From Paracoccaceae bacterium (GTDB lineage: Bacteria > Pseudomonadota > Alphaproteobacteria > Rhodobacterales > Rhodobacteraceae): 64,000 nt of DNA. Positions 1 to 64,000 of this stretch are shown piece after piece. Where the stretch lies: assembly GCA_014654775.1 (NCBI GenBank), contig JACVZW010000007.1:322580-386579 (forward strand), given 5' to 3'. The position numbers and the translations under genes were made by a program. Below the pieces are notes generated by a model, which was not told where the DNA came from, did not search any database, and worked only from the letters and a program-made list of their open reading frames with translations. Positions within the stretch are counted from its first letter, which is position 1; each line of letters starts with the position of its first letter.

Positions 1-148
1 CAGCAATCACCCCGTTAACCTTAACGCGCCGCCCAAACCCCTATCGAAACGCCCCCCAGCCACAGCCCAACCAGACACGCCCCCAAGGCCATAACCCAGA
101 ACCCGCACCCCCACCGCCCCCCAGCAATCACCCCGTTAACCTTAACGC
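1..148. repeat. 27-base direct repeat pair
   Basis: Positions 1-27 and 122-148 are identical. On the minus strand each copy holds the start of a small reading frame (GTG ATT GCT) preceded by GTTAAGGTTAACGG. The pair looks like a tandem duplication of a small gene with its leader, the second copy running off the left edge of the window. Confidence 0.75.
21..131 (-). CDS. Small single-pass membrane protein (36 aa), hypothetical
   Basis: A 36-residue frame opens with GTG at 131, with AAGG about 8 bases upstream, and ends in TAA at 21. Nearly the whole product is one hydrophobic, Gly/Trp-rich helix (GFWVMALGACLVGLWLGG) ending in Arg, as expected for a one-pass inner-membrane miniprotein. An identical start (GTG ATT GCT) lies at position 10 and continues leftwards out of the window, so a tandem paralogue is likely. 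I do not recognise the family. It could be a chance frame in the repeat, but the duplicated start and leader favour a real small gene. Confidence 0.4.
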   Translation of the reverse strand: MIAGGRWGCGFWVMALGACLVGLWLGGVSIGVWAAR

Positions 149-215
149 CCCCCCCCTTCATCTTGGCGAAAATACTCTCAGGGGGTGAATGGGCCGCAGG
201 CCCAGAGGGGGCGGA
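132..215. repeat. Dispersed intergenic element, copy A
   Basis: GTTAACCTTAACG (135-147) is followed by TTCATCTTGGCGAAAATACT (157-176) and a G run. The same order recurs at 4861-4918 between truA and the SulP gene, and the second half recurs at 30060-30080. This is a family of intergenic repeats in this genome. Its function is unknown; the flanking G/C hairpins suggest transcript ends. Confidence 0.65.
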
Positions 216-318
216 ACGCCCCTTTCCCCTTTTCCCCTTCCCTTGCGTCATCCGGCATTCCCCCGCTTGGCAACCCGCGCGGCCCATGCCAAGCCTGCAG
301 GCAAACAGGGAACCGACC

Positions 319-1461
319 ATGCGCATCGCCCTTCGCCTCGCCGTCCTCATAATCCTCCTGCTCGCCGCCACCGCCCTCTGGAAGCGTGAAGAAATCACCC
401 GCCTCATGGCCGTGAACTCCCTCTTCGCGCCCGAAACCATCGTCCAGAACTTCAGCAACATGGACGACCTCTTCCTCACCCGCCCCCTCTCGCGCGGCGA
501 CGGCCCGGTCAGCCCTCTGCCCGAAGGCCCCAAAGCGACCCTCCCGCCCGATGTCGCCGACTGGATCGCCGAGCGCAGCGTCACCGCCATGGTCATCCTG
601 AAAGACGGCCAGATCGTCCATGAAAGCTATCATCAAGGCACCGGCCCCGATGACCTCCGCATCTCATGGAGCGTGGCGAAAAGCTTCCTCTCGGCCCTTT
701 TCGGCATCGTTCTGGCCGAAGGCCATATCGACAGCCTCGACGACCCCGTGACGAAATATGTCCCCGACCTCGCTGGTACCGCCTATGACGGCGCGACCGT
801 GCGGCACATCCTCACCATGTCCTCCGGCGTCGCCTTCAACGAGGATTACTTGGATTTCTGGTCCGATATAAACCGCATGGGCCGTGTCCTTGCCCTCGGC
901 CAATCCATGGATGGCTTCGCCGCCAGCCTGAAGGACCGCGAGGCAGACCCCGGCAGCCGCTGGCATTACGTCTCCATCGACACCCATGTCTTGGGCATGA
1001 TCATCCGCGGCGCCACCGGCGAAGATATCCCCGATCTTCTCGAACGCCACATCCTCGCCCCCATGGGCTTCGAACAGGCGCCCTATTACCTGACAGACGG
1101 CTACGGCGTCTCCTTCGTCCTCGGCGGCCTGAACGTCACCACGCGCGACTATGCCCGCTTCGGCCAGATGATCGCGCAAGGCGGCCTGTGGCAGGGCCAG
1201 CAGATCGTCCCGCGCGACTGGGTCGAAGCCTCCGTCGTCCCCTCCGCCCCCGGCGGCGCGGGCTATGGCTATCAATGGTGGATCGCCGACGGCGCTGCAC
1301 CGGGCGAGGTCACCGCCCAAGGCATCTATGGCCAGTACATCTGGATCGACCGCGCCCGCAACGTGGTCATCGCCGTCAATTCCGCCGACCGTGGCTTCGA
1401 AGACCCGGGCGTCGCCGATGGCAACATCGCCCTCTTCCGCCGCATCGCCGCCGGTCTCTAG
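319..1461 (+). CDS. Serine hydrolase, beta-lactamase class C / NylB-like family
   Basis: This 380-residue enzyme of the penicillin-recognising fold probably hydrolyses an amide or ester outside the cytoplasm. The N-terminus (MRIALRLAVLIILLLAATAL) is a signal anchor. The nucleophile motif S-x-x-K is SVAK in ISWSVAKSF, as in 6-aminohexanoate-dimer hydrolases. The second motif reads Y-V-S rather than the Y-A-N of true class C beta-lactamases, so antibiotic resistance is not implied. The ATG at 319 was chosen because it opens directly into the signal sequence; the upstream frame from 163 is repeat-derived. The 3' end overlaps the converging DUF697 gene by 4 bases. The substrate is not predictable. 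Confidence 0.85.
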   Translation: MRIALRLAVLIILLLAATALWKREEITRLMAVNSLFAPETIVQNFSNMDDLFLTRPLSRGDGPVSPLPEGPKATLPPDVADWIAERSVTAMVILKDGQIVHESYHQGTGPDDLRISWSVAKSFLSALFGIVLAEGHIDSLDDPVTKYVPDLAGTAYDGATVRHILTMSSGVAFNEDYLDFWSDINRMGRVLALGQSMDGFAASLKDREADPGSRWHYVSIDTHVLGMIIRGATGEDIPDLLERHILAPMGFEQAPYYLTDGYGVSFVLGGLNVTTRDYARFGQMIAQGGLWQGQQIVPRDWVEASVVPSAPGGAGYGYQWWIADGAAPGEVTAQGIYGQYIWIDRARNVVIAVNSADRGFEDPGVADGNIALFRRIAAGL

Positions 1462-2444
1462 ACCTGACCCTCGCCCTTGCCGAAGAACCCGGCAAGGGCA
1501 CGGCCCACCGTCTCGGTCACCCCCGGTTTGGGCAGGGCGTCAAAGGGCATAGGCCGACAAATCTCCATCGCCGCCACCCCCACCCGCACCGTCAGCGCCC
1601 CGTTCACCACACCTTCCCCGAACCGCCGCGACAGCTTCGACAAGAGGCCACCCCCCGCCACCGACCCGATCAGATCGTCGGTCAGCGCAATCGCCCCCGT
1701 CGCCACCAGATGCCCGAAGACCCGACGCAGCAGCTTCACCGACCCCAGCATCCCGGACCGCCCGCCATAGATTTCCGCCACCCGCCGGATCATCCGCAGA
1801 TTGGCGAACAGCGCCGCCGCCACATCGGCCAGCGCCAGCGGCACCAGCGCCGTCACCGTCGCCACTTGCCGCGCCGCCGCCTCGATCTCGGCCCGCGCCT
1901 GCGCATCCAGCGGCGCCATCACCTCCACCTCCGCCAGCCGGATCAGCGCATCGGCATCCATCACATCCGCCTCGCGCTCTGCCACCTTCGCGAGCCCCCA
2001 ACGCAACTCGCCCCGGCCCGCATAAAGCCGCCGCAGATCGCGCAGCACGGCCCGCGCCTCGGCCAGCGTCCCCGCCCCTGCCGCCCGCGCCCGCAGATGA
2101 TCCAACCGCCCCAGCCGCGCAAACCCTGCCGCCTCCCGCAAGGCCAGCAGCACCGCCGCCAACACCGCCGCCCCGACCAAAACCAGCGCCACCGTCCCCA
2201 GCAGGGTGTTCGACGCCAACAGCCCCGTCACGAACTCCCAGGCCGCCACCGACAGCACAAAGGAAAACAGCCCCCCAAAGGCCCAGAGCGCGAACCGCCC
2301 CAAGGCCGACCCGCGCCGCCCCGCCCCCACCCGCAGCGCCGCCTGCATCGCCTGTCCCTGCGGCAGAACCTCGGGCACCGAAGGGGCCAGCGCCGGATCG
2401 GCACCCCCCTCCCGCTCGATCACAAAGGGCTTGTCCGCGCTCAC
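1458..2444 (-). CDS. YcjF/TIGR01620 family membrane protein (DUF697)
   Basis: This 328-residue inner-membrane protein resembles E. coli YcjF. Two hydrophobic segments lie near residues 55-75 and 83-103. The C-terminal half is DUF697-like (ALVPLALADVAAALFANLRM, then MLGSVKLLRRVFGHLVATGA). Its start overlaps the stop of the upstream ycjX-like GTPase gene by 4 bases (ATGA type), so the two are translationally coupled. The ycjX-ycjF pair is widely conserved and stress-associated in other proteobacteria, but its biochemical role is not settled. Confidence 0.85.
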   Translation of the reverse strand: MSADKPFVIEREGGADPALAPSVPEVLPQGQAMQAALRVGAGRRGSALGRFALWAFGGLFSFVLSVAAWEFVTGLLASNTLLGTVALVLVGAAVLAAVLLALREAAGFARLGRLDHLRARAAGAGTLAEARAVLRDLRRLYAGRGELRWGLAKVAEREADVMDADALIRLAEVEVMAPLDAQARAEIEAAARQVATVTALVPLALADVAAALFANLRMIRRVAEIYGGRSGMLGSVKLLRRVFGHLVATGAIALTDDLIGSVAGGGLLSKLSRRFGEGVVNGALTVRVGVAAMEICRPMPFDALPKPGVTETVGRALAGFFGKGEGQV

Positions 2445-3856
2445 AGCCGGTCTCCGATCAGAAACTCCACCGCCCGGTCCAGCCGGATATGCGGCGGCCC
2501 CTCACCGGGCTTGACCGCCATCCGCAAGGGCGGCGCAAAGCTCATCATCCCGAACTCCGCCTCCAGCCAGCGCTCCGCCCCCTGCCGCGCGGGCGATAGC
2601 AGCCGCGCCGGGTCCTCCGGCAACCGCCCCGGATACATCGCCACCACCCGCCCATCCTCCAGCCGCCCGGTCACGCAGTCCAGAACCCGCCCCTCGCGCG
2701 TCACCGTCTCTTCCACCGTCGCCCGGAACCCCGCCAGCGACATCGCCCCGGTCAAGGCGCCTGCAAATTCCGCCCGGTCCTTCGCCTCGCGCAGCATCGC
2801 CTCCATGATCGCGGTCAACGCCGGGTGCTGCGTGTGGTGCAGATGATCCGCCTTGGTCGCGGCGAACAGGATGCGCTCCACCCGCTTGCCGCCCAGAAGC
2901 GCCGTCAGCCACCCGTTCCGCCCGGGGCGAAAGGCCCCCAGCACATCCGCCATCACCCGCCGCAAATCCTCCAGCGCCTGCGGCCCCCGATGGATCGCGC
3001 CCAGCACATCCGCCAGCACGATCTGCCGATCGATCCGCGCGAAATGCGCGCGAAAGAAGGGCTGCACCACCTGGCTCTTGTACCCCTCAAAGCGCCGCTC
3101 CATCTCGCGCCAGAGGCACCCGCGTGGCGTATCGCCCGGCTTCGGCAAAGGCGCGAAGGTCAGCGCGGGCGACCCCGCCAGATCGCCGGGCAGCAGGAAC
3201 CGCCCCGGCGTGCAATCCGCCCATCCCGCCTGCCGCGCGCCCCCCAGATAGGCGGTGAACAGCGCCGCCAAAGCCTGCGCCCGCCCCTCGACAAAAGGCA
3301 GCGCCCCATCCTCCGCCCGCGCGGTGGCCAGAAACTCCGCCCCCTCCGCCCGCTTGGCCAGCCGCGACAGCACCTCCTCCGACCAGTCGGCATAGCTCTT
3401 GTCCAGCAGCGCAAGGTCCAAAAGCCACTCGCCGGGATAATCCACGATGTCCAGGTGCACGACGCGCGGCCCCGTCAGCCCCGACAGCCACCCCTCTGGC
3501 CGCACCCGAAAGGACAGCCGCAACTCAGACACCGCCCGCGTGCTGTCCGGCCAGCGCGGCGCATCGCCGGTCAATGCCGCCAGATGCCCTTCATAATCGA
3601 ACCGCGGCAGCGTCAGGTCCGGCTGCGGCTGCAACCAGACCGCCTCGATCCGCCCCGCCGCCTGCGCCTGCAGCTGCGGCATCCGCCCCCGGTCCAGAAG
3701 GTTCGCCACCAGCCCGGTGATGAAGACCGTCTTCCCCGCCCGGCTCAACCCCGTCACCCCCAGCCGCACCACCGGTTCGAACAGCGCTTCCGAAACAGAG
3801 GCCGCCGCCCCCTCGATGCTGCGGGCAATGCCGTCGGTGATGGATGAAAGGACCAA
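2441..3856 (-). CDS. YcjX-like P-loop NTPase
   Basis: A 471-residue YcjX family protein. Walker A is G-L-S-R-A-G-K-T at residues 36-43 (VTGLSRAGKTVFITGLV), followed by the family's LDRGRMPQL and the HLDIVDYPGEWLLDL stretch. The start chosen is TTG at 3856, which gives the usual N-terminus (VLSSITDGIARSIEGAA); the frame stays open to an ATG at 3958, but those 34 extra residues look non-coding. It is cotranscribed with the DUF697/YcjF-like gene downstream and divergent from truA. The start codon is the uncertain part. Confidence 0.85.
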   Translation of the reverse strand: MVLSSITDGIARSIEGAAASVSEALFEPVVRLGVTGLSRAGKTVFITGLVANLLDRGRMPQLQAQAAGRIEAVWLQPQPDLTLPRFDYEGHLAALTGDAPRWPDSTRAVSELRLSFRVRPEGWLSGLTGPRVVHLDIVDYPGEWLLDLALLDKSYADWSEEVLSRLAKRAEGAEFLATARAEDGALPFVEGRAQALAALFTAYLGGARQAGWADCTPGRFLLPGDLAGSPALTFAPLPKPGDTPRGCLWREMERRFEGYKSQVVQPFFRAHFARIDRQIVLADVLGAIHRGPQALEDLRRVMADVLGAFRPGRNGWLTALLGGKRVERILFAATKADHLHHTQHPALTAIMEAMLREAKDRAEFAGALTGAMSLAGFRATVEETVTREGRVLDCVTGRLEDGRVVAMYPGRLPEDPARLLSPARQGAERWLEAEFGMMSFAPPLRMAVKPGEGPPHIRLDRAVEFLIGDRL

Positions 3857-3974
3857 TCGCTTCCCCTGTGCCTGCCGCGAACATAAGCACGCGCAGAGGC
3901 CTTGTGTAGCGGCGGCATCGCCCGGGGGCCATGCATGGTGGACAAGCCTGCCCCCCATCGGCTAACCCCAGCCC

Positions 3975-4748
3975 ATGCCCCGCTTCGCCCTTCTCATCGA
4001 TTACGACGGCACCCCCTTCAACGGCTGGCAGCGTCAGGCGCAGGGGCAACCTTCCGTCCAGCAGGCCGTGGAAGAGGCGTTGGCCAAGCTTGAACCCGGC
4101 CCCCACACCATCGCCGCCGCAGGGCGCACCGATGCGGGCGTCCATGCCACCGGTCAGGTCGCCCATTGCGACCTTCACCGGGACTGGGACCCGTTCCGCC
4201 TGTCCGAGGCGCTCAACTTCCACCTCAAGCCCCAGCCCGTGGCCATCCTCAAGGCCGCCCGCGTGCCCGAAGACTTCCACGCCCGCTTCTCGGCGCTGGA
4301 ACGCCGCTACACCTTCCGCCTCATCACCCGCCGCGCGCCGCTGACGCATGACCGCGGCCGCGCTTGGCACATCCAGCACCCGCTCGACCTTCCCGCCATG
4401 CGCGCGGGCGCCGCCCACCTGATCGGGCTGCACGATTTCACCACCTTCCGCTCCACCCTCTGCCAGTCGAAAAGCCCGGTAAAGACGCTGGACGAGATGA
4501 CCATCGACAGCCGCCCCCTCCCCGGCGGGACCGAGATCCGCTTCCACCTCCGCGCCCGCAGCTTCCTGCACAATCAGGTCCGCTCCATCGTCGGCACGCT
4601 GGAACGCGTCGGCGCGGGCAGCTGGCACCCCGATGACGTCAGGGCGGCGCTCGAGGCGAAGGACCGCGCCGCCTGCGGCCCCGTCTGCCCGCCTCAGGGC
4701 CTCTACCTCACTGGGGTCTCCTACCCGGCTGACCCTTTCGCGGCGTGA
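3975..4748 (+). CDS. truA: tRNA pseudouridine(38-40) synthase
   Basis: This 257-residue enzyme converts uridines 38, 39 and 40 in the tRNA anticodon arm to pseudouridine. The catalytic motif is [13 protein letters not shown] with the nucleophilic Asp at residue 53. The N-terminal [13 protein letters not shown] and C-terminal [14 protein letters not shown] blocks are typical, and the length is normal. It is transcribed away from the ycjX-like gene. A GC-rich stem-loop lies 10 bases after the stop and probably ends the transcript. Confidence 0.97.
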
Positions 4749-4758
4749 TCCGCCGACC

Positions 4759-4775
4759 GGGGGCGCTTCGCCCCC
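4759..4775. terminator. GC hairpin after truA
   Basis: GGGGGCG, loop CTT, CGCCCCC: a perfect 7-bp stem just after the truA stop. There is no clean T tract. It could serve truA and the convergent SulP gene. Confidence 0.5.
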
Positions 4776-4860
4776 CGTCAGCCATCAGCCCTTGAACCGA
4801 TGGCACCCCGACGGCCGTCCCCCCAAGGATACCTGCAGACAGAAGATAAACAGCGCAGCC

Positions 4861-4970
4861 CGTTAACCTTAACGGCACGCCCTTTCCCCTTCATCTTGGC
4901 CAAAAATACTCTCGGGGGTGAATTGGCACGCCGAAGGCGGGACAAGAGGGGGCAGAAGGCCCCCTGAACA
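4861..4970. repeat. Dispersed intergenic element, copy B
   Basis: Same composite as at 132-215: GTTAACCTTAACG (4862-4874), then TTCATCTTGGCCAAAAATAC starting at 4890, then GGGGG and TGAATTGGC. It fills most of the gap between the convergent truA and SulP genes; no other gene is seen in this gap. Confidence 0.65.
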
Positions 4971-5031
4971 ACGGAGGAGGCGCGCAGGCGCCGACGACGC
5001 CAAAAGGCTTGCGCGTCAGCGCTCCGCCGGA

Positions 5032-6669
5032 TCACCGCCCGTCCAAGGCGGCAAGGTCAGGCAGATGCCGCACCAATGGCGCGGCCAATCCCTGATGATC
5101 CAGCACCTTGCGCACCCCGGGCCGCGCCCCCACCACCACCAGCACACCGCCCCGCCGCGCCATTCGGCGGGCCAACAGCAGGAAGGCCCGCGCGCCCGAG
5201 GAATCGATCATCGGCACGTCCGTGACATCGACCACGAATTCGCGCGGCCTGTCCGCGATCCGCTCCAGCACCGAACCCAGCCGCGCCGCCGCGCCAAAGA
5301 ACCACGGCCCGCGCAGGCGGATCACCACCCGGTCCCCGTCCTGCTCGGCCACCGGCGCGTCGCCCGCGCCCGACATCTCCGCCGCCTCCGACATCCGCGC
5401 GATGAAGACAAGGCCGCCCAGCGCGAACCCCACCACGATCCCCTCCGTCAGGTCGCGGAACACCACCAGAAGGAAGGTCACCACCAGCACCGCCGCATCC
5501 GCGCGGCTGCCGCGCAGCAGGTGCCAGAACTCTTCCTTCTCGGCCATGTTCCACGCCACCACGGCCAGCACACCCGCCAGCGCCGCCAGCGGGATGAACC
5601 CGGCCAAGGGTGCCGCCACCAGCATGAAGGCCAGCACGAAGAGCGCATGCAGCATCCCCGACACCGGCCCGCGCGACCCGGCGCGCACATTGGTCGCGGT
5701 CCGCGCGATGGTCCCCGTCACGCAGAACCCGCCGAACAGCGCCGATCCGACATTCGCCGCGCCTTGCGCCACCAGTTCGGCATTGCTGCGATGGCGCGCC
5801 CCGCTCATCCCATCCGCCACCACCGCCGACAGCAGCGACTCGATCGCCCCCAGCAGGGCAAAGCTCACCGCCCAAGGCAGCGCCGCGACCACCGCCTCCG
5901 CCGTCATCACAGGCAGTCCCGGCACAGGCGGCAGGCGCGGCAGTTCCCCGAATTTCGACCCGATGGTCTCCACCTCCAGCCCCAGCCCCGCCACGACAGC
6001 CGAGGCCAGCGCCACCGCGATCAGCATGCCGGGCGCCCCCGGCCGCCAGCGCTTCATACCCTGAATGACCGCGATCACGCCCAAGGCCACCGCCACCGCC
6101 GCCCCTGCCACCGTCCCCCGCGCCGCCCATAGCGCGTCCACCTTCTCCACGATCTCGGCAGGCTCCGGCGCGGCCAGCGTCAGGCCGAACAGGTCGCGCA
6201 ACTGGCTGGCAAAGATGATCACCGCGATCCCGGCGGTGAATCCCACCGTCACCGGATAGGGGATGAAGCGGATATAGGTCCCCAATCGCAACGCCCCCGC
6301 CGCCAGCAGCAGGAACCCCGACAGGAAGGTCGCAAGGATCAACCCCTCCACCCCAATCGCCATCACGCAGGCCGAGACCAGCACGATGAAGGCCCCCGCC
6401 GGCCCCCCGATCTGATACCGCGACCCGCCCAGCAGCGATACGAGGAACCCGCCCACGATGGTGGTGTAAAGCCCCCGCTCCGGCCCCACCCCGCTGGCGA
6501 TGGCAATCGCCATCGACAAGGGCAGCGCCACGATGGCCACGGTCAGCCCCGCCAGCGCATCCGCCCGCAAGGCGCGCAGGCCATAGCCCTCGCGCAGCAC
6601 CGTCACGATCTTGGGCAGGAACTCCGGGTCAGGCGGGGGTGTTGGGGCGGCGCGGCTTGCGTCTGTCAT
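5032..6669 (-). CDS. SulP family anion permease with STAS domain
   Basis: A 545-residue inner-membrane transporter of the SulP/SLC26 family (sulfate, bicarbonate or related anions). The N-terminal transmembrane core starts with ALRADALAGLTVAIVALPLS and contains GGSRYQIGGPAGAFIVLVSA, the SulP signature region. About a dozen hydrophobic segments follow. The C-terminal 110 residues form a STAS domain (VIRLRGPWFFGAAARL, then DVTDVPMIDSSGARAF). No neighbouring gene indicates the anion, so substrate remains open. Confidence 0.92.
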   Translation of the reverse strand: MTDASRAAPTPPPDPEFLPKIVTVLREGYGLRALRADALAGLTVAIVALPLSMAIAIASGVGPERGLYTTIVGGFLVSLLGGSRYQIGGPAGAFIVLVSACVMAIGVEGLILATFLSGFLLLAAGALRLGTYIRFIPYPVTVGFTAGIAVIIFASQLRDLFGLTLAAPEPAEIVEKVDALWAARGTVAGAAVAVALGVIAVIQGMKRWRPGAPGMLIAVALASAVVAGLGLEVETIGSKFGELPRLPPVPGLPVMTAEAVVAALPWAVSFALLGAIESLLSAVVADGMSGARHRSNAELVAQGAANVGSALFGGFCVTGTIARTATNVRAGSRGPVSGMLHALFVLAFMLVAAPLAGFIPLAALAGVLAVVAWNMAEKEEFWHLLRGSRADAAVLVVTFLLVVFRDLTEGIVVGFALGGLVFIARMSEAAEMSGAGDAPVAEQDGDRVVIRLRGPWFFGAAARLGSVLERIADRPREFVVDVTDVPMIDSSGARAFLLLARRMARRGGVLVVVGARPGVRKVLDHQGLAAPLVRHLPDLAALDGR

Positions 6670-6746
6670 GGTCCGGCACTGGCCTATAAGATACCGTCAT
6701 CCAACGCCCCGCCCCGCCTCCTGTCAACCACCGGAACGCCACAGCC

Positions 6747-7235
6747 ATGCCGACCCGCCCCGATCCCGTCGCCGCCGCCGATGACGAAGCCCGCGCCCTC
6801 GCCCGGTCCCTGATCGACGGCGCGACCCATGCCGCCCTCGCCGTCACCGATCCCGCCGACGGCACCCCCGGCATCAGCCGCATCGCCATCGGCCGCGCGC
6901 CGGGTGGCGGGCTTCTCACCCTCGTCTCGGCGCTCGCCCCCCACCATGCCGCGCTGATGGCCCATCCCGCCTGCGCCGTGATGCTGGGCGAGGTCGGCGA
7001 AAAGGGCGACCCCCTCACCCATCCCCGTCTCATGGTCAAGGCGCGGGCAGAGTTCGTCGCCCCCGACGATCCCGCCCGCGCCACCCTGCGCGACCACTGG
7101 CTCGCGCATCAGCCCAAGGCGAAACTCTATGTCGATTTCGCCGATTTCGCCTTCGTGCGGCTGATCCCCGTCTCCGCCCTTCTGAACGGCGGCTTCGCCC
7201 GGGCCTTCCGGCTGTCGCCGGAAGACCTCGGCTAG
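6747..7235 (+). CDS. Pyridoxamine 5'-phosphate oxidase-like split-barrel protein (HugZ type)
   Basis: This 162-residue protein has the FMN-binding split-barrel fold (ALAVTDPADGTPGISRIAIG, then LLTLVSALAPHHAALMAHP). The length and the KGDPLTHPRLMVKARAEFV block fit HugZ-like pyridoxamine-phosphate-oxidase relatives, some of which act on heme or simply bind flavin. Catalysis is not proven by the sequence. It diverges from the SulP gene across 77 bases and converges on the beta-helix gene with a 2-base gap. Confidence 0.85.
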   Translation: MPTRPDPVAAADDEARALARSLIDGATHAALAVTDPADGTPGISRIAIGRAPGGGLLTLVSALAPHHAALMAHPACAVMLGEVGEKGDPLTHPRLMVKARAEFVAPDDPARATLRDHWLAHQPKAKLYVDFADFAFVRLIPVSALLNGGFARAFRLSPEDLG

Positions 7236-7237
7236 CC

Positions 7238-9526
7238 TCACTGGGGATTGTCGCAGCGCACCGTCACCTGCACCCGCCCCCGCACCGCCACGGGCCAGCG
7301 CAGATGCACCTCGTTGCGCGCCACCCCCTGCTCCACCAGAGCGAAGGGCATCGCCCATTGCGCCACGTTCGACGCGTTGCTGATCTGCCCCTCGGGCACC
7401 ACGCCCGTCACCACCCGCGCGCGGCCCGCAAAGGGCAGCCATGGGCCCGGCTGCACCACCCATGTCTCCGCCGCGCTCGACTGGACATGTTCCACGATCA
7501 CCGGGCTCACCGTCATCTGGTCGATGGAATGGAAGGCATTCGCCTCAAAAGTGATGTTGCGGAACCGCGATGCATCCAAGCTGGCAAAACTGTCATCCAC
7601 CCCCTCCACCCGCTCGATCGTGCCGTTGATCGTGCGAAAGGCATTGTCCGTCACCATCAGCCCGTTGATGAAATGCCCCGGCCCGCGCGGCGTCACCACG
7701 ATCCAGCGGAAGGCGGTGCTCACCCCGCTCGCCATGAAGATGTTGCCCGTCACCGTCAGCCCGCCAAAGGACAGCTCATTGCTGAACCCCGGTTCGGCAT
7801 CATGCTCGTTCGACCATTCGATAAAGCAATTGTCGATATAGTTGCCCACCACCAGACTGCGCGCATGGGTCGAGGTGAAGACGATCCCCGCCCGCCGGAG
7901 GCCCGCATCCTGCTCGTCCCCCTGAAAGAAATGGTTGGCCACGACCAGATGCCCCGTCCCGCCCAGCACCGCGAAATGGGCGAAACGCACCACCCGGCAT
8001 TCGCGCAGCTTGGCGTCATTGGCATTCACGTTCAGCGCGATGGTTGTCCGGCTCTGCACGGGCAGCGACTGCTCGTTCGACAAGAACTGGCACAGGTCCA
8101 CCATCAGCCCCTGACAGCCCAACCCCGGCGAACTGATCCCCCGGTCCAAGGGCCGGTTGAACACGCAATTGTCCAGACGCAGCGCGATGCCCGCCACGGG
8201 CAGGATCACCCCGCTGCCCACACCGCCACAGTCGAACTCCACCTCGCGGATCTCCAACCGGCTCAGATTGGCAAAACCCGTCAGATCAAGGATGTAGCGA
8301 TAGCGCTGGAAGGTGAAGGTCCGCGTCCCGGCGGCGGCGAACAGCGGCTGGCTCAACTCCACCGTCTGCGCCGCCACGTTCACCGCCCGGACATAGACCT
8401 CGCGCCCCACGCCCGTCCCGCTGACCCGTGCGCCAAGCGCGATATTGGCCGCATTGGCCACCCCGGTCAGCCGGGTCGGGTTGGACACGGAATAGGTCGC
8501 CACCGATGTCGCCACCGCCGTATCCCAAGCGGGACTGTCCTGCGCCTCCAACTGGCCGTTGCGGATCACCCGCCGCAGGTTGAACACCGACAGCCCCGTG
8601 ATCGCCGCAAGGTCCAAGGGGGCCGCCAGCCGCACCCGCCGCCCCGACAGGTCGAACTCCACATGATCGCTGAAGTTGAACAGCGATTGCAGCGCCTTGC
8701 GCAGCCCCGCCTCGTCGCCGCCGAAGGCCGCCGCATAGGTGTTCAGGTCAAAGTTGCGCCGACAGGTCAGCCGCGCCGTCGCGGGCATGGTAACCCTGCC
8801 CTCGAAATGGACATGGCTCTCAAAGGTCACGTTCCCCGCCAGCCGATAGGTCCCGGCGGAGACCAACACCGACCGCTGACCCGCCGCCGCATCCGCCGCC
8901 TCGAAGGCCGCCGTGTCATCGGCCACCCCGTCACCCACCGCGCCATAGTCGCGCACATCCACCCATGTCATCAGGTTGCGATGGAAGACCTCGGTCGCAT
9001 CCTCGATCACGATGTCGTCGATGCGTACCACGCCGCCCACCGGCCCGGTCAGATCAATTCCCAGATGGCCATAGACCGGGGCCGTGCCCCAGACCATGTC
9101 CACCCCGCCCCGGTTGCCCGATCCGATGATCGCGCTCACCGTGACCACCTGCCCGTAAGTGGTCAGCGCGACCCCCGGCCCCGCCTGCACCGCCGTGGCG
9201 ACATTCGACCCGTTCCCCACCGCCGCAAAGCCCGCGATCCGCACCGTGGGCAACGCGCCCGACAGGCACTTCACCCGCGCCGTGACGCGCAGAAACAGCC
9301 CCGGCTGAAAGGGGATGCGCTGGAAACAGCGCAGCTTCAGCGTGGCCGTGGATTTCTGCACCTCCAGACAGCCGCCGAAATCCTGATCCGCCGGAACAAA
9401 GGCCGCATTGGGCTGCCCGGCCCAAGACCCCTGCCCCGCCAGCCCATCCTCGCGCGACCACAGGGTCAACCCCGCCTCAAAGGCCGGCGGCATCAGCGCC
9501 AGCCCCTCCGTCACCGCCTTGTTCAT
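7238..9526 (-). CDS. Pectate lyase / GH28-related beta-helix protein
   Basis: A 762-residue protein. The central part opens with VDVRDYGAVGDGVADDTAAF, the hallmark N-cap of pectate-lyase-superfamily (GH28-related, Pectate_lyase_3) right-handed beta-helices, followed by repeated N/G-rich rungs up to about residue 650. The first 180 residues look like a carbohydrate-binding beta-sandwich. There is no obvious signal peptide. In other Rhodobacteraceae such proteins often sit near exopolysaccharide or phage-tail genes, but no such genes are visible here. The enzymatic activity is unknown. Confidence 0.75.
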   Translation of the reverse strand: MNKAVTEGLALMPPAFEAGLTLWSREDGLAGQGSWAGQPNAAFVPADQDFGGCLEVQKSTATLKLRCFQRIPFQPGLFLRVTARVKCLSGALPTVRIAGFAAVGNGSNVATAVQAGPGVALTTYGQVVTVSAIIGSGNRGGVDMVWGTAPVYGHLGIDLTGPVGGVVRIDDIVIEDATEVFHRNLMTWVDVRDYGAVGDGVADDTAAFEAADAAAGQRSVLVSAGTYRLAGNVTFESHVHFEGRVTMPATARLTCRRNFDLNTYAAAFGGDEAGLRKALQSLFNFSDHVEFDLSGRRVRLAAPLDLAAITGLSVFNLRRVIRNGQLEAQDSPAWDTAVATSVATYSVSNPTRLTGVANAANIALGARVSGTGVGREVYVRAVNVAAQTVELSQPLFAAAGTRTFTFQRYRYILDLTGFANLSRLEIREVEFDCGGVGSGVILPVAGIALRLDNCVFNRPLDRGISSPGLGCQGLMVDLCQFLSNEQSLPVQSRTTIALNVNANDAKLRECRVVRFAHFAVLGGTGHLVVANHFFQGDEQDAGLRRAGIVFTSTHARSLVVGNYIDNCFIEWSNEHDAEPGFSNELSFGGLTVTGNIFMASGVSTAFRWIVVTPRGPGHFINGLMVTDNAFRTINGTIERVEGVDDSFASLDASRFRNITFEANAFHSIDQMTVSPVIVEHVQSSAAETWVVQPGPWLPFAGRARVVTGVVPEGQISNASNVAQWAMPFALVEQGVARNEVHLRWPVAVRGRVQVTVRCDNPQ

Positions 9527-9635
9527 CGCGCATCCCTCGCCGCGTTTTCGCCCGCGGCAAGGGGTATCAAGGCAGGGTTAACGGTCTGTCAGACCAGCGC
9601 ACGGTCATGGGCCGCGCGCTGCGGCTGGCCCGCTC

Positions 9636-10049
9636 TTACGCCCCCACGCCCGGCTCCGGCAGCAGCTGCACGCCGTTGATCTGCCACCCCTCCGGCCCCT
9701 CCACCATCTGATAGTCGAGGATATGGGTCTTCCCGGCCTGATCGGTGATCATCACCTTCTGCCACAGCCGCCCGGCCACCTCGCGCTGCTCCAGCATGCG
9801 CACCGACCCGGGGCGGTGCACCATCGGATAGCCCTGCTTCACCATCGCCCCGAAATTCTCCGGCGACATGAAGATCGACTTGATCGACGGCGAGGCAAAG
9901 TCGAAGGCCGTGGCGAAATCATCCGCCTTGAACGCCTCGATCTGGTTCAGGATCGTCTGTTCGATCGGATTGTCCTGCGCGGCGACGGGCGCGGCGACAG
10001 GCAGGCTCAGGCTCAACGCAGTCAGCAGTCCAAAGGCGATGCGGCGCAT
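9636..10049 (-). CDS. DUF4864 domain secreted protein
   Basis: A 137-residue periplasmic protein. The signal peptide is MRRIAFGLLTALSLSLPVAA with cleavage after PVAAQ. The mature part is an NTF2-like DUF4864 domain (QILNQI-type start, DDFATAFDFASPSIKSIF, GYPMVHRPGSVRMLEQREV, ending GWQINGVQLLPEPGV). The ATG at 10049 has GAGGGAGG 6-7 bases upstream, which decides the start. Function is unknown. A TGTGCC-type repeat lies 155 bases upstream, between this gene and lysK. Confidence 0.85.
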   Translation of the reverse strand: MRRIAFGLLTALSLSLPVAAPVAAQDNPIEQTILNQIEAFKADDFATAFDFASPSIKSIFMSPENFGAMVKQGYPMVHRPGSVRMLEQREVAGRLWQKVMITDQAGKTHILDYQMVEGPEGWQINGVQLLPEPGVGA

Positions 10050-10203
10050 GGCGGCCTCCCTCAAAGCGTCCCCGGAAGGAAGCCTAGGGCAATGCGCCCT
10101 CAGGTCAACGACGACGCACCAAAGGCTGCGATGCGCCCTCTGTGCGCCTGCGCACCCTTAACCAATAAACCGCGCCGATCCCTGCCGAAATTTGTATGAA
10201 CAC

Positions 10204-10238
10204 TTTGCTGCACAAAAGGCGGCACAAAACAGGGCACA
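10204..10238 (-). repeat. TGTGCC 12-base-phased intergenic repeat, copy 1
   Basis: Read on the minus strand the element has TGTGCC at 12-base spacing (TGTGCCCTGTTT, TGTGCCGCCTTT, TGTGCAGCAAAG). It sits 47 bases past the lysK stop, on the lysK strand. Its 35-base core is identical to copy 2. Near copies occur at 40805 and 60415. No ORF of its own. Confidence 0.85.
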
Positions 10239-10284
10239 GCCGTTGACCCCCGGGATCGCCAGATTTCCCAACGATCCCGAAAGG

Positions 10285-11862
10285 TTAAACCAACTCCCCC
10301 GCCAGCGCCCGATCCATCAGCGCCACCGTTTCCTTCACCCCGTAAAGCGCGACGAACCCGCCGAAACGCGGCCCCTCGCTCGCCCCCAGCAGCACCTCAT
10401 ACAGCGCCTTGAACCAGTCGCGCAGCGGCTCGAACCCGTGCTCCTTGCCCACGGCAAAAACCATGGATTGCAGCGCATCCGCATCCTGCCCGCCCTCCCA
10501 GGCAACCAGCCGCGCGCGCAGATCGGCCATCGCCGCCCGCTCCTTTTCGTCCGGCAGACGGAACACCCGATGGGGTGCGATCTTGTCGGCAAAGTAGCGC
10601 ACGGCAAAGCCGGCCGCAGCATCCAGATCGGGATGCGTCTCGGGCGATGCCTCCGGCGCATAGGCCCGGATATAGCCCCACAAGCCCTTGGAATCCTTGG
10701 CCCCCGCCACGCTGGCAAGGTTCAGAAGCATGCTGAACGGCACCACCATCCGGCTCTCTGGCGGGTTCCCGCCATGGATGTGCCAGACCGGGTTGTTCAC
10801 CTGTCCGTCCACATCCTGCGTGGGATAGGCCTTCAACTGCTGGTGATATTCATCCACCGCCCGCGGGATCACATCGAAATGCATCCGCTTCGCCGTCTTG
10901 GGCTTTTGATACATGAAATAAGACAGGCTTTCGGTGGCTGCATAGGTCAGCCATTCATCGATGGTCAGCCCGTTGCCCTTCGACTTCGAAATCTTCTGCC
11001 CCTGATCATCAAGGAACAGCTCATAGGTCATGTGATTGGGCTTCCGCCCCCCCAACACCTCGCAGATGCCGTCATAGATCGGCGTGTTGGTGGAATGGTC
11101 CTTCCCATACATCTCGAAATCCACATCCAGCGCCGCCCAGCGCGCCCCGAAATCCGGCTTCCACTGCAGCTTCACATGCCCGCCCGTCACCGGCAGCGTC
11201 CATTCCCGCCCGTCCTCGTCATCGAAGGTGATCTCGCCCCGCACCGCATCCACGTTCTTCATCGGGACGTACAGCACCCGCCCCGTTTCGGGATGAATCG
11301 GCAGGAAGCAGGAATAGGTCTGCTGCCGCTCCTCGCGCAAAGACGCCAGCATGATGTTCATGATCGCATCATAGCGTTCCGCCGCCCGCCGCAGCACCGC
11401 GTCGAACTGGCCCGATCCATAGAACTCGGTGGCCGAGATGAACTCGTATTCGAACCCGAAGGTATCCAGAAACCGCCGCAGCATCGCATTGTTGTGGTGG
11501 CCAAAGCTTTCGAATTCCCCATAGGGATCGGGCACGCTGGTCAACGGCTTCTGCATATGCCCGCGCAGCATCTCCTGCTGCGGCACGTTCTCCGGCACCT
11601 TCCGCATCCCGTCGAGGTCATCGGAAAAGCAGATCAGCCGCGTCGGAATGTCGGACACAATCTCAAAGGCGCGGCGGATCATCGTCGTCCGCGCCACCTC
11701 GCCAAAGGTCCCGATATGCGGCAGGCCCGACGGTCCATAACCCGTCTCGAACAGGACATGCCCCTTCTCCGGGTCCTTCTTCTCATAGCGTTTGAGGATC
11801 GCGCGCGCCTCTTCAAAGGGCCAGGCTTTCGATTTCATCGCGGCGTCACGCAGGGCAGACAT
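10285..11862 (-). CDS. lysK: Lysyl-tRNA synthetase, class I
   Basis: This 525-residue enzyme charges tRNA-Lys with lysine. It is the class I (archaeal-type) LysRS usual in alphaproteobacteria, not the class II lysS. The HIGH-type motif is PHIGTFG (H49-I-G-T52) and the KMSKS-type motif is KISKSKG at residues 290-296. The start is ATG 11862 with TGAGG upstream; a TTG two codons earlier is less likely. A stem (CGGGATCG/CGATCCCG, 10251-10279) and the TGTGCC repeat follow the stop. Confidence 0.96.
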
Positions 11863-11974
11863 CGGCAATCCTCAGGGAAGATGCGGAAACCCCATGCCTC
11901 CGCAACCCCCGTCCTCTATTGCCGCCCCCGCATCGCGTCAATAATCTCCGGCCCGAACCGCAAAGGAGACCGCC

Positions 11975-12394
11975 ATGTCCGACACCGCCCCCCTGTCCGC
12001 GCAGGATGCGCTCATCGCCGTCATGGTCGCCTGCTCGGCCTCCGATCAGAACATGCGGACGGCGGAACTTGTGGCGATCCAGCGCATGGTGAACCACATG
12101 CCGGTCTTCGCCAATTACGATCAGGACCGCATCCGCCGCATCAGCCAGATCGTCTTCGACCTGTTCGAAGAGGAAGACGGTCTTGACGCCCTCTTCGGCC
12201 TGATCCGCGAAGCCTTGCCCGAACGGCTGAACGAAACGGCCTATGCGCTGGCCTGCGACGTGGTCACCGCCGACGGCAACCACAACGAGGTGGAACTGCG
12301 GATGCTGGACGAGGTGCGTGAGGAATTGAAGGTCGACCGCCTCCACGCCGCCGCCATCGAATGGGGCGCCCGCGTCCGGCATATGAAGCCCTAA
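11975..12394 (+). CDS. TerB-like tellurite resistance family protein
   Basis: A 139-residue, all-helical, acidic protein of the TerB family: DALIAVMVACSASDQNMRTA near the start and ALACDVVTADGNHNEVELRM with the paired acidic residues that bind divalent metal in TerB folds. It stands alone without terZABCDE neighbours, so tellurite resistance is not implied. It diverges from lysK. The role in the cell is unknown. Confidence 0.85.
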   Translation: MSDTAPLSAQDALIAVMVACSASDQNMRTAELVAIQRMVNHMPVFANYDQDRIRRISQIVFDLFEEEDGLDALFGLIREALPERLNETAYALACDVVTADGNHNEVELRMLDEVREELKVDRLHAAAIEWGARVRHMKP

Positions 12395-12500
12395 TCAGAC
12401 AGCGGACCGGGCTCAAGGCTCCGCTCCTCCATCTTCTGTCGGAAAATTTCCTCGGGGGTCGGCCGTCGGGTCGCCATAGGTTCACGGCCCGATGGCTGAC

Positions 12501-12519
12501 GGGGGGCAGATAGCCCCCC
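12501..12519. terminator. GC hairpin between terB-like and dacB
   Basis: GGGGGGC, loop AGATA, GCCCCCC. It is a perfect 7-bp stem in the gap between the convergent terB-like and dacB genes. A degenerate TTCTGTCGGAAAATTTCCTC stretch upstream (12434-12453) resembles the dispersed intergenic elements. Confidence 0.45.
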
Positions 12520-12563
12520 GGTCCGACGTCAACCCCTGCGCGCCGAACCCACGCGCCTTCCCC

Positions 12564-12628
12564 GTAGGATGGGCAATACTGCCCATCCTACCGAAGGCCC
12601 GGCGTAGGATGGGCCATGCGGCCCATCC
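12564..12628. repeat. REP-like palindromic units, GTAGGATGGGC family (two copies)
   Basis: Unit 1 (12564-12591) is a near-perfect palindrome, GTAGGATGGGCA/TGCCCATCCTAC with a 4-base loop. Unit 2 (12604-12628) is GTAGGATGGGCC, loop, GGCCCATCC. Both start with GTAGG, like the REPs beside the RAYT gene at 16.7 kb but with a different stem. They lie just after the dacB stop and may also form its transcript end. Confidence 0.7.
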
Positions 12629-12640
12629 CCGCCGTGCCAG

Positions 12641-14125
12641 TCACGCGTAAAGCCCCGCCCAGCGCGCGATCAACTGCCCCTGCAACCGCCGCGCCCGCCG
12701 TGTCCAGGCCTTGCCGCCCTCGGGCTGCTCCCGCTCCGACACCGACAGCCGATCCCGCCGCGCCGCATCCGCGCAGAAAATCGCAAAGGCCATCTCCCGG
12801 CCCGAGGGCGGCTGGACATAGCCCACCAGCGCCGACACGAAATTCAACGTCCCGGTCTTGCCGATCACCTGCACGGGGCTGTCGATCTCTTCCCCGTCGC
12901 CGTCCCGCATGCCCAGATCGCGCAGCACCGCTTTCAGCTGCCCGCCCGTCTGCGTCCCCTGCGCCGCGACCAGCGCGCGCACCATTTCTTCCGGGCTGAC
13001 CCGGCTCTCCGCGCCAAGGCCGGAATGATCCACGAACCGCCCCTCCGCCCCCAGCCGCGCCCGCGCCCAATCCGACATCGCATCGCCAGACGCCCGCAGC
13101 CCCCCCGCGCCCGAGGCCGTCAGCCCCACCACCTCCGCCGTCAGATTGGTCGACCAGCGCAGCATCCGCCGCAGGATGTCGCCCAAGGGATCGCTGCGAT
13201 GCTCGGCCAGCACCTGCCCGCCCGCAGGCCCCCGCGCCGCCCGCTTCGGCGCGGGCAATTCGATCCCTTGCGCCGCAGCCAGCGTCTGGAACACTTCCGC
13301 CGCATAGGCCCCCGGGTTGCGCACGGGCAGCCAGCGGCTGCCGCCTTTGCCCAGCGCCTCGGACGCCACGGTCCATTCCTCGGCCCCGCCCCGCGCCCGA
13401 TAGGTGAACAGCGGCGCGTCCCGCCGCACCACCTCCATCCGCGCCATCCTGACCGGGGGGGCGAACCGCTCGCCCCGCGCATCCATCGCCACGCCCCAGC
13501 CGCCCTGCGCCCGCCGCCATTCGAAATGCACGCGGTTGTAATTCAGGTTCAGCCCCGAAATCGCAGGGTTATACCCAACATGATCCGGCTGGTCCCCCGC
13601 GATCTCGTCCAGCGCGGGCAGCGCGGCGTCCACGTAAAGGAAATCCCCCCGCACCCGGCGCAGCCCCGTCGCCGCCAGCCGCGCCGCCAGATCGCCCATC
13701 CGGTCGGTGTCCAACTCCGGGTCGCCCGTTCCGATCAGGACCAGATCGCCCTCCAGCACGCCCCCACGCAGCGCCCCCGCCGCCACGACCTGCGTGGCGA
13801 AGCGATGCCCCGCCCCCAGCCGCTCCAGCGCATAAAGCGCGGTCACCGCCTTGGCCGTACTCGCAGGTGGCAGCGCCGTCTGCCCCTCCATCGCCTCCAG
13901 AATCCGGCCACTGCGCGCCTCGGCCACCGCATAGCCCACCACGCCACCCAGCTTCGCCGCCGCGATCAGCGTGCCGGGCTCCGCCGCACCCGCCACCGCC
14001 ACCCCGCCTTCGGCACGTCCGACGGGCCGCGCCACGGGACGGGGGCTGACGACCAGCCCCTCCCCCAGCGCGGGCCCCGCCAGCCCCGCCAGCACACCCC
14101 CCAGAACCACACGCCGCGAAACCAT
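12641..14125 (-). CDS. dacB: D-alanyl-D-alanine carboxypeptidase/endopeptidase (PBP4, DacB)
   Basis: A 494-residue periplasmic penicillin-binding protein of the S13 family that trims or cleaves peptidoglycan cross-links. The export signal is MVSRRVVLGGVLAGLAGPAL, with a twin-arginine-like SRR. The three catalytic motifs are present: S-x-x-K as STAK (residues 89-92), S-x-N as STN in RWSTNLTAEVVG, and K-T-G in GKTGTLNFVSALVGY. ATG 14125 follows GGGAGG; the frame is open further upstream but without a signal-like start. The downstream neighbours are REP-like palindromes. Confidence 0.93.
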   Translation of the reverse strand: MVSRRVVLGGVLAGLAGPALGEGLVVSPRPVARPVGRAEGGVAVAGAAEPGTLIAAAKLGGVVGYAVAEARSGRILEAMEGQTALPPASTAKAVTALYALERLGAGHRFATQVVAAGALRGGVLEGDLVLIGTGDPELDTDRMGDLAARLAATGLRRVRGDFLYVDAALPALDEIAGDQPDHVGYNPAISGLNLNYNRVHFEWRRAQGGWGVAMDARGERFAPPVRMARMEVVRRDAPLFTYRARGGAEEWTVASEALGKGGSRWLPVRNPGAYAAEVFQTLAAAQGIELPAPKRAARGPAGGQVLAEHRSDPLGDILRRMLRWSTNLTAEVVGLTASGAGGLRASGDAMSDWARARLGAEGRFVDHSGLGAESRVSPEEMVRALVAAQGTQTGGQLKAVLRDLGMRDGDGEEIDSPVQVIGKTGTLNFVSALVGYVQPPSGREMAFAIFCADAARRDRLSVSEREQPEGGKAWTRRARRLQGQLIARWAGLYA

Positions 14126-14232
14126 CACATCCTCCCGCCCAGAAAGCGAAAACCCAGAAAGCGAAACCCCAGACCGTAGAACCCTAGCCAAAGCCCCGCC
14201 GCCCCGGCAAGCGCCGCGCCATCACAAGCGCA

Positions 14233-14829
14233 TCAGCCCCGCCATTCCCCCCGCGCCCGGATCGCGGTGGAGGACGAGCCGTCCATAGGCAGGTTCACGA
14301 AACACCACACGGGCGCATCCCGCACCCGCAGCACTTCTCCCCGCGCCACCCTCTCACCCCGGAAGATGCGCGCGGCCTTGGACACCCGCCCCCGCACCCC
14401 CCAACCGGGCCGCGCCAGCACGCCCACGGGCACCATCCGCAGGATGTCCCCCCACCGCTCCCAGCGGTGGAACTGGCCCAGATTGTCCGCCCCCATCAGC
14501 CAGACGAAGCGCACCCCGGGATAGATCGCGGCCAGCCGCTCCAACGTCTCGGCCGTGAACCGCGTGCCCAGCCGCGCCTCCAGATCGCTGACCACCACGC
14601 GGGGATCGCGCATCACCGCCCGCGCCCGCGCCATCCGGTCCGCCAAGGGCGCAGGCCCCCGCGCCTTCAGCGGATTGCCGGGTGAAACGAGCCACCAGAC
14701 CCGGTCCAACCCCATCCGCTTCAGCGCCTCGCGCGTGATGTGAACATGCCCCCCATGCGCCGGATCGAACGACCCGCCCAGAAGCCCGATCACCATCCCC
14801 CTCCGCGCCACGGGGAATCCTGCCCGCAC
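14233..14829 (-). CDS. nadD: Nicotinate-nucleotide adenylyltransferase
   Basis: This enzyme makes deamido-NAD from nicotinate mononucleotide and ATP in NAD synthesis. The nucleotidyltransferase motif is [13 protein letters not shown] (GxFxxxHxxH). The C-terminus carries S-S-T-A-I-R ([17 protein letters not shown]). GTG 14829 (198 residues, GGAGGGG upstream) is preferred because the resulting [11 protein letters not shown] start resembles relatives; ATG 14796 or the longer ATG 14883 are alternatives. In many Rhodobacteraceae nadD sits near rsfS/proA, which is not the case here. Confidence 0.92.
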
Positions 14830-14947
14830 GCCGCCCCTCCGCCTGAAATTCCAAGGCAAAGCCCAACCACCCAACGTTGCCACTGTCCAGCATTATCGCT
14901 ACATGGTCCCCCGACACCCCGAAGGATTCCGGAACAGGAGCGGCACG

Positions 14948-16603
14948 ATGGCCTCGTATCAATACGTCTACCACATGGATGGCGTCTCAAAGACCTATCC
15001 CGGCGGCAAGAAGGTGTTCGAGAACATCCGCCTCAACTTCCTGCCCGGCGTCAAGATCGGCGTCGTCGGCGTGAACGGCGCCGGCAAATCCACCCTGCTG
15101 CGCGTCATGGCGGGCTGGGACAAGGATTTTCAAGGCGAGGCCTGGGCCGCCAAGGGCGCCAAGGTGGGCTACCTGCCGCAGGAACCCCAACTCGACCCCA
15201 ACCTCACGGTGCGCGAGAACGTCAAACTCGGCGTCGCCGAAAAGCAGGGTAAGCTCGACCGCTACAACGAATTGGCCATGAACTATTCGGACGAGACCGC
15301 CGAAGAAATGGCCAAGCTGCAGGACGAGATCGACGCCGAAAACCTCTGGGATCTCGACAGCCAGATCGACGTCGCGATGGAGGCGCTGCGCTGCCCCCCC
15401 GATGACGCCAATGTCGAAACCCTCTCGGGCGGCGAACGCCGCCGCGTCGCGCTCTGCAAGCTGCTGCTTGAGGCGCCCGACATGCTGCTCCTCGACGAAC
15501 CGACGAACCACCTTGATGCCGAAACCATCGCTTGGCTGCAAAAGCACCTGATCGAATACAAGGGCACGATCCTGACCGTGACCCACGACCGCTATTTCCT
15601 CGACGACATCACGACGTGGATTCTGGAACTGGAACGCGGCCGCGGCCTGCCCCATGAAGGCAACTATTCCTCGTGGCTGGACGCCAAGGCCAAGCGCCTC
15701 GCCCAAGAAGCGCGCGAGGACAAGGCCAAGCAGAAGGTGCTGGAAAAGGAACTCGAATGGATCCGCGCCGGGGCCAAGGCCCGTCAGGCCAAATCCAAGG
15801 CCCGTATCCAAGCCTATGAGAAGATGGCGGACGAGTCGGTCAAGGAACTGGTCGGCCGCGCCCAGATCATCATCCCGCATGGGCCGCGCCTTGGGTCGAA
15901 GGTCATCGAATTCGAAAACGTCTCCAAAGCCTTGGGCGACAAGCAGTTGATCGAGAACCTCAGCTTCTCGCTGCCCCCGGGCGGCATTGTGGGCGTGATC
16001 GGGCCAAACGGCGCGGGCAAGTCCACGCTGATGAAGATGATCACCGGGCAAGAAAAGCCCGACAGCGGCACGATCACGCTGGGCGACACGGTGCAGCTTT
16101 CCTATGTCGATCAGTCGCGCGACGCGCTCGACGGCAACAAGAACGTCTGGGAAGAGATCACCGATGCGCTCGACGTGGTGGTCTTGGGCGATGCCGAGGT
16201 GAACAGCCGCGCCTATTGCTCCTCTTTCAACTTCAAGGGCTCGGATCAGCAAAAGAAGGTGGGCATCCTCTCGGGCGGTGAGAGGAACCGCGTCCATATG
16301 GCGAAACTGCTGAAATCCGGCGGCAACGTCCTTCTGCTCGACGAACCGACCAACGATCTGGACGTCGAAACCCTGCAGGCGCTGGAAGCAGCCATCGAAG
16401 AATTCGCAGGCTGCGCGGTCATCATCTCGCACGACCGCTTCTTCCTCGACCGCCTCTGCACCCATATCCTCGCCTTCGAAGGCGATGCCCATGTGGAATG
16501 GTTCGAAGGCAACTTCCAGGATTACGAGGACGACAAGATCCGCCGCCTCGGCCCGGATTCGGTGCAGCCCAAGCGGGTGAAGTACAAGAAGTTCTCGCGC
16601 TGA
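14948..16603 (+). CDS. ettA: Energy-dependent translational throttle protein EttA (ABC-F)
   Basis: A 551-residue cytosolic ABC-F ATPase that binds the ribosomal E site and gates translation according to ATP/ADP. It has two nucleotide-binding domains: Walker A GVNGAGKS (41-48) with LSGGERRRVAL, and GPNGAGKS with LSGGERNRVHM. The EttA-specific arm and linker are present (ELERGRGLPHEGNYSSWLDA). There are no membrane segments. The start is the ATG before ASYQYVYHMDGVSK. It is followed by three REP palindromes. Confidence 0.95.
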   Translation: MASYQYVYHMDGVSKTYPGGKKVFENIRLNFLPGVKIGVVGVNGAGKSTLLRVMAGWDKDFQGEAWAAKGAKVGYLPQEPQLDPNLTVRENVKLGVAEKQGKLDRYNELAMNYSDETAEEMAKLQDEIDAENLWDLDSQIDVAMEALRCPPDDANVETLSGGERRRVALCKLLLEAPDMLLLDEPTNHLDAETIAWLQKHLIEYKGTILTVTHDRYFLDDITTWILELERGRGLPHEGNYSSWLDAKAKRLAQEAREDKAKQKVLEKELEWIRAGAKARQAKSKARIQAYEKMADESVKELVGRAQIIIPHGPRLGSKVIEFENVSKALGDKQLIENLSFSLPPGGIVGVIGPNGAGKSTLMKMITGQEKPDSGTITLGDTVQLSYVDQSRDALDGNKNVWEEITDALDVVVLGDAEVNSRAYCSSFNFKGSDQQKKVGILSGGERNRVHMAKLLKSGGNVLLLDEPTNDLDVETLQALEAAIEEFAGCAVIISHDRFFLDRLCTHILAFEGDAHVEWFEGNFQDYEDDKIRRLGPDSVQPKRVKYKKFSR

Positions 16604-16627
16604 CGGGCGGGTGAAACCCCGAACCCC

Positions 16628-16741
16628 GTAGGGTGCGTGCTCGCACGCACCCCGCAAACCCACAGCTTCCGTAGGGTGCGTGCTCGCACGCACCTTCCTA
16701 AACCTGCCCCCCGGGGTGGTGCGTGCAAGCACGCACCCTAC
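16628..16741. repeat. REP cluster (three GTAGGGTGCGTGC palindromes)
   Basis: Three imperfect palindromes share GTAGGGTGCGTGC/GCACGCACC: 16628-16653 and 16671-16694 in plus orientation and 16715-16741 inverted. Such clusters (BIME-like) are typical substrates of the neighbouring REP-associated tyrosine transposase. The inverted unit contains the transposase stop codon (TAG at 16740-16738 is part of GTAGGG). Confidence 0.85.
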
Positions 16742-17214
16742 GCCCGATGCACAGAGGAAAAAGGCCAATCCTCCGGCTGCGCGACGAAGCCGTGCTTAAC
16801 CGGATCGACGTGGCAATAGTTCACATGGTTCGCAAAGTCCCGCTCATCCCTCAGATGATGCTCCCAGAACCGTCGCTGCCAGATGCCGCGCTCCTGCCGC
16901 CGGACATGGCTTTGCCGTAAAGGACCGATCGGCAGGTCCATTGAAAACCTGCTCTTGATCAACCGCCACCGCGTCCCGTAATCCCGATCTCCCGAGGGCA
17001 TCTGCCAGACGCAATGCATATGGTCGGGCAGCACGACCCAGGCCGCGATGCCGAAGGGCCGCTCCGCCTTCGTCACCGCCACTGCCTGCCGCAGCGCCGC
17101 CACCTCATGGGTCAGCAGATCGCTCCCCTCCTCGGCCAGACAGACCGTGAAGAAGATGCGCGCACCGGTCACCTTGGGGCGAAGGTAGGTCGACATGGGG
17201 CTCGGTTCTGCCAT
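16738..17214 (-). CDS. REP-associated tyrosine transposase (RAYT)
   Basis: A 158-residue Y1/HUH-family DNA-nicking enzyme of the IS200/IS605-related RAYT group. It has the HUH-type motif variant LPDHMHCVW, then WRLIKSRFS, a QRRFWEHHLRDERDF block and the YCHVDPVKHGF segment with the catalytic tyrosine region. RAYTs are single-copy housekeeping-like transposases linked to REP palindromes rather than to a mobile IS. Its last codon and stop overlap a REP unit. The start may be ATG 17214 or ATG 17196. Confidence 0.9.
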   Translation of the reverse strand: MAEPSPMSTYLRPKVTGARIFFTVCLAEEGSDLLTHEVAALRQAVAVTKAERPFGIAAWVVLPDHMHCVWQMPSGDRDYGTRWRLIKSRFSMDLPIGPLRQSHVRRQERGIWQRRFWEHHLRDERDFANHVNYCHVDPVKHGFVAQPEDWPFSSVHRA

Positions 17215-17303
17215 GCCGATCTTTCGAAACGGTTAAGGCGGGGCCGCGACCCCGCCTTCACTGAGACGATTTCATTAAGTCACCGTTCGCTGCGTGCCCA
17301 CAG

Positions 17304-17338
17304 TTTGCTGCACAAAAGGCGGCACAAAACAGGGCACA
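17304..17338 (-). repeat. TGTGCC 12-base-phased intergenic repeat, copy 2
   Basis: On the minus strand TGTGCCCTGTTT, TGTGCCGCCTTT, TGTGCAGCAAAC, then TGTGGGCACGCAGCG, which extends the match with copy 3 to beyond 17285. It lies 69 bases past the DUF2892 stop on the same strand and about 90 bases before the RAYT start. Confidence 0.85.
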
Positions 17339-17406
17339 AATGTTGCCGGGCCAATGCGTCCCAGCCAGTTTTGGTAAACCGGGTGCCGCGGTGCCGTCGT
17401 GGCGGG

Positions 17407-17607
17407 TCAGAAAGCGCAGCCCGGACGCAGGCCCATCTTCTTCATGATCGCCGCCGCCGGGCAGAAACCGGTGACCGCCGACTGGATCAGGTTCGCCCCG
17501 ATGAAGACGGTAAACCACAGAAAATAAGGCGAAACGAACTGCGTCAGCAGCACGCTGATCAACACCATCACACCGGCAAAGGCCATCACGGCACGGTCAA
17601 GGGTCAT
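17407..17607 (-). CDS. DUF2892 (YgaP-type) small inner-membrane protein
   Basis: A 66-residue protein with two hydrophobic helices (AVMAFAGVMVLISVLL and YFLWFTVFIGANLIQSAV) and the family's conserved tail FCPAAAIMKKMGLRPGC, whose two cysteines flank the end of the second helix. DUF2892 proteins are often fused to or encoded near rhodaneses and are members of BigR/SqrR-type sulfide-response regulons. A matching operator lies about 70-90 bases upstream (17679-17698). ATG 17607 was chosen from the family N-terminus MTLDRAVMAF. Confidence 0.85.
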   Translation of the reverse strand: MTLDRAVMAFAGVMVLISVLLTQFVSPYFLWFTVFIGANLIQSAVTGFCPAAAIMKKMGLRPGCAF

Positions 17608-17678
17608 CTCTGTCCACTCCATCCATTCGGCCACGGGAACGGGGCCGTCCTGCCGCGGATGTAGCCCGCTCCGGCATA

Positions 17679-17698
17679 ACATTCAATACTGTGAATGT
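17679..17698. promoter_or_regulatory. Probable SqrR/BigR-type operator (ATTC-N8-GAAT)
   Basis: ACATTCA-ATACTG-TGAATGT is a perfect 7-bp inverted repeat with a 6-base spacer and contains ATTC-N8-GAAT. This is the form described for the persulfide-sensing ArsR-family repressor SqrR in Rhodobacter. It lies directly upstream of the DUF2892 gene, a known kind of target of that regulator family. The regulator gene itself is not in the window. Confidence 0.6.
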
Positions 17699-17748
17699 AA
17701 TGATTTCCACCGATCGTCGCCGAAAGCCGAACATTAACCCCAATTTTC

Positions 17749-17777
17749 TTGATTTTCTCACCCGCCGCGCCCATATG
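17749..17777 (+). promoter_or_regulatory. Possible sigma-70 promoter of the cold shock gene
   Basis: TTGATT, 17-base spacer, CATATG, placed about 120 bases before the csp start codon. The resulting long 5' leader is usual for cold shock genes. The match is moderate and was found by eye. Confidence 0.3.
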
Positions 17778-17898
17778 TCCCCCGCGACGTTATTCTAAAT
17801 CGACTTCTGTCTCGGATCTTCCGGCCACAGCATCGACCCAGGCTGACGGGGCCAAGCCGCCGCACGGTGCGGGCGGGGACTAGACAGGAGACTTCACG

Positions 17899-18105
17899 AT
17901 GGCCAAAGGCACCGTGAAATGGTTCAATGAAACAAAGGGTTACGGCTTCATCGCGCCGGAAGGCGGGAAGAAGGACGTGTTCGTTCACATCACCGCTCTG
18001 GAACGTGCAGGCCTGCGTGGCCTGAAGGACGGCCAGGCCGTGACCTTCGACATCGAAGCAGGCCGCGACGGCCGCGAGTCGGCGACCAACCTCGCCCTCG
18101 CCTGA
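17899..18105 (+). CDS. Cold shock protein (CspA family)
   Basis: A 68-residue single OB-fold RNA/DNA chaperone. Both ribonucleoprotein motifs are present: KGYGFIAP (RNP1) and DVFVHITAL (RNP2), after the standard [10 protein letters not shown] start. GGAG lies 9 bases upstream. A hairpin with a GAAA loop follows at 18133-18152. It is a monocistronic gene with a leader of more than 100 bases; which of the several Csp paralogues it is cannot be told. Confidence 0.95.
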
Positions 18106-18132
18106 TCTTCGGGTCAAATCCTTAACGACGGC

Positions 18133-18152
18133 GCAGCGCCGAAAGGCGCTGC
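18133..18152 (+). terminator. Hairpin after cold shock gene
   Basis: GCAGCGCC, GAAA tetraloop, GGCGCTGC, then TCCCCCTTT. An 8-bp perfect stem 28 bases after the stop. Confidence 0.6.
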
Positions 18153-18238
18153 TCCCCCTTTCGGAACTGCCGATTGGCGACATCCGATCTGGCGCATCCG
18201 GCCTAGCCCTGTGTCCTGCCCTGCGGCACAGTGAGCCC

Positions 18239-19183
18239 ATGCAGAACCCCGATTACTCCCGCCTGATCGATGCCGCGACCTGGGATTTCATCCGCCGGTC
18301 CGAGGCCAGCTACCCCCCTGATACGGCAAGCCTTTCCATCGCCGACCAGCGCGCGATCTACGATGCGCTCTGCAGCGCCTTCCATCAGGGCTACCCCCCC
18401 GGCATCACCGCCCATGACCGCTCCTTCGGTGGCGTCCCCTGCCGTCTCTATCCCGGCAGCGGCGGCACGGTGGTCTATTTCCACGGCGGTGGCTTCGTCG
18501 TGGGCGGCCTGCACAGCCATGACGACATCTGCGCCGAGCTTTGCGCCCGCACCGGCCTCACCGTCGTCTCGGTCGATTACCGCCTCTGCCCTGAACACCC
18601 CCACCCCGCAGCCTATCTTGACGCCGTTGCCGCCACCCGCGCGATTGCCGCCGAATGCCCCGCACCGCTCCTACTGGCGGGCGACAGCGCAGGCGGCAAC
18701 CTCGCCGCCGCCGTTGCGCAAGCCATTGGCCGCAAAGGCGCTTTGGGCATTTCGGGGATGGTTCTCATCTATCCCGGACTGGGCGGGGACAAGGATGCAG
18801 GGTCCTACCTTACCCATGCCCATGCGCCGATGCTGACGCGCGACGACGTGCTGTTCTACGGCAGCATCCGCCATGGCGATTCCCCCATACCGCCCCCCGA
18901 TCCGACCTTCGCCCCCCTTTCGGATGGCGATTTCGCTGGCCTGCCGCCCACGCTCGCCATCGCGGCGGAATGTGATCCGCTCGCCGACGATGCCACAGCC
19001 TATGCCGACCGCCTGACCGCCGCAGGCACCCCCGCCCGCGCGATCACCGAACCAGGCCTCGTCCACGGCTACCTCCGAGCCCGCAGCACGGTCCCGCGCG
19101 CCGCCGCCAGTTTCGACCGGATCACCCGCACCCTCTCTGCCATGGCCAAGGGCACATGGCCCGAACCCGAGGATACCCCATGA
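18239..19183 (+). CDS. Alpha/beta hydrolase, hormone-sensitive-lipase (type IV) family
   Basis: A 314-residue cytosolic esterase. The oxyanion motif is YFHGGGFVVGG, the nucleophile elbow is GDSAGGN, the Asp lies in AAECDPLADD and the His in LVHGYLRA, giving a full catalytic triad. Its stop overlaps the ATG of the next gene (ATGA), so it is translationally coupled to a class II aldolase. The natural ester is unknown; short acyl chains are typical for the family. Confidence 0.9.
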   Translation: MQNPDYSRLIDAATWDFIRRSEASYPPDTASLSIADQRAIYDALCSAFHQGYPPGITAHDRSFGGVPCRLYPGSGGTVVYFHGGGFVVGGLHSHDDICAELCARTGLTVVSVDYRLCPEHPHPAAYLDAVAATRAIAAECPAPLLLAGDSAGGNLAAAVAQAIGRKGALGISGMVLIYPGLGGDKDAGSYLTHAHAPMLTRDDVLFYGSIRHGDSPIPPPDPTFAPLSDGDFAGLPPTLAIAAECDPLADDATAYADRLTAAGTPARAITEPGLVHGYLRARSTVPRAAASFDRITRTLSAMAKGTWPEPEDTP

Positions 19184-19929
19184 ACGCCCCCACCCCGAAC
19201 CTTACCCATTGGCATGAGCGGTGCGACATGGCCGCAGCCTTCCGCTGGACCGCGAAGCTGAACATGCACGAGGCTGTGGCGAACCACTTCTCCCTCGCTG
19301 TCAATGCGGATGGCTCGCGCTTTCTGATCAACCCGAATGGCCGCCATTTCGCCCGCATCACTGCCTCCAGTCTGATCGAGATCGATGCGAACGACCCGTC
19401 GACGATGTCCCGCCCAGACGCGCCCGATCCCACCGCGTGGGGACTGCACGGATCGATCCACCGCGCCCTGCCGCATGCCCGCTGCGTGATGCATGTCCAT
19501 TCCATCCACGCCACGGTACTTGCCAGCCTCGCCGACAGCCGCCTGCCCGCCATCGACCAGAACAGCGCCATGTTCCACGACCGGGTCGCGATCGATGATC
19601 ATTACGGCGGCATGGCCTTCGAAGAGGAAGGCGCCCGCTGCGCCGCCCTCCTGGCCAATCCCAAGACCATCGCGATGGTGATGGGAAACCACGGCGTCCT
19701 CGTCATCGGACAGACGGTGGCCGAGGCCTTCAATCGCCTCTACTACTTCGAACGCGCCGCCGAGACCTATATCCGCGCCCTGCAGACAGGCCGCCCGCTG
19801 CGCCTGCTGCCCGATGCCATCGCCGAGAAGACCGCGCAGGAATGGGAGGCCTATCCCGGCTTCGCCGAGGCACATCTGCGGGAATTGCGCGCCCTGCTGG
19901 ATGCCGAGTCGTCCGATTACGCAGGCTGA
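19180..19929 (+). CDS. Class II aldolase/adducin family protein
   Basis: A 249-residue metal-dependent aldolase-fold protein. Zinc ligands are visible as the H-x-H of MHVHSIHAT and the later His of GNHGVLVIG; the opening AAAFRWTAKLNMHEAVANHF is typical of the family. Members act on fuculose- or ribulose-phosphate, or on other hydroxy-carbonyl compounds, and several are only loosely assigned. It starts inside the stop of the upstream hydrolase. The substrate is not predictable. Confidence 0.87.
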   Translation: MNAPTPNLTHWHERCDMAAAFRWTAKLNMHEAVANHFSLAVNADGSRFLINPNGRHFARITASSLIEIDANDPSTMSRPDAPDPTAWGLHGSIHRALPHARCVMHVHSIHATVLASLADSRLPAIDQNSAMFHDRVAIDDHYGGMAFEEEGARCAALLANPKTIAMVMGNHGVLVIGQTVAEAFNRLYYFERAAETYIRALQTGRPLRLLPDAIAEKTAQEWEAYPGFAEAHLRELRALLDAESSDYAG

Positions 19930-19941
19930 TCCGCGGGCCGG

Positions 19942-20778
19942 TTAGGGCGCAAAGAACGGCTTGGCCTGCATGGTCGCGGGCACCGGAACCCCCATCCGCG
20001 TCAGGATGGACGGGGCCAGCGCCAACTGGTCAAGGATCACATCCCCGGCCGGCATCGCCGAGTCACCGAAATAGTAGAAGGCGAAATCCTGCTGCATGTC
20101 CCCGGCCCCGCCGTGATGCCCGCGTGCGTCCTGCCCGTGGTCGGCGGTCACGATCACCTCATAGCCCGCCCTGCGCCAGCGATGGATGAAGGGGGCAAGC
20201 TGTTCGTCAAGCAGATAGCAGGCATGGTCCATTTCCGAACAGTCGTGAAAGAACCGATGCCCCATGCTATCGAGAGTGCAGGAATGATAGAGCCCGTAGT
20301 CGATTCCCTTCACCTCGCAAAGCCGCGTCAGAGTGGCAAAGAGGTCGTGGTCGGACGGGGTCATCTGGTTGTCGTGGCCATAGCCCGCCATGGTGTGAAA
20401 CCGACCATGATGGATCGGCCCGGCCTCTTCGTCATATTCGATGTCGCGTACGGTATCGAAGGGTGCGCGCTGGAAGAATTCCGACCAGAAGCTGTGCGTC
20501 ACCGCACCTGTCCGGCGGCCCGCGCCGGCCAGTTCCGAAAAGACATCCGGCAAGTCCAGCTTCTTCACCGCGTAGTTGCCCCAGATGCCATGGACCTGCG
20601 GCGGCACGCCGGTATGGATGGAGGCATAGCACGAGGCCGAGGTCGAGGGCAGCACCGACCGCATCCGCCAGACACGCGCCTCGCCCGATTGCACCCAGCC
20701 TTCCAGATTGCCAAAGAGCCTACGCCAATTGCGATAAGGCACCCCGTCGATCAGGATCAGCAAAAGCTTCCGCGCCAT
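19942..20778 (-). CDS. Type I phosphodiesterase / nucleotide pyrophosphatase family
   Basis: A 278-residue member of the alkaline phosphatase superfamily (ENPP-like). Metal site one starts at LILIDGVPY; the nucleophile region is VLPSTSASCYASIHTGVPP; later ligands are in DSMGHRFFHD and VIVTADHGQDARGHHG. No signal peptide is seen, so it acts in the cytoplasm. Its ATG overlaps the TGA of the ABC ATPase gene (TGATG), so it is the last gene of the transporter operon and probably processes the imported compound, perhaps a phosphodiester or phosphonate. Confidence 0.82.
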   Translation of the reverse strand: MARKLLLILIDGVPYRNWRRLFGNLEGWVQSGEARVWRMRSVLPSTSASCYASIHTGVPPQVHGIWGNYAVKKLDLPDVFSELAGAGRRTGAVTHSFWSEFFQRAPFDTVRDIEYDEEAGPIHHGRFHTMAGYGHDNQMTPSDHDLFATLTRLCEVKGIDYGLYHSCTLDSMGHRFFHDCSEMDHACYLLDEQLAPFIHRWRRAGYEVIVTADHGQDARGHHGGAGDMQQDFAFYYFGDSAMPAGDVILDQLALAPSILTRMGVPVPATMQAKPFFAP

Positions 20779-22409
20779 CAGTTGCCTGCGCTTTCCATCC
20801 TGCGGTTGGCCAGCACCTCTTCCAACCAGCCCAGCCGCATCTCGGGCACCGAGGACAGCAGCAGGTCGGTGTAATCGTCGAAGGGCGGTGTCAGCACGTC
20901 GGTCTTCGATCCGTAGCGCACCACCTGCCCGCGATACATCACCGCGATCCGGTCCGCGATGGCCTTCACCGTGGCAAGGTCATGCGTGATGAAGAGATAG
21001 GCCACTCCTTCCTGCGCCTGCAGGTTCAGCAGCAGCTTCAGGATGCCATCCGCCACCAGCGGATCCAGTGCCGAGGTTACCTCGTCGCAGATGATCAGCT
21101 TGGGCTTGGCGGCCAGCGCGCGGGCGATGCAGACCCGCTGCTTCTGCCCGCCCGACAGTTCGGCGGGATAGCGGTCGATATAGCCTTTGCCCATCTCGAT
21201 CTGGTCGAGCAGTTCCTGAACGCGCTTTCGCTTTGTCTCGCCGGTCATGCCGAAATAGAATTCCAGCGGTCGCCCGATGATCGTTCCCACCGTCTGGCGT
21301 GGGTTCATCGCCACATCGGCCATCTGATAGATCATCTGCAATTCGCGCAGGTCATCCCGGCTGCGCGCCTTCAGATCGCGCGACAACTCGCGTCCGGCAA
21401 AGGTGATCCGCCCGGCCGAGGGCGGCAGCAGGCCGGTTATCGCCCGGGCCAGCGTGGACTTGCCCGAACCGCTCTCTCCCACCACGGCCAGCGTTTGCCC
21501 AGCGGGAAGATCAACGCTCACGTTCTTCAGCACATCAAAGGTGGTGCCGGAATAGCGCGCCGTCACATTCTGCACGGACAGGATGGGTGGCGCTTCGGCC
21601 TTCTCCTCATGGTCGATCGACCGGACAGAGACGAGCGCCCGAGTATAGTCTTCGTGCGGGTCGGTGATGATCTGCCGCACCGGGCCGTATTCCACCTTCT
21701 TCCCGTGCCGCAGGACGAGGATGTCGTCGGCCACCTGCGCCACCACCGCAAGGTCATGGGTGATATATAGCGCAGCCACACCTGTATCGTGGATGGCCTC
21801 CTTGATCGCCGCCAGAACGTCAATCTGCGTCGTCACGTCCAGCGCGGTGGTCGGTTCGTCAAAGATCACGAGGTCTGGCTTCGGGCACAGCGCCATCGCC
21901 GTCATCGCGCGCTGCAACTGGCCGCCCGACACCTGATGCGGATAGCGGGTGCCAAAGGTTTCGGGTTTGGGCAGGCCCAGCTTGCCGAACAACATCACCG
22001 CCCGCGCCTCGGCCTCGGCCCGGCCCATCACGCCATGCGAGAGAGTGGTTTCGATCACCTGCTCCATCAGCCGCTTTGCCGGGTTGAAGGCGGCGGCGGC
22101 GGACTGCGCGACATAGGTCACCTCGCGCCCGCGCAGCGCCCGCAGCCCCGCAGGCGCAAGCCCCCGGATATCACGGCCATTCAGCAGAATCTCACCGCCG
22201 GTCAGCCGCACGCCACCCCGGCCAAAGGCCATGGCCGAAAGGCCGATGGTGGATTTCCCGGCCCCTGATTCCCCGATCAGGCCCAGCACTTTGCCTTTGG
22301 CCAAACTGACGGAAACGTCATCGACCAGCACCAGATCCTTCGGCGGCTCTCCCGGTGGATAGGCGGTTGCCTCGATGCGGAGGTTTTTGATCTCCAGAAA
22401 ATCAGGCAC
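20778..22409 (-). CDS. Dipeptide/oligopeptide-type ABC transporter, fused ATP-binding protein
   Basis: A 543-residue protein with two complete ABC domains in one chain (DppD plus DppF fused, as in GsiA). The first has GESGAGKST and VSGGQLQRAMTAMAL, the second GESGSGKSTLARAITG and LSGGQKQRVCIARAL. Each ends with the oligopeptide-family tail. It powers the two permeases encoded upstream; the start overlaps the DppC-type permease stop by 8 bases. Confidence 0.93.
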   Translation of the reverse strand: MPDFLEIKNLRIEATAYPPGEPPKDLVLVDDVSVSLAKGKVLGLIGESGAGKSTIGLSAMAFGRGGVRLTGGEILLNGRDIRGLAPAGLRALRGREVTYVAQSAAAAFNPAKRLMEQVIETTLSHGVMGRAEAEARAVMLFGKLGLPKPETFGTRYPHQVSGGQLQRAMTAMALCPKPDLVIFDEPTTALDVTTQIDVLAAIKEAIHDTGVAALYITHDLAVVAQVADDILVLRHGKKVEYGPVRQIITDPHEDYTRALVSVRSIDHEEKAEAPPILSVQNVTARYSGTTFDVLKNVSVDLPAGQTLAVVGESGSGKSTLARAITGLLPPSAGRITFAGRELSRDLKARSRDDLRELQMIYQMADVAMNPRQTVGTIIGRPLEFYFGMTGETKRKRVQELLDQIEMGKGYIDRYPAELSGGQKQRVCIARALAAKPKLIICDEVTSALDPLVADGILKLLLNLQAQEGVAYLFITHDLATVKAIADRIAVMYRGQVVRYGSKTDVLTPPFDDYTDLLLSSVPEMRLGWLEEVLANRRMESAGN

Positions 22410-23217
22410 CGCGCCCCCCTTTCAGGCTCGTCGTGCGCGACAGGATCCAATCCGCCACGAGGTTGACCGAAATCGCCAAGAGCGCGATGGCCAGCGCTGG
22501 CATCAGGGCTGCAGATTTACCGTAGATCAGGCCGTCCTTGTTCTCGCGCACCATGCCACCCCAATCCGCAAGGGGCGGCTGGATACCAAGGCCAAGGAAG
22601 GACAGGGTGGAAATGAACAGCACCGCGAAGATGAAGCGCAGGCCGAATTCCGCCACCAGCGGAGACAGCGCATTGGGCAGAATCTCGCGGAAGATGATCC
22701 AGCCTTGTCCTTCGCCCCGCAGACGCGCCGCCTCGACGTAATCCATCACGGCGATGTCCATGGCCACCGCCCGTGCCAGACGAAAGACCCGCGTCGCGTC
22801 CAAGAACCCGATGACAAGGATTAGAACCGTCAGGTTCAGGGGCAGGACGGAGAGGACGACCAGCGCCACGATCAGCGAGGGTATCGCCATCATAAGGTCC
22901 ACACCGCGCGAAAGGCCCTGATCGACCCAGCCGCCCCGGACAGCCGCCAGAAAGCCAAGGAAGGACCCAAGCCCGAAAGCGATGACGGATGAGGCGAGCG
23001 CCACGAATATCGTGATCTGGCCGCCGTAGATCAGGCGGCTCAGGATATCGCGGCCGATGGTGTCGGTGCCCAGCCAATGTGCCGAGGACGGGCCTTCCCA
23101 GACTCCCCCGGAGATGGCTTCGAGCGGATAGGGCGCAAGGAGCTGAGCGAAGACGGCGCAGAAGACGAAGCAACCGGTCAGGATCAACCCGATCAGGGCG
23201 GAAAGCGGCATCTTCAT
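22402..23217 (-). CDS. ABC transporter permease, DppC type
   Basis: A 271-residue inner-membrane permease of the dipeptide/nickel class. The N-terminal helix is followed by GPSSAHWLGTDTIGRDILSR, the hallmark of DppC proteins. The EAA loop (ARLRGEGQGWIIFREILPN) contacts the ATPase. Five to six helices are visible. It overlaps the DppB-type gene by 4 bases. Confidence 0.93.
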   Translation of the reverse strand: MKMPLSALIGLILTGCFVFCAVFAQLLAPYPLEAISGGVWEGPSSAHWLGTDTIGRDILSRLIYGGQITIFVALASSVIAFGLGSFLGFLAAVRGGWVDQGLSRGVDLMMAIPSLIVALVVLSVLPLNLTVLILVIGFLDATRVFRLARAVAMDIAVMDYVEAARLRGEGQGWIIFREILPNALSPLVAEFGLRFIFAVLFISTLSFLGLGIQPPLADWGGMVRENKDGLIYGKSAALMPALAIALLAISVNLVADWILSRTTSLKGGRGA

Positions 23218-24170
23218 TTCGGGTGCCTCAGGCGCGGGTTCGCGACGATGGCGATCACGTCGGCAAGGATGTTGAGGCCGATATAGACAGCCGCGAAGAT
23301 CAACCCGACCGCCTGCACCACCGGAAGGTCACGCTTGGCCACATGGTCCACCAGATACTGGCCCAGAGCGTTATAGCTGAACACCACCTCGACCACGACG
23401 ACGCCGACGACCAGATAAGCAAGGTTCAGGACCACGACCGAAACAATGGGCGCGATGGCGTTGGGAAAGGCATGCTGCCAGATGACCCGCATCGGTGACA
23501 GGCCCTTCAACTCGGCCGTCTCGATATAGGCCGATTGCATCACGTTCAGGATGGCCGCCCGCGTCATCCGCATCATGTGCGCCAGCACGACCAGGACGAG
23601 CACGATCACCGGTAGGGCCACGGCGTTCAGCCTTTCCCAGAAGGACATGCCTGGAAAGACCATGGCGACGGGCTGGAAGATCGGAAAGACCTGCGTCAGC
23701 AGGAAGATCACGAAATAGGCCGCCACGAATTCGGGCAGCGAGATCGTCGACAGCGTCACGCCGGAAATCACCTTGTCCGGCCAGCGCCCGTTGTAGCGCG
23801 CCGCGACAAGGCCCAGAAGGATCGCCAGCGGCACCGAAATGGCAGCCGCGCAGGCGGCAAGGAACAGCGTGTTGCCAAGGCGTTGTCCGATGGCCTGACC
23901 GATATCCTGCCCGTTGGTCAGCGCCGTGCCGAAATCACCTGTCAGGATGCCGCCAAGCCAGTCGAAATATCTCTCGATCGGCGACCGGTTCAGACCCAGC
24001 GACTCGCGCAGGTTTGCCAAGGCCTCCGGCGTGGCAGACTGGCCAAGGATGGCCTGCGCCACGTCCCCAGGAAGCGCCTCGGTCCCCAGAAAGATCAGGA
24101 GCGAGACGGCCAACAAGAGAAGTAGGCCCAGCGCAATGCGCTGGACCACAAGCTTAAGTACCGGATGCAC
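23214..24170 (-). CDS. ABC transporter permease, DppB type
   Basis: A 318-residue permease, partner of the DppC-type protein. Typical DppB N-terminus (VVQRIALGLLLLLAVSLLIF, then LPGDVAQAILGQSATPEAL), with the EAA-loop AELKGLSPMRVIWQHAFPNA. Six helices. It lies 15 bases after the substrate-binding protein gene, in one operon. Confidence 0.93.
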   Translation of the reverse strand: MHPVLKLVVQRIALGLLLLLAVSLLIFLGTEALPGDVAQAILGQSATPEALANLRESLGLNRSPIERYFDWLGGILTGDFGTALTNGQDIGQAIGQRLGNTLFLAACAAAISVPLAILLGLVAARYNGRWPDKVISGVTLSTISLPEFVAAYFVIFLLTQVFPIFQPVAMVFPGMSFWERLNAVALPVIVLVLVVLAHMMRMTRAAILNVMQSAYIETAELKGLSPMRVIWQHAFPNAIAPIVSVVVLNLAYLVVGVVVVEVVFSYNALGQYLVDHVAKRDLPVVQAVGLIFAAVYIGLNILADVIAIVANPRLRHPK

Positions 24171-24185
24171 CTGTCACCGGTCCGA

Positions 24186-25772
24186 TCAGGCGGTCAGCCA
24201 GCACTTGGCAAGCGCTGTTCCGTCCATCAGCGTGCCAAGCGGGTTCGCTTCCCAGCCACCGACTTCCTGCCGACGGCCTTCGACCCAGTCGTTGAACATC
24301 GGGCAGATCAGGCCGCCTTCGTCGCGCAGGATGTTGGCCATTTCGGAATACATGGCCTTGCGCTTTGCCTGATCAAGCTCGCCCTTTGCGGCGACGAGAA
24401 GCTCGTCGAAGCGGGCGTTCTTGAACTTGGTGTCGTTCCAGTCGGCGGTGGAGAGGTAGGCGGTCGAATACATCTGGTCCTGCACCGGACGGCCACCCCA
24501 GTACGAGGCGCAGAACGGTTCGACGTTCCAGACGTTGGACCAGTAGCCATCATCGGGCTCCACCTTCACCTCCAGCGGGATGCCCGCCGCAGCGGCGGAC
24601 TGCTGGAAGAGCTGTGCCGCCTCGACCGCGCCGGGGAAGGCGCCGGGTGCGGTGCGCAGCACGATGGGCGATCCGTCATGGCCGGAGGCCTTGTAGAGTT
24701 CAGCCGCCGCCGCCGCATCGTATTCGCGCTGCGGGATCGAGTCGTCGAACAGCGGGTAGGCCGCGTTGATCGGGAAGTCGTTCCCGCGCGAGCCGTAGCC
24801 GCCGAGGATCTTGTCCACCATCTCCTGACGGTTGATCGCCATTTTCAGCGCGTTGCGCAGGTCCTTGTTGTCGAAGGGGGCCTTGTCGCAATGCATGATG
24901 AAGACGTAATGCCCCGGCCCCGCCGCACGTTCGATCACCACGTCGGTATTGCCCTTGAGCAGTTCGACGATCTTCGGGTCGATCCGGTTCATGAGGTGGA
25001 TCTGACCCGACTGGATCGCCGCCGTCCGGGCGGTGTTGTCGTTGATGGTCAGGATCTCGACGCTGTCCGCATGGCCGCGCGAGCTGTCCCAGTAATTCGG
25101 ATTCCGCTCGAACACGGTGCGCACACCGGGCTCGTTCGAGACGACCTTGTAGGCGTTTGTCCCGATGCCGGCGGCCGGGTTGTCCACACCGCCGCCCGGC
25201 TGGATCACAAGGTGGTAATCGGCCAGCAGGAAGGGCAAGTCCGCATTGGCGGCGGCAAGCTTCAGGGTGACCATGTCGCCCTCTGCCGTCATTTCAGCGA
25301 TGCCCTGCACAATGCCGAGGGCGCCGGATTGCGACTTCTCGTCCGTGTGCCGTTTCAGCGATGCCACCACATCCTCGGATGTGACCGTCCGGCCATCGTG
25401 GAATTCCACACCCTGGCGGATCTTGAACTTCCACTCCGTCGCATCGGCGTTCGACGAGATCTCTTCGGCAATGCGCGGATCGATGACGCCACCGGGGCCG
25501 ACATCGCACAGCATTTCGCCCCAGGTCTTGTTGATCATGAACGGCACGTCCGATGCCGCAAGCGCCGGGTCGAGGCTGTTGGTCGACTCGCCCCCTTGGA
25601 CGCCCGCCCGCAGGACGCCGCCCTTCACAGGCTGCGCCGATGCGACCGAGGCGAGCATCGTGTTCGCCATCGCCGCCGAAATCCCCAGTGCCGAGGCGCG
25701 GCCAACGAATTCGCGGCGGCTCATGAGGCCGCGCGCGGCGCGCTTCAGCAGATAGTCGAATTCAGAGTTCAT
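24186..25772 (-). CDS. ABC transporter substrate-binding protein, family 5
   Basis: A 528-residue periplasmic solute-binding protein of the SBP_bac_5 family (peptides, opines, glycosides, other amphipathic solutes). The export signal is of Tat type (MSRREFVGRASALGISAAM, cleavage after SVASA). Mature features include SLDPALAASDVPFM and VEFHDGRTVTSEDVVASLKR. First gene of a transporter operon ending with a phosphodiesterase. The ligand is unknown; nearby CocE-type and HSL-type hydrolases suggest an ester or amide, but this is inference. Confidence 0.92.
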   Translation of the reverse strand: MNSEFDYLLKRAARGLMSRREFVGRASALGISAAMANTMLASVASAQPVKGGVLRAGVQGGESTNSLDPALAASDVPFMINKTWGEMLCDVGPGGVIDPRIAEEISSNADATEWKFKIRQGVEFHDGRTVTSEDVVASLKRHTDEKSQSGALGIVQGIAEMTAEGDMVTLKLAAANADLPFLLADYHLVIQPGGGVDNPAAGIGTNAYKVVSNEPGVRTVFERNPNYWDSSRGHADSVEILTINDNTARTAAIQSGQIHLMNRIDPKIVELLKGNTDVVIERAAGPGHYVFIMHCDKAPFDNKDLRNALKMAINRQEMVDKILGGYGSRGNDFPINAAYPLFDDSIPQREYDAAAAAELYKASGHDGSPIVLRTAPGAFPGAVEAAQLFQQSAAAAGIPLEVKVEPDDGYWSNVWNVEPFCASYWGGRPVQDQMYSTAYLSTADWNDTKFKNARFDELLVAAKGELDQAKRKAMYSEMANILRDEGGLICPMFNDWVEGRRQEVGGWEANPLGTLMDGTALAKCWLTA

Positions 25773-25828
25773 CCCAGTGGTCTCCCTGTTGGCGGCCCCG
25801 ATGTTTTTCCCGTGGGCCTTTTTGTTGA

Positions 25829-25843
25829 TTACTCAATCAGTAA
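25829..25843. promoter_or_regulatory. Candidate operator upstream of transporter operon
   Basis: TTACT-CAATC-AGTAA, an inverted repeat 57-71 bases before the start of the substrate-binding protein, overlapping a second dyad TGATT-ACTC-AATCA. The form suits a TetR-family repressor, but no regulator gene is adjacent. Confidence 0.35.
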
Positions 25844-25896
25844 CCCGCGAATCCTCGCTGGGGCAAAGGTTTTTTCCAATGCCTAGGTCACGATTT

Positions 25897-27918
25897 TCAT
25901 ACAAACCGTCGCGGGACGCTGTCGTCCCACGCCCGTTCGAACACGAGCGTCTGCCCTTCCCATGCGCGCAAGACCGCACGATGGATCAGATGGGTGGCTG
26001 TTGCCGTCATCTCGGCCTCGGCCCGGGTGCGGATGGACCATGCCCCGCGCGACAGCCGCTGTTCCCAGACATGCACCGCCTTGGCAGAGAGCGGATCGTC
26101 GGGCCTGATCTCCCACCGTTCGCTCATCGTCTCGCCGCTGCACAGCCCGTGGGTCAGATTTTCGGAATCGCCCAGATCATCCTCTACCACCAGCGCATAT
26201 GTGCCAGTGATCAGGTCCCTTTCGACGAAACGGCGCGTGCGGCCCGCACGGATCACCCGATGCTTCCACGGTTCCGCATGTTCGGCTGGCGGAGGCGTCC
26301 ATTCGTTGGCGCTGCCGGCATGAACAGGAAGGGTCAGGCTTCCCCCCGTTACCGTCAAACGCCCCGCTTCGGGGGATGGCCAGACGAAGGGCCAATAGCT
26401 GTTCGACAAGGCCAGCCGCAGCCGATGTCCCGGCGCCAGCCGATAGGCCATCTGATCCAGTGAGAAGGCCACCTCCTCGGCCTGCCCCGGCACCATCGGC
26501 GACGGATGCTCGCGGTTGTCCCGATGGCACAGGTTCAGCATCCCATGCGCGATGCGGACAGAGGACCCGTCGGGCGCCACATCGCAAAGCCGCGCGACGA
26601 CAAAGCCCAAGGGCCGGTCAGATGCCAACCGCAGGCGCAGTTCCGCCGCGCCCAGCAGATCAAGCCCGCCATCCAGCACCTCACCGTCGAAACAGACCGA
26701 CAGCGCGTCATCCTCGCGCTGATCCCCCGGCATCTCGGCGTTCAGGCCCATGGGGAAGAACTCCCCCGCCTGCAGACCCAGATGCTGTGGCGTGGCGATG
26801 GTCAGCGCGAACTCGGCCCCGCCGTCAGGACCCAGAGACCCATGCGACGACCCCGTGCCACGCCCCGGCCCAAGGGTCAGGACCCGCGGCGCGACCCGCG
26901 GCGAGGGCCAGTCCGCCTCGGCCACCCAATGCCCCGGGCGCGCCGTCGCCGAGGCATCGGGCGGGGCGGAATGCATCATCCATGCACTGTAGGCCGGGTC
27001 ATCCTCGGCCCCGTTGGCGATCCCCTTCAGCCAGCGATCCCACCAGCGCACTGCCAGTTGCAGAAAGCCCACCTGCGGCCCGGGCACGGCGGTATGCGGA
27101 TACTGATGCACCCAAGGCCCGACGATCCCCTTGCAGGGCGCGGGCACGTTCTCCACCAGATGCGCCACGGTGTTCATGTAATTGTCGGCCCAGCCGCCCC
27201 AGATCAGGACGGGCGTCTGCATCCGCGCATAGTCCTCGCCCACCGAGCCGTGCTTCCAATAGGCCCCCCGCTCTTGAAAGTCCGCCCAGCGCGGGGCAAG
27301 CCAAGGCTCGCTTTCCAGCCGCGCCATCCACATCTCGCGCCAGTCCGGGCGCAGCGCCGGGTCCGGCGGGCGCGACGAGAAGGACAGCATCACCGCCCCC
27401 CAGCCAAAATTCTCTCCCAGAAGACAGCCGCCCTTGTAATGGATGTCATCGGCAAAGCGGTCGGTCGTGGCACAGACGGAAATCACTGCCTTGAGGGCGG
27501 GTGGCTGGTTGAAGGCGGCCTGCAGGCAGTTGAATCCACCCCATGACTTGCCCATCATGCCGACTGCGCCGCTGCACCACGGTTGGCGCGACAGCCAGTC
27601 GATGACCGCCACGGCGTCATCCATCTCGGCCTGCGTGTATTCATCGGACATCAGCCCGTCGCTGTCGCCATTCCCCCGCATATCCACCCGCACGCAGGCA
27701 TAGCCGTGGCCTGCGACGTAGGGATGCATCATTTCGTCCCGCGGCAGGGTTCCGTCCCGTTTGCGGTAGGGGATGTATTCCAGAACCGCCGGAACGGGCC
27801 GCGTCCCGGCGTCATCCGGCATCCAGACCCGTGCCGACAGGCGGCAGCCATCCGGCAGCGTGATACCCATATCCTCCTGTTCGACGATGCGGCAGGGAAA
27901 TTCGGTGCGGATGGTCAT
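25897..27918 (-). CDS. CocE/NonD family hydrolase (X-Pro dipeptidyl-peptidase-like)
   Basis: A 673-residue alpha/beta hydrolase (S15 family; relatives include cocaine esterase and acylases). The nucleophile is in GMMGKSWGGFNCLQ, the acid in TPVLIWGGWADNYMN and the His in IVGPWVHQYPH. The C-terminal jelly roll (X-Pro DAP C domain) carries the terminal LALSNSYWPFVWPSPEAG. ATG 27918 follows GGGGAGGAG; the upstream open frame lacks an initiation signal. It lies upstream of the ABC operon on the same strand, 124 bases away, so cotranscription is possible. No signal peptide. Confidence 0.9.
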   Translation of the reverse strand: MTIRTEFPCRIVEQEDMGITLPDGCRLSARVWMPDDAGTRPVPAVLEYIPYRKRDGTLPRDEMMHPYVAGHGYACVRVDMRGNGDSDGLMSDEYTQAEMDDAVAVIDWLSRQPWCSGAVGMMGKSWGGFNCLQAAFNQPPALKAVISVCATTDRFADDIHYKGGCLLGENFGWGAVMLSFSSRPPDPALRPDWREMWMARLESEPWLAPRWADFQERGAYWKHGSVGEDYARMQTPVLIWGGWADNYMNTVAHLVENVPAPCKGIVGPWVHQYPHTAVPGPQVGFLQLAVRWWDRWLKGIANGAEDDPAYSAWMMHSAPPDASATARPGHWVAEADWPSPRVAPRVLTLGPGRGTGSSHGSLGPDGGAEFALTIATPQHLGLQAGEFFPMGLNAEMPGDQREDDALSVCFDGEVLDGGLDLLGAAELRLRLASDRPLGFVVARLCDVAPDGSSVRIAHGMLNLCHRDNREHPSPMVPGQAEEVAFSLDQMAYRLAPGHRLRLALSNSYWPFVWPSPEAGRLTVTGGSLTLPVHAGSANEWTPPPAEHAEPWKHRVIRAGRTRRFVERDLITGTYALVVEDDLGDSENLTHGLCSGETMSERWEIRPDDPLSAKAVHVWEQRLSRGAWSIRTRAEAEMTATATHLIHRAVLRAWEGQTLVFERAWDDSVPRRFV

Positions 27919-28097
27919 GGGCTCCTCCCCGGTCCTGCGTCCATCTGACGATACGGCACGGCGGGTTGGCGGCCAGATCGCGGCAGATGGCGCACCGAAC
28001 GCGACACGATCGCGCGAAACCGCGCGCCAGCCGCGGGGAGGCATGCTATGGTCCGTCGCGTCGTATTCCGATCGCCCAGCAAGACAAAGGTCACGCC

Positions 28098-28398
28098 ATG
28101 CCCGACCGGATAGAGGTGCGGAACATCACCTCGCCCAACCATGTCACCAAGGTCGACCGCGCGAAGTACGACGCGATGCGCGCCGCTCTTCTAGCCATCC
28201 TGCCCGCGACGGCCCCCCGGCCCGACCGTGGCCGAGGCGCAGGCCGCCCTCTTGCCGCATCTCGACCAGCAGCCGTTCCCCGGCGGGGCCAAAGCGGGTT
28301 GGTGGATGAAATGCGTCCAGCTTGATCTGGAGGCACGCGGCATCATCACCCGCGCGCCGAAATCGCGGGTTCGCCTGCACCGCGTGGATGTCGGCTGA
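28098..28398 (+). pseudogene. DUF6958-like small protein gene with a frameshift
   Basis: The first frame reads MPDRIEVRNITSPNHVTKVD and runs to AILPATAP, after which homology-like sequence continues only in the next frame (GPTVAEAQAALLPHLDQQPF, GGAKAGWWMKCVQLDLEA, ending HRVDVG and TGA at 28396). The switch is at a run of six C residues near 28214-28220; removing one C restores one frame of about 99 codons. This is either a true +1 frameshift mutation or a homopolymer sequencing error. The family name is from memory of similar proteins; function is unknown. Confidence 0.7.
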
Positions 28399-28452
28399 CG
28401 GCCACGACAGGACGCATCAGCCCTAGTCCGGCGCCCTGCACTCTCCTAGGGT

Positions 28453-28473
28453 CCGGCTGGAACAACCAGCCGG
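28453..28473 (+). promoter_or_regulatory. Hairpin at the betC ribosome-binding site
   Basis: CCGGCTGG, loop AACAA, CCAGCCGG, ending 8 bases before the GTG start. The 3' arm runs into the GGAG ribosome-binding site (28472-28475), so the stem could limit translation of the sulfatase. Confidence 0.4.
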
Positions 28474-28481
28474 AGACAGCC

Positions 28482-29990
28482 GTGACCCGCCGCCCCAATA
28501 TCCTGATCCTTATGGTGGATCAGTTGACCGGAACGCTCTTCCCCGATGGTCCAGCCGCCTTCCTGCACGCCCCGAACTTGCGCCGTCTCGCCGAAAGATC
28601 CGTCCGTTTCGCCAACAGCTACACGGCCTCGCCGCTCTGCGCCCCGGCCCGCGCGGCCTTCATGTCGGGCGCCCTGCCCAAACGCACCCGCGTCTATGAC
28701 AATGCCGCCGAATTCGCCTCTGACATCCCCACCTATGCCCATCACCTGCGCCGCGCGGGCTATCAGACGGCGCTGTCGGGCAAGATGCATTTCGTGGGCC
28801 CGGATCAGTTGCACGGGTTCGAGGAACGGCTCACCACCGACATATATCCGGCCGATTTCGGCTGGACCCCGGACTACCGCAAGCCGGGCGAACGGATCGA
28901 CTGGTGGTATCACAACCTTGGCTCCGTCACTGGGGCGGGGGTGGCAGAGATCACCAACCAACTTGAATACGACGATGACGTGGCCTTTCAGGCGGTTCAG
29001 AAACTCTATGACCTGTCGCGCGGACATGATGCCCGACCCTGGTGCCTGACGGTGAGCTTCACTCATCCGCATGATCCCTTCGTCGCACGTCGGAAGTACT
29101 GGGATCTTTATGAAGGGGCTGCCGAACTCACCCCGCCCGCCACCATCCCCTACGAGGATCAGGACCCCCATTCCCGTCGCCTGATGGATGCCTGCGACTG
29201 GCGCGCCTTCGACATCACCGACGACCACATCCGGCGCGCGCGGCAGGGTTATTTCGCCAACATCTCCTACGTCGACGCGAAGATCGGCGAAATTCTCGAC
29301 ACGCTCGAGGCGACGCGGCAAGAGGCGATCATCCTCTTCCTGTCGGACCATGGCGAGATGCTGGGGGAGAGGGGTCTTTGGTTCAAGATGAACTTCTTCG
29401 AAGGGTCCGCCCGTGTGCCCCTGATGATCGCTGCACCGGACCTGACACCCCAGCGGATCGACACACCCGTCTCGACCATCGATGTCACCCCCACGCTCGG
29501 CGCGCTGGCAGGCATCGACATGGCCGAAATCCAGCCGTGGACGGATGGAGAGAACCTCGTTCCCCTGGCCCGGGGCGTCCCGCGCGAAAGCCCCGTTGCG
29601 ATGGAATATGCCGCCGAAGGCAGCATCTCCCCGATGGTCTGCCTGCGCCAAGGGGCGTGGAAATACATCCGCTGCAATGCCGATCCAGATATGCTCTTCC
29701 ACATCGGCAGCGATCCGCAGGAGAGAAGGAACCTTGCCGCCGACCCGGCCCATGCCGAATCGCTGGCCGCCTTCCACGCCGAGGCCGATGCGCGATGGGA
29801 CCTTGCCGCCTATGATGCGGCCGTGCGGGAAAGTCAGGCCCGCCGCTGGGTGGTCTATGAGGCGCTGCGCAACGGGGCCTACTTCCCTTGGGATCACCAA
29901 CCGCTCCGCGCCGCGTCGGAACGCTACATGCGCAACCACATGGACCTGAACGTTCTAGAGGACAGCAAGCGCTTCCCGCGCGGCGAATGA
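28482..29990 (+). CDS. betC: Choline-sulfatase
   Basis: A 502-residue sulfatase that releases choline from choline-O-sulfate. The C-x-P-x-R formylglycine motif is C53-A-P-A-R57 in [14 protein letters not shown]; the metal-binding N-terminus is [12 protein letters not shown]. The C-terminal 50 residues ([34 protein letters not shown]) match the choline-sulfatase-specific tail. The start is GTG 28482. Choline produced here can feed the GMC oxidoreductase encoded convergently. No betI or betT is next to it, unlike the classical bet operon. Confidence 0.9.
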
Positions 29991-30034
29991 CCGGGCGTCA
30001 GCATGGGGGGATGGTGGGACGTCAGGGCATAGGG

Positions 30035-30085
30035 GCCAAGATGAAGACCAAACAGCCCCTTCATCTTGGCAAAAATACTCAAGAG
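30035..30085. repeat. Dispersed intergenic element, copy C, with inverted repeat
   Basis: CTTCATCTTGGCAAAAATAC starts at 30059 and matches copies A and B. Its first 12 bases pair perfectly with GCCAAGATGAAG at 30035-30046 (loop 12 bases), making a stem-loop here. It lies between the convergent betC and GMC genes. Confidence 0.6.
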
Positions 30086-30149
30086 AAAACGCCTCAGCCC
30101 ATAGGACGCTGAAGGGCGAGGAAACAGGGAACAGCCTTCCGTGGCAACG

Positions 30150-30182
30150 CCGTCGAAGGGGGTTCGACGCCCCCTTCGACGG
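30150..30182. terminator. Bidirectional terminator-like stem-loop
   Basis: CCGTCGAAGGGGG, 7-base loop, CCCCCTTCGACGG: a perfect 13-bp stem between the convergent betC and GMC genes, 16 bases from the GMC stop. No T tract. Confidence 0.6.
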
Positions 30183-30197
30183 CACCTCCGCCCGGGA

Positions 30198-31817
30198 TCA
30201 CCGCGCGTCGGCCAGAACCAGTTCCGCGCCTTTCCAACCCATCATCATCGAGGGCGCGTTGGTGTTGCCTGCAATCAGATTGGGGAAACTCGACGCATCG
30301 ATCACCCGCAGGCCGGCCACCCCATGCACGCGAAGACGCGAATCCACCACGCTGGTCGCCGCATCCGGCCCCATCCGGCATGTACAGGACGGGTGATAGA
30401 CAGTGCCCGACCGCGCGCGGAAATCGGCGATCAACGCTTCGTCCGTCTGCACCTCGGGTCCCGGGCGCAATTCCTCGGCGATCAGCCGCGTCAGGGCCGG
30501 CTGCGCCGCCAGATGGCGCAGGTATTTCACCGCCAGCAGCATCTCCTGCACGTCATGGTTCGTGGAAAAGGCATTCGCCGTAATGACCGGATGCGAGAAT
30601 GGGTCAGCAGAGGCGATGCGGATATGCCCCCGGCTGGTCGGGCGGCAATTCGACAGACCGATCGACATGCCGGGGAAGGGATCGGGGGTCAGGATCGGCC
30701 GCTCCCCTTCACGCGGGATGAGGGTTGAGAAGGCCTGCATGTAAAGCTGCATGTTCGGCCGGGCGAGATCGGGCGAGGTGCGGAAGAACCCGCCCGCATG
30801 GTTGATCGATTTCGCCAGCGGCCCCGCGCCCGCCAGCACGTATTTCATCCCGGCAATCAGCTTGCCCCACCACGGGCGTAGCTCGTCATTGTAGGTCGGC
30901 ACCTTCATCCGCCATGTGTAGTTGATGCCCTGATGATCGCTCAGGTGATCGCCCACATTGGGATTGTCGCGCATGACTTGGATGCCCAGCGATTGCAGCA
31001 AAGCCCCCGGCCCGATCCCTGACAGCTGCAGCAGTTGGGGTGAGTTGATCGCGCCCCCCGACAGGATCACCTCAGCCTTGGCGCGCAGGGTTCGGGTCTG
31101 GCCGCCTTGGACGTATTCCACCCCGACGGCGCGACCCTCTTCGATCAGGACGCGGGTGACCATGGCCCCCGTGATCACCCTGCAATTCGGCCGTTTCATC
31201 GCCGGGCGCAGGAAGGCCCGCGCCGCCGAATTGCGCCGCGCCTTGTGGATGGTCATCTGATAGATGCCCGCCCCTTCCTGTACGGCGCCGTTGAAATCGG
31301 GGTTGTGCGGCAGGCCCGCACTTTCGCAGGCCGCCACGTAGTCCTTCACCAACGGATGCAGCCCCTTGCGGTTGGCCGAAACGAAAAGCGGCCCGCCTGC
31401 TCCACGGAAGTCATCCCCCCCGGCCTCGGTATCCTCCATCGCCTTATAGGCCTGCAGCACATCGTCCCAGCCCCAGCCGGGATTGCCCGCCGCTTCCCAT
31501 TCCTCGTAATCGGCGCGATGGCCGCGGATATAGACCATGGCGTTGATCGACGAGGAGCCGCCCAGCACCTTGCCGCGCGGCCAGTGATCGCGCGCGCCCG
31601 CCAGCCCGGGATCGGGTTCCGTCTTGTAAAGCCAGTTCACCGCCGGATCGTAGAAGAGTTTGCCATAGCCCAAAGGCAGCATGACGAAGAAGCGCCGGTC
31701 GCTGCCGCCCGCCTCCAGCACCGTCACGCGGTGCTTGCCGCTGGCGGTCAGCCGGTCGGCCAGCACGCAGCCCGCCGATCCTGCGCCCACGATGATGTAA
31801 TCCGTCTCGTCGACCAT
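30198..31817 (-). CDS. GMC family FAD-dependent oxidoreductase (choline dehydrogenase-like)
   Basis: A 539-residue flavoprotein of the GMC family. The FAD-binding start is [20 protein letters not shown] signature one is [20 protein letters not shown]; the catalytic His-Asn pair is expected in [10 protein letters not shown] and [15 protein letters not shown]. The overall look is of choline/alcohol dehydrogenases. It is the distal gene of the carnitine cluster (85 bases after the CaiD-like gene) and faces betC, so oxidation of choline or of another quaternary amine alcohol is plausible. A broad-specificity alcohol dehydrogenase is the alternative. Confidence 0.87.
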
Positions 31818-31901
31818 GGCCCACCTCTTGCTTGCGGCGGAGCCTAGCGACGGGCGGGGCTGCGTCGTGACATTACGCGACAGTTTCGCGTCGTTTCCGT
31901 A

Positions 31902-32705
31902 TCACCGCCCCTTCCAAACGGGGTCGCGCTTCTCGGCGAAGGCGCGCGCGCCTTCCAACTGGTCTTCACTGGAATAGAGCCTGTCCACCGTAGCCAGTTG
32001 CCGCTTGGTGATCCGGTTGAGCGCATCCTGAAAGCGCAGAGCTTCGGCCTCGCGCACCACTTCCTTGATCGCGGCGTAAACAAGGGGCGGACCACTTTCC
32101 AGAAGCCGCGCAAGGTCCCATGCCTTGGGCAGCAAATCCTCGGACGTGGTGATCTCTTTCAGGATGCCCCAGCGCAGCGCCTCTTCGGCGTCGAACCAGC
32201 GCCCGGTCAGCAGCAGGTCCATCGCCACGTGATAGGGGATGCGCTTGGGCAGCTTGATCGAGGCGGCATCCGCCACGGTGCCCGACCGGATTTCCGGCAG
32301 GGCGAAGGTCGCGTTGGAGGAGGCAAGGATCAGGTCGCAGGACAGCGCCAGTTCCAGTCCGCCGCCGCAGCAGATGCCGTTCACGGCGGCGATGACGGGC
32401 TTGTTCAGGTTCGGCAATTCCTGCAACCCGCCAAAGCCGCCCACGCCGTAATCGCCATCGACGGCATCACCCGCAGCAGCGGCCTTCAGATCCCAGCCCG
32501 GGCAGAAGAACTTCTCCCCTTCCGCCCGCAGGATCGCCACGCGCAGACTGTCATCGTCGCGGAAGTCGCGGAAGACGTGTCCCATGATCCGGCTGGTGGC
32601 CAGATCGATGGCATTGGCCTTGGGCCTGTCCAGCGTCACCTCCAGCACCGCGCCCTCGCGCCGGGTCCGGATCGGGCCTTCGGTCCGCATCTGCATGCCG
32701 CTCAT
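31902..32705 (-). CDS. Crotonobetainyl-CoA hydratase-like enoyl-CoA hydratase (CaiD type)
   Basis: A 267-residue crotonase. The FFCPGWDLKAAAAGDAV block is typical of carnitinyl-CoA dehydratases; the oxyanion and catalytic regions are GICCGGGLELALS and LPEIRSGTVADAASIKLPKR. It would interconvert crotonobetainyl-CoA and carnitinyl-CoA. ATG 32705 overlaps the TGA of the acyl-CoA ligase gene (ATGA), giving translational coupling. It could also serve another enoyl-CoA, but context strongly favours carnitine. Confidence 0.85.
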   Translation of the reverse strand: MSGMQMRTEGPIRTRREGAVLEVTLDRPKANAIDLATSRIMGHVFRDFRDDDSLRVAILRAEGEKFFCPGWDLKAAAAGDAVDGDYGVGGFGGLQELPNLNKPVIAAVNGICCGGGLELALSCDLILASSNATFALPEIRSGTVADAASIKLPKRIPYHVAMDLLLTGRWFDAEEALRWGILKEITTSEDLLPKAWDLARLLESGPPLVYAAIKEVVREAEALRFQDALNRITKRQLATVDRLYSSEDQLEGARAFAEKRDPVWKGR

Positions 32706-34699
32706 TCCGCTTCCTCCCAGATGACCGCATCCACCGCCACCGCGCCTGTCGCGGTCAGCATCAGCGGGTTGATCTCAATCTCTTCCAGCGCCGGGGAGGC
32801 CTGCAGCAGCCCCTGCAGGTCCATCACCGCTTGCACTGCTGCCGCGACCGCCGCTTTCGGCCGCCCGCGATAGCCGTCAAGCAGCGGCCAAAGCCGCAGC
32901 CGCCGCAGGGCCGCCGCCACCTCCTCCTCTGTCACCGGAAGGACGAGGGTCGCGGTGTCGGCCAGCACTTCCGCCGTGACGCCGCCGAAGCCCAGCGTCA
33001 CCGTCGCGCCATAGACCGGGTCGCGGCGCAGGCCGACCAGAAGTTCGGCTACCACGCCCGTGACCATCTCTTCGGCAAGATAGCCCTGCGCGCCCGCCAT
33101 CTCAGCTTGGCCCTCCAGCGTGGTGAGGCCAAGGCGCACTGCGCCAGCCTCGGTCTTGTGCGCGAAGCCCAGACCTTTCATCGCGAGCGGGGCCGTCAGA
33201 CCTGCAGCGAGCGGCACTAGGTCGTCGAGCGTCGGTGCGGTGACAGAGCGCGGGACGGCGACGCCTGCGGCGGCGATCAGCGCCTTGGACGACGCCTCAT
33301 CCCGCATCCGCAGTTTGCGGTCCCCCAGCACAGACCAAGGCCGCCAGCCGCCCCGGTTCGGCCCGGTCTGCGCGGCTTTGATCGCGCCAAGTGCGGTTTC
33401 CAGACCCATCATCGGCACGACATTCGGCGCGGCCATTTTTACCGCCAGCGCTTCGTCGAAATTCTCAGGCAAAGAGGCGACGGCGAAGGCGGGCTTGCCC
33501 GTGTTCTGCGCGGCGGCCACGATGGCATCCAGCGCCGGCATGAAGCTTGACGGATCGCAGCGGTCCGGGCGCGGCGGATCGATGATGAAGATGCCCGCGT
33601 CGTATCCGGCCAGCATTGTGGTGAAGACATCCGTCGTGCGAGGCCCGTCGCCCCAGATGAAGGTGTGATAATCCAAGGGGTTGGAGATGAAGACGATGGG
33701 GCCGAGGATGTCGCCCAGCCGCTGCCGCTGTGCATCTGACGGCGGCGGGAAATCCACGCCGAAGGGCGCGGCGAGATCGGCCACCAGCCCCGCCTCGCCC
33801 CCCGAACAGGAGAGCGAGCAGAGGCGCGGGCCAATCTGCGGGCCGCAATGGTGGAAGATCTTCAACGTCTCGATCAGTTCGGCGGGGGTTGCCACCTCGG
33901 CCACACCGCAGGCGCGCAGGAAGGCGGAGGAGGCCGCGCCGCCACCTGCCAGCGAGGCGGTATGCGAGGCTGCCGCCGTGCGCGACAGTTCGGTCTTGCC
34001 CGACTTGATGCAGACGATCCCCTTGCCCGCCGCCCGTGCGCGTTCGGCCAGATCGGCGAAGGCCGCCGCATCGTCGATGCCTTCGACATACATGCCCAGC
34101 GCCGTGACCCGTTCATCGGCCAGCAGTGCGCCTGCCAGTTCTGCCAGACCCACCTGCGCGGCATTGCCCAGACAGGCGACATAGGCCACGGGCAGCCCGC
34201 GCGCTTGCATCGTCAGATTGATGACGATGTTGGAGGATTGCGACAGAAGCGCCACCCCGCGATCCACCCGGACCCCGCCATGCTGATCGGGCCAGAGAAG
34301 CGCGCCGTCGAGGTAGTTGATGACACCATAGCAGTTGGGGCCAAGGATCGGCATGTCGCCTGCCGCCTGCACCAGACGGGCCTGAAGATCGGCCTCGCCC
34401 GCCTCTTCCCAGCCGGAGGCGAAGCAGGTCGCGCCGCCTGCGCCCATCGCGGCGAGTTCGGCCACGACATCCAGCGTGGCATGGCGGTTCACGCCAATGA
34501 AAGTGGCGTCCGGAGCATGGGGAAGGTCGGCAAGGCTGCGGTAACATGATACCCCAGAAATGCTGTCCCTCGTCGGATGCACCGGCCAGACCGGGCCGTC
34601 GAACCCCATCTTGCGGCATTGTTCGACGACATTCGCCGCCCAGCCGGAGCCAAGCACGGCAATGGAGCGGGGGCGCAGAAGGCGGCGAAGGTCCCTCAT
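32702..34699 (-). CDS. ADP-forming acyl-CoA ligase (acetate-CoA ligase family)
   Basis: A 665-residue fused ligase. The N-terminal CoA-binding domain starts RPRSIAVLGSGWAANVVEQC; the phosphohistidine loop is in AASHTASLAGGGAASSAF; the C-terminal ATP-grasp part contains APLAMKGLGFAHKTEAGAVR. It would make a CoA thioester with ATP to ADP and phosphate. Coupled to the CaiD-like gene, it probably activates gamma-butyrobetaine, crotonobetaine or carnitine, a job done by the AMP-forming CaiC/BcoB enzymes elsewhere. ATG 34699 has GGAGG upstream. Confidence 0.85.
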   Translation of the reverse strand: MRDLRRLLRPRSIAVLGSGWAANVVEQCRKMGFDGPVWPVHPTRDSISGVSCYRSLADLPHAPDATFIGVNRHATLDVVAELAAMGAGGATCFASGWEEAGEADLQARLVQAAGDMPILGPNCYGVINYLDGALLWPDQHGGVRVDRGVALLSQSSNIVINLTMQARGLPVAYVACLGNAAQVGLAELAGALLADERVTALGMYVEGIDDAAAFADLAERARAAGKGIVCIKSGKTELSRTAAASHTASLAGGGAASSAFLRACGVAEVATPAELIETLKIFHHCGPQIGPRLCSLSCSGGEAGLVADLAAPFGVDFPPPSDAQRQRLGDILGPIVFISNPLDYHTFIWGDGPRTTDVFTTMLAGYDAGIFIIDPPRPDRCDPSSFMPALDAIVAAAQNTGKPAFAVASLPENFDEALAVKMAAPNVVPMMGLETALGAIKAAQTGPNRGGWRPWSVLGDRKLRMRDEASSKALIAAAGVAVPRSVTAPTLDDLVPLAAGLTAPLAMKGLGFAHKTEAGAVRLGLTTLEGQAEMAGAQGYLAEEMVTGVVAELLVGLRRDPVYGATVTLGFGGVTAEVLADTATLVLPVTEEEVAAALRRLRLWPLLDGYRGRPKAAVAAAVQAVMDLQGLLQASPALEEIEINPLMLTATGAVAVDAVIWEEAE

Positions 34700-34725
34700 G
34701 CCCAACCTCCGGCGCAGATGGATGG

Positions 34726-34952
34726 CCCCGGGGGCGCTTCGCCCCCCGGACCCCCAGAGGATATTTGTGAACAGATGAAGAGGCAGGAGGCGCCCCCTGC
34801 CCGAGCAACGGACAGGGGGACTTCACCTGTTACGGTCATCGGCGTCCCCGCCTGTACCGTGTCGTCACTGTGAGCTTGAAGCGTTAACATTCCGTTACTT
34901 CATCTGTTGAAAAATATCCTCTGGGGGTCCGGGGGGCGAAGCGCCCCCGGGG
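34726..34952. repeat. 227-base element with ~54-base inverted ends
   Basis: 34726-34780 and 34899-34952 are inverted copies (CCCCGGGGGCGCTTCGCCCC, then GGACCCCCAGAGGATATTT and AGATGAAG) with a few mismatches, around a ~118-base centre without a gene. It fills the gap between the acyl-CoA ligase and acyl-CoA dehydrogenase genes. Each end also folds locally (GGGGGCGCTTCGCCCCC) and resembles the genome's other dispersed elements, so it is either two facing terminator repeats or a MITE-like unit. Confidence 0.7.
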
Positions 34953-34959
34953 TTTGCCG

Positions 34960-36123
34960 TCACGCGCCATAGGCCCGCAGCATCTGGCGACTGATGATGT
35001 GACGCTGGATTTCCGAGGTGCCTTCCCAGATCCGTTCTACCCGCGCGTCGCGCCAGATGCGTTCCAGCGGCAGGTCGTCCATCAGGCCCATCCCGCCGTG
35101 GATCTGGATCGCCTCGTCGGCGATGAAGGCCAGCACCTCGGTCGCCTTGAGCTTGGCCATGCTCATATCGGCCTCGGTCACGGTGCCCTGATCGAATTTC
35201 CACGCCGCTTCCCACGTGAGGAGTTCCGCCGCCTTCAATTCCATCGCCATGTCGGCCAGCTTGAAGCTGATGCCCTGGAACTTGCCGATCTGTTGGCCGA
35301 ATTGCTGGCGCTCTGCCGCGTATTGGACGGCATGGGCCAGCGCGCGTTCGGCGCGGCCAAGGCAGGTGGCGGCGACCTGCAGGCGCGTGGCACCGAGCCA
35401 TGTGTTGGCAACTTCGAATCCCTTGTGCACTTCGCCAAGGATCTGGCTTTTCGGGATGCGGCAATTGTCGAATTCGAGAATGGCGTTGGTGTATCCCCGG
35501 TGGCTGACATTGCGATAGCCGTCGCGGACGGTGAAGCCGGGGGTGCCCTTGTCGACGAAGAAGGCGGTGATCAGCTTCTTCTTGCCGCGCGGGGTATCTT
35601 CTTCGCCGCTGGCCATGAAGCAGATGGCGAAATCGGCGAGGTCGGCATGGCTGATGAAATGCTTGGTGCCGTTCAGGACCCAGTCATCCCCATCGGGCCG
35701 GGCGCTGGCTTTCATCCCTCGCAGGTCGGACCCGGCGCCGGGTTCGGTCATGGCGAGGCAATCCCATTTCTCGCCCCGGATGCAGGGATAGAGGTATTTC
35801 TGGCGCTGCTCTTCCGTCCCGGCCAGAAGGATGTTCGAGGGCCGCGCCACACAGGTCCAGTGCAGGGCGTAGTTCGCCTTGCCCAACTCTTTCTCGTAGA
35901 GCAGCCAAGAGAGGGTATCGAGGCCCGCGCCCCCCACCTCGGCCGGCATGTTGGCGGCGTAGAGCCCGGCCTGCATGGCTTTGGCCTGTATCTGCTTGAT
36001 CAGGTCCATGCGCAGGTGGCCCGTGTGTTCCACCTCCATCTCATGGGGGTAAAGCTCGTTCTCCACGAAGCTGCGCGTCGTGTCGACGATCATCTGCTGT
36101 TCTTCAGTCAGGCCGAATTGCAT
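34960..36123 (-). CDS. Acyl-CoA dehydrogenase (gamma-butyrobetainyl-CoA dehydrogenase-like)
   Basis: A 387-residue FAD enzyme. Family signatures are CLAMTEPGAGSDLRGM and the C-terminal QIHGGMGLMDDLPLERIWRD with RIWEGTSEIQRH, which holds the region of the catalytic Glu. In this operon the likely reaction is oxidation of gamma-butyrobetainyl-CoA to crotonobetainyl-CoA, the substrate of the CaiD-like hydratase. Start at ATG 36123, 11 bases after the SDR stop. A generic short-chain acyl-CoA substrate is the alternative. Confidence 0.87.
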   Translation of the reverse strand: MQFGLTEEQQMIVDTTRSFVENELYPHEMEVEHTGHLRMDLIKQIQAKAMQAGLYAANMPAEVGGAGLDTLSWLLYEKELGKANYALHWTCVARPSNILLAGTEEQRQKYLYPCIRGEKWDCLAMTEPGAGSDLRGMKASARPDGDDWVLNGTKHFISHADLADFAICFMASGEEDTPRGKKKLITAFFVDKGTPGFTVRDGYRNVSHRGYTNAILEFDNCRIPKSQILGEVHKGFEVANTWLGATRLQVAATCLGRAERALAHAVQYAAERQQFGQQIGKFQGISFKLADMAMELKAAELLTWEAAWKFDQGTVTEADMSMAKLKATEVLAFIADEAIQIHGGMGLMDDLPLERIWRDARVERIWEGTSEIQRHIISRQMLRAYGA

Positions 36124-36134
36124 GGCGGTCTTCC

Positions 36135-36890
36135 TTACGGATCAACGTTGTAGGTCATGCCGTCGACGGCAAGCGCTTGCCCCGACACCATCTTCGCCCC
36201 GTCCGAGGCAAGGAACAGCGCCATGGCGGCGACGTCTTCGGGATCGGTCAGCCGCTTCATCGCGGTGCCGCTGGCATAGCCTTGACGGACGGCGTCGGGC
36301 GTCATCCCCTTCGCCTGCGCCTCTGCCTCGATCACGCGGTCGATGCGGGGGCCGTTCACCGATCCGGGGCAGATCGCATTGGCGCGGATGCCGTGCGGGC
36401 CAAGTTCCATGGCCACCGTCTTCATCAGGCCGATGACGCCCCATTTCGCCGCCACATAGGGCGCGCGGAAGGGTGTGCCGAAGAGGCCGGAGGTGGAGGA
36501 GGTGAAGATCATCACGCCGCTCCCCGCCGGTTTCATCATCCGTGCCGCATGCTTGGCCGCGATCATCGCGCCGTCGAGGTTCACGGCAAGGCAGGTGTGC
36601 CATTCGGCGAGGTCCATCTCCTCGATCCCCGCCGTGGGCCCCTTGATCCCGGCATTGGCGCAGAGCACGTCAAGCCCGCCCCACTCCGCCGCGATGGTGG
36701 CGAAGAGGGCGACCATCTGCGCCTCATTCGAGGCATCGCAGCGCGTGGCGCGGATGCCTTGCGGCACGGCAGCCACGGCGGCGGCGTCCACGTCCGTCAC
36801 CCAGACCCGATCGCCCGCATCGGCGAAAGCGCGGGCCATCACCAGCCCGATGCCGTTGGCCCCCGCCGTGATCAGGACGCGGCGCGTCAC
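36135..36890 (-). CDS. SDR family oxidoreductase
   Basis: A 251-residue NAD(P)-dependent short-chain dehydrogenase. Cofactor motif T-x-x-x-G-x-G is TAGANGIGLVMA; NAG appears as CANAGI; the Tyr-x-x-x-Lys is Y-V-A-A-K in APYVAAKWGVIGLMKT, with Ser in FTSSTSG. The start is GTG 36890, overlapping the TGA of the carnitine dehydrogenase gene. Inside a carnitine operon it might oxidise D-carnitine or interconvert acetoacetate and 3-hydroxybutyrate; the sequence does not decide. Confidence 0.87.
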   Translation of the reverse strand: MTRRVLITAGANGIGLVMARAFADAGDRVWVTDVDAAAVAAVPQGIRATRCDASNEAQMVALFATIAAEWGGLDVLCANAGIKGPTAGIEEMDLAEWHTCLAVNLDGAMIAAKHAARMMKPAGSGVMIFTSSTSGLFGTPFRAPYVAAKWGVIGLMKTVAMELGPHGIRANAICPGSVNGPRIDRVIEAEAQAKGMTPDAVRQGYASGTAMKRLTDPEDVAAMALFLASDGAKMVSGQALAVDGMTYNVDP

Positions 36891-38344
36891 TTCTTCTGCC
36901 CGACGTGACGGCCCGCCGCTTCGGGGCGCGGCAAAGCCTTGTGCGCCTCGGCGATCGGCAGCAGCCGGTCAAGGATCGCGGCGGGCGCGGCGCAGGTCTT
37001 TCCCGCCTTCATATCCACGTGCAGCAGCATCTGTTCCAGCGTGGCCACCACGCTGTCTCCCTTCACGATCCGGACGAAGACATGCAGCCGCTTTTCATCG
37101 GCATGCAGCACCTGCACCGTGCCGGTCAGCGCCTCGCCCAGCTTGGCTTCGCCCAAGTGCATGATGTGGGTTTCGGCGGTGTAGTAGCTGTAGCCGGTGC
37201 CGACATAGGCGATGTCCGCCCCGATATGGCGAAGGAAGGCATCGACCGTCTCGCTGGAGGCGAAAAGGTAGCGGCTTTCGGTCATGTGGCCGTTGTAGTC
37301 GATCCAGCCCGGCAGCACATGCAAGCGCGCCATCTCTATGGGCTGGGCATGGTCCGGTGTCGGGTTCGGCATTGCCTGACGGCGGCGCGCGTCATGGTCC
37401 AGCAGCACCTTGCCCGCGCCCCAGTTGCGGTCCTTCAGCACCTTGAGGAAGCCGATCAGGTTCTGGTCGCGGATGCGTTCCAACTCGCGGATGGAATGGT
37501 GGCCCGATTGCGCGTCGGACTGCCCGGCGATCAGGTCGACCAATTCGTCGTTGAATTCCGGCACATCCATCAGCTTGGTCCAAGGCCAGGTCAGGCAGGG
37601 GCCGAACTGGGCCATGAAATGCTTCATCCCCGCCTCGCCGCCTGCAATGCGATAAGTCTCGAACAGGCCCATTTGCCCCCAACGCAGGCCAAAGCCCATG
37701 CGGATCGCTTCGTCGATTTCCTCGGTCGTGGCGATACCGTCCTTCACGAGCCAGAGCGCCTCGCGCCAGACCGCCTCGAGGAAGCGGTCGGCGATATGGG
37801 CGTCGATCTCTTTGCGGATATGGAGCGGGAACATCCCGATCTCGCGCAGCGTTTCCTTCGCGCCTTCGATCAGGGCGGGATCGGATTTGGCGGAAGGGAC
37901 GATCTCGGCAAGGGGGAGCAGATAGACCGGGTTGAAAGGATGGGCGACGAAAATCGTGGCCGGATTGGCGGCATTCTGCTGGAGTTCCGAAGGTTTGAAG
38001 CCCGAGGTGGAGGAACCAATGGGCGTATCCGGTGCCACCTGCTGGATCTGGGCGAAGACGCGATGTTTCAGGTCCAGCCGCTCGGACACGGATTCCTGAA
38101 TGTAATCCGCGCCTTCCACCGCTTCGGTGATCGTGGCGGCGAAGGTCAGCTTGCCTTCGGGCGGCATCGGGCCGTCCGACAGGGCAGGAAGCGCGCGTTT
38201 GGCATTGGCGATGACCTCGCCCACCTTGCGCGGGGCTTCCGGGTCGGGGTCGAAGACCGCCACATCCCAGCCATTGAGCAGGAAGCGCGCCGCCCAGCCG
38301 CCGCCGATGACCCCGCCCCCGATGATGCCCGCCTTGCGCGCCAT
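36887..38344 (-). CDS. lcdH: L-carnitine dehydrogenase fused to betainyl-CoA thioesterase
   Basis: A 485-residue two-domain enzyme. Residues 1 to about 330 are a 3-hydroxyacyl-CoA-dehydrogenase-type NAD enzyme (GIIGGGVIGGGWAARFLL, VAHPFNPVYLLPLAEIVP) that oxidises L-carnitine to 3-dehydrocarnitine. From about 345 to 485 is a hotdog thioesterase (LHVLPGWIDYNGHMTESRYL, YYTAETHIMHL). This fusion is known from alphaproteobacterial carnitine clusters, the thioesterase releasing glycine betaine from betainyl-CoA. ATG 38344 opens directly with the Rossmann fold; ATG 38362 six codons earlier is possible. The long upstream frame is spurious. Confidence 0.92.
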   Translation of the reverse strand: MARKAGIIGGGVIGGGWAARFLLNGWDVAVFDPDPEAPRKVGEVIANAKRALPALSDGPMPPEGKLTFAATITEAVEGADYIQESVSERLDLKHRVFAQIQQVAPDTPIGSSTSGFKPSELQQNAANPATIFVAHPFNPVYLLPLAEIVPSAKSDPALIEGAKETLREIGMFPLHIRKEIDAHIADRFLEAVWREALWLVKDGIATTEEIDEAIRMGFGLRWGQMGLFETYRIAGGEAGMKHFMAQFGPCLTWPWTKLMDVPEFNDELVDLIAGQSDAQSGHHSIRELERIRDQNLIGFLKVLKDRNWGAGKVLLDHDARRRQAMPNPTPDHAQPIEMARLHVLPGWIDYNGHMTESRYLFASSETVDAFLRHIGADIAYVGTGYSYYTAETHIMHLGEAKLGEALTGTVQVLHADEKRLHVFVRIVKGDSVVATLEQMLLHVDMKAGKTCAAPAAILDRLLPIAEAHKALPRPEAAGRHVGQKK

Positions 38345-38358
38345 ATCCGTCTTCTCCC

Positions 38359-38802
38359 TCATATGACCCAGATCAGGGCCAAAAGCAGAAGGGCGATCAC
38401 CACCGCCCCGATCTTGGTTGCACCGGGCAGGTCCAGCCCCGCCCCGACGCCCTGATGTTGCGGCATCCCGGCCACGCCGCCCTTGCCCGCCACCCTGTCC
38501 TTGCCCGCCAGACGCATCGCCTCGTCCGAGAAGGCCACCGTGATGGCCGCCCCGGGCAGGGCATGCGGCGGCGGGTGGGTCGGCACTGCGCCCGCGCGGG
38601 CTGCAAGCGACTCCGCCGTCACCTCGCCTTGCCGCAGGGATTGCGCCTCCTCTGGCGTCACCTGCAGCTGCACCGCCTGAACGAGGCTTTTCAGCAGAAA
38701 GCCCGTCTCCAGCGGTTCCAGCACCCATCCCTGTCCCAGAGGGATCACCTTGCCCGCCGCCAGAAGGGCGTGGGGCGGTGGGAGGGGGCCGACCTTCTCC
38801 AC
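38359..38802 (-). CDS. Hypothetical protein with C-terminal membrane anchor
   Basis: A 147-residue protein that I do not recognise. It starts with GTG immediately after the BKACE stop (TAAGTG) and ends 14 bases before the carnitine dehydrogenase start, so it is placed exactly as an operon gene. The first 85 residues are mixed polar (VTPEEAQSLRQGEVTAESLA), then a Gly/Ala-rich linker, then one helix at the end (KIGAVVIALLLLALIWVI). It may be a tail-anchored accessory protein. Its place between two catabolic enzymes makes chance unlikely. Confidence 0.6.
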   Translation of the reverse strand: MEKVGPLPPPHALLAAGKVIPLGQGWVLEPLETGFLLKSLVQAVQLQVTPEEAQSLRQGEVTAESLAARAGAVPTHPPPHALPGAAITVAFSDEAMRLAGKDRVAGKGGVAGMPQHQGVGAGLDLPGATKIGAVVIALLLLALIWVI

Positions 38803-39717
38803 TTACTTCGGCAGGGGCGGGCGCTTTTCCAGCTTTAGCCGGGCGCGCACTTCGGCGGGGGTGATGACGCGGGCCCCCATGTTTTCGACGATGGTCGCCG
38901 CGCGTTCGACGAGTTGCGCGTTGGTGGCGAGAACGCCCTTGTCGAGCCAGAGGTTATCCTCCAGCCCCACCCGGACGTTGCCCCCGGCCAGCACCGCCGC
39001 CGCGACATAAGCCATTTGGTTGCGGCCAAGGCTGAAGGCCGAATAGTGCCAGCCTTGGGGAACGTTGTTCACCATGGCCATGAAGGTGTTCAGGTCATCG
39101 GGCGCGCCCCATGGCACGCCCATGCAAAGCTGGACGAGCACCGGTTCAGGGATGACGCCTTCCTTCACCAGTTCCTTCGCGAGCCAAAGATGGCCCGTGT
39201 CGAAGGCCTCAATCTCGATCCGCACGCCCGCCGCCGTCATCCGGCGACCCATGTCGCGCAACATGCCGGGGGTGTTGACCATGACGTAATCGGCTTCGTT
39301 GAAGTTCATCGTGCCGCAGTCGAGCGTGCAGATTTCCGGACGGCATTCCACGACATGCGCCACCCGTTCCGTGGCACCCGCCATGTCGGAGCGCGGGCCG
39401 ATGCGGCCCATATCTTCGGTGCCTTCGAAATAGATGTCGCCGCCCATCCCGGCGGTCAGGTTCAGCACGACATCCGTGTCGGAATCCCGAATGCGTTCCG
39501 TGACTTCGCGATAGAGCGCGGGGTCGCGGGCGGGCTTGCCGGTTTCGGGGTCGCGGACATGGCAATGCACCACCGCCGCGCCCGCCTTGGCCGCCGCAAT
39601 GGCGCTGTCGGCGATCTGTTTTGGGCTGCGCGGAACATGCGGGCTGCGGTCCTGCGTCCCCCCTGATCCGGTGACGGCGCAGGTGATGAAAACCTCGCGG
39701 TTCATGGCGAGCGGCAT
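38803..39717 (-). CDS. BKACE family enzyme, 3-dehydrocarnitine cleavage
   Basis: A 304-residue TIM-barrel zinc enzyme of the beta-keto acid cleavage (DUF849) family. The metal site His pair is in AVVHCHVRDPETG; other marks are VLNLTAGMGG and VLVQLCMGVPWG. In carnitine clusters the family converts 3-dehydrocarnitine plus acetyl-CoA to betainyl-CoA and acetoacetate. ATG 39717 follows GGGAGGATCGCC; the open frame beyond it is antisense to the regulator. It is the promoter-proximal gene of the operon. Confidence 0.92.
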   Translation of the reverse strand: MPLAMNREVFITCAVTGSGGTQDRSPHVPRSPKQIADSAIAAAKAGAAVVHCHVRDPETGKPARDPALYREVTERIRDSDTDVVLNLTAGMGGDIYFEGTEDMGRIGPRSDMAGATERVAHVVECRPEICTLDCGTMNFNEADYVMVNTPGMLRDMGRRMTAAGVRIEIEAFDTGHLWLAKELVKEGVIPEPVLVQLCMGVPWGAPDDLNTFMAMVNNVPQGWHYSAFSLGRNQMAYVAAAVLAGGNVRVGLEDNLWLDKGVLATNAQLVERAATIVENMGARVITPAEVRARLKLEKRPPLPK

Positions 39718-39789
39718 GGCGATCCTCCCTTGTCTTCGGCACAGATTACCCGGCTTGCACCGGAATGCTTTGCGCTTTACGCAGTTCAT

Positions 39790-40797
39790 ATGGCCGAAAA
39801 CGTCAACATTTTCCTTCCCTCCCGCGCGCCACTGACCCTTGCTGTCTTGGTGCTGCCGCATGCCTCGATCCTTGAGGTGGCTTCGGTCCTTGATCCGATG
39901 CGGGCGGCGAACCGGCATCTGGGGGAAGAGGCCTATCGCTGGCGCGTGGTGTCGCCGGATGGGCGGCCTGTGCCGCTGACCTGCGGGATCGAACTGCCGT
40001 CGGCAGGGCCGCTCGCCTCGGCCGAAGGGGCGGATGTGCTGATGGTGATCGTGGGATACCGGCAGGCCGAGGTGGCGCGACCGCCGTTTCTGCAGGCTTT
40101 GCGGCGGATGGCACCGCGGTTCCGGCTGATCGCGGGGGTGGATGCGGGGGCTTGGGTCATGGCGCGGGCGGGGCTGTTGGATGGCTATCGCGCCACGGTC
40201 CACTGGGAAGATCTTGAGGATTTCGCCGCCGCCTTCCCCCAGATGGAGTGTCTGCCGGACCGCTATGTTATCGACCGGAACCGGGTGACGGTGGGGGGGG
40301 CGGCACCGGCGCAGGACCTGATGCTGCACCTGATCGCGGCGCGGCACGGGGCGCCCTTGGCGCGGCAGGTGGCGGCGTCGTTTTTGACCACGCAGCGCGC
40401 GGGGCATGAGCCGCAGGTGGCCCCGCCCCAGCGTGACCCGCGGCTGGACGGGCGGGTGGCCGAGGCCATCGCGCGAATGGAGGCGCGGATCGACGATCCC
40501 GAACCCATGGCGCGCATCGCACGGGCCGTGGGGTTAAGCCCGCGGCGCATGGAAAGCCTTTTTCTTCAGTATCTTGGCGAAAGCCCCGGCGCCTATGCCC
40601 TTGGCCTGCGGTTGCAGGCAGCGCGACGGATGGTGACGGATACGCGGCACCCTCTGGCGGAGGTGGCGCTGCGGACGGGGTTTTCCTCTCCCTCCACTCT
40701 GAGCCGGGCGTTCAGTCGGCGGTTCGGGGTGGCGCCGTCGGTCCTGCGACGGGGGCAAGTGCCTGCGAACGCTGCCTTTATTCCTGCCAAGGGCTGA
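39790..40797 (+). CDS. GlxA/CdhR-type AraC family regulator
   Basis: A 335-residue transcription factor. The N-terminal DJ-1/PfpI-like domain (LAVLVLPHASILEVASVLDP) has GVDAGAW where true amidotransferases keep a Cys, so it is a sensing domain. The C-terminal AraC domain has both helix-turn-helices (MARIARAVGLSPRRMESLF and LAEVALRTGFSSPSTLSRAF). It is transcribed divergently from the carnitine operon across 72 bases, as CdhR is in Pseudomonas, and most likely activates it in response to carnitine. ATG 39790 was chosen; an earlier in-frame start at 39730 is possible. Confidence 0.9.
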   Translation: MAENVNIFLPSRAPLTLAVLVLPHASILEVASVLDPMRAANRHLGEEAYRWRVVSPDGRPVPLTCGIELPSAGPLASAEGADVLMVIVGYRQAEVARPPFLQALRRMAPRFRLIAGVDAGAWVMARAGLLDGYRATVHWEDLEDFAAAFPQMECLPDRYVIDRNRVTVGGAAPAQDLMLHLIAARHGAPLARQVAASFLTTQRAGHEPQVAPPQRDPRLDGRVAEAIARMEARIDDPEPMARIARAVGLSPRRMESLFLQYLGESPGAYALGLRLQAARRMVTDTRHPLAEVALRTGFSSPSTLSRAFSRRFGVAPSVLRRGQVPANAAFIPAKG

Positions 40798-40804
40798 AAA
40801 CGGG

Positions 40805-40853
40805 TGTGCCCTGTTTTGTGCCGCCTTTTGTGCCGCAAACTGTGGGCACGCAG
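40805..40853 (+). repeat. TGTGCC 12-base-phased intergenic repeat, copy 3
   Basis: TGTGCCCTGTTT, TGTGCCGCCTTT, TGTGCCGCAAAC, TGTGGGCACGCA: four hexamers exactly 12 bases apart. It starts 8 bases after the regulator stop on the same strand. The left flank (GAACGCTGCCTTTA at 40769, GAAAACGG at 40796) also matches copy 4, and the right flank matches copy 2. Confidence 0.88.
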
Positions 40854-41027
40854 CGCACGGTGAGAAGCGGTTAACCAAGCTGGCAGAAAGGGCTAGGGAC
40901 GGGCCGGCTGCATACCCTTTCTTTACCCTTCGACCCGCATTCTGACGCGAGTGTTTGGTTCAGGTCCCCCTCGTAGACGGAGGTGCTGTGGAGGTGGTGA
41001 TTGAGTATTTGGGCCAAGGTGAAGGGG

Positions 41028-42113
41028 CTATGGACCTTGCTCTTCGCCCCGCACGGCGGCCCGGCGCAGCGCGGCGAAAAGGCGGGTCTGCAGCGCATTG
41101 CCCAACAGGATCGCGGCGGAAAGGAGAAGCGTCACCATTCCCCCCACCAGCGCATAGCCGATCCCCGTGACGCGCACCGTGGCACGCAGCAGGCGGGTCT
41201 TTCCCAGCACCTCGGCCTTGGCGAGGATGCGGGGACCCAGCGCCTCGGTCGCGTTGGCCAGACGGCGCGCCTCGGCCGCGTCGTCGATCCGCGACAGAAG
41301 GTGCAGAGTAGTGGTCGTGTCGGTGGTCCTGCGGATGCGGTCCAGATCGGCAGCGATGCTGACCAGCGGCGCGAAGGCATCCGCCCGCAGCGTGAGGGCC
41401 ACATCATCGAGGCTGCGGGCGCGGCGCAGGGCGATCCAGTCCACCCCATCCGTCGCGGCGCGGGTGATGACGGCGGTGAGGCGGGGCGAGAGGCGGCCCA
41501 TGCTGCGGGCCAGCTTGATCCCCGAGGCACCGAGTTTCGCCGCCGCCGAGGTGCCGCCCGAGGCCATGATCGTGGCGGTGGCCCCCAGCCCCACGATAGA
41601 GAGGGCAATGGCGATGCGGTCCACGTCTTCGCCCGCCATATAGTCGATCCCGCCGTCGAGGATGGTGGCGAGGTCACCGATCGGGGTGAGCATGATCGGC
41701 GCCTGACACATCAGGAAGTTCGACAGGGTGCAGGCAGCCGGATCAAGCGTGCAGGCCGCGCAATTGGCGGCATTGGCCCAGAAGCCCGAATCCTCGGCCC
41801 AAGCCGCGTCATAGGCGGCCTGCAGTTCGGGAGGCAGGGGCTGGCCCAGATCGGCGGCAAGGTCGTGCAGCGCCTGCAGCACCACCCAGTCGCGGCGGGG
41901 GGCGGCGAGGTGGTCGGTGATCCGGGCGGGAAGGGTGCCGGGGGCAAGACGGGCGAGCGCGCCTTCGGTGGCGGCCGTGATCTCTGCCGCCGTGGCGTCG
42001 CGCAGGGGGGTCAGGGTCGGGTCAAGCGCGATGCGGGCGGCCGAGAGGGCGGTGAGCGCCAGCGATCCCGCCAGCGCCAGCGTCAGGGCATATCGCGTCC
42101 AGCGCCGGAACAT
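41028..42113 (-). CDS. Hypothetical membrane protein (361 aa)
   Basis: I do not recognise this family with certainty. A signal/anchor helix (YALTLALAGSLALTALS) is followed by a large alpha-helical Ala-rich domain containing a cysteine cluster (CAACTLDPAACTLSNFLMC), a hydrophobic stretch at IAIALSIVGLGATATIMASG, and a C-terminal helix (GIGYALVGGMVTLLLSAAIL). The body is probably periplasmic. It follows trpS on the same strand by 24 bases and may be cotranscribed. The cysteine spacing suggests disulfides or metal. Confidence 0.75.
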   Translation of the reverse strand: MFRRWTRYALTLALAGSLALTALSAARIALDPTLTPLRDATAAEITAATEGALARLAPGTLPARITDHLAAPRRDWVVLQALHDLAADLGQPLPPELQAAYDAAWAEDSGFWANAANCAACTLDPAACTLSNFLMCQAPIMLTPIGDLATILDGGIDYMAGEDVDRIAIALSIVGLGATATIMASGGTSAAAKLGASGIKLARSMGRLSPRLTAVITRAATDGVDWIALRRARSLDDVALTLRADAFAPLVSIAADLDRIRRTTDTTTTLHLLSRIDDAAEARRLANATEALGPRILAKAEVLGKTRLLRATVRVTGIGYALVGGMVTLLLSAAILLGNALQTRLFAALRRAAVRGEEQGP

Positions 42114-42137
42114 CCGCCCCCCATGGCTGTTTCCCCG

Positions 42138-43184
42138 TCAGTCGCGGCGCGACCGGATCATCCCGATGATATCATAGACCTGATCGACGATGGGCCGCGC
42201 AATGGCATCGGCGCGGGCCGCGCCTTGCCCAAGGATGTGGTCAATCTCGCCCGGATCCTGCATCAGGCGGTTCATCTCCAGCGTGATCGGTTCCAGCTTT
42301 GCCACGGCCAGATCCGCCAGCGCAGGCTTGAAGCTGCCGAATTGCGCCCCGGCATAGTCGCGGATCACCTGCTCGGGTGTATGGCCCGCCAGCGCCGCGT
42401 AGATGTTCACCAGATTGCGCGCCTCGGGCCGGTCCTTCAGCCCATCGAGAGTGTCGGGCAACGGTTCGGGGTCGGTCTTGGCCTTGCGGATCTTCTTTGC
42501 GATGGTGTCGGCGTCATCGGTCAAGTTGATGCGCGACTGGTCCGATGGATCGGATTTCGACATCTTCTTGGTGCCGTCGCGCAGGGACATCACGCGGGTG
42601 GCGGCCCCTTCGATCACGGGTTCCACGACCGGGAAGAAGTTCACCCCGTAGTCATTGTTGAACTTGATCGCGATGTCGCGGGTCAGTTCCAGATGCTGCT
42701 TCTGATCCTCGCCCACCGGCACATGGGTGGCCTTGTAGGCAAGGATATCGGCGGCCATCAGGGACGGATAGGCAAAAAGGCCCAGCGAGACATTCTCGCT
42801 GTTCTTCCCAGCCTTGTCCTTGAACTGGGTCATCCGGCTCATCCAGCCCATGCGGGCGATGCAGTTGAAGATCCAGCCCAGTTCGACATGGGCCGAAACC
42901 TGGCTTTGGTTGAAGAGGATCGACCGCGCCGGGTCGATCCCGGCCGCGATGAAGGCAGCAGCGCCTTCGCGGGTCTGCTGGCGCAGTTTTTCGGGGTCCT
43001 GCCAGACGGTGATCGCATGCATGTCGACCATGCAGTAAATCGTCTCGATCCCCTCGTCCTGCTTTTCGACAAAGCGCTTCAGCGCACCGAGATAGTTGCC
43101 AAGGGTAAGACCACCCGAGGGCTGTATCCCCGAGAAGATGCGGGTCGGAAAGGAAGCCTGAGGCGTTTGGACCGGCTCGGCCAT
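42138..43184 (-). CDS. trpS: Tryptophanyl-tRNA synthetase
   Basis: A 348-residue class I synthetase that charges tRNA-Trp. [19 protein letters not shown] holds the HIGH-equivalent (TLGN), and [13 protein letters not shown] holds KMSKS. Other marks are [20 protein letters not shown] and [20 protein letters not shown]. Length normal. It diverges from the rhomboid-like gene. Confidence 0.96.
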
Positions 43185-43281
43185 GATGTCGCTCCGTCTG
43201 GAAAAGGTCGGGATTTCCGCTTAACGATGCGGCGACGGGGCGTCAATCGACGCCCGCCCCCGATCGAAGAGTATAGGCCCG

Positions 43282-43965
43282 ATGCAGGACCGCAATGCCC
43301 CGCCACTGAACCCCCTGCCCGCGATCGTCTGGGTTCTGGCTTTGCCCATGATCGCGATGGAAGTGGTGGTGGGTCTGGGCGGTGCGGGGATCGTCGGTGG
43401 GATGGAGGGCGCGGGCTGGCGGCTGCAGGCGCTGGAGCGGTTCGTGTTCTCGCCCCCCCTGATGCAGACGATGATGGATCGGGCGGAGTATCCGCTGCTG
43501 CAGGTGATGCGGCTGGTCACCTATCCCTTCGTCCATGGCTCGACCACGCATGCGCTGTTCGTCGTGGTGATCCTCCTCGCGCTTGGCAAGATGGTGGGCG
43601 AGGTGTTCCGCTGGTGGGCGGTGCTGGTGGTGTTCTTCGGGGCGGCGATGGCAGGGGCCTTCGCCTATATGCTGGTGCCGGGGAACGAGGCGCCGCTTTT
43701 CGGGGGCTATCCTGCGACCTATGGGCTGATTGGCGGGTTCACCTTCCTGCTTTGGGTCAATCTGGCGGCAGTGGGGGCAAACAAGTACCGCGCCTTCAGC
43801 CTGATCGGGTTCCTGCTGGCGATCCAGCTTCTGTTCGGGCTGTTGTTCGGGGGGGGCTACGAATGGGTGGCGGATGTGGCGGGGTTCGCCGCCGGGTTCC
43901 TGCTGTCTTTCGTGGTCAGCCCGGGCGGATGGGGCCGCGTGCTGGACAAGATCCGTCAGCGCTGA
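43282..43965 (+). CDS. Rhomboid-family membrane protein, probably catalytically inactive
   Basis: A 227-residue six-helix protein with the rhomboid layout (VTYPFVHGSTTHALFVVVIL, AMAGAFAYMLV, YGLIGGFTFLLW, DVAGFAAGFLLSFV). The position of the catalytic serine in the GxSx-type motif reads G-G-Y-P-A-T-Y-G, i.e. Tyr replaces Ser, and the helix-6 His is also missing (WVADVAGF). It is therefore likely a pseudoprotease. Its 3' end overlaps the converging murJ by 10 bases. Confidence 0.78.
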   Translation: MQDRNAPPLNPLPAIVWVLALPMIAMEVVVGLGGAGIVGGMEGAGWRLQALERFVFSPPLMQTMMDRAEYPLLQVMRLVTYPFVHGSTTHALFVVVILLALGKMVGEVFRWWAVLVVFFGAAMAGAFAYMLVPGNEAPLFGGYPATYGLIGGFTFLLWVNLAAVGANKYRAFSLIGFLLAIQLLFGLLFGGGYEWVADVAGFAAGFLLSFVVSPGGWGRVLDKIRQR

Positions 43966-45500
43966 CGCCGCAGGGCGGATTTGATGTCAGACAGCCGCAT
44001 CGCACCAAGGGCGAGGGCGGCGAGGGCGTAGGTGGCCATGCCCAGCCCGACGAGAAGGGCAAGGGCCGCGTAGCGCCAGCCTTCGGTGCCGAGCATCGGG
44101 CCGAGGGCGACCATCCCACCCCAAAGCGCCGCGCCCATGACGGCGCAGGCGATCAGGATGCGGGGCAGACGCTGGCGGAAGCGGGCGTCGAAGCGGGCCT
44201 CGTCGCCCATCTTCCTTGTGCCGTGCCAAAGCTGCAGGACCATGATCCAGCCGGAGATGGTGGTGGCCAGCGCAGCGGCGGAAAAGCCGATGAGGGGCAG
44301 GAGGCCCACGGCGATGACGGCGTTGACGATCATCGACCAGACGGCAAAGCGGAACGGGCTGCGCGTGTCCTCGCGCGCGTAGTAGAGCGGCTGGAAGACC
44401 TTGTGCAGCACGAAGGCCGGCAGGCCCGCGCCGTAGACGGCCAGCGCGAGGGCGGTGGCCGCTGCATCGTCGGGGCCGAAGGCGCCGCGCTGGTAGAGGA
44501 CGGTGCAGAGCGGCAAAGCGATCACAACCAGAGCGACCGCGGCGGGAAGAGTGAGGAAGAGCGCAAACTCGGTGCCGCGGTTGAAAGAGGCGCGGCCTCC
44601 ATCGGCATCGCCCGCGCGCAGGCGGCGGGAGAGATCGGGCAGAAGGACGGTGCCCACGGCGATGGCGACGACTCCCAAAGGAAGTTGATAGAGACGGTCG
44701 GCATAGGAGAGCCAAGCCACCGCGCCTTCGGTGAAGGAGGCGACCTGACGGCCCACCAGCAGATTGACCTGCACCACCCCGCCCGCCAGCACGGCAGGGG
44801 CGGCGATGAGGGCGAGGCGTTTGAGGTCGGGGGTGAGTTTCGGCAGGCCGGGGGTGAAGCGGAAGCCCGCGCGGTGGGCGCTGACCCAAGTGAAGGCGAG
44901 TTGGGCGATGCCGGTCAGCGGCACAGTCCAGGCGAGCGTCAGGCCCATGTCCCAACCCGCGCGATCAGCGATCAGCATGGCGGCGATGAACATCAGGTTC
45001 ATCAGGACCGGCACGAAACTGGCTTCGGTGAAGCGTCCAAAGGCGTTCAACACGCCCGAGAGCAGCGCCACGAGCGAGATGAAGAGGATGTAGACGAAGG
45101 AGATGCGCCCGAAAAGGACGGCAAGGTCGAAGCGTTCGTCGCCCACGAAGCCCGAAGCCATCAGCCAGACCAGCCAAGGCATGGCCAGCGTGCCGATGAC
45201 GGAAAAGACGATCAGCACGGCGGCCAGCCCGTTGAAGGCATCGCGGGCGAAGCCCTGCGCATCCTCGCCGCCCTCCAGCTTTTTGGAGAACATCGGCACG
45301 AAGGCCATGTTGAAGGCCCCTTCGGCGAAGAAGCGGCGGAACATGTTGGGCAGCGAGAAGGCCACAAGGAAGGCCTCGGCAACCGGGCCCGCGCCGAGAT
45401 AGGCGGCCATCATCACGTCCCGGGCGAAACCCGCCCCGCGCGAGAGCAGGGTCCATCCGCCGACGGTGAGGATGGAGCGGATCAGGCGGATGGGCTGCAT
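43956..45500 (-). CDS. murJ: Lipid II flippase MurJ
   Basis: A 514-residue MOP-superfamily transporter that flips lipid II for peptidoglycan synthesis. About 14 helices; conserved starts GWTLLSRGAGFARDVMMAAY, FFAEGAFNMAFVPMFSK and LPLGVVAIAVGTVLLPDLSR. It starts 3 bases after the glnD stop, the glnD-murJ order being common in alphaproteobacteria. Confidence 0.95.
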   Translation of the reverse strand: MQPIRLIRSILTVGGWTLLSRGAGFARDVMMAAYLGAGPVAEAFLVAFSLPNMFRRFFAEGAFNMAFVPMFSKKLEGGEDAQGFARDAFNGLAAVLIVFSVIGTLAMPWLVWLMASGFVGDERFDLAVLFGRISFVYILFISLVALLSGVLNAFGRFTEASFVPVLMNLMFIAAMLIADRAGWDMGLTLAWTVPLTGIAQLAFTWVSAHRAGFRFTPGLPKLTPDLKRLALIAAPAVLAGGVVQVNLLVGRQVASFTEGAVAWLSYADRLYQLPLGVVAIAVGTVLLPDLSRRLRAGDADGGRASFNRGTEFALFLTLPAAVALVVIALPLCTVLYQRGAFGPDDAAATALALAVYGAGLPAFVLHKVFQPLYYAREDTRSPFRFAVWSMIVNAVIAVGLLPLIGFSAAALATTISGWIMVLQLWHGTRKMGDEARFDARFRQRLPRILIACAVMGAALWGGMVALGPMLGTEGWRYAALALLVGLGMATYALAALALGAMRLSDIKSALRRQR

Positions 45501-45503
45501 CCC

Positions 45504-48326
45504 CTACCCCTGCGCCCGTTCCGCGCCTTCGGCGATGGCCTGACGCAGTTTCTTGTCCAGCGCCTCTTGCTTGGACTTGGCGTGGAGTTTGAGGCCGAAC
45601 ATGTCCTTCACGTAGAAGCTGTCCACCACCTGCGCGCCGAAGGTCGCGATCACGGCGCTGGCGATGTAGATGTTGTTGTTGGCCAGCGTCCGGGTCAGAT
45701 CATAAAGCAGGCCGGGACGATCGCGCGTGTCCACCTCGATGATCGTGTAGATGTCGGACCCTTCGTTGTCGAAGGTGATATGGGTCGGGAAACGGAATTC
45801 GCGTTCGCGTTTCTTGACCTTGTCGCGGTCCTTCAGCGCATCCCGCGCCACCACCTCGCCGTTCAGGGTTTTGCGGATCATCTGCGACAGGCGCGGCAGA
45901 CGGGCCACTTCGTACGGCCTGCCCTCGCTGTCCTGCACCCAGAAGACGGCGGTCGCGTAGCCGTCCTTGGAGGTATAGGTGCGCGCGTCCACCACATTCG
46001 CCCCCACCAGAGCCAAGGCCCCCGCAAGGCGCGAGAAGATGCCGGGGTGATCGGCCAGCGCGAAACAGGCGCGCGTTGCATCGCGCCCATCGTCGGGGTG
46101 GAGGTCGATGCGGATCTCGCTGTCGGGCAGATCCTTCAGAAGGCGGGCGAAGACAACATGGGTATCGGTCGGCAGGCCCTGCCAATAGGGCGCATAATGG
46201 CGGGCCGTCTCGTGGCGCAGATCGGCGACCGACCAGTCGGAGAGGCGCTCGCGCAGGGCGCGCTTTGCCTCGTCCTCGCGGTTTTCGCGGTTGAGGGTTT
46301 CAAGCCCGCCTTCCAGCGCTTCGGTCGTCTGGCCGTAGAGCGAGCGCAGAAGCATGGCTTTCCAGTTGTTCCACGTCCCCGGCCCCACGCCGCGGATGTC
46401 GCAGACCGTCAGCACGGTGAGAAGGTCCAACCGCTTGCGCGTCTTCACCGCCTTGGCGAAGTCGCGCACCGTGCGTGGATCGCCCAAGTCGCGCTTTTGC
46501 GCCGTGTCGGACATCAGCAGGTGATAGCGGACCAGCCATTCCACGGTTTCGGTCTCCTCGGCCGACAGGCCAAGGCGCGGGCAGACCCGGCGGGCGATCT
46601 GGGCGCCAAGGATGGAATGGTCTTCCGGCCGACCCTTGCCGATGTCATGCAGCAGAAGGGCGACATAGAGGATCTTGCGGTTCACCCCGGCCTGCAGGAT
46701 GCCGGAGGCGACGGGAAGTTCTTCCAGCAGCTCGCGCCGTTCGATCTGGGCGAGGATCGAGATGCATTGGATGATGTGTTCGTCCACCGTGTAGTGGTGG
46801 TAGACGTTGAACTGCATCATCGCGACGATGGGTTCGAATTCGGGAATGAAGGCGGCCAGCACGCCCAATTCGTTCATCCGGCGCAGGGCGCGTTCGGGAT
46901 TGCCGTGTTTCAGCAGCAGGTCGAGGAAGATATGCACCGCCTCGGGGTCGGATTGCATGTCCTCATCGATGAGGTCGAGCCGCGCTGTCAGCTGGCGCAT
47001 CACGTTGGGGTGGAGCAGGTAGCCGGTGCGCAGCGCCTCTTCGAAGACGCGCAGGATATTGAGTTTGTCGGCAAAGAAGCGGCGCGGATCGACGAGGTCG
47101 AGCCGCCCCTGCACCAGTTTGTAGCCCGGTTTCACCCGTTTCGTGCGCTTGAAGATGCCGAAGAGGCTGGCTTCGGGCTTGGCGTGGCGGGCCTCGAGTT
47201 CCGTCAGGAAGACGCGGGTCAACTCGCCCACCCGCGTGGCGTGGCGGAAATAGTCCTGCATGAAGTGTTCGACGGCGCGACGGCCACCCTTGTCGTCATA
47301 GCCCATGCGGGCGGCCACCTCGACCTGCAGATCGAAGGTGAGCTGGTCCATCGCGCGCCCGGTGATCAGGTGCAGATGGCAGCGGACGGCCCAGAGGAAA
47401 TCCTCAGCGCGGGCGAAGATGTCGAATTCCTCGCGCGCCAGAAGCCCGGCGGCGACAAGGCCTTCGGAGGAGGAGACGCGGTTGAGGTATTTCCCGATCC
47501 AGTAAAGCGTCTGCAGATCGCGCAGGCCGCCCTTGCCTTCCTTGACATTGGGTTCAAGGACGTAGCGCTGTCCGCCCTGCCGGCGGTGGCGTTCGGCCCG
47601 TTCGGCAAGTTTCGCGTCGATGAATTCGGGGCCGGTGTTGCGGAACAACTCGCCCCAAAGCCGGTCGCCCAGATCGACGGCGAGGGGTTCGAACCCGGCG
47701 ATGAAGCGGTGTTCCAGAAGGGCGGTGCGGATGGTGATATCCTCGCGCCCCAGACGGAGGCAATCCTTCACCGTGCGCGAGGCGTGGCCGACCTTCAGCT
47801 TCAGGTCCCACAGGATGTAGAGCATCGATTCGATCACCGATTCCGCCCAGGGGGTGATCTTCCACGGAGTGAGAAAGAGAAGATCGACGTCGGAATGGGG
47901 GGCCATCTCGGCCCGGCCGAAGCCGCCCACGGCAAGAACCGCCATGCGTTCCGCCTCGGTCGGGTTGGCCAGCGGATGAAGGTGGTGGCGCGCAATGTCG
48001 AAGGCGATGGCGACGAGGATGTCGGTCAGATGGGCCTGCGCGCGGATCATGGCGCGGGCCTCATGCGGGCGGGCGGTGAAGGCTGCGGCCAGCGCGGCGT
48101 TGCCCCGCGCGCGCGCCTCGGCCAGATGGCGGACAGCGATGGCGCGGGCGGCGCGGGGATCGGCAGCGGCGGGCAGGTCGGCGCGGATGGCCGCGCGCAA
48201 GGCGGCGGCATCCACGATCTGCAGCCCCGGCAGGATCATGCCGACAGGTTCCTCCGGAAAAAACCGGTCGGTCTGACTCCGTTCGGTCTGCGTCTGGCGG
48301 GAACGGGCCGGCTGGGCCTTGGTCAT
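45504..48326 (-). CDS. glnD: [Protein-PII] uridylyltransferase/removing enzyme
   Basis: A 940-residue sensor of glutamine that uridylylates or deuridylylates PII proteins. Domains in order: nucleotidyltransferase (LAVGGFGRAEMAPHSDVDLL, about 130-150), PII-UTase helical domain, HD phosphohydrolase (LLHDIGKGRPEDHSILG), and two ACT domains (RACFALADHPGIFSRLAGAL and VDTRDRPGLLYDLTRTLANN) at the C-terminus. ATG 48326 is the likely start; the frame upstream is antisense overlap into the neighbouring gene. Confidence 0.96.
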   Translation of the reverse strand: MTKAQPARSRQTQTERSQTDRFFPEEPVGMILPGLQIVDAAALRAAIRADLPAAADPRAARAIAVRHLAEARARGNAALAAAFTARPHEARAMIRAQAHLTDILVAIAFDIARHHLHPLANPTEAERMAVLAVGGFGRAEMAPHSDVDLLFLTPWKITPWAESVIESMLYILWDLKLKVGHASRTVKDCLRLGREDITIRTALLEHRFIAGFEPLAVDLGDRLWGELFRNTGPEFIDAKLAERAERHRRQGGQRYVLEPNVKEGKGGLRDLQTLYWIGKYLNRVSSSEGLVAAGLLAREEFDIFARAEDFLWAVRCHLHLITGRAMDQLTFDLQVEVAARMGYDDKGGRRAVEHFMQDYFRHATRVGELTRVFLTELEARHAKPEASLFGIFKRTKRVKPGYKLVQGRLDLVDPRRFFADKLNILRVFEEALRTGYLLHPNVMRQLTARLDLIDEDMQSDPEAVHIFLDLLLKHGNPERALRRMNELGVLAAFIPEFEPIVAMMQFNVYHHYTVDEHIIQCISILAQIERRELLEELPVASGILQAGVNRKILYVALLLHDIGKGRPEDHSILGAQIARRVCPRLGLSAEETETVEWLVRYHLLMSDTAQKRDLGDPRTVRDFAKAVKTRKRLDLLTVLTVCDIRGVGPGTWNNWKAMLLRSLYGQTTEALEGGLETLNRENREDEAKRALRERLSDWSVADLRHETARHYAPYWQGLPTDTHVVFARLLKDLPDSEIRIDLHPDDGRDATRACFALADHPGIFSRLAGALALVGANVVDARTYTSKDGYATAVFWVQDSEGRPYEVARLPRLSQMIRKTLNGEVVARDALKDRDKVKKREREFRFPTHITFDNEGSDIYTIIEVDTRDRPGLLYDLTRTLANNNIYIASAVIATFGAQVVDSFYVKDMFGLKLHAKSKQEALDKKLRQAIAEGAERAQG

Positions 48327-48348
48327 GATCTGGGGCGCGGGGAGACGG

Positions 48349-49506
48349 TCAGAACCCGGCCCCGCCGAAGCTGCGCGGGGCGGGATCGACGACGGTGACG
48401 GTGTTGTTCTGGATGCGCGCCACGGCGAGGCCGCGTTCATTCGTGCCATTGGCCAGCAGCCGGAAGACGCCATTGACGCCCGCGAAGCCCGCGCCTTGGG
48501 TCAGCGCGGCGCGGTCCATGCTGCGGCCCTGCTTGGCCAGCGCGCCGATGGCGGCGATGCCGTCATAGGCAATGGCGGAAACCGGATGCGGCGGTTCGCC
48601 GAAGGTGGCCTGATAGCGCGCCTGATATTGCGCGAAGAGCGCGGGGTCGGGCATGGCGAAGACGCCGCCCTGCACCCCCGGCAGCGCCAGCGTGGCGGCG
48701 GGAATGTCCCAGCGGGTGAGGCCGATGTATTGCACCGTGGCGGGGTTGACGCCGTTCTCGGACAGCAGTTGCGTAACCAGCGGCAGGGCCCCGGCGGTAT
48801 CAGCCGTCAGGAAGACGGCCTGCGCGCCCGAGGATTTGGCCTGCGCCGCGAGCTGCGGGATCGCCTGCACGATGCCGTTCTGCGAGAATTCGTAGCCGCC
48901 CGTGGCGACCACGCTGCCGCCCGCAGCGGTGACGCCTGCCTGAATGGCGGCACGCCCCGCCTCGCCTTGCGCGTTGCGGTCATGGATGATCATGACCTGC
49001 GGCTTGCCCGAGCGAACGGCGTAGCCCGCCAGACGCCGCGCGGTGTTGTCGAAGGTGGGGCCGAGGACGAAGACATTCCCCCCCGCGATGGCGGGATTGT
49101 TGGAGAAGGACAGCACGTTCACCCCCGCCGCCGCGACGGCGAGTCCGGCCGCATTCGCCTCTTCAGCGAAGACAGGGCCGAGGATGACGGTCGCCCCGTC
49201 GGCGACGGCCTGCGCCGCTGCGGCCGAGGCCTGGGCGGCTTGGCCGGCTGTGGGATAGACGCGCAGGTCGATCTGCACCCCGGCAAGATCACCGATCGCC
49301 ATGCGGGCCGCGTTCTCGATCGACCGGGCGAGAAGCTGGTCGCTTGCCTGCCCCGAACCCGACGGCACCAGAAGCGCGACGGGCACCGGGCCGCCCTGCG
49401 ACACGGCGGGGCCGGAGGTGGGTTGGCAGGCGGCAAGAGCGAGGGCCGAAAGGGCCAGAACGGCCTTGCCCAGCGACTTGCGGGCGGTGCGCAAAACAGA
49501 GAACAT
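48349..49506 (-). CDS. LpoA-like penicillin-binding protein activator lipoprotein
   Basis: A 385-residue outer-envelope lipoprotein. The lipobox is LALAAC in the signal peptide (VLALSALALAACQP). The mature part is a type I periplasmic-binding-protein fold (VPVALLVPSGSGQASDQLLA, GATVILGPVFAEEANAAGLA), as in the C-terminal domain of LpoA and in the alphaproteobacterial PBP activators. It is divergent from rsmI, and this pair followed by yraN and gshB is a conserved order. Whether it activates a PBP here is inferred from family. Confidence 0.85.
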   Translation of the reverse strand: MFSVLRTARKSLGKAVLALSALALAACQPTSGPAVSQGGPVPVALLVPSGSGQASDQLLARSIENAARMAIGDLAGVQIDLRVYPTAGQAAQASAAAAQAVADGATVILGPVFAEEANAAGLAVAAAGVNVLSFSNNPAIAGGNVFVLGPTFDNTARRLAGYAVRSGKPQVMIIHDRNAQGEAGRAAIQAGVTAAGGSVVATGGYEFSQNGIVQAIPQLAAQAKSSGAQAVFLTADTAGALPLVTQLLSENGVNPATVQYIGLTRWDIPAATLALPGVQGGVFAMPDPALFAQYQARYQATFGEPPHPVSAIAYDGIAAIGALAKQGRSMDRAALTQGAGFAGVNGVFRLLANGTNERGLAVARIQNNTVTVVDPAPRSFGGAGF

Positions 49507-49645
49507 GTGGTTTCCTCACTCCCTTGGCGGCGGCGGCAGGCCGGAACGGAACACGCCGCGCAAAATCGCCCTGCAGGTTAAGGGGTTCCACTTGGGAAGT
49601 AAACTTGTCAGGGGGAAGGCAGGCAATGTCGGGAGGGCAGCGGGC

Positions 49646-50521
49646 ATGACTCCGCCGGGATCGGTCTGGGAGAAGCGGGCGCTGGCGCCCGGGCTCTATC
49701 TTGTGGCGACGCCGATCGGGGCGGCGCGCGACATCACGCTGCGCGCGCTCGACATCCTCGCTTCGGCCGAGGTGCTGGCGGCGGAAGACACGCGCACGCT
49801 CAGGCATCTGATGGAGATTCACGGCATCCCGCTGGAGGGGCGGCCCTTGGTGCCCTGCCACGACCATAATGAAGGCGCGGCGGCGACGCGGCTGGTGGCG
49901 GCGGTGGCCGAAGGGAAATCGGTCGCCTATGCGAGCGAGGCGGGCACACCGCTGGTGTCGGACCCGGGCTTTTCGCTGGCCCGCGCCATGGTGGCGGCGG
50001 GGCTGCCGGTGACGGCGGCGCCGGGGCCGTCGGCGGTGCTCTGCGCGCTGGCGGTGGCAGGGCTGCCGTCGGACCGCTTTCTCTTCGCAGGCTTTCCGCC
50101 CCCGGCACAGGCCGCGCGGCGGGCGTTTCTGGACGGGCTGAAGGGCGTGCAGGCGACGCTGGTCTTCTACGAATCCCCCCGCCGCCTGCCCGCGCTGCTG
50201 GCCGATCTGGCCGACAGGTTGGGCGGCGGGCGGGAGGCGGCCATCTGCCGGGAACTGACCAAGCGGTTCGAAGAAGTTCGGCGAGGGCCGCTGGAGCGGC
50301 TTGCCACCGATCTGGCCGAAGAAGAGGTGAAGGGCGAGGTGGTCGTTCTGGTCGACCGCGCCGCGCCCGAAATAGCCGAAACCGCGACATGGGAGGCGGC
50401 TCTGGACGAGGCGATGGGGCGGATGAGCGTGAAAGATGCCGCCGCGATGGTGGCGGAAGCCTTCGATCTGCCCCGGCGCGACGTGTATCAAGCCGCGCTG
50501 CGAAAGGGGAAAGGGGATTAG
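49646..50521 (+). CDS. rsmI: 16S rRNA (cytidine(1402)-2'-O)-methyltransferase
   Basis: A 291-residue SAM-dependent methyltransferase that modifies C1402 of 16S rRNA. Tetrapyrrole-methylase fold marks: GLYLVATPIGAARDITLRAL, AEDTRTLRHLM, YASEAGTPLVSDPGF and APGPSAVLCALAVAGLPSDR. GGGAGG precedes ATG 49646. Divergent from the LpoA-like gene. Confidence 0.95.
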   Translation: MTPPGSVWEKRALAPGLYLVATPIGAARDITLRALDILASAEVLAAEDTRTLRHLMEIHGIPLEGRPLVPCHDHNEGAAATRLVAAVAEGKSVAYASEAGTPLVSDPGFSLARAMVAAGLPVTAAPGPSAVLCALAVAGLPSDRFLFAGFPPPAQAARRAFLDGLKGVQATLVFYESPRRLPALLADLADRLGGGREAAICRELTKRFEEVRRGPLERLATDLAEEEVKGEVVVLVDRAAPEIAETATWEAALDEAMGRMSVKDAAAMVAEAFDLPRRDVYQAALRKGKGD

Positions 50522-50578
50522 GGGAAAATTCGCTTTTCTGGTTCAAGGTGAGTCGGAGGGAAGTAAGGGAGAGCGAGG

Positions 50579-51016
50579 ATGGGATATCGGGCCGATCCGA
50601 TGCAGTTTTTCAGTTTGGCGGGGGGCAGTCCGGCGGTGCCCAACGGCGTCAATGGGCGGCGGGCACGGGGTGCGATGGCCTTTCATGCGGGGCAGGCCGC
50701 CGAGGATCAGGTCGCGCGCCAATACGAAGATGCGGGGGAAGCGGTCTGCGCCCGGCGCTGGCGCGGGCAGGCGGGCGAGATCGACCTGATTGCGCGTGAT
50801 GGTGAAAAGGTGATCTTCATCGAAGTGAAGCAGAGCAGCACGCATGACGCTGCGCTGGCGCATCTGGGACCCCGTCAGATGCAACGCATCTGGGATGCAG
50901 CGACGGAGTTTCTGGCCGGGGAACCGGGCGGGCAACTGACGGATGTGCGGCTGGATGTGGCGCTGGTCGATGGGGCGGGCCGGGTGAAGGTGATCCGCGA
51001 CGCGTGGATGTGCTGA
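50579..51016 (+). CDS. YraN family protein (UPF0102)
   Basis: A 145-residue protein with a restriction-endonuclease-like PD-(D/E)xK core: GEIDLIARDGEKVIFIEVK contains the E-x-D and E-V-K elements, after the family's CARRWRGQA block. It follows rsmI by 57 bases. The N-terminal 30 residues are not conserved in the family, so a later start (Met-33 at 50675) is possible. Function is unknown; a nucleic-acid role is often proposed. Confidence 0.9.
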   Translation: MGYRADPMQFFSLAGGSPAVPNGVNGRRARGAMAFHAGQAAEDQVARQYEDAGEAVCARRWRGQAGEIDLIARDGEKVIFIEVKQSSTHDAALAHLGPRQMQRIWDAATEFLAGEPGGQLTDVRLDVALVDGAGRVKVIRDAWMC

Positions 51017-51165
51017 AGAGGGTGGATCGTTCGTGGCGACAAGGTCGCCCAGAAGATGCCGCGAACCGACTGCGGTGCATGGCGCGCGCAGGGCCTGTGC
51101 GGCGCGGGGGTTTGCATCCGCTTCGGGCTTGCGCCATCAAGGGGCGGCACAGCGCGGAGTGAGAC

Positions 51166-52110
51166 ATGCCCCTGAAGGTCGCCTTCCAGATGGACCCGAT
51201 CGGATCGGTGAACATCAATGCCGATTCCACCTTTCGCATCGCGCTGGAAGCGCAGGCGCGCGGGCATGAGTTGTTCTTCTACACGCCCGACAAGCTGGCT
51301 TTCGTCGAGGGGCGGGTGACGGCACGTGGCTTTCCGATCGAACTGCGGCGGGAGGTCGGAAACCATGTCACCTATGGGCCTGAGACGGAGGTCGATCTGG
51401 CGGAATTCGACGTGGTCTGGCTGCGGCAGGACCCGCCTTTCGACATGGGCTACATCACGACCACCCATCTGCTGGAGATGATCCATCCCGGGACACTTGT
51501 GGTCAACGATCCCTTCTGGGTGCGAAACTCACCCGAAAAGCTTCTGGTGTTGCGCTTTCCCGATTTGACGCCGCCGACGGCCATCGCCCGCGATCTGGCC
51601 ACGATCCGCGCTTTCAAGGCGCGGCATGGCGACATCATCCTGAAGCCGCTCTATGGCAATGGTGGCGCGGGGGTGTTCCGGCTGGACCCGAACGACCGCA
51701 ATCTCGCCTCGCTGCATGAGCTGTTCACCGGCATGAGCCGCGAGCCGCTGATCGTGCAGAAGTTCCTGCCCGATGTGGCCAAGGGCGACAAGCGGGTGAT
51801 CCTTGTCGATGGTGAACCGATCGGGGCGATCAACCGCGTGCCGCAGGCGGGCGAGACCCGGTCGAACATGCATGTGGGCGGGCGGCCCGAGAAGATCGGG
51901 CTAACGGCGCGGGATCTGGAGATCTGCGCCCGCATCGGCCCGGTGCTGCGCGAGAAGGGGCAGGTCTTCGTCGGCATCGACGTGATCGGCGACTGGCTGA
52001 CCGAGATCAACGTGACCTCACCCACCGGGTTGCAGGAGTTGGAGCGGTTCGACGGCACCAATGGCGCGGCCCGCATCTGGGAGGTGATCGAGGCGAAACG
52101 GGCGGGGTGA
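51166..52110 (+). CDS. gshB: Glutathione synthetase
   Basis: A 314-residue ATP-grasp enzyme that joins gamma-glutamylcysteine and glycine. Typical start [23 protein letters not shown] loop [35 protein letters not shown]; and terminal [20 protein letters not shown]. It is followed by a perfect stem-loop before the convergent comM-like gene. Confidence 0.96.
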
Positions 52111-52115
52111 GGGGG

Positions 52116-52143
52116 CGAAGAATTTTCGTCCGAAAATTCTTCG
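52116..52143. terminator. Bidirectional stem-loop between gshB and comM
   Basis: CGAAGAATTTTCG, two-base loop, CGAAAATTCTTCG. A perfect 13-bp AT-rich stem, abutting the comM stop. It has the same sequence style as the palindrome pair at 58815-58858. Confidence 0.65.
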
Positions 52144-53658
52144 TCAGCCCTGCGGGCCGAGGACGAGGCGGTAGCTGACGGCCTCGGCCAGATGCGGCAG
52201 GCGGACATCGGCGCTTTCGTCCAGATCGGCGATGGTGCGGGCCACGCGCAGGATGCGGTGATAGCCGCGCGCGGTCAGGCCGAAGCGTTCCGCCGCCCGG
52301 GTCAGGAAGGCGCGGCCCTCGGCATCGGGGGTGGCGGTGTCCTCCAAGAGCCGCCCTTCCATATCGGCATTGACGCGCAGGCCGGGATGGGCAGCGAAGC
52401 GCTGCGTCTGTCGCGCGCGGGCGGCGGCGACGCGGGCGGCGACGGTGGCAGAGCTTTCGCCCGTGGCGGCGAGGTCGAGGTCCTGCCACGCGACCGGGGG
52501 CACCTCTACCCGCAGATCGAAGCGGTCCATCAGCGGCCCAGAGATGCGGCCGAGGTAGTCTTCGCCGCAGAGCGGCGCCTTGGTGCAGGCGCGGGCCGGA
52601 TCGGTGAGATAGCCGCAGCGGCAAGGGTTGGCGGCGGCGATCAAGAGGAAGCGGCACGGATAGCGGACATGGGCATTGGCGCGGGCGACGACGACCTCGC
52701 CCGTCTCGATGGGCTGGCGGAGGGTTTCGAGGACGGGGCGGGCGAATTCGGGGAATTCGTCGAGGAAGAGGACGCCGTTATGGGCGAGGCTGATCTCGCC
52801 CGGCTTGGCACCCTTGCCGCCGCCCACAATGGCGGCCATCGACGCGGTGTGGTGCGGTTCGCGAAAAGGCCGGCGGCGCGAGATGCCGCCTTCGGAGATG
52901 AGGCCCGCCAGCGAGTGGATCATGGAGGTTTCCAACGCCTCAGGTGCCGAAAGGGGCGGCAGCAGGCCCGGCAGGCGGGCGGCGAGCATGGATTTCCCCG
53001 ATCCCGGCGTGCCGACCATCAGCATGTGGTGGCGGCCTGCGGCGGCGATTTCCAGTGCGCGCTTGGCGCGTTCCTGCCCCTTCACCTCGGCCAGATCGCG
53101 CGAGGTGGGGCCATCCTGCACTTCGCCCGCCTCGGCGGGGGTCAGGGGGGATTGCCCGGTATAGTGGCGCACCACCTGATCGAGCGAGGCCGCGGCCAGC
53201 ACCTGCACCGCGCCGACCCAGGCCGCCTCGGCCCCAGAGGCGCGGGGGCAGAGGAGGGCGCGGTCCTCTTCCGCCGCCGCAAGGGCGGCGGGCAGCGCGC
53301 CGATCACGGGCAGGAGGCGACCGTCGAGCGATAGCTCGCCCAGCGCAACAGTGCGTTCGACGCTGTCCTTGGGGATGATCTCCAGCGCTGCCAGCAGGGC
53401 GAGCGCGATGGGCAGGTCGAAATGCGCCCCTTCCTTGGGCAGATCGGCGGGGGCGAGGTTCACCGTGATGCGCCGCGAGGGCAGCGCGATGGAGAGGGCC
53501 GAGAGCGCCGCGCGGACCCGTTCGCGCGCCTCGGACACGGCTTTGTCGGGCAGGCCGACGATGCCGAAAGCGGGCATGCCGGGGGCGACGGCGCATTGCA
53601 CCTCGACCATCCGCGCCTCGACCCCTTCGAAGGCCACTGTGAAGGCCCGTGCCAGCAT
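52144..53658 (-). CDS. comM: YifB/ComM family Mg-chelatase-like AAA+ ATPase
   Basis: A 504-residue AAA+ helicase-like protein; ComM promotes branch migration during integration of incoming DNA in competent bacteria. N-terminal Lon-like domain (MLARAFTVAFEGVEARMVEV), Walker A MVGTPGSGKSMLAARLPG, Walker B NGVLFLDEFPEF, and a zinc-like cysteine set ANPCRCGYL with CTKAPLC. ATG 53658 begins at the family's N-terminus; the longer frame is antisense to the GST gene. Confidence 0.93.
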   Translation of the reverse strand: MLARAFTVAFEGVEARMVEVQCAVAPGMPAFGIVGLPDKAVSEARERVRAALSALSIALPSRRITVNLAPADLPKEGAHFDLPIALALLAALEIIPKDSVERTVALGELSLDGRLLPVIGALPAALAAAEEDRALLCPRASGAEAAWVGAVQVLAAASLDQVVRHYTGQSPLTPAEAGEVQDGPTSRDLAEVKGQERAKRALEIAAAGRHHMLMVGTPGSGKSMLAARLPGLLPPLSAPEALETSMIHSLAGLISEGGISRRRPFREPHHTASMAAIVGGGKGAKPGEISLAHNGVLFLDEFPEFARPVLETLRQPIETGEVVVARANAHVRYPCRFLLIAAANPCRCGYLTDPARACTKAPLCGEDYLGRISGPLMDRFDLRVEVPPVAWQDLDLAATGESSATVAARVAAARARQTQRFAAHPGLRVNADMEGRLLEDTATPDAEGRAFLTRAAERFGLTARGYHRILRVARTIADLDESADVRLPHLAEAVSYRLVLGPQG

Positions 53659-53699
53659 GCCACCCCTGCCCTTTTGGACGAGGCTAGCGGTGGAATGGT

Positions 53700-54572
53700 T
53701 TACGAACGGTAAAGGGCCATGAAGGCGGGCCAAGCTTCGGGGTCGGCCACGGTCTTGTCGCGGCAGAAAGCGTTGCAGAAGCCGAAGCGGCGGCCATCCA
53801 GTTCCAGCACGTGGGTGACGGGCGCGCCGGAATAGGGGCAGAGGGTGTTTTCGGCCTGCGACCCCTCCACCGCCCGGGCGGACAACGGTTTCGGCCCCGG
53901 CCAGTCGCGGCGGGGGTAATCGCGACGGTAGAAGTCCTGATCTGGGCCGTCGACCAACCCCATCGCGCGCCAGCGGCGGAAAGACGGATGGGCAAGGTGG
54001 GCCTGCACATAGGCCATCGCGGCGGGGGTGACGGGCAGGTTGTAGGTGGCGATGCGGGTGGCGACCGGGGCGAACATGGCATCCGCCACCGAATAGGGGC
54101 CGCAGAGCCATGGGGTTTGGCTGCCCGTCTCTGCCCGCGCCCATGACCAGATCGTGTCGAGACGGGCGAGATCGGCCAGCACCTCGGGCGGGGGGGCGCA
54201 GTCGGTATAGCTGACCCGCAGGTTCATCGGGCAGTGAGAGCGGAGCGCGGTGAAGCCTGCGTGCATCTCTGCCGCCACCGCGCGGGCGATGGCACGGGCC
54301 TTTGGGTCCGTCGGCCAAAGGCCTGCCTCCGGGTGGCGGGAGGCGAGTTCTTCGGCAATCGCGATGGTTTCGGGGACGACCGCGCCTTCGGGCGTGCGCA
54401 TCGTGGGGGCGGTGCGGGCGGGGTGGAAGGATTTCAGGAGGTTTGGCAATTCGTCAGTGTAAAGCCGCGCGCGGTGCAGCGTCACGGACAAGCCGAAGGC
54501 ATCGAAGAAGAGCCAGCCCCGCAGGCTCCATGACGAATAGGCGCGGTCGCCGATGACGAGGTCGTAGGTCAT
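53700..54572 (-). CDS. Glutathione S-transferase-like protein with C-terminal Cys motif
   Basis: A 290-residue protein. Residues 1-205 are a GST (RAYSSWSLRGWLFFDAFGL with the Ser of the active site, SHCPMNLRV, WLCGPYSVADAMFAPV). The last 60 residues add LCPYSGAPVTHVLELDGRRF and GFCNAFCRDKTV, a C-x2-S-G ... F-C-x3-C arrangement like small TRASH-type metal-binding domains. The catalytic role of the tail is unknown. Monocistronic. Confidence 0.87.
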   Translation of the reverse strand: MTYDLVIGDRAYSSWSLRGWLFFDAFGLSVTLHRARLYTDELPNLLKSFHPARTAPTMRTPEGAVVPETIAIAEELASRHPEAGLWPTDPKARAIARAVAAEMHAGFTALRSHCPMNLRVSYTDCAPPPEVLADLARLDTIWSWARAETGSQTPWLCGPYSVADAMFAPVATRIATYNLPVTPAAMAYVQAHLAHPSFRRWRAMGLVDGPDQDFYRRDYPRRDWPGPKPLSARAVEGSQAENTLCPYSGAPVTHVLELDGRRFGFCNAFCRDKTVADPEAWPAFMALYRS

Positions 54573-54645
54573 TTTGTCCCCCTGTTTGCCGCGACCTTAG
54601 CGGGGCGCGCGCCCGGCGGGAAACGCCGATTGCTGATGCATCCCA

Positions 54646-55230
54646 TCACGCAAGGTGATTGATCGGACCGAGGTGCCAGCCCTGCGGGCCAAGGTCGATG
54701 CGGGTGACGGAGAGGTTGTCGATGCGATGGGCAAAGACCTCGACCGCCGCGCAGCCCTTGGCGCGCTGCACCTGCGTCAGGATCGCGCCGAAATGGGCGA
54801 CGAGGATCAGGTCGCGCCCCCTATGCGCGGCGATCAGCGCATCGGTTGCGGCGCTGACGCGGGCGGCGGCTTCGTTCCAGCTTTCGCCGCCCGGGGGGGC
54901 GTGATGGCCGGGATCATCCCAATAGGCGAAGGAAAGCTCCGGATGGGTCCGGGCGATGTCGTCCCATGCGCGCCCGTCCCAATCGCCGAAATGGAGTTCG
55001 CGCAGGCCGGGATGGTGGGGCAGCCGCGTCCGGCCCTGCGCCAAGGCATCGGCGGTGGCCACGGCGCGGATCAGGTCGGAGGAGATGAGCAGCGCCTGAT
55101 CTGGCAGATGCGCGTTCAGGCGGGCAAGCGCCGCCGTGTCGGACAGATCGGCAGGCACGTCGCGCCAGCCCACCATGGTCTTTTCATGCGTGGGTCCGTG
55201 CCGCACCCACCAGAGCCGGGTCACATCCAT
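54646..55230 (-). CDS. Histidine phosphatase family protein (CobC-like)
   Basis: A 194-residue phosphoglycerate-mutase-fold phosphatase. The RHG motif is WWVRHGPTHEKTMVGW and the second His is in LVAHFGAILTQ; GLRELHFGDWDGRAWDDI fits alpha-ribazole-phosphate phosphatases. It overlaps cobU by 10 bases, which suggests it is the cobalamin nucleotide-loop phosphatase (CobC), though other sugar-phosphate substrates are possible. Confidence 0.85.
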   Translation of the reverse strand: MDVTRLWWVRHGPTHEKTMVGWRDVPADLSDTAALARLNAHLPDQALLISSDLIRAVATADALAQGRTRLPHHPGLRELHFGDWDGRAWDDIARTHPELSFAYWDDPGHHAPPGGESWNEAAARVSAATDALIAAHRGRDLILVAHFGAILTQVQRAKGCAAVEVFAHRIDNLSVTRIDLGPQGWHLGPINHLA

Positions 55231-55769
55231 GCGGGCAGCCGCCCCTTCAGCACCATGGGCAACCCTGCCATAACGCCCACCACCAGCCCCGCCTGCGCGG
55301 CAATCTGCTGGTTCAGGCGGCCTTGCGCATCGCGGAAGGTGCGGGCCAGCGCATTGTCGGGCACGATGCCCCAACCCACCTCGTTCGACACCACAACCAC
55401 GGGGGCGGCGCAGGCGGCGAGGGCGTCCAGCAGGTCTTGTGCCTTCTGCGCCAGATCATGTTCGGCCAGAAGGTGATTGGTCAGCCAGAGCGTGGCGCAA
55501 TCGACCAGCACCACCTCGCCTGCCTGTGCCTGAGAAAGGGCGGTGGTCAGGTCCAGCGGGGCCTCGACCGTGATCCAGCCCTGCCCACGGTCGGCCCGGT
55601 GACGGGCGATGCGTGCGCGCATCTCGTCATCCCACGCCTCGGCAGTGGCGATGTAGCGGCGGACAAGGCCGCTGCCGCTGACAAGGCGTTCCGCCAGCCC
55701 CGATTTGCCGGAGCGCGCGCCGCCGATCACGAGGCTGAGAGGGGGAAGCAAGAAAGTTTCGTCCGGCAT
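55221..55769 (-). CDS. cobU: Adenosylcobinamide kinase / adenosylcobinamide-phosphate guanylyltransferase
   Basis: A 182-residue bifunctional enzyme (CobU/CobP) of cobalamin nucleotide-loop assembly. P-loop LVIGGARSGKSGLAERLV; guanylylation His in ARIARHRADRGQGW; NEVGWGIVPDNALARTFRD near the end. No cobalamin riboswitch fits in the short upstream gap, which instead carries the rpoHII promoter on the other strand. Confidence 0.94.
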   Translation of the reverse strand: MPDETFLLPPLSLVIGGARSGKSGLAERLVSGSGLVRRYIATAEAWDDEMRARIARHRADRGQGWITVEAPLDLTTALSQAQAGEVVLVDCATLWLTNHLLAEHDLAQKAQDLLDALAACAAPVVVVSNEVGWGIVPDNALARTFRDAQGRLNQQIAAQAGLVVGVMAGLPMVLKGRLPAWM

Positions 55770-55799
55770 TGATCCAGTTTCACGTCCGACCCGTAGAAT
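55770..55799 (+). promoter_or_regulatory. Probable RpoE (ECF, ChrR-controlled) promoter of rpoHII
   Basis: TGATCC (55770-55775), 18-base spacer, TAGAAT (55794-55799), 53 bases before the rpoHII start. The -35 matches the TGATCC known for the Rhodobacter singlet-oxygen sigma factor RpoE, which drives rpoHII there. The -35 element abuts the cobU start codon. Confidence 0.65.
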
Positions 55800-55851
55800 T
55801 CACAAAACGGCAACAAACAGGCCGAAGCGCGTTATCTGACTGGGGGTTTCG

Positions 55852-56730
55852 ATGGCACTCGACGGATATACCGATCAAACGATGTCTCGCCAAGCGATGC
55901 GGGCGGAACTTCTTGATGCAGAGACGGAGTTGCGTCTTGCCTATGCGTGGCGCGATCAGCGCGACGAACAGGCGCTGCATCGGCTGGTGACGGCCTATAT
56001 GCGCCTTGCCATCAGCATGGCCGCGAAGTTCCGCCGCTATGGCGCGCCGATGAATGATCTGATCCAAGAGGCGAGCCTTGGCCTGATGAAGGCCGCCGAC
56101 AAGTTCGATCCGGATCGCGGGGTGCGGTTTTCCACCTATGCGGTGTGGTGGATCAAGGCATCGATTCAGGATTACGTGATGCGCAATTGGTCCATGGTGC
56201 GGACGGGGTCCACCAGCAGCCAGAAAGCGCTGTTCTTCAACCTGCGTCGCGTGCAGGCCAAGCTGGAGCGCGAGGCGGCGGCACGGGGCGAAACGCTGGA
56301 CCAGTTCCAGCTGCGCCAGCTTGTTGCGACCGAGGTCGGCGTGCCGCTGGCGGATGTTGAGATGATGGAAGGGCGGCTGTCGGGGTCCGACTTCTCGCTG
56401 AATGCGACGCAGTCGTCGGACGAGGACGGGCGGGAATGGATCGACGCGCTGGAGGATGACGGCGTGCAGGCGGCCGAGGCCGTGGAAGGCGCGCATGATG
56501 CCGAACGGCTGCGGTCGTGGCTGGTGAAGGCGATGCAGTCGCTGAATGCGCGGGAACGCTATATCGTGGCGGAGCGCAAGCTGAAGGACGAACCCCGGAC
56601 GCTGGAGAGCCTTGGCGAAGAGCTTGGGCTGTCGAAGGAGCGGGTGCGTCAGTTGGAAGCAGCCGCGTTTGCCAAGATGCGCCGGAACCTTGAATCGCAG
56701 TCGCGCGAGGTTTACGCGCTGCTGTCGTGA
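55852..56730 (+). CDS. rpoH2: RNA polymerase sigma-32 factor RpoHII
   Basis: A 292-residue alternative sigma factor. Region 2: NDLIQEASLGLMKAADKFDP and FSTYAVWWIKASIQDYVMRN with SMVRTGSTSSQKALFFNLR (the RpoH box region). Region 4: LESLGEELGLSKERVRQLEA. The flanking upstream RpoE-like promoter and the paralogue-type sequence (NWSMVRTGSTSSQ) indicate RpoHII, which mediates photo-oxidative and heat responses in this family. It overlaps the next gene by 4 bases. Confidence 0.93.
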   Translation: MALDGYTDQTMSRQAMRAELLDAETELRLAYAWRDQRDEQALHRLVTAYMRLAISMAAKFRRYGAPMNDLIQEASLGLMKAADKFDPDRGVRFSTYAVWWIKASIQDYVMRNWSMVRTGSTSSQKALFFNLRRVQAKLEREAAARGETLDQFQLRQLVATEVGVPLADVEMMEGRLSGSDFSLNATQSSDEDGREWIDALEDDGVQAAEAVEGAHDAERLRSWLVKAMQSLNARERYIVAERKLKDEPRTLESLGEELGLSKERVRQLEAAAFAKMRRNLESQSREVYALLS

Positions 56731-57548
56731 GGCGTCTTGCCACCCCTCTGCTGCTGGCCCTGTCGCTTGGCGGGGCGGCTGCAGCGCGCGAGATCGGGCC
56801 CGATGCGCTGGACCGTCTGCCGGAGGTGGATGTCGTGGTGCTGGGTGAAGTGCACGACAATCCTGCCCATCATGCCCATCAGGCGCGCGCCGTTAAGGCC
56901 GTGGAACCCAGCGCACTTGTCTTCGAGATGCTGGGAGAGGCGCAGATTGCGGCCTTGCCCACAGACCTGACCGATGCCGAGGCCGTGGAAGCCGCCACGG
57001 AATGGGAGGCGCGGGGTTGGCCGGATTTCACCATGTACCATCCGCTCTTCACCGCTGCGCCGGGGGCCCGCATCTATGCGGGCGATCTACCGCGATCCGT
57101 GGTGCGCATGGCGGTGCGCGACGGGGCGGTGGCGGCCTTCGGGCCGGATGCGGCGCGGTTTGGGCTGACCGAGCCTTTTCCGCAAGAGGTGCAAGCCGAA
57201 CAGGAAGAGGCGATGCTGGCCGCCCATTGCTTTGCCATGCCGCGCGAGGCGCTGCCGGGGATGGTAGAGGCGCAGCGGCTGCGCGACGCCACCTTGGCCG
57301 AGGCCGCGCTGCGTGCGCTGCGCGAGACGGGCGGGCCTGTCGTGGTGATCACCGGGGTGGAACATGCACGGACGGATATCGGGGTGCCTGCAGTCCTGCG
57401 CCGTGCCGCGCCCGAGGTGACGGTACTGTCGGTGGGCCAGATGGAAACGGTGCCCGAGGAGCGGCCGCCGCATGACCTGTGGCTGATCACCGATGGGGTC
57501 GCGGGACGGGGCGATCCTTGCGCGGCCTTCGGATCGACCGAGGGCTGA
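56727..57548 (+). CDS. ChaN family lipoprotein-like protein
   Basis: A 273-residue periplasmic protein of the ChaN/DUF399 family, some members of which bind heme. Signal MRRLATPLLLALSLGGAAAA without a lipobox Cys. Conserved VVLGEVHDNPAHHAHQARAV, EMLGEAQ, AHCFAMP and VVVITGVEHARTDIGVP. The start is GTG 56727 overlapping the rpoHII TGA (GTGA), so it is translationally coupled and probably under RpoE control. Confidence 0.87.
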   Translation: MRRLATPLLLALSLGGAAAAREIGPDALDRLPEVDVVVLGEVHDNPAHHAHQARAVKAVEPSALVFEMLGEAQIAALPTDLTDAEAVEAATEWEARGWPDFTMYHPLFTAAPGARIYAGDLPRSVVRMAVRDGAVAAFGPDAARFGLTEPFPQEVQAEQEEAMLAAHCFAMPREALPGMVEAQRLRDATLAEAALRALRETGGPVVVITGVEHARTDIGVPAVLRRAAPEVTVLSVGQMETVPEERPPHDLWLITDGVAGRGDPCAAFGSTEG

Positions 57549-57616
57549 GTGCGCGGAACAGTTGAGTTCCGCGCCCCTGCCCCCTACACCTTGACCGGGG
57601 CCATTGGAGCATCGCC

Positions 57617-58813
57617 ATGCTGACCGGCAAGCGCATCCTTCTGATCATCGGCGGCGGCATCGCCGCCTACAAGGCGCTGGACCTGATCCGGCTGCTGAAG
57701 AAAGCGGGGGCGGCGGTGACGCCGGTGCTGACCAAGGCAGGGGCGGAATTCGTGACGCCGCTGTCGGTATCGGCGCTGGCGGGGGAGAAGGTCTATACCG
57801 CGCTTTTCGACCTGACGGATGAGGCCGAGATGGGCCATATCCAATTGTCGCGTGTGGCCGACCTTCTGGTCGTGGCCCCGGCGACGGCGGATCTGATGGC
57901 GAAGATGGCGCAGGGACGGGCGGATGACCTTGCCTCGACCTTGCTTTTGGCGACCGATACGCCGGTGATGGTGGCCCCCGCGATGAACGTGCGGATGTGG
58001 CAGCATCCGGCGACGCAGCGGAATATCGCGACTTTGCACGGGGATGGCGTGCGGTTCATCGGCCCGGACGAAGGCGAGATGGCCTGCGGCGAATTCGGGC
58101 CGGGGCGGATGGCAGAGCCTGCGGCGATCCTGTCCGCGATCAAGGCGGCCTTGGCGGATGGGCCGCTGACGGGGCGGCATGTGCTGGTGACATCCGGGCC
58201 GACGCATGAGCCCATCGATCCGGTGCGCTACATCGCCAACCGTTCCTCGGGCGCGCAGGGGACGGCGATTGCCGCCGCGCTGCGCGATCTGGGCGCGCGG
58301 GTGACCTTTGTCACGGGGCCAGCGGTGGTGCCGCCGCCGGAGGGCGTGCAGGTGGTGCGGGTGGAAACAGCGCGGGCCATGCTGGAGGCGGTGGAGGCCG
58401 CGCTGCCGGCGGACGCCGCCGTGATGGCGGCGGCGGTGGCGGATTGGCGTGTGGCCGCGGAATCCGGCAGCAAGATCAAGAAGGTGGCGGGCGCGGCCGC
58501 GCCGGTTCTGGAGTTTGCCGAAAACCCCGACATCCTGAAATCGGTGGCGCAATCGCTGGACCGCAGGCCAAAGCTGGTGGTGGGCTTCGCCGCCGAAACC
58601 GATGACGTTCTGGCCCATGCGCAGGCAAAGCGGGCGCGCAAGGGCTGCGACTGGATCGTGGCCAATGACGTGTCGCCCGGGACGGGGATCATGGGCGGGA
58701 CGGAGAATGCGGTCACGCTGATCACGGCGGCAGGGGCGGAGCCTTGGCCGCGCCTGCCGAAAGACGAGGTCGCGCGGCGGCTGGCCCTGCGCATCGCGGA
58801 GGCGCTGGGGTGA
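57617..58813 (+). CDS. coaBC: Phosphopantothenoylcysteine decarboxylase/phosphopantothenate-cysteine ligase
   Basis: A 398-residue bifunctional enzyme of coenzyme A synthesis. CoaC half: [35 protein letters not shown] and [15 protein letters not shown] with the active-site Cys. CoaB half from about 185: [37 protein letters not shown] and [14 protein letters not shown]. It is followed by two perfect palindromes and then dut. Confidence 0.96.
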
Positions 58814-58814
58814 C

Positions 58815-58858
58815 CAAAATTCTTCGAAGAATTTTGCAAAAGTTTTCGAAAACTTTTG
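58815..58858. repeat. Two abutting 22-base perfect palindromes
   Basis: CAAAATTCTTC/GAAGAATTTTG (58815-58836) is directly followed by CAAAAGTTTTC/GAAAACTTTTG (58837-58858). Each is fully self-complementary and AT-rich in a GC-rich genome. They begin 2 bases after the coaBC stop and end 19 bases before dut. A transcript end or a dispersed repeat; the core resembles 52116-52143. Confidence 0.85.
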
Positions 58859-58877
58859 GTGTCGCAAGGGGTTGGGC

Positions 58878-59342
58878 ATGACCGTCCTTAAACTGCTGTG
58901 GGAGGATTGGGCCGACCGAACGCTCGGCCTTCCGGCCTATGAGACGCCGGGATCGGCGGGGGCGGATATCCGGGCCAATCTGCTGCCCGGGGATCGCGAG
59001 GCCGGATTCACCTTGGCGCCGATGCAGCGGGCGGTGGTGCCGACGGGGTTGCGGGTGGAAATCCCGCCGGGGTTCGAGATGCAGATCCGGCCCCGGTCCG
59101 GGTTGGCGCTGAAGCATGGCATCACCCTGCCCAACACGCCGGGAACCATCGACAGCGATTATCGTGGCCCTTTGGGCGTGGCGCTGATCAATCTGGGGGC
59201 GGAGCCCTATACGATCCGGCATGGCGACCGCATCGCGCAAATGATCGTGGCCCCAGTGATTCAGGTGCAATTCCAAGAGGTTGAGACCCTGTCGGACACG
59301 GCGCGGGGCGTGGGCGGTTTTGGGTCGACGGGCAAAAGATGA
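58878..59342 (+). CDS. dut: dUTP diphosphatase
   Basis: A 154-residue trimeric dUTPase. All five motifs are present: [51 protein letters not shown] and [14 protein letters not shown] 58878 has AAGGGG upstream; TTG two codons earlier is less likely. It overlaps the ThiF-type gene by 4 bases. Confidence 0.97.
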
Positions 59343-60376
59343 TCCTTGTCCTTGCGATGGCGGGCGCGCTGTGGGGGATCGGGGCGCTGATGAAGGTCCC
59401 GGTGCGGCTGCGGCTGGGGATGATCCTGATGCTGTGGCTGGGCGTGGTGGGGCTGCATCTGCTGCTGCCGGACGGGCATCCGCTGCGCGTCTCGACCGGG
59501 GGCGAGGCGCGGGTCTGGCTGGCCTTGGGCGTGGTGGCGGGGATTGTGTTGGGCTATCGCGGGCTGGTGTCCCGGCTGCGCGCCAAGGCGGCACCGACGA
59601 AGGTGCCCGCGCCTTCGGGGGCCTTCCGTCCGGCCGAGCTGGACCGCTATGCGCGGCACATCATCCTGCGCGAGATTGGCGGGCCGGGGCAGAGAAAGCT
59701 GAAGGATTCCAAAGTTTTGGTCATTGGCGCAGGGGGCCTTGGATCGCCTGCGCTGATGTATCTGGCGGGGGCGGGGGTGGGCGTTCTTGGCCTTGTCGAT
59801 GATGACATGGTGGATGGGTCGAACCTGCAGCGGCAGATCATCCATGCCGATGCGCGGATCGGGATGCCCAAGGTCTTTTCCGCCGAGATCGCGCTGCGCG
59901 CCATCAACCCTTTCATCGAGATCCGCCCCTATAGGCGGCGGCTGGATCAGGAGACGGCGCGCGCTCTGTTTGCCGATTATGACCTGATCCTTGACGGGAC
60001 GGACAATTTCGACACGCGCTACATGGTCAACCGCGTGGCGGTGGAGATGGGTAAGCCCCTGATTTCAGGGGCGATCACGCAATGGGAGGGGCAGGTGTCG
60101 CTGTTTCATCCCGCGCAGGGCGGGCCCTGTTATGAATGCGTCTTTCCCACCCGCCCGGCCCCCGGCATGGTGCCAAGCTGCGCCGAGGCGGGGGTGGCGG
60201 CGCCGCTGCCCGGGGTGATCGGGTCGATCATGGCGATGGAGGCGGTGAAGCAGATCACCGGGGCGGGCGAGACGCTAAAGGGCCGATTGATGATCCATGA
60301 CGCGCTTTTTGCCGAGACGCGGGTGATTTCGGTCAAGCGCCGGGCCGACTGCCCGGCCTGCGGCGCAAGCACCTGA
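59339..60376 (+). CDS. Membrane-anchored HesA/MoeB/ThiF family adenylyltransferase
   Basis: A 345-residue E1-like enzyme. The first 80 residues hold two or three hydrophobic segments ([53 protein letters not shown]). The ThiF/MoeB domain follows: [51 protein letters not shown], with zinc cysteines in CYECVFP and CPACGAS. It adenylates a ubiquitin-like sulfur carrier (MoaD or ThiS), but neither is encoded here. The membrane part is unusual compared with soluble MoeB. It overlaps dut (ATGA). Confidence 0.88.
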
Positions 60377-60414
60377 GAACGCTGCATTTACCGGGGCCAA
60401 GAGGCGAAAACGGC

Positions 60415-60463
60415 TGTGCCCTGTTCTGTGCCGCCTTTTGTGCAGCAAACTGTGGCCACGCAC
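60415..60463 (+). repeat. TGTGCC 12-base-phased intergenic repeat, copy 4
   Basis: TGTGCCCTGTTC, TGTGCCGCCTTT, TGTGCAGCAAAC, TGTGGCCACGCA. It starts 39 bases after the ThiF-type gene stop on the same strand. The left flank GAACGCTGCATTTA (60378) and GAAAACGG (60406) match copy 3. ATTTAACCATC follows at 60479, similar to a CtrA half-site (TTAACCAT). Confidence 0.85.
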
Positions 60464-60585
60464 GCGGCAGGAAGGAAGATTTAACCATCTTTGCCCCCCG
60501 ATTCGGCATCGCCTTCTCTGGACAGGACCGGGACCGCACAGCATAGTCTGCGGCCAGAATGGATGATCCAACGGGGAGAAAACCG

Positions 60586-61389
60586 ATGACGCTGACTGCA
60601 TGGGCCACCGGAGTGACGAGCGCCCTGACGCTGACCCTTGGCCTGACCGCCACCGCCTTTGCGCAGGACGTGCCCGATCTGGGCGGGCGCGAGGTTGTGG
60701 TGGTGACCGAGAACGCCTATCCGCCGCTGCAATTCCTCGACAAGGACGGCAATGCGATCGGCTGGGAATATGATGCCATGGCCGAGATCGCCAAGCGGCT
60801 GAACATCACCGTCAAGTACGAGAACATCTCGTGGGATGCGATGATCCCGGCAGTGTCGGAAGGCCAGTTCGACCTTGGCATGACCGGCATCACGATCCGT
60901 GACGACCGCAAGGACAAGGTGGATTTCTCGGACGCCTATATGCGGTCGGAAATGCTGATGATGGTGCGGGGCGATGAGGAGCGGTTCACCGACGCGGCCT
61001 CTTTCGCGGCCAATGCCGATCTTCTGATGGCGGCGCAGCCGGGCACGACGCCCTTCTATGTGGGCGTCTATGAGGTGCTGGACGGCAACGAGGAAAACCC
61101 GCGCATCGTGAAGTTCGAAACCTTTGGCGCGGGGCTTGAGGCGCTGCGCGCGGGCGACGTGGATCTTGTCCTGTCCGACAGCACGGCGGCGAACGGCTAT
61201 GTGTCGGCCTCGGACGGCGGGCTGAAGATCATCGGCGAAGCGCTGGGGGCCGAGGATTTCGGCTTCATCTTCCCCAAGGGGTCCGACCTTGTCGCGCCGA
61301 TCAACGCGGCGATTGCCAGCATGAAGGCGGATGGCACGCTGGACGCGCTGAACACCAAGTGGTTCCTTGAATACAAGATGGGCGAATGA
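60586..61389 (+). CDS. Amino-acid ABC transporter substrate-binding protein (family 3)
   Basis: A 267-residue periplasmic binding protein for a polar solute, probably an amino acid. Signal with cleavage at [11 protein letters not shown]_bac_3 marks: [67 protein letters not shown] precedes ATG 60586. A strong hairpin terminator lies between it and the permease gene, so more binding protein than permease is expected. Confidence 0.92.
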
Positions 61390-61410
61390 TCCCTTTCGCC
61401 AGTGACATCG

Positions 61411-61441
61411 AGGCCCCGGAGGCAATGCCGGGGCCTTTTTC
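61411..61441 (+). terminator. Rho-independent terminator after the binding-protein gene
   Basis: AGGCCCCGG, loop AGGCAATG, CCGGGGCCT followed by TTTTTC. A 9-bp GC stem plus T tract, 22 bases after the stop and 31 bases before the permease start: probably an attenuating terminator inside the operon. Confidence 0.85.
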
Positions 61442-61471
61442 ATATCGGCCTTTCCCTTGGGGGCCTGTCGC

Positions 61472-62269
61472 ATGACGCCGAATCCGCTGCCGGAGAAGGA
61501 TTTTCCGTGGTGGCTTGTCCTCGTGTCCGGGGTCGGGCTGTGGCTGTTCTACGAGGTGCTGGCCAACCCGGAGTATTCCGCCGTGCTGTCCACCCTGACC
61601 AAGGGCATCTGGATCACGGTGATGGTGTCGGTGGTGGCCTATCTGGGGGCCTGCCTTCTGGGGCTGGCGCTGGCGGTGGGCTGCCTGTCGCGGTTCCTGA
61701 TCCTGCGTCAGCTGTGCCGTCTGTATATCGAGGTGATGCGGGGCGTCCCGATCATCGTGCTGCTCTTGTACGTGGCCTTTGTGCTGTCGCCCTTGGCGGT
61801 GGCGGGGATCAATGCGGTGCTGGAGCCGTTGGGGGCGGAGCCTGTACGCACGCGGGATTTCCCGCTACTGTGGCGGGCGGTGCTGGCGCTGGTTCTGGCC
61901 TATGCGGCCTTTCTGGCCGAGATTTTCCGCGCGGGCCTGCAGGCGGTGGACAAGGGGCAGGTGGAGGCGGCGCAGGCACTTGGCCTGAACGGGTGGCAGC
62001 GGTTCCGCCACATCACCTTTCCGCAGGCCTTTCGCATGATCCTGCCGCCCTTGGGCAATGATTTCGTGGCGATGGTGAAGGACAGTTCGCTGGTGTCCGT
62101 GCTGGGCGTGGGGGACATCACGCAATTGGCCAAGGTCACGGCGGCGGGGAATTTCAAGTATTTCGAAACCTACAACGTGGCCGCGCTGATCTATCTGACC
62201 ATGACGATCGGGCTTTCGCTGATGATGCGGCGGCTGGAGTTGCGGCTTAAGGCGCGCGAGACGCGCTAA
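61472..62269 (+). CDS. Amino-acid ABC transporter permease (HisM/GlnP type)
   Basis: A 265-residue permease. [20 protein letters not shown] begins the His/Glu/Gln/Arg-type module, with [19 protein letters not shown] and the EAA loop [20 protein letters not shown]. Five to six helices. No ATP-binding partner gene is adjacent; it must be shared or encoded elsewhere. The 3' end overlaps the convergent MerR gene by 4 bases. Confidence 0.92.
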
Positions 62270-62652
62270 GCGTCGGGGGGCAGGCGGGAAAGTTCCTCTT
62301 CCGCCGTGGCGCGCAGGCTGCGCAGGTCTTCCTTGGCGGCGGTGAGGTCGGTGATCTGGCGATCCAGCGCGTCAAGCTGGCGGTCGGCGAGTTTGAGCCA
62401 GGTTTCCAGCTGCGGCCGCGTGCCCTTTTGGCGGTAGATCAGCAGCCATTGGCGGATTTCTTCAAGGCTGAAGCCAAAGCGGCGGCCGCGCAGGATGAGC
62501 GTCATGCGCGCCACCTCGCGCGGGCCGTAAAAGCGGGCGCGGCCTTCCTTTTCGGGCTGCAGCAGTTCGATATATTCGTAATAGCGCAGGGTGCGCGGCG
62601 TCACGTCGAACCGGGCGCACATCTCCTTGAAGCTGAGGCGGGTGTCGGACAT
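62266..62652 (-). CDS. MerR family transcriptional regulator
   Basis: A 128-residue regulator. The winged helix is [20 protein letters not shown] followed by [14 protein letters not shown]; the C-terminal half is a dimerising coiled coil ([20 protein letters not shown]). There are no cysteines in the effector region, so metal sensing is unlikely. GGAG precedes ATG 62652. It diverges from the two thioesterase genes, which may be its targets. Confidence 0.92.
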
Positions 62653-62781
62653 GGGGCATCTCCTTGGCTGGAGCATAGGCCGATGAGGCCTTTGGCGCAA
62701 CGAATTGCCGCGAGGGAAAGGCCGGGCCGGGGTTGCGCTTGGGCGGCGGGGCGCGATTATGGGGGCGGAAGGGGTTTGGCA

Positions 62782-63228
62782 ATGTCTGACGTTACGGCAG
62801 AGGCAGTGGTCGCGCTGGCGCGGCGGTTCATCGAGGCGATCCCCCATTCGCGGGCGCTGGGGATGCGGCTGGAAAGCCTTGGCGAGGGGAAGGTCGTGAT
62901 GACCATGCCCTATGACGCGCGCTTTGTGGGCGATCCGGCGACGGGCGTGCTGCACGGGGGCGCGGTGTCGGCGCTGATGGATACGGCCAGCGGGGCGGCG
63001 GTGATGTGCCATCCGTCGGCCCCTGTCTCGACCGCGACGCTGGACCTGCGGATCGACTATTTCCGCGCGGCGACGCCGGGGCAGGCGATCACGGCGCGGG
63101 CGGACTGCTATCACGTGACGCGGTCGGTGGCCTTTGTCCGGGTGACGGCGACGGATGAGGACGAGACCCGCCCGGTGGCGGCGGCGACGGGGGCCTTCAC
63201 GCTGGATCGGCCGAGGGGGGTGGAATGA
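62782..63228 (+). CDS. PaaI family hotdog thioesterase
   Basis: A 148-residue hotdog-fold acyl-CoA thioesterase. [20 protein letters not shown] contains the HGG of the PaaI active site; [18 protein letters not shown] follows. The stop overlaps the ATG of a second, diverged thioesterase gene. Substrate is unknown. Confidence 0.9.
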
Positions 63229-63725
63229 CCCGCGAGAGGCTGGAACCCGTGCAGGTGATCAAGCAGCGGCGTGACGGGGCGCTGAAGGCGTTGCTGTCGG
63301 GGGTGCCCTATATCCAGTATCTGGGCATCCAGTTCGACCGCCGGGGAGATGAATTGACGGCGATCCTGCCGTTTGACGAAAAGCTGATCGGGAACCCATC
63401 CCTGCCCGCCTTGCATGGCGGCGTGACGGCGGCCTTCCTTGAGGTGGCGGCGATCATCGAGTTGTCGTGGTCGATCCTGTGGGAAGAGATGGAGGCGGGC
63501 AAGCTCGACCCCGCCGCGATTGCGGACAGGCCGCTGCGCCTGCCCAAGACGATCGACTTCACGGTGGATTATCTGCGCACGGGCCTGCCGCGCGACGCCT
63601 ATGCGCGGGCGCGGGTGAATCGGTCGGGACGGCGCTATGCGAGCGTGCATGTGGAAGCGTGGCAGGACAACCGCGCGAAGCTGTTTGCGCAAGGCACCGG
63701 GCATTTCCTGATGCCAGAGGCATAG
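63225..63725 (+). CDS. PaaI family hotdog thioesterase, second
   Basis: A 166-residue hotdog protein translationally coupled (ATGA) to the previous gene. [20 protein letters not shown] is the active-site helix; [20 protein letters not shown] the strand after it. The insert between them ([20 protein letters not shown]) distinguishes it from its neighbour, so the two may form a hetero-oligomer or act on different acyl-CoAs. Confidence 0.88.
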
Positions 63726-63921
63726 GTCGCCGCCGATCTGGGCGGGCGACCTTGGGTTGGTGGCGTCTGGGACAGCATCAGCAGAAGACGCGGGCGGTTT
63801 TCCGGTGGCCATGCAGGACAGGTGGCGCGGTTCTTGCTGATGCCGCGATTCCGCTAAAATGGGGATGACGCGCGCCGTTCACGCAGCAGTAGACCTTTCA
63901 ACTGCCATTGGAGATCTCTTG

Positions 63922-64000
63922 ATGCGTTTTCGTTTTGCCCTGGCTGGGGCTGCGCTTTGCGCGGCGCTGGTCGGCCCCGGCGCGATCCGCCCTGCCCTTT
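63922..64000 (+). CDS. N-terminus of a secreted protein (cut by window end)
   Basis: ATG 63922, with GGAGA 9-13 bases upstream, opens a signal peptide (MRFRFALAGAALCAALVG) that stays open to the end of the window. Product unknown. Confidence 0.55.
   Translation, partial: MRFRFALAGAALCAALVGPGAIRPAL

Follow-up and report, generated by a model that had tools for sequence, protein, structure and literature searches.

Intergenic DNA of the genome under study carries a long, polar array of four 12-bp units, dispersed in about a hundred copies, whose strand follows the GC skew of the DNA around it. With the array itself excluded, its strand agrees with the skew of the 2.7-kb flank at 92 of 93 copies in G000, the genome holding the analysed stretch (4.52 Mb, 93 contigs), at 31 of 32 in G009 and at 26 of 31 in G002, the last two counts being made on copies from 30 fetched loci each. 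Four of the copies lie in the window, the whole 64,000-nucleotide stretch that was analysed. The likeliest reading of the comparative sequence evidence, and still a tentative one, is that the array is a polar chromosomal site: a putative head-to-tail protein array that would be read along replication or DNA translocation. A sequence-only reading of the window had offered cooperative protein binding or a repeated RNA motif in 3′ UTRs; the former is partly supported, the latter is not, and the lock to local GC skew, the strongest property of the element, lay beyond its view.

All four copies recognised at the outset are present, two on the + strand, beginning at 40805 and 60415, and two on the − strand, for which the positions originally given, 10238 and 17338, are the 5′ ends. 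The window contains five TGTGCC-N6-TGTGCC matches, against a mean of 0.02 in 100 shuffles. Each array consists of four 12-bp units (TGTGCM plus 6 bp) followed by a tail of type A or B; units 1 and 2 are TGTGCC with a linker, unit 3 is TGTGCM with a linker that is mostly GCAAAC or GCAAAG, and unit 4 leads into the tail. Unit 4 had been described as TGTGGS throughout, but the 10238 copy carries TGTTCATACAAA instead, so that two tail types are distinguished, A (TGTGGSCACGCA) and B (TGTACATACAAA-like). Type A is TGTGGSCACGCA-like and often continues as GCGCRCGGTG, with GTTAAGGTTAAC in some copies, and type B has the form TGTACATACAAATTTGG...TGGTTAAGGGTGCG-N4-GCACAG-like. Sequence information extends from about −7 to +58 in type A and to about +95 in type B. 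The element had been drawn from 40762, but the copy consensus places the opening of the conserved part about 7 bases before 40805.

Copy 3 (40805..40852, + strand, type A), with units TGTGCCCTGTTT, TGTGCCGCCTTT, TGTGCCGCAAAC and TGTGGGCACGCA, opens 7 bases past the stop of an AraC/DJ-1-like gene (39790-40797), and its tail (40853..40876, +) comprises GCGCACGGTG at 40853-40862 and GGTTAACC at 40869-40876. Copy 4 (60415..60462, + strand, type A) is built from TGTGCCCTGTTC, TGTGCCGCCTTT, TGTGCAGCAAAC and TGTGGCCACGCA and lies between a ThiF-like gene (59339-60376) and a solute-binding protein gene (60613-61389). Copy 2 (17291..17338, − strand, type A) reads TGTGCCCTGTTT, TGTGCCGCCTTT, TGTGCAGCAAAC and TGTGGGCACGCA on the − strand, followed by the tail GCGAACGGTG (17281..17290, −). 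Copy 1 (10191..10238, − strand, type B) sits after the lysyl-tRNA synthetase gene lysK (10285-11862) and reads TGTGCCCTGTTT, TGTGCCGCCTTT, TGTGCAGCAAAG and TGTTCATACAAA on the − strand, with the tail TGGTTAAGGGTGCG-N4-CGCACAG at 10140..10164 (−).

A search of the whole G000 genome returned 86 strict TGTGCC-N6-TGTGCC-N6-TGTGC matches, a few of which are 12-bp shifts inside one array, and none for the reversed-pattern control; four TGTG at 12 bp with at most one mismatch gave 103 matches, again with none in the control. After duplicates were merged, 94 unique G000 copies were analysed: the placement and local-skew counts (90, 93 and 94 G000 copies) are deduplicated, and tallies over 97-98 G000 rows include four G000, two G002 and two G009 copies entered twice. 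The 12-bp phase is kept by copies outside the window and holds in five species. In four stretches of 400-446 kb, scores of at least 17 of 21 at period 12 occur at 35 (G000), 28 (G009), 19 (G006) and 11 (G007) positions, and periods 10, 11, 13 and 14 yield at most two such positions per stretch and period. These stretches contain 14 array rows in G000, 11 in G009, 11 in G006 and 8 in G007, from which two weak rows were later excluded (G007 118472, an opposite-strand shadow, and G006 210402, inside a gene).

The strict pattern is present in 8 of the 101 genomes searched, G000 included. A looser pattern of three TGTGCM units with one mismatch, run on 61 genomes with shifted matches within one array counted separately, gave 138 matches in G000, 139 in G002, 165 in G009, 64 in G012, 62 in G006, 31 in G018 and 29 in G007; G017 has 11, a count that includes simple TG repeats, which fired a control too, G005 has 7, G001 has 6 and the remaining nine genus members have 0-3. 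Beyond the genus, there are 0-1 matches in each of 18 family genera and 0-2 in each of 24 class genomes, with 0-1 in the control. Species counts and positions are not independent observations, because positions are shared by descent. A wider contig scan returned at least 115 stretches from taxa that are scattered by title, including two of Tabrizicola sp. TH137, a Limimaricola and an uncultured Rhodobacteraceae. Some arrays are doubled: tandem pairs 115-117 bp apart occur in G000 at C7:87863/87978, C13:82722/82838, C58:70349/70466 and C73:92440/92557, pairs 115-137 bp apart occur in G002 and G009 as well, and the doubled site may have its own meaning. In a genome of another genus (G197, L322 around 1500), three TGTGCCACA units at 12 bp are followed by an inverted copy (TTGTGGCACAAAA) in intergenic DNA, which is either a lone relative or a look-alike.

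The element belongs to no named repeat family that Rfam, run on the window, or the literature searched would supply. At gathering scores Rfam has no match in the window, and the literature searched, which leaves most subscription journals outside its coverage, gave no description of a Rhodobacteraceae intergenic repeat of this kind, of leading-strand-biased dispersed repeats in Rhodobacter or of concerted evolution of interspersed bacterial repeats; nor was a description of the array noticed there under Tabrizicola genome repeats or TGTGCCG in Rhodobacter. REP/BIME elements have many intergenic copies, prefer gene 3′ ends and carry a palindrome able to form a hairpin. The arrays are likewise numerous, intergenic and at gene 3′ ends, but they are strictly polar and orthologously placed, with species-specific linkers. 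No inverted repeat common to all four window copies was found, and none of the 11 predicted pairs in a 14-sequence alignment has compensatory changes. DnaA boxes read TTATNCACA or, on the opposite strand, TGTGNATAA. Units 1-3 depart from this, and unit 4 is TGTGCATAC, one base off, in 3 of 98 G000 rows. The CtrA site is TTAA-N7-TTAA, and the tail carries GTTAAGGTTAAC, with a spacing of 2, in some copies. The arrays match neither a DnaA box cluster nor a CtrA site.

The lock to skew is maintained irrespective of the neighbouring genes. In G000 it holds at 36 of 37 copies between convergent genes and at all 21 copies antisense to both neighbours, and gene strand itself matches skew in only 229 of 426 G000 genes. 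A single place accounts for the G000 misfit (L092), the G009 misfit (L143) and one of the five G002 misfits (L121). In the 400-446-kb stretches all 42 arrays follow skew (14, 11, 10 and 7; these are partly copies counted above). At fourfold sites in G000, GC skew is +0.37 where a gene points the same way as its nearest array and −0.265 where it points the other way, whereas TA skew is 0.295 and 0.296, respectively. The fourfold GC effect is the same in other genomes and TA values are mixed; a TA skew without consistent effect across genomes makes cytosine deamination alone an unlikely cause.

Agreement with the replichore is looser. On the G002 chromosome, with replichores set from 20 skew samples, the orientation of 57 of the 75 sites agrees with the replichore (p 7e-6) and that of the other 18 opposes it; a two-breakpoint strand test gave 43, against a null mean of 31 and a largest value of 49 in 300 shuffles. 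Nine of the opposing sites fall in fetched loci. Seven of them (322531, 337153, 382196, 740528, 1007858, 1436680 and 1456810) lie in local skew of their own sign, and at the other two (571445 and 1105652) local skew is also contrary. As these opposing sites show, array strand is locked to local skew and not strictly to replication. On contig C1 of G002, skew switches at about 0.9 and 2.25 Mb split the chromosome (3.9 Mb) into unequal parts; the origin-like one is about 0.5 Mb from the best DnaA match, at 2.754 Mb.

The arrays are also spaced more evenly than random placement predicts, with a mean gap of about 39-52 kb. For the 75 places on the G002 chromosome the coefficient of variation of the gaps is 0.665, against 0.979 ± 0.109 (p 0.0002). 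For 53 gaps on 10 contigs of G000 it is 0.605, against 0.882 ± 0.099, a value reached in 0 of 5000 shuffles, and gaps below 10 kb number 3 where 11.4 are expected. Since positions are shared, G000 and G002 do not provide two independent tests.

Positions persist between species. When the 97 G000 copies were compared with one 400-kb stretch per genome, with both flanks mapping side by side and presence defined as an array on the same strand scoring at least 16 of 21, an array was found at 10 of 10 mapped places in G009, 5 of 5 in G007 and 6 of 9 in G006. All four window copies are among the G009 orthologous cases; copies 3 and 4 have an orthologous array there, and for copy 2 the aligned G009 interval holds an array on the same strand. 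Gain or loss also occurs: the lysK place of copy 1 bears an array in G000, G002 and G009, but none lies within 260 bases after the gene in G006, whose LysK has 97% identity, and 12 further genus members (G004 left out), so that this site is dispensable. An array does lie about 2.5 kb upstream of lysK in G006, on the same strand (C15:37617-37646, −), and skew in the lysK region of G006 resembles that of G000, G002 and G009.

At orthologous places the units are kept and the linkers are rewritten. Across 42 G000-G009 pairs, identity is 0.96 in the hexamers, 0.42 in linker 1, 0.57 in linker 2 and 0.83 in linker 3, with flanks about 0.8 identical in gapped alignments that have a random baseline of 0.73; the pairs were picked through their arrays, which makes the hexamer value partly a matter of row choice, a bias from which the flank-mapped orthology test is free. 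Orthologous G000-G009 linkers 1 and 2 differ by 0.58 and 0.43, compared with 0.62 and 0.41 for random between-genome pairs, and within-genome pairs are more alike (0.34-0.47 for linker 1, 0.33-0.35 for linker 2); the corresponding comparison for G006 and G007 rests on 4-7 pairs. Two observations fit this pattern less well: linker 1 is less alike within G000 (0.34) than between G000 and G002 (0.25), and orthologous copies resemble each other more than random ones do in linker 3 (G000-G009 and G000-G002) and in the unit 4 tail. Linker words 1 and 2 are characteristic of each species. Linker 1 is CTGTTT in 53, CTGTTC in 13 and GGATGT in 13 of the 98 G000 rows, and CTGTTT fills this position in 28 of 33 G002 rows and 0 of 34 G009 rows. 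Only 6 of the 98 G000 rows lie 2-3 changes from CTGTTT, compared with 22 at 4-6 changes, and with so few intermediates the variants look like the product of word copying more than of stepwise mutation. Hexamers and phase that are kept at orthologous sites while linkers turn over suggest selection. The idea of a protein-binding array is supported indirectly by this persistence while linkers 1 and 2 turn over, the binding itself being putative. Twelve bp is not one helical turn, and a rotation of roughly 50 degrees would separate each unit from the next.

Skew around the arrays is organised in domains, its sign changing every 50-260 kb or so in G000 and G009. In four stretches, cumulative skew has eight origin-like minima, each with an array at a distance of 0.9-7 kb (p about 0.007; the shifted-position null has a median of 12 kb; one of the eight is the same place in G000 and G009), whereas its seven terminus-like maxima all lie 10-55 kb from arrays (p about 0.04); across thresholds from 300 to 1200, p is 0.006-0.018 for minima and 0.017-0.048 for maxima. 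Over 2-24 kb, skew is higher downstream than upstream, with a mean difference of 0.0625 (26 of 38 positive; null 0.0026 ± 0.0155). Closer in, within 1.4 kb, the difference is reversed: G000 has 0.166 upstream and 0.139 downstream, and G002 and G009 differ in the same direction, which argues against a step located right at the array. Absolute skew close to arrays and away from them is 0.128 and 0.101 in G000, 0.144 and 0.140 in G009, 0.113 and 0.093 in G006 and 0.098 and 0.091 in G007; being scarcely raised near arrays, it speaks against a local cause. In G000, skew at arrays exceeds a locally oriented null by a modest amount (0.147 against 0.108 ± 0.017). A classical bidirectional origin at each array is unlikely, as averaged skew has no jump and builds over about 20 kb upstream.

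A comparison with the array-poor genome G008 bears on the origin of these domains. Of 20 G008 samples over 385 kb, 19 have positive skew and one has −0.008; in the G008 stretch matching the window, skew is negative in 14 of 14 consecutive 5-kb pieces. Orthologs from window 5.0-40.8 kb are collinear with G008, as are those from G000 404-421 kb; the interval between them is shuffled and partly inverted. In the collinear, uninverted block at G000 344-363 kb, skew is −0.09 to +0.03, against −0.14 to −0.20 in G008, and at 404-414 kb G000 has +0.01 to +0.07 where G008 has about −0.01 to −0.05. For Rhodobacterales, local peaks of extreme GC skew have been reported and attributed to codon choice, with inversions discussed (PMC9836097); the accessible part of that article describes no oriented dispersed element tied to its skew peaks.

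The alternative that survives best, though we think it unlikely, is that the arrays are passengers: copies of a MITE- or REP-like mobile element, inserted once with a strict strand preference and now functionless. Single-strand-targeting transposons insert into the lagging-strand template, and if later inversions moved the element and the old skew together, the lock would be a fossil. The lysK place, filled in three species but not in G006 or 12 further members of the genus, is as such a model would have it, as are the preference for gene 3′ ends, the avoidance of divergent spacers, the gene-order breaks against G008 next to two of the four copies in the window and an absolute skew that is barely raised near arrays. 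The even spacing speaks against it, as does the proximity of skew minima, but not of maxima, to arrays. The persistence of hexamers and phase at orthologous sites while linkers change suggests selection, and the collinear, uninverted blocks at G000 344-363 kb and 404-414 kb differ in skew from G008, which argues against a pure inversion-passenger account within that one comparison (G000-G008).

A bolder reading turns the relation round, and we regard it as improbable: the arrays would be start sites of one-way DNA processing that extends over tens of kilobases on their downstream side and imposes its own strand bias. The candidates would be nick- or break-primed synthesis, transfer, resection or translocation. 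The chromosome would then be split into polar domains by arrays and not by a single replication origin alone, and breaks or nicks at arrays would also account for short-tract homogenisation of linkers. The minima near arrays, the maxima far from them, the downstream excess of skew and the collinear blocks that differ from G008 support this reading. It is weakened by the absolute skew, which is hardly higher near arrays, and by the higher upstream value within 1.4 kb.

Quite unlikely is a role as a DNA exchange tag, either a competence uptake sequence or a packaging start of a gene transfer agent (GTA), with exchange spreading linker dialects. DNA uptake sequences are short and occur about once per kb. 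Those of Neisseria show dialects, the motif changing in concert at conserved places per species, and array linkers do likewise; CTGTTT, in 53 of 98 G000, 28 of 33 G002 and 0 of 34 G009 rows, has the word-like spread that exchange would produce, import of one strand could yield a strand bias, and the marker GTA_TIM is found in 18 of 19 genus genomes. An array every 39-52 kb or so is, however, sparse for an uptake tag, exchange does not itself account for the replichore bias of G002, and we know of no skew lock of DNA uptake sequences. The GTA marker turns up both in array-bearing genomes and in genomes that lack arrays, and the match is only partial in G002 and G007, which are array-bearing. 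GTA gene presence is thus rejected as the driver, since the marker does not track array abundance. The matches in G002, G007, G017 and one of four in G014 cover profile positions 204-299 only, and may represent a split or divergent GTA gene.

Gene context, taken from our own gene calls, argues against regulation of the neighbouring genes. The 94 unique G000 copies comprise 37 in convergent, 44 in tandem and 9 in divergent spacers, 2 in a called gene and 2 at stretch ends; of the 90 with a called gene on both sides, 23 are sense and 21 antisense to both neighbours, 37 convergent and 9 divergent. Among the 172 spacers of at least 100 bp in the G000 446-kb stretch, 95 are tandem, 56 divergent and 21 convergent; arrays thus favour convergent spacers and avoid divergent ones. 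They are intergenic, mostly at gene 3′ ends, and prefer no transcribed strand. The suggestion of an RNA motif in 3′ UTRs is not supported, given this neutrality (23 sense against 21 antisense), the missing covariation and the Rfam null in the window; an RNA element or terminator is rejected on these grounds. A transcription-factor operator or terminator-type element governing adjacent genes is very doubtful. It would suit head-to-tail half-sites repeated in intergenic DNA, and the upstream gene reading toward the array has its stop within 62 bases in 49 of 64 G000 rows (duplicates included); yet divergent spacers are the rarest (9 of 90, against 56 of 172 spacers of at least 100 bp), no transcribed strand is preferred, the copies have no hairpin in common, and regulation does not predict the skew lock.

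An att-like recombination arm site of DUF6538 tyrosine integrases has next to no probability. In another genus (G031, L325 1501-1530) two divergent genes for such integrases do flank a TGTGC array with 12-bp phase, but the idea is not supported in this genus, as PF20172 was not found in G006, G007 and G018, all with arrays, and the 22 DUF6538 places in the genus (flanks up to 1.5 kb) have weak matches at 3, with at most two mismatches and none equal to the consensus. A phage origin is rejected: among the viral-contig matches listed, most are coding-like repeats or a different TGTGCAGGG / TGTGCGG motif. Viral contigs L444 (4319), L452 (970, −) and L466 (1264) carry TGTGCAGGG or TGTGCGGCATCG arrays with 12-bp phase near genes that look primase- or helicase-like by eye; theirs is a different motif, possibly a phage replication or packaging site.

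We return to the polar chromosomal site as the preferred reading. The hexamers kept at a fixed phase, the places kept between species and the strictness of direction would together point to a protein array that is read one way by some chromosome-wide process. An oligomeric DNA-binding protein, itself putative, would cover the array head to tail and so give the bound site a direction, which a process moving along the chromosome, such as a replication fork, a DNA translocase or the recombination/resection machinery, may read. The array would then be an oriented signpost in the manner of KOPS, Chi or AIMS, useful only in the orientation set by the fork or translocase; selection on that process would maintain its position, phase and direction, and copying between sites, by gene conversion or DNA transfer, would spread linker variants. 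Among candidate processes, a replication-linked signpost is favoured over a recombination start, an exchange tag or a skew-making start. The signpost reading is weakened by the 18 of 75 G002 sites that oppose the replichore, by the 5 of 31 that oppose even local skew, by an absolute skew that is barely raised near arrays and by the dispensable lysK site.

None of the known oriented sites compared here matches the array in form. KOPS are oriented octamers, dense, leading-strand biased and enriched toward dif, that direct the translocase FtsK; the array resembles them in an orientation biased with replication (57 of 75 in G002), but measures about 48-60 bp, has four 12-bp units and, at about 100 per genome, is spread over the chromosome. 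Chi sites, octamers in E. coli, switch RecBCD/AddAB to recombination and act as polar, species-specific hotspots with a leading-strand bias; they are much denser than the arrays, which are sparse, intergenic and longer. The polar fork barrier Ter/Tus has few sites that trap forks around the terminus, whereas arrays occur all over the G002 chromosome, on both arms. AIMS are strand-biased octamers and denser than the present arrays. These Architecture IMparting Sequences have been proposed, in the accessible part of the source, as 8-bp elements that give bacterial chromosomes functional architecture (PMC5993296). In the arrays the information spans about 55-100 bp, and the sites are sparse, evenly spaced and tied to local skew switches.

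The usual picture of an oriented chromosomal signpost is of a short sequence that occurs densely; the present array is long, sparse and evenly spaced. It keeps its place and phase across species despite rewritten linkers, and its direction nearly always fits the strand composition of its surroundings, at several sites in opposition to the replichore. Should the arrays set or record a one-way process, they would offer a handle on the local GC-skew domains of these Rhodobacterales and on the concerted evolution of dispersed 50-bp sites.
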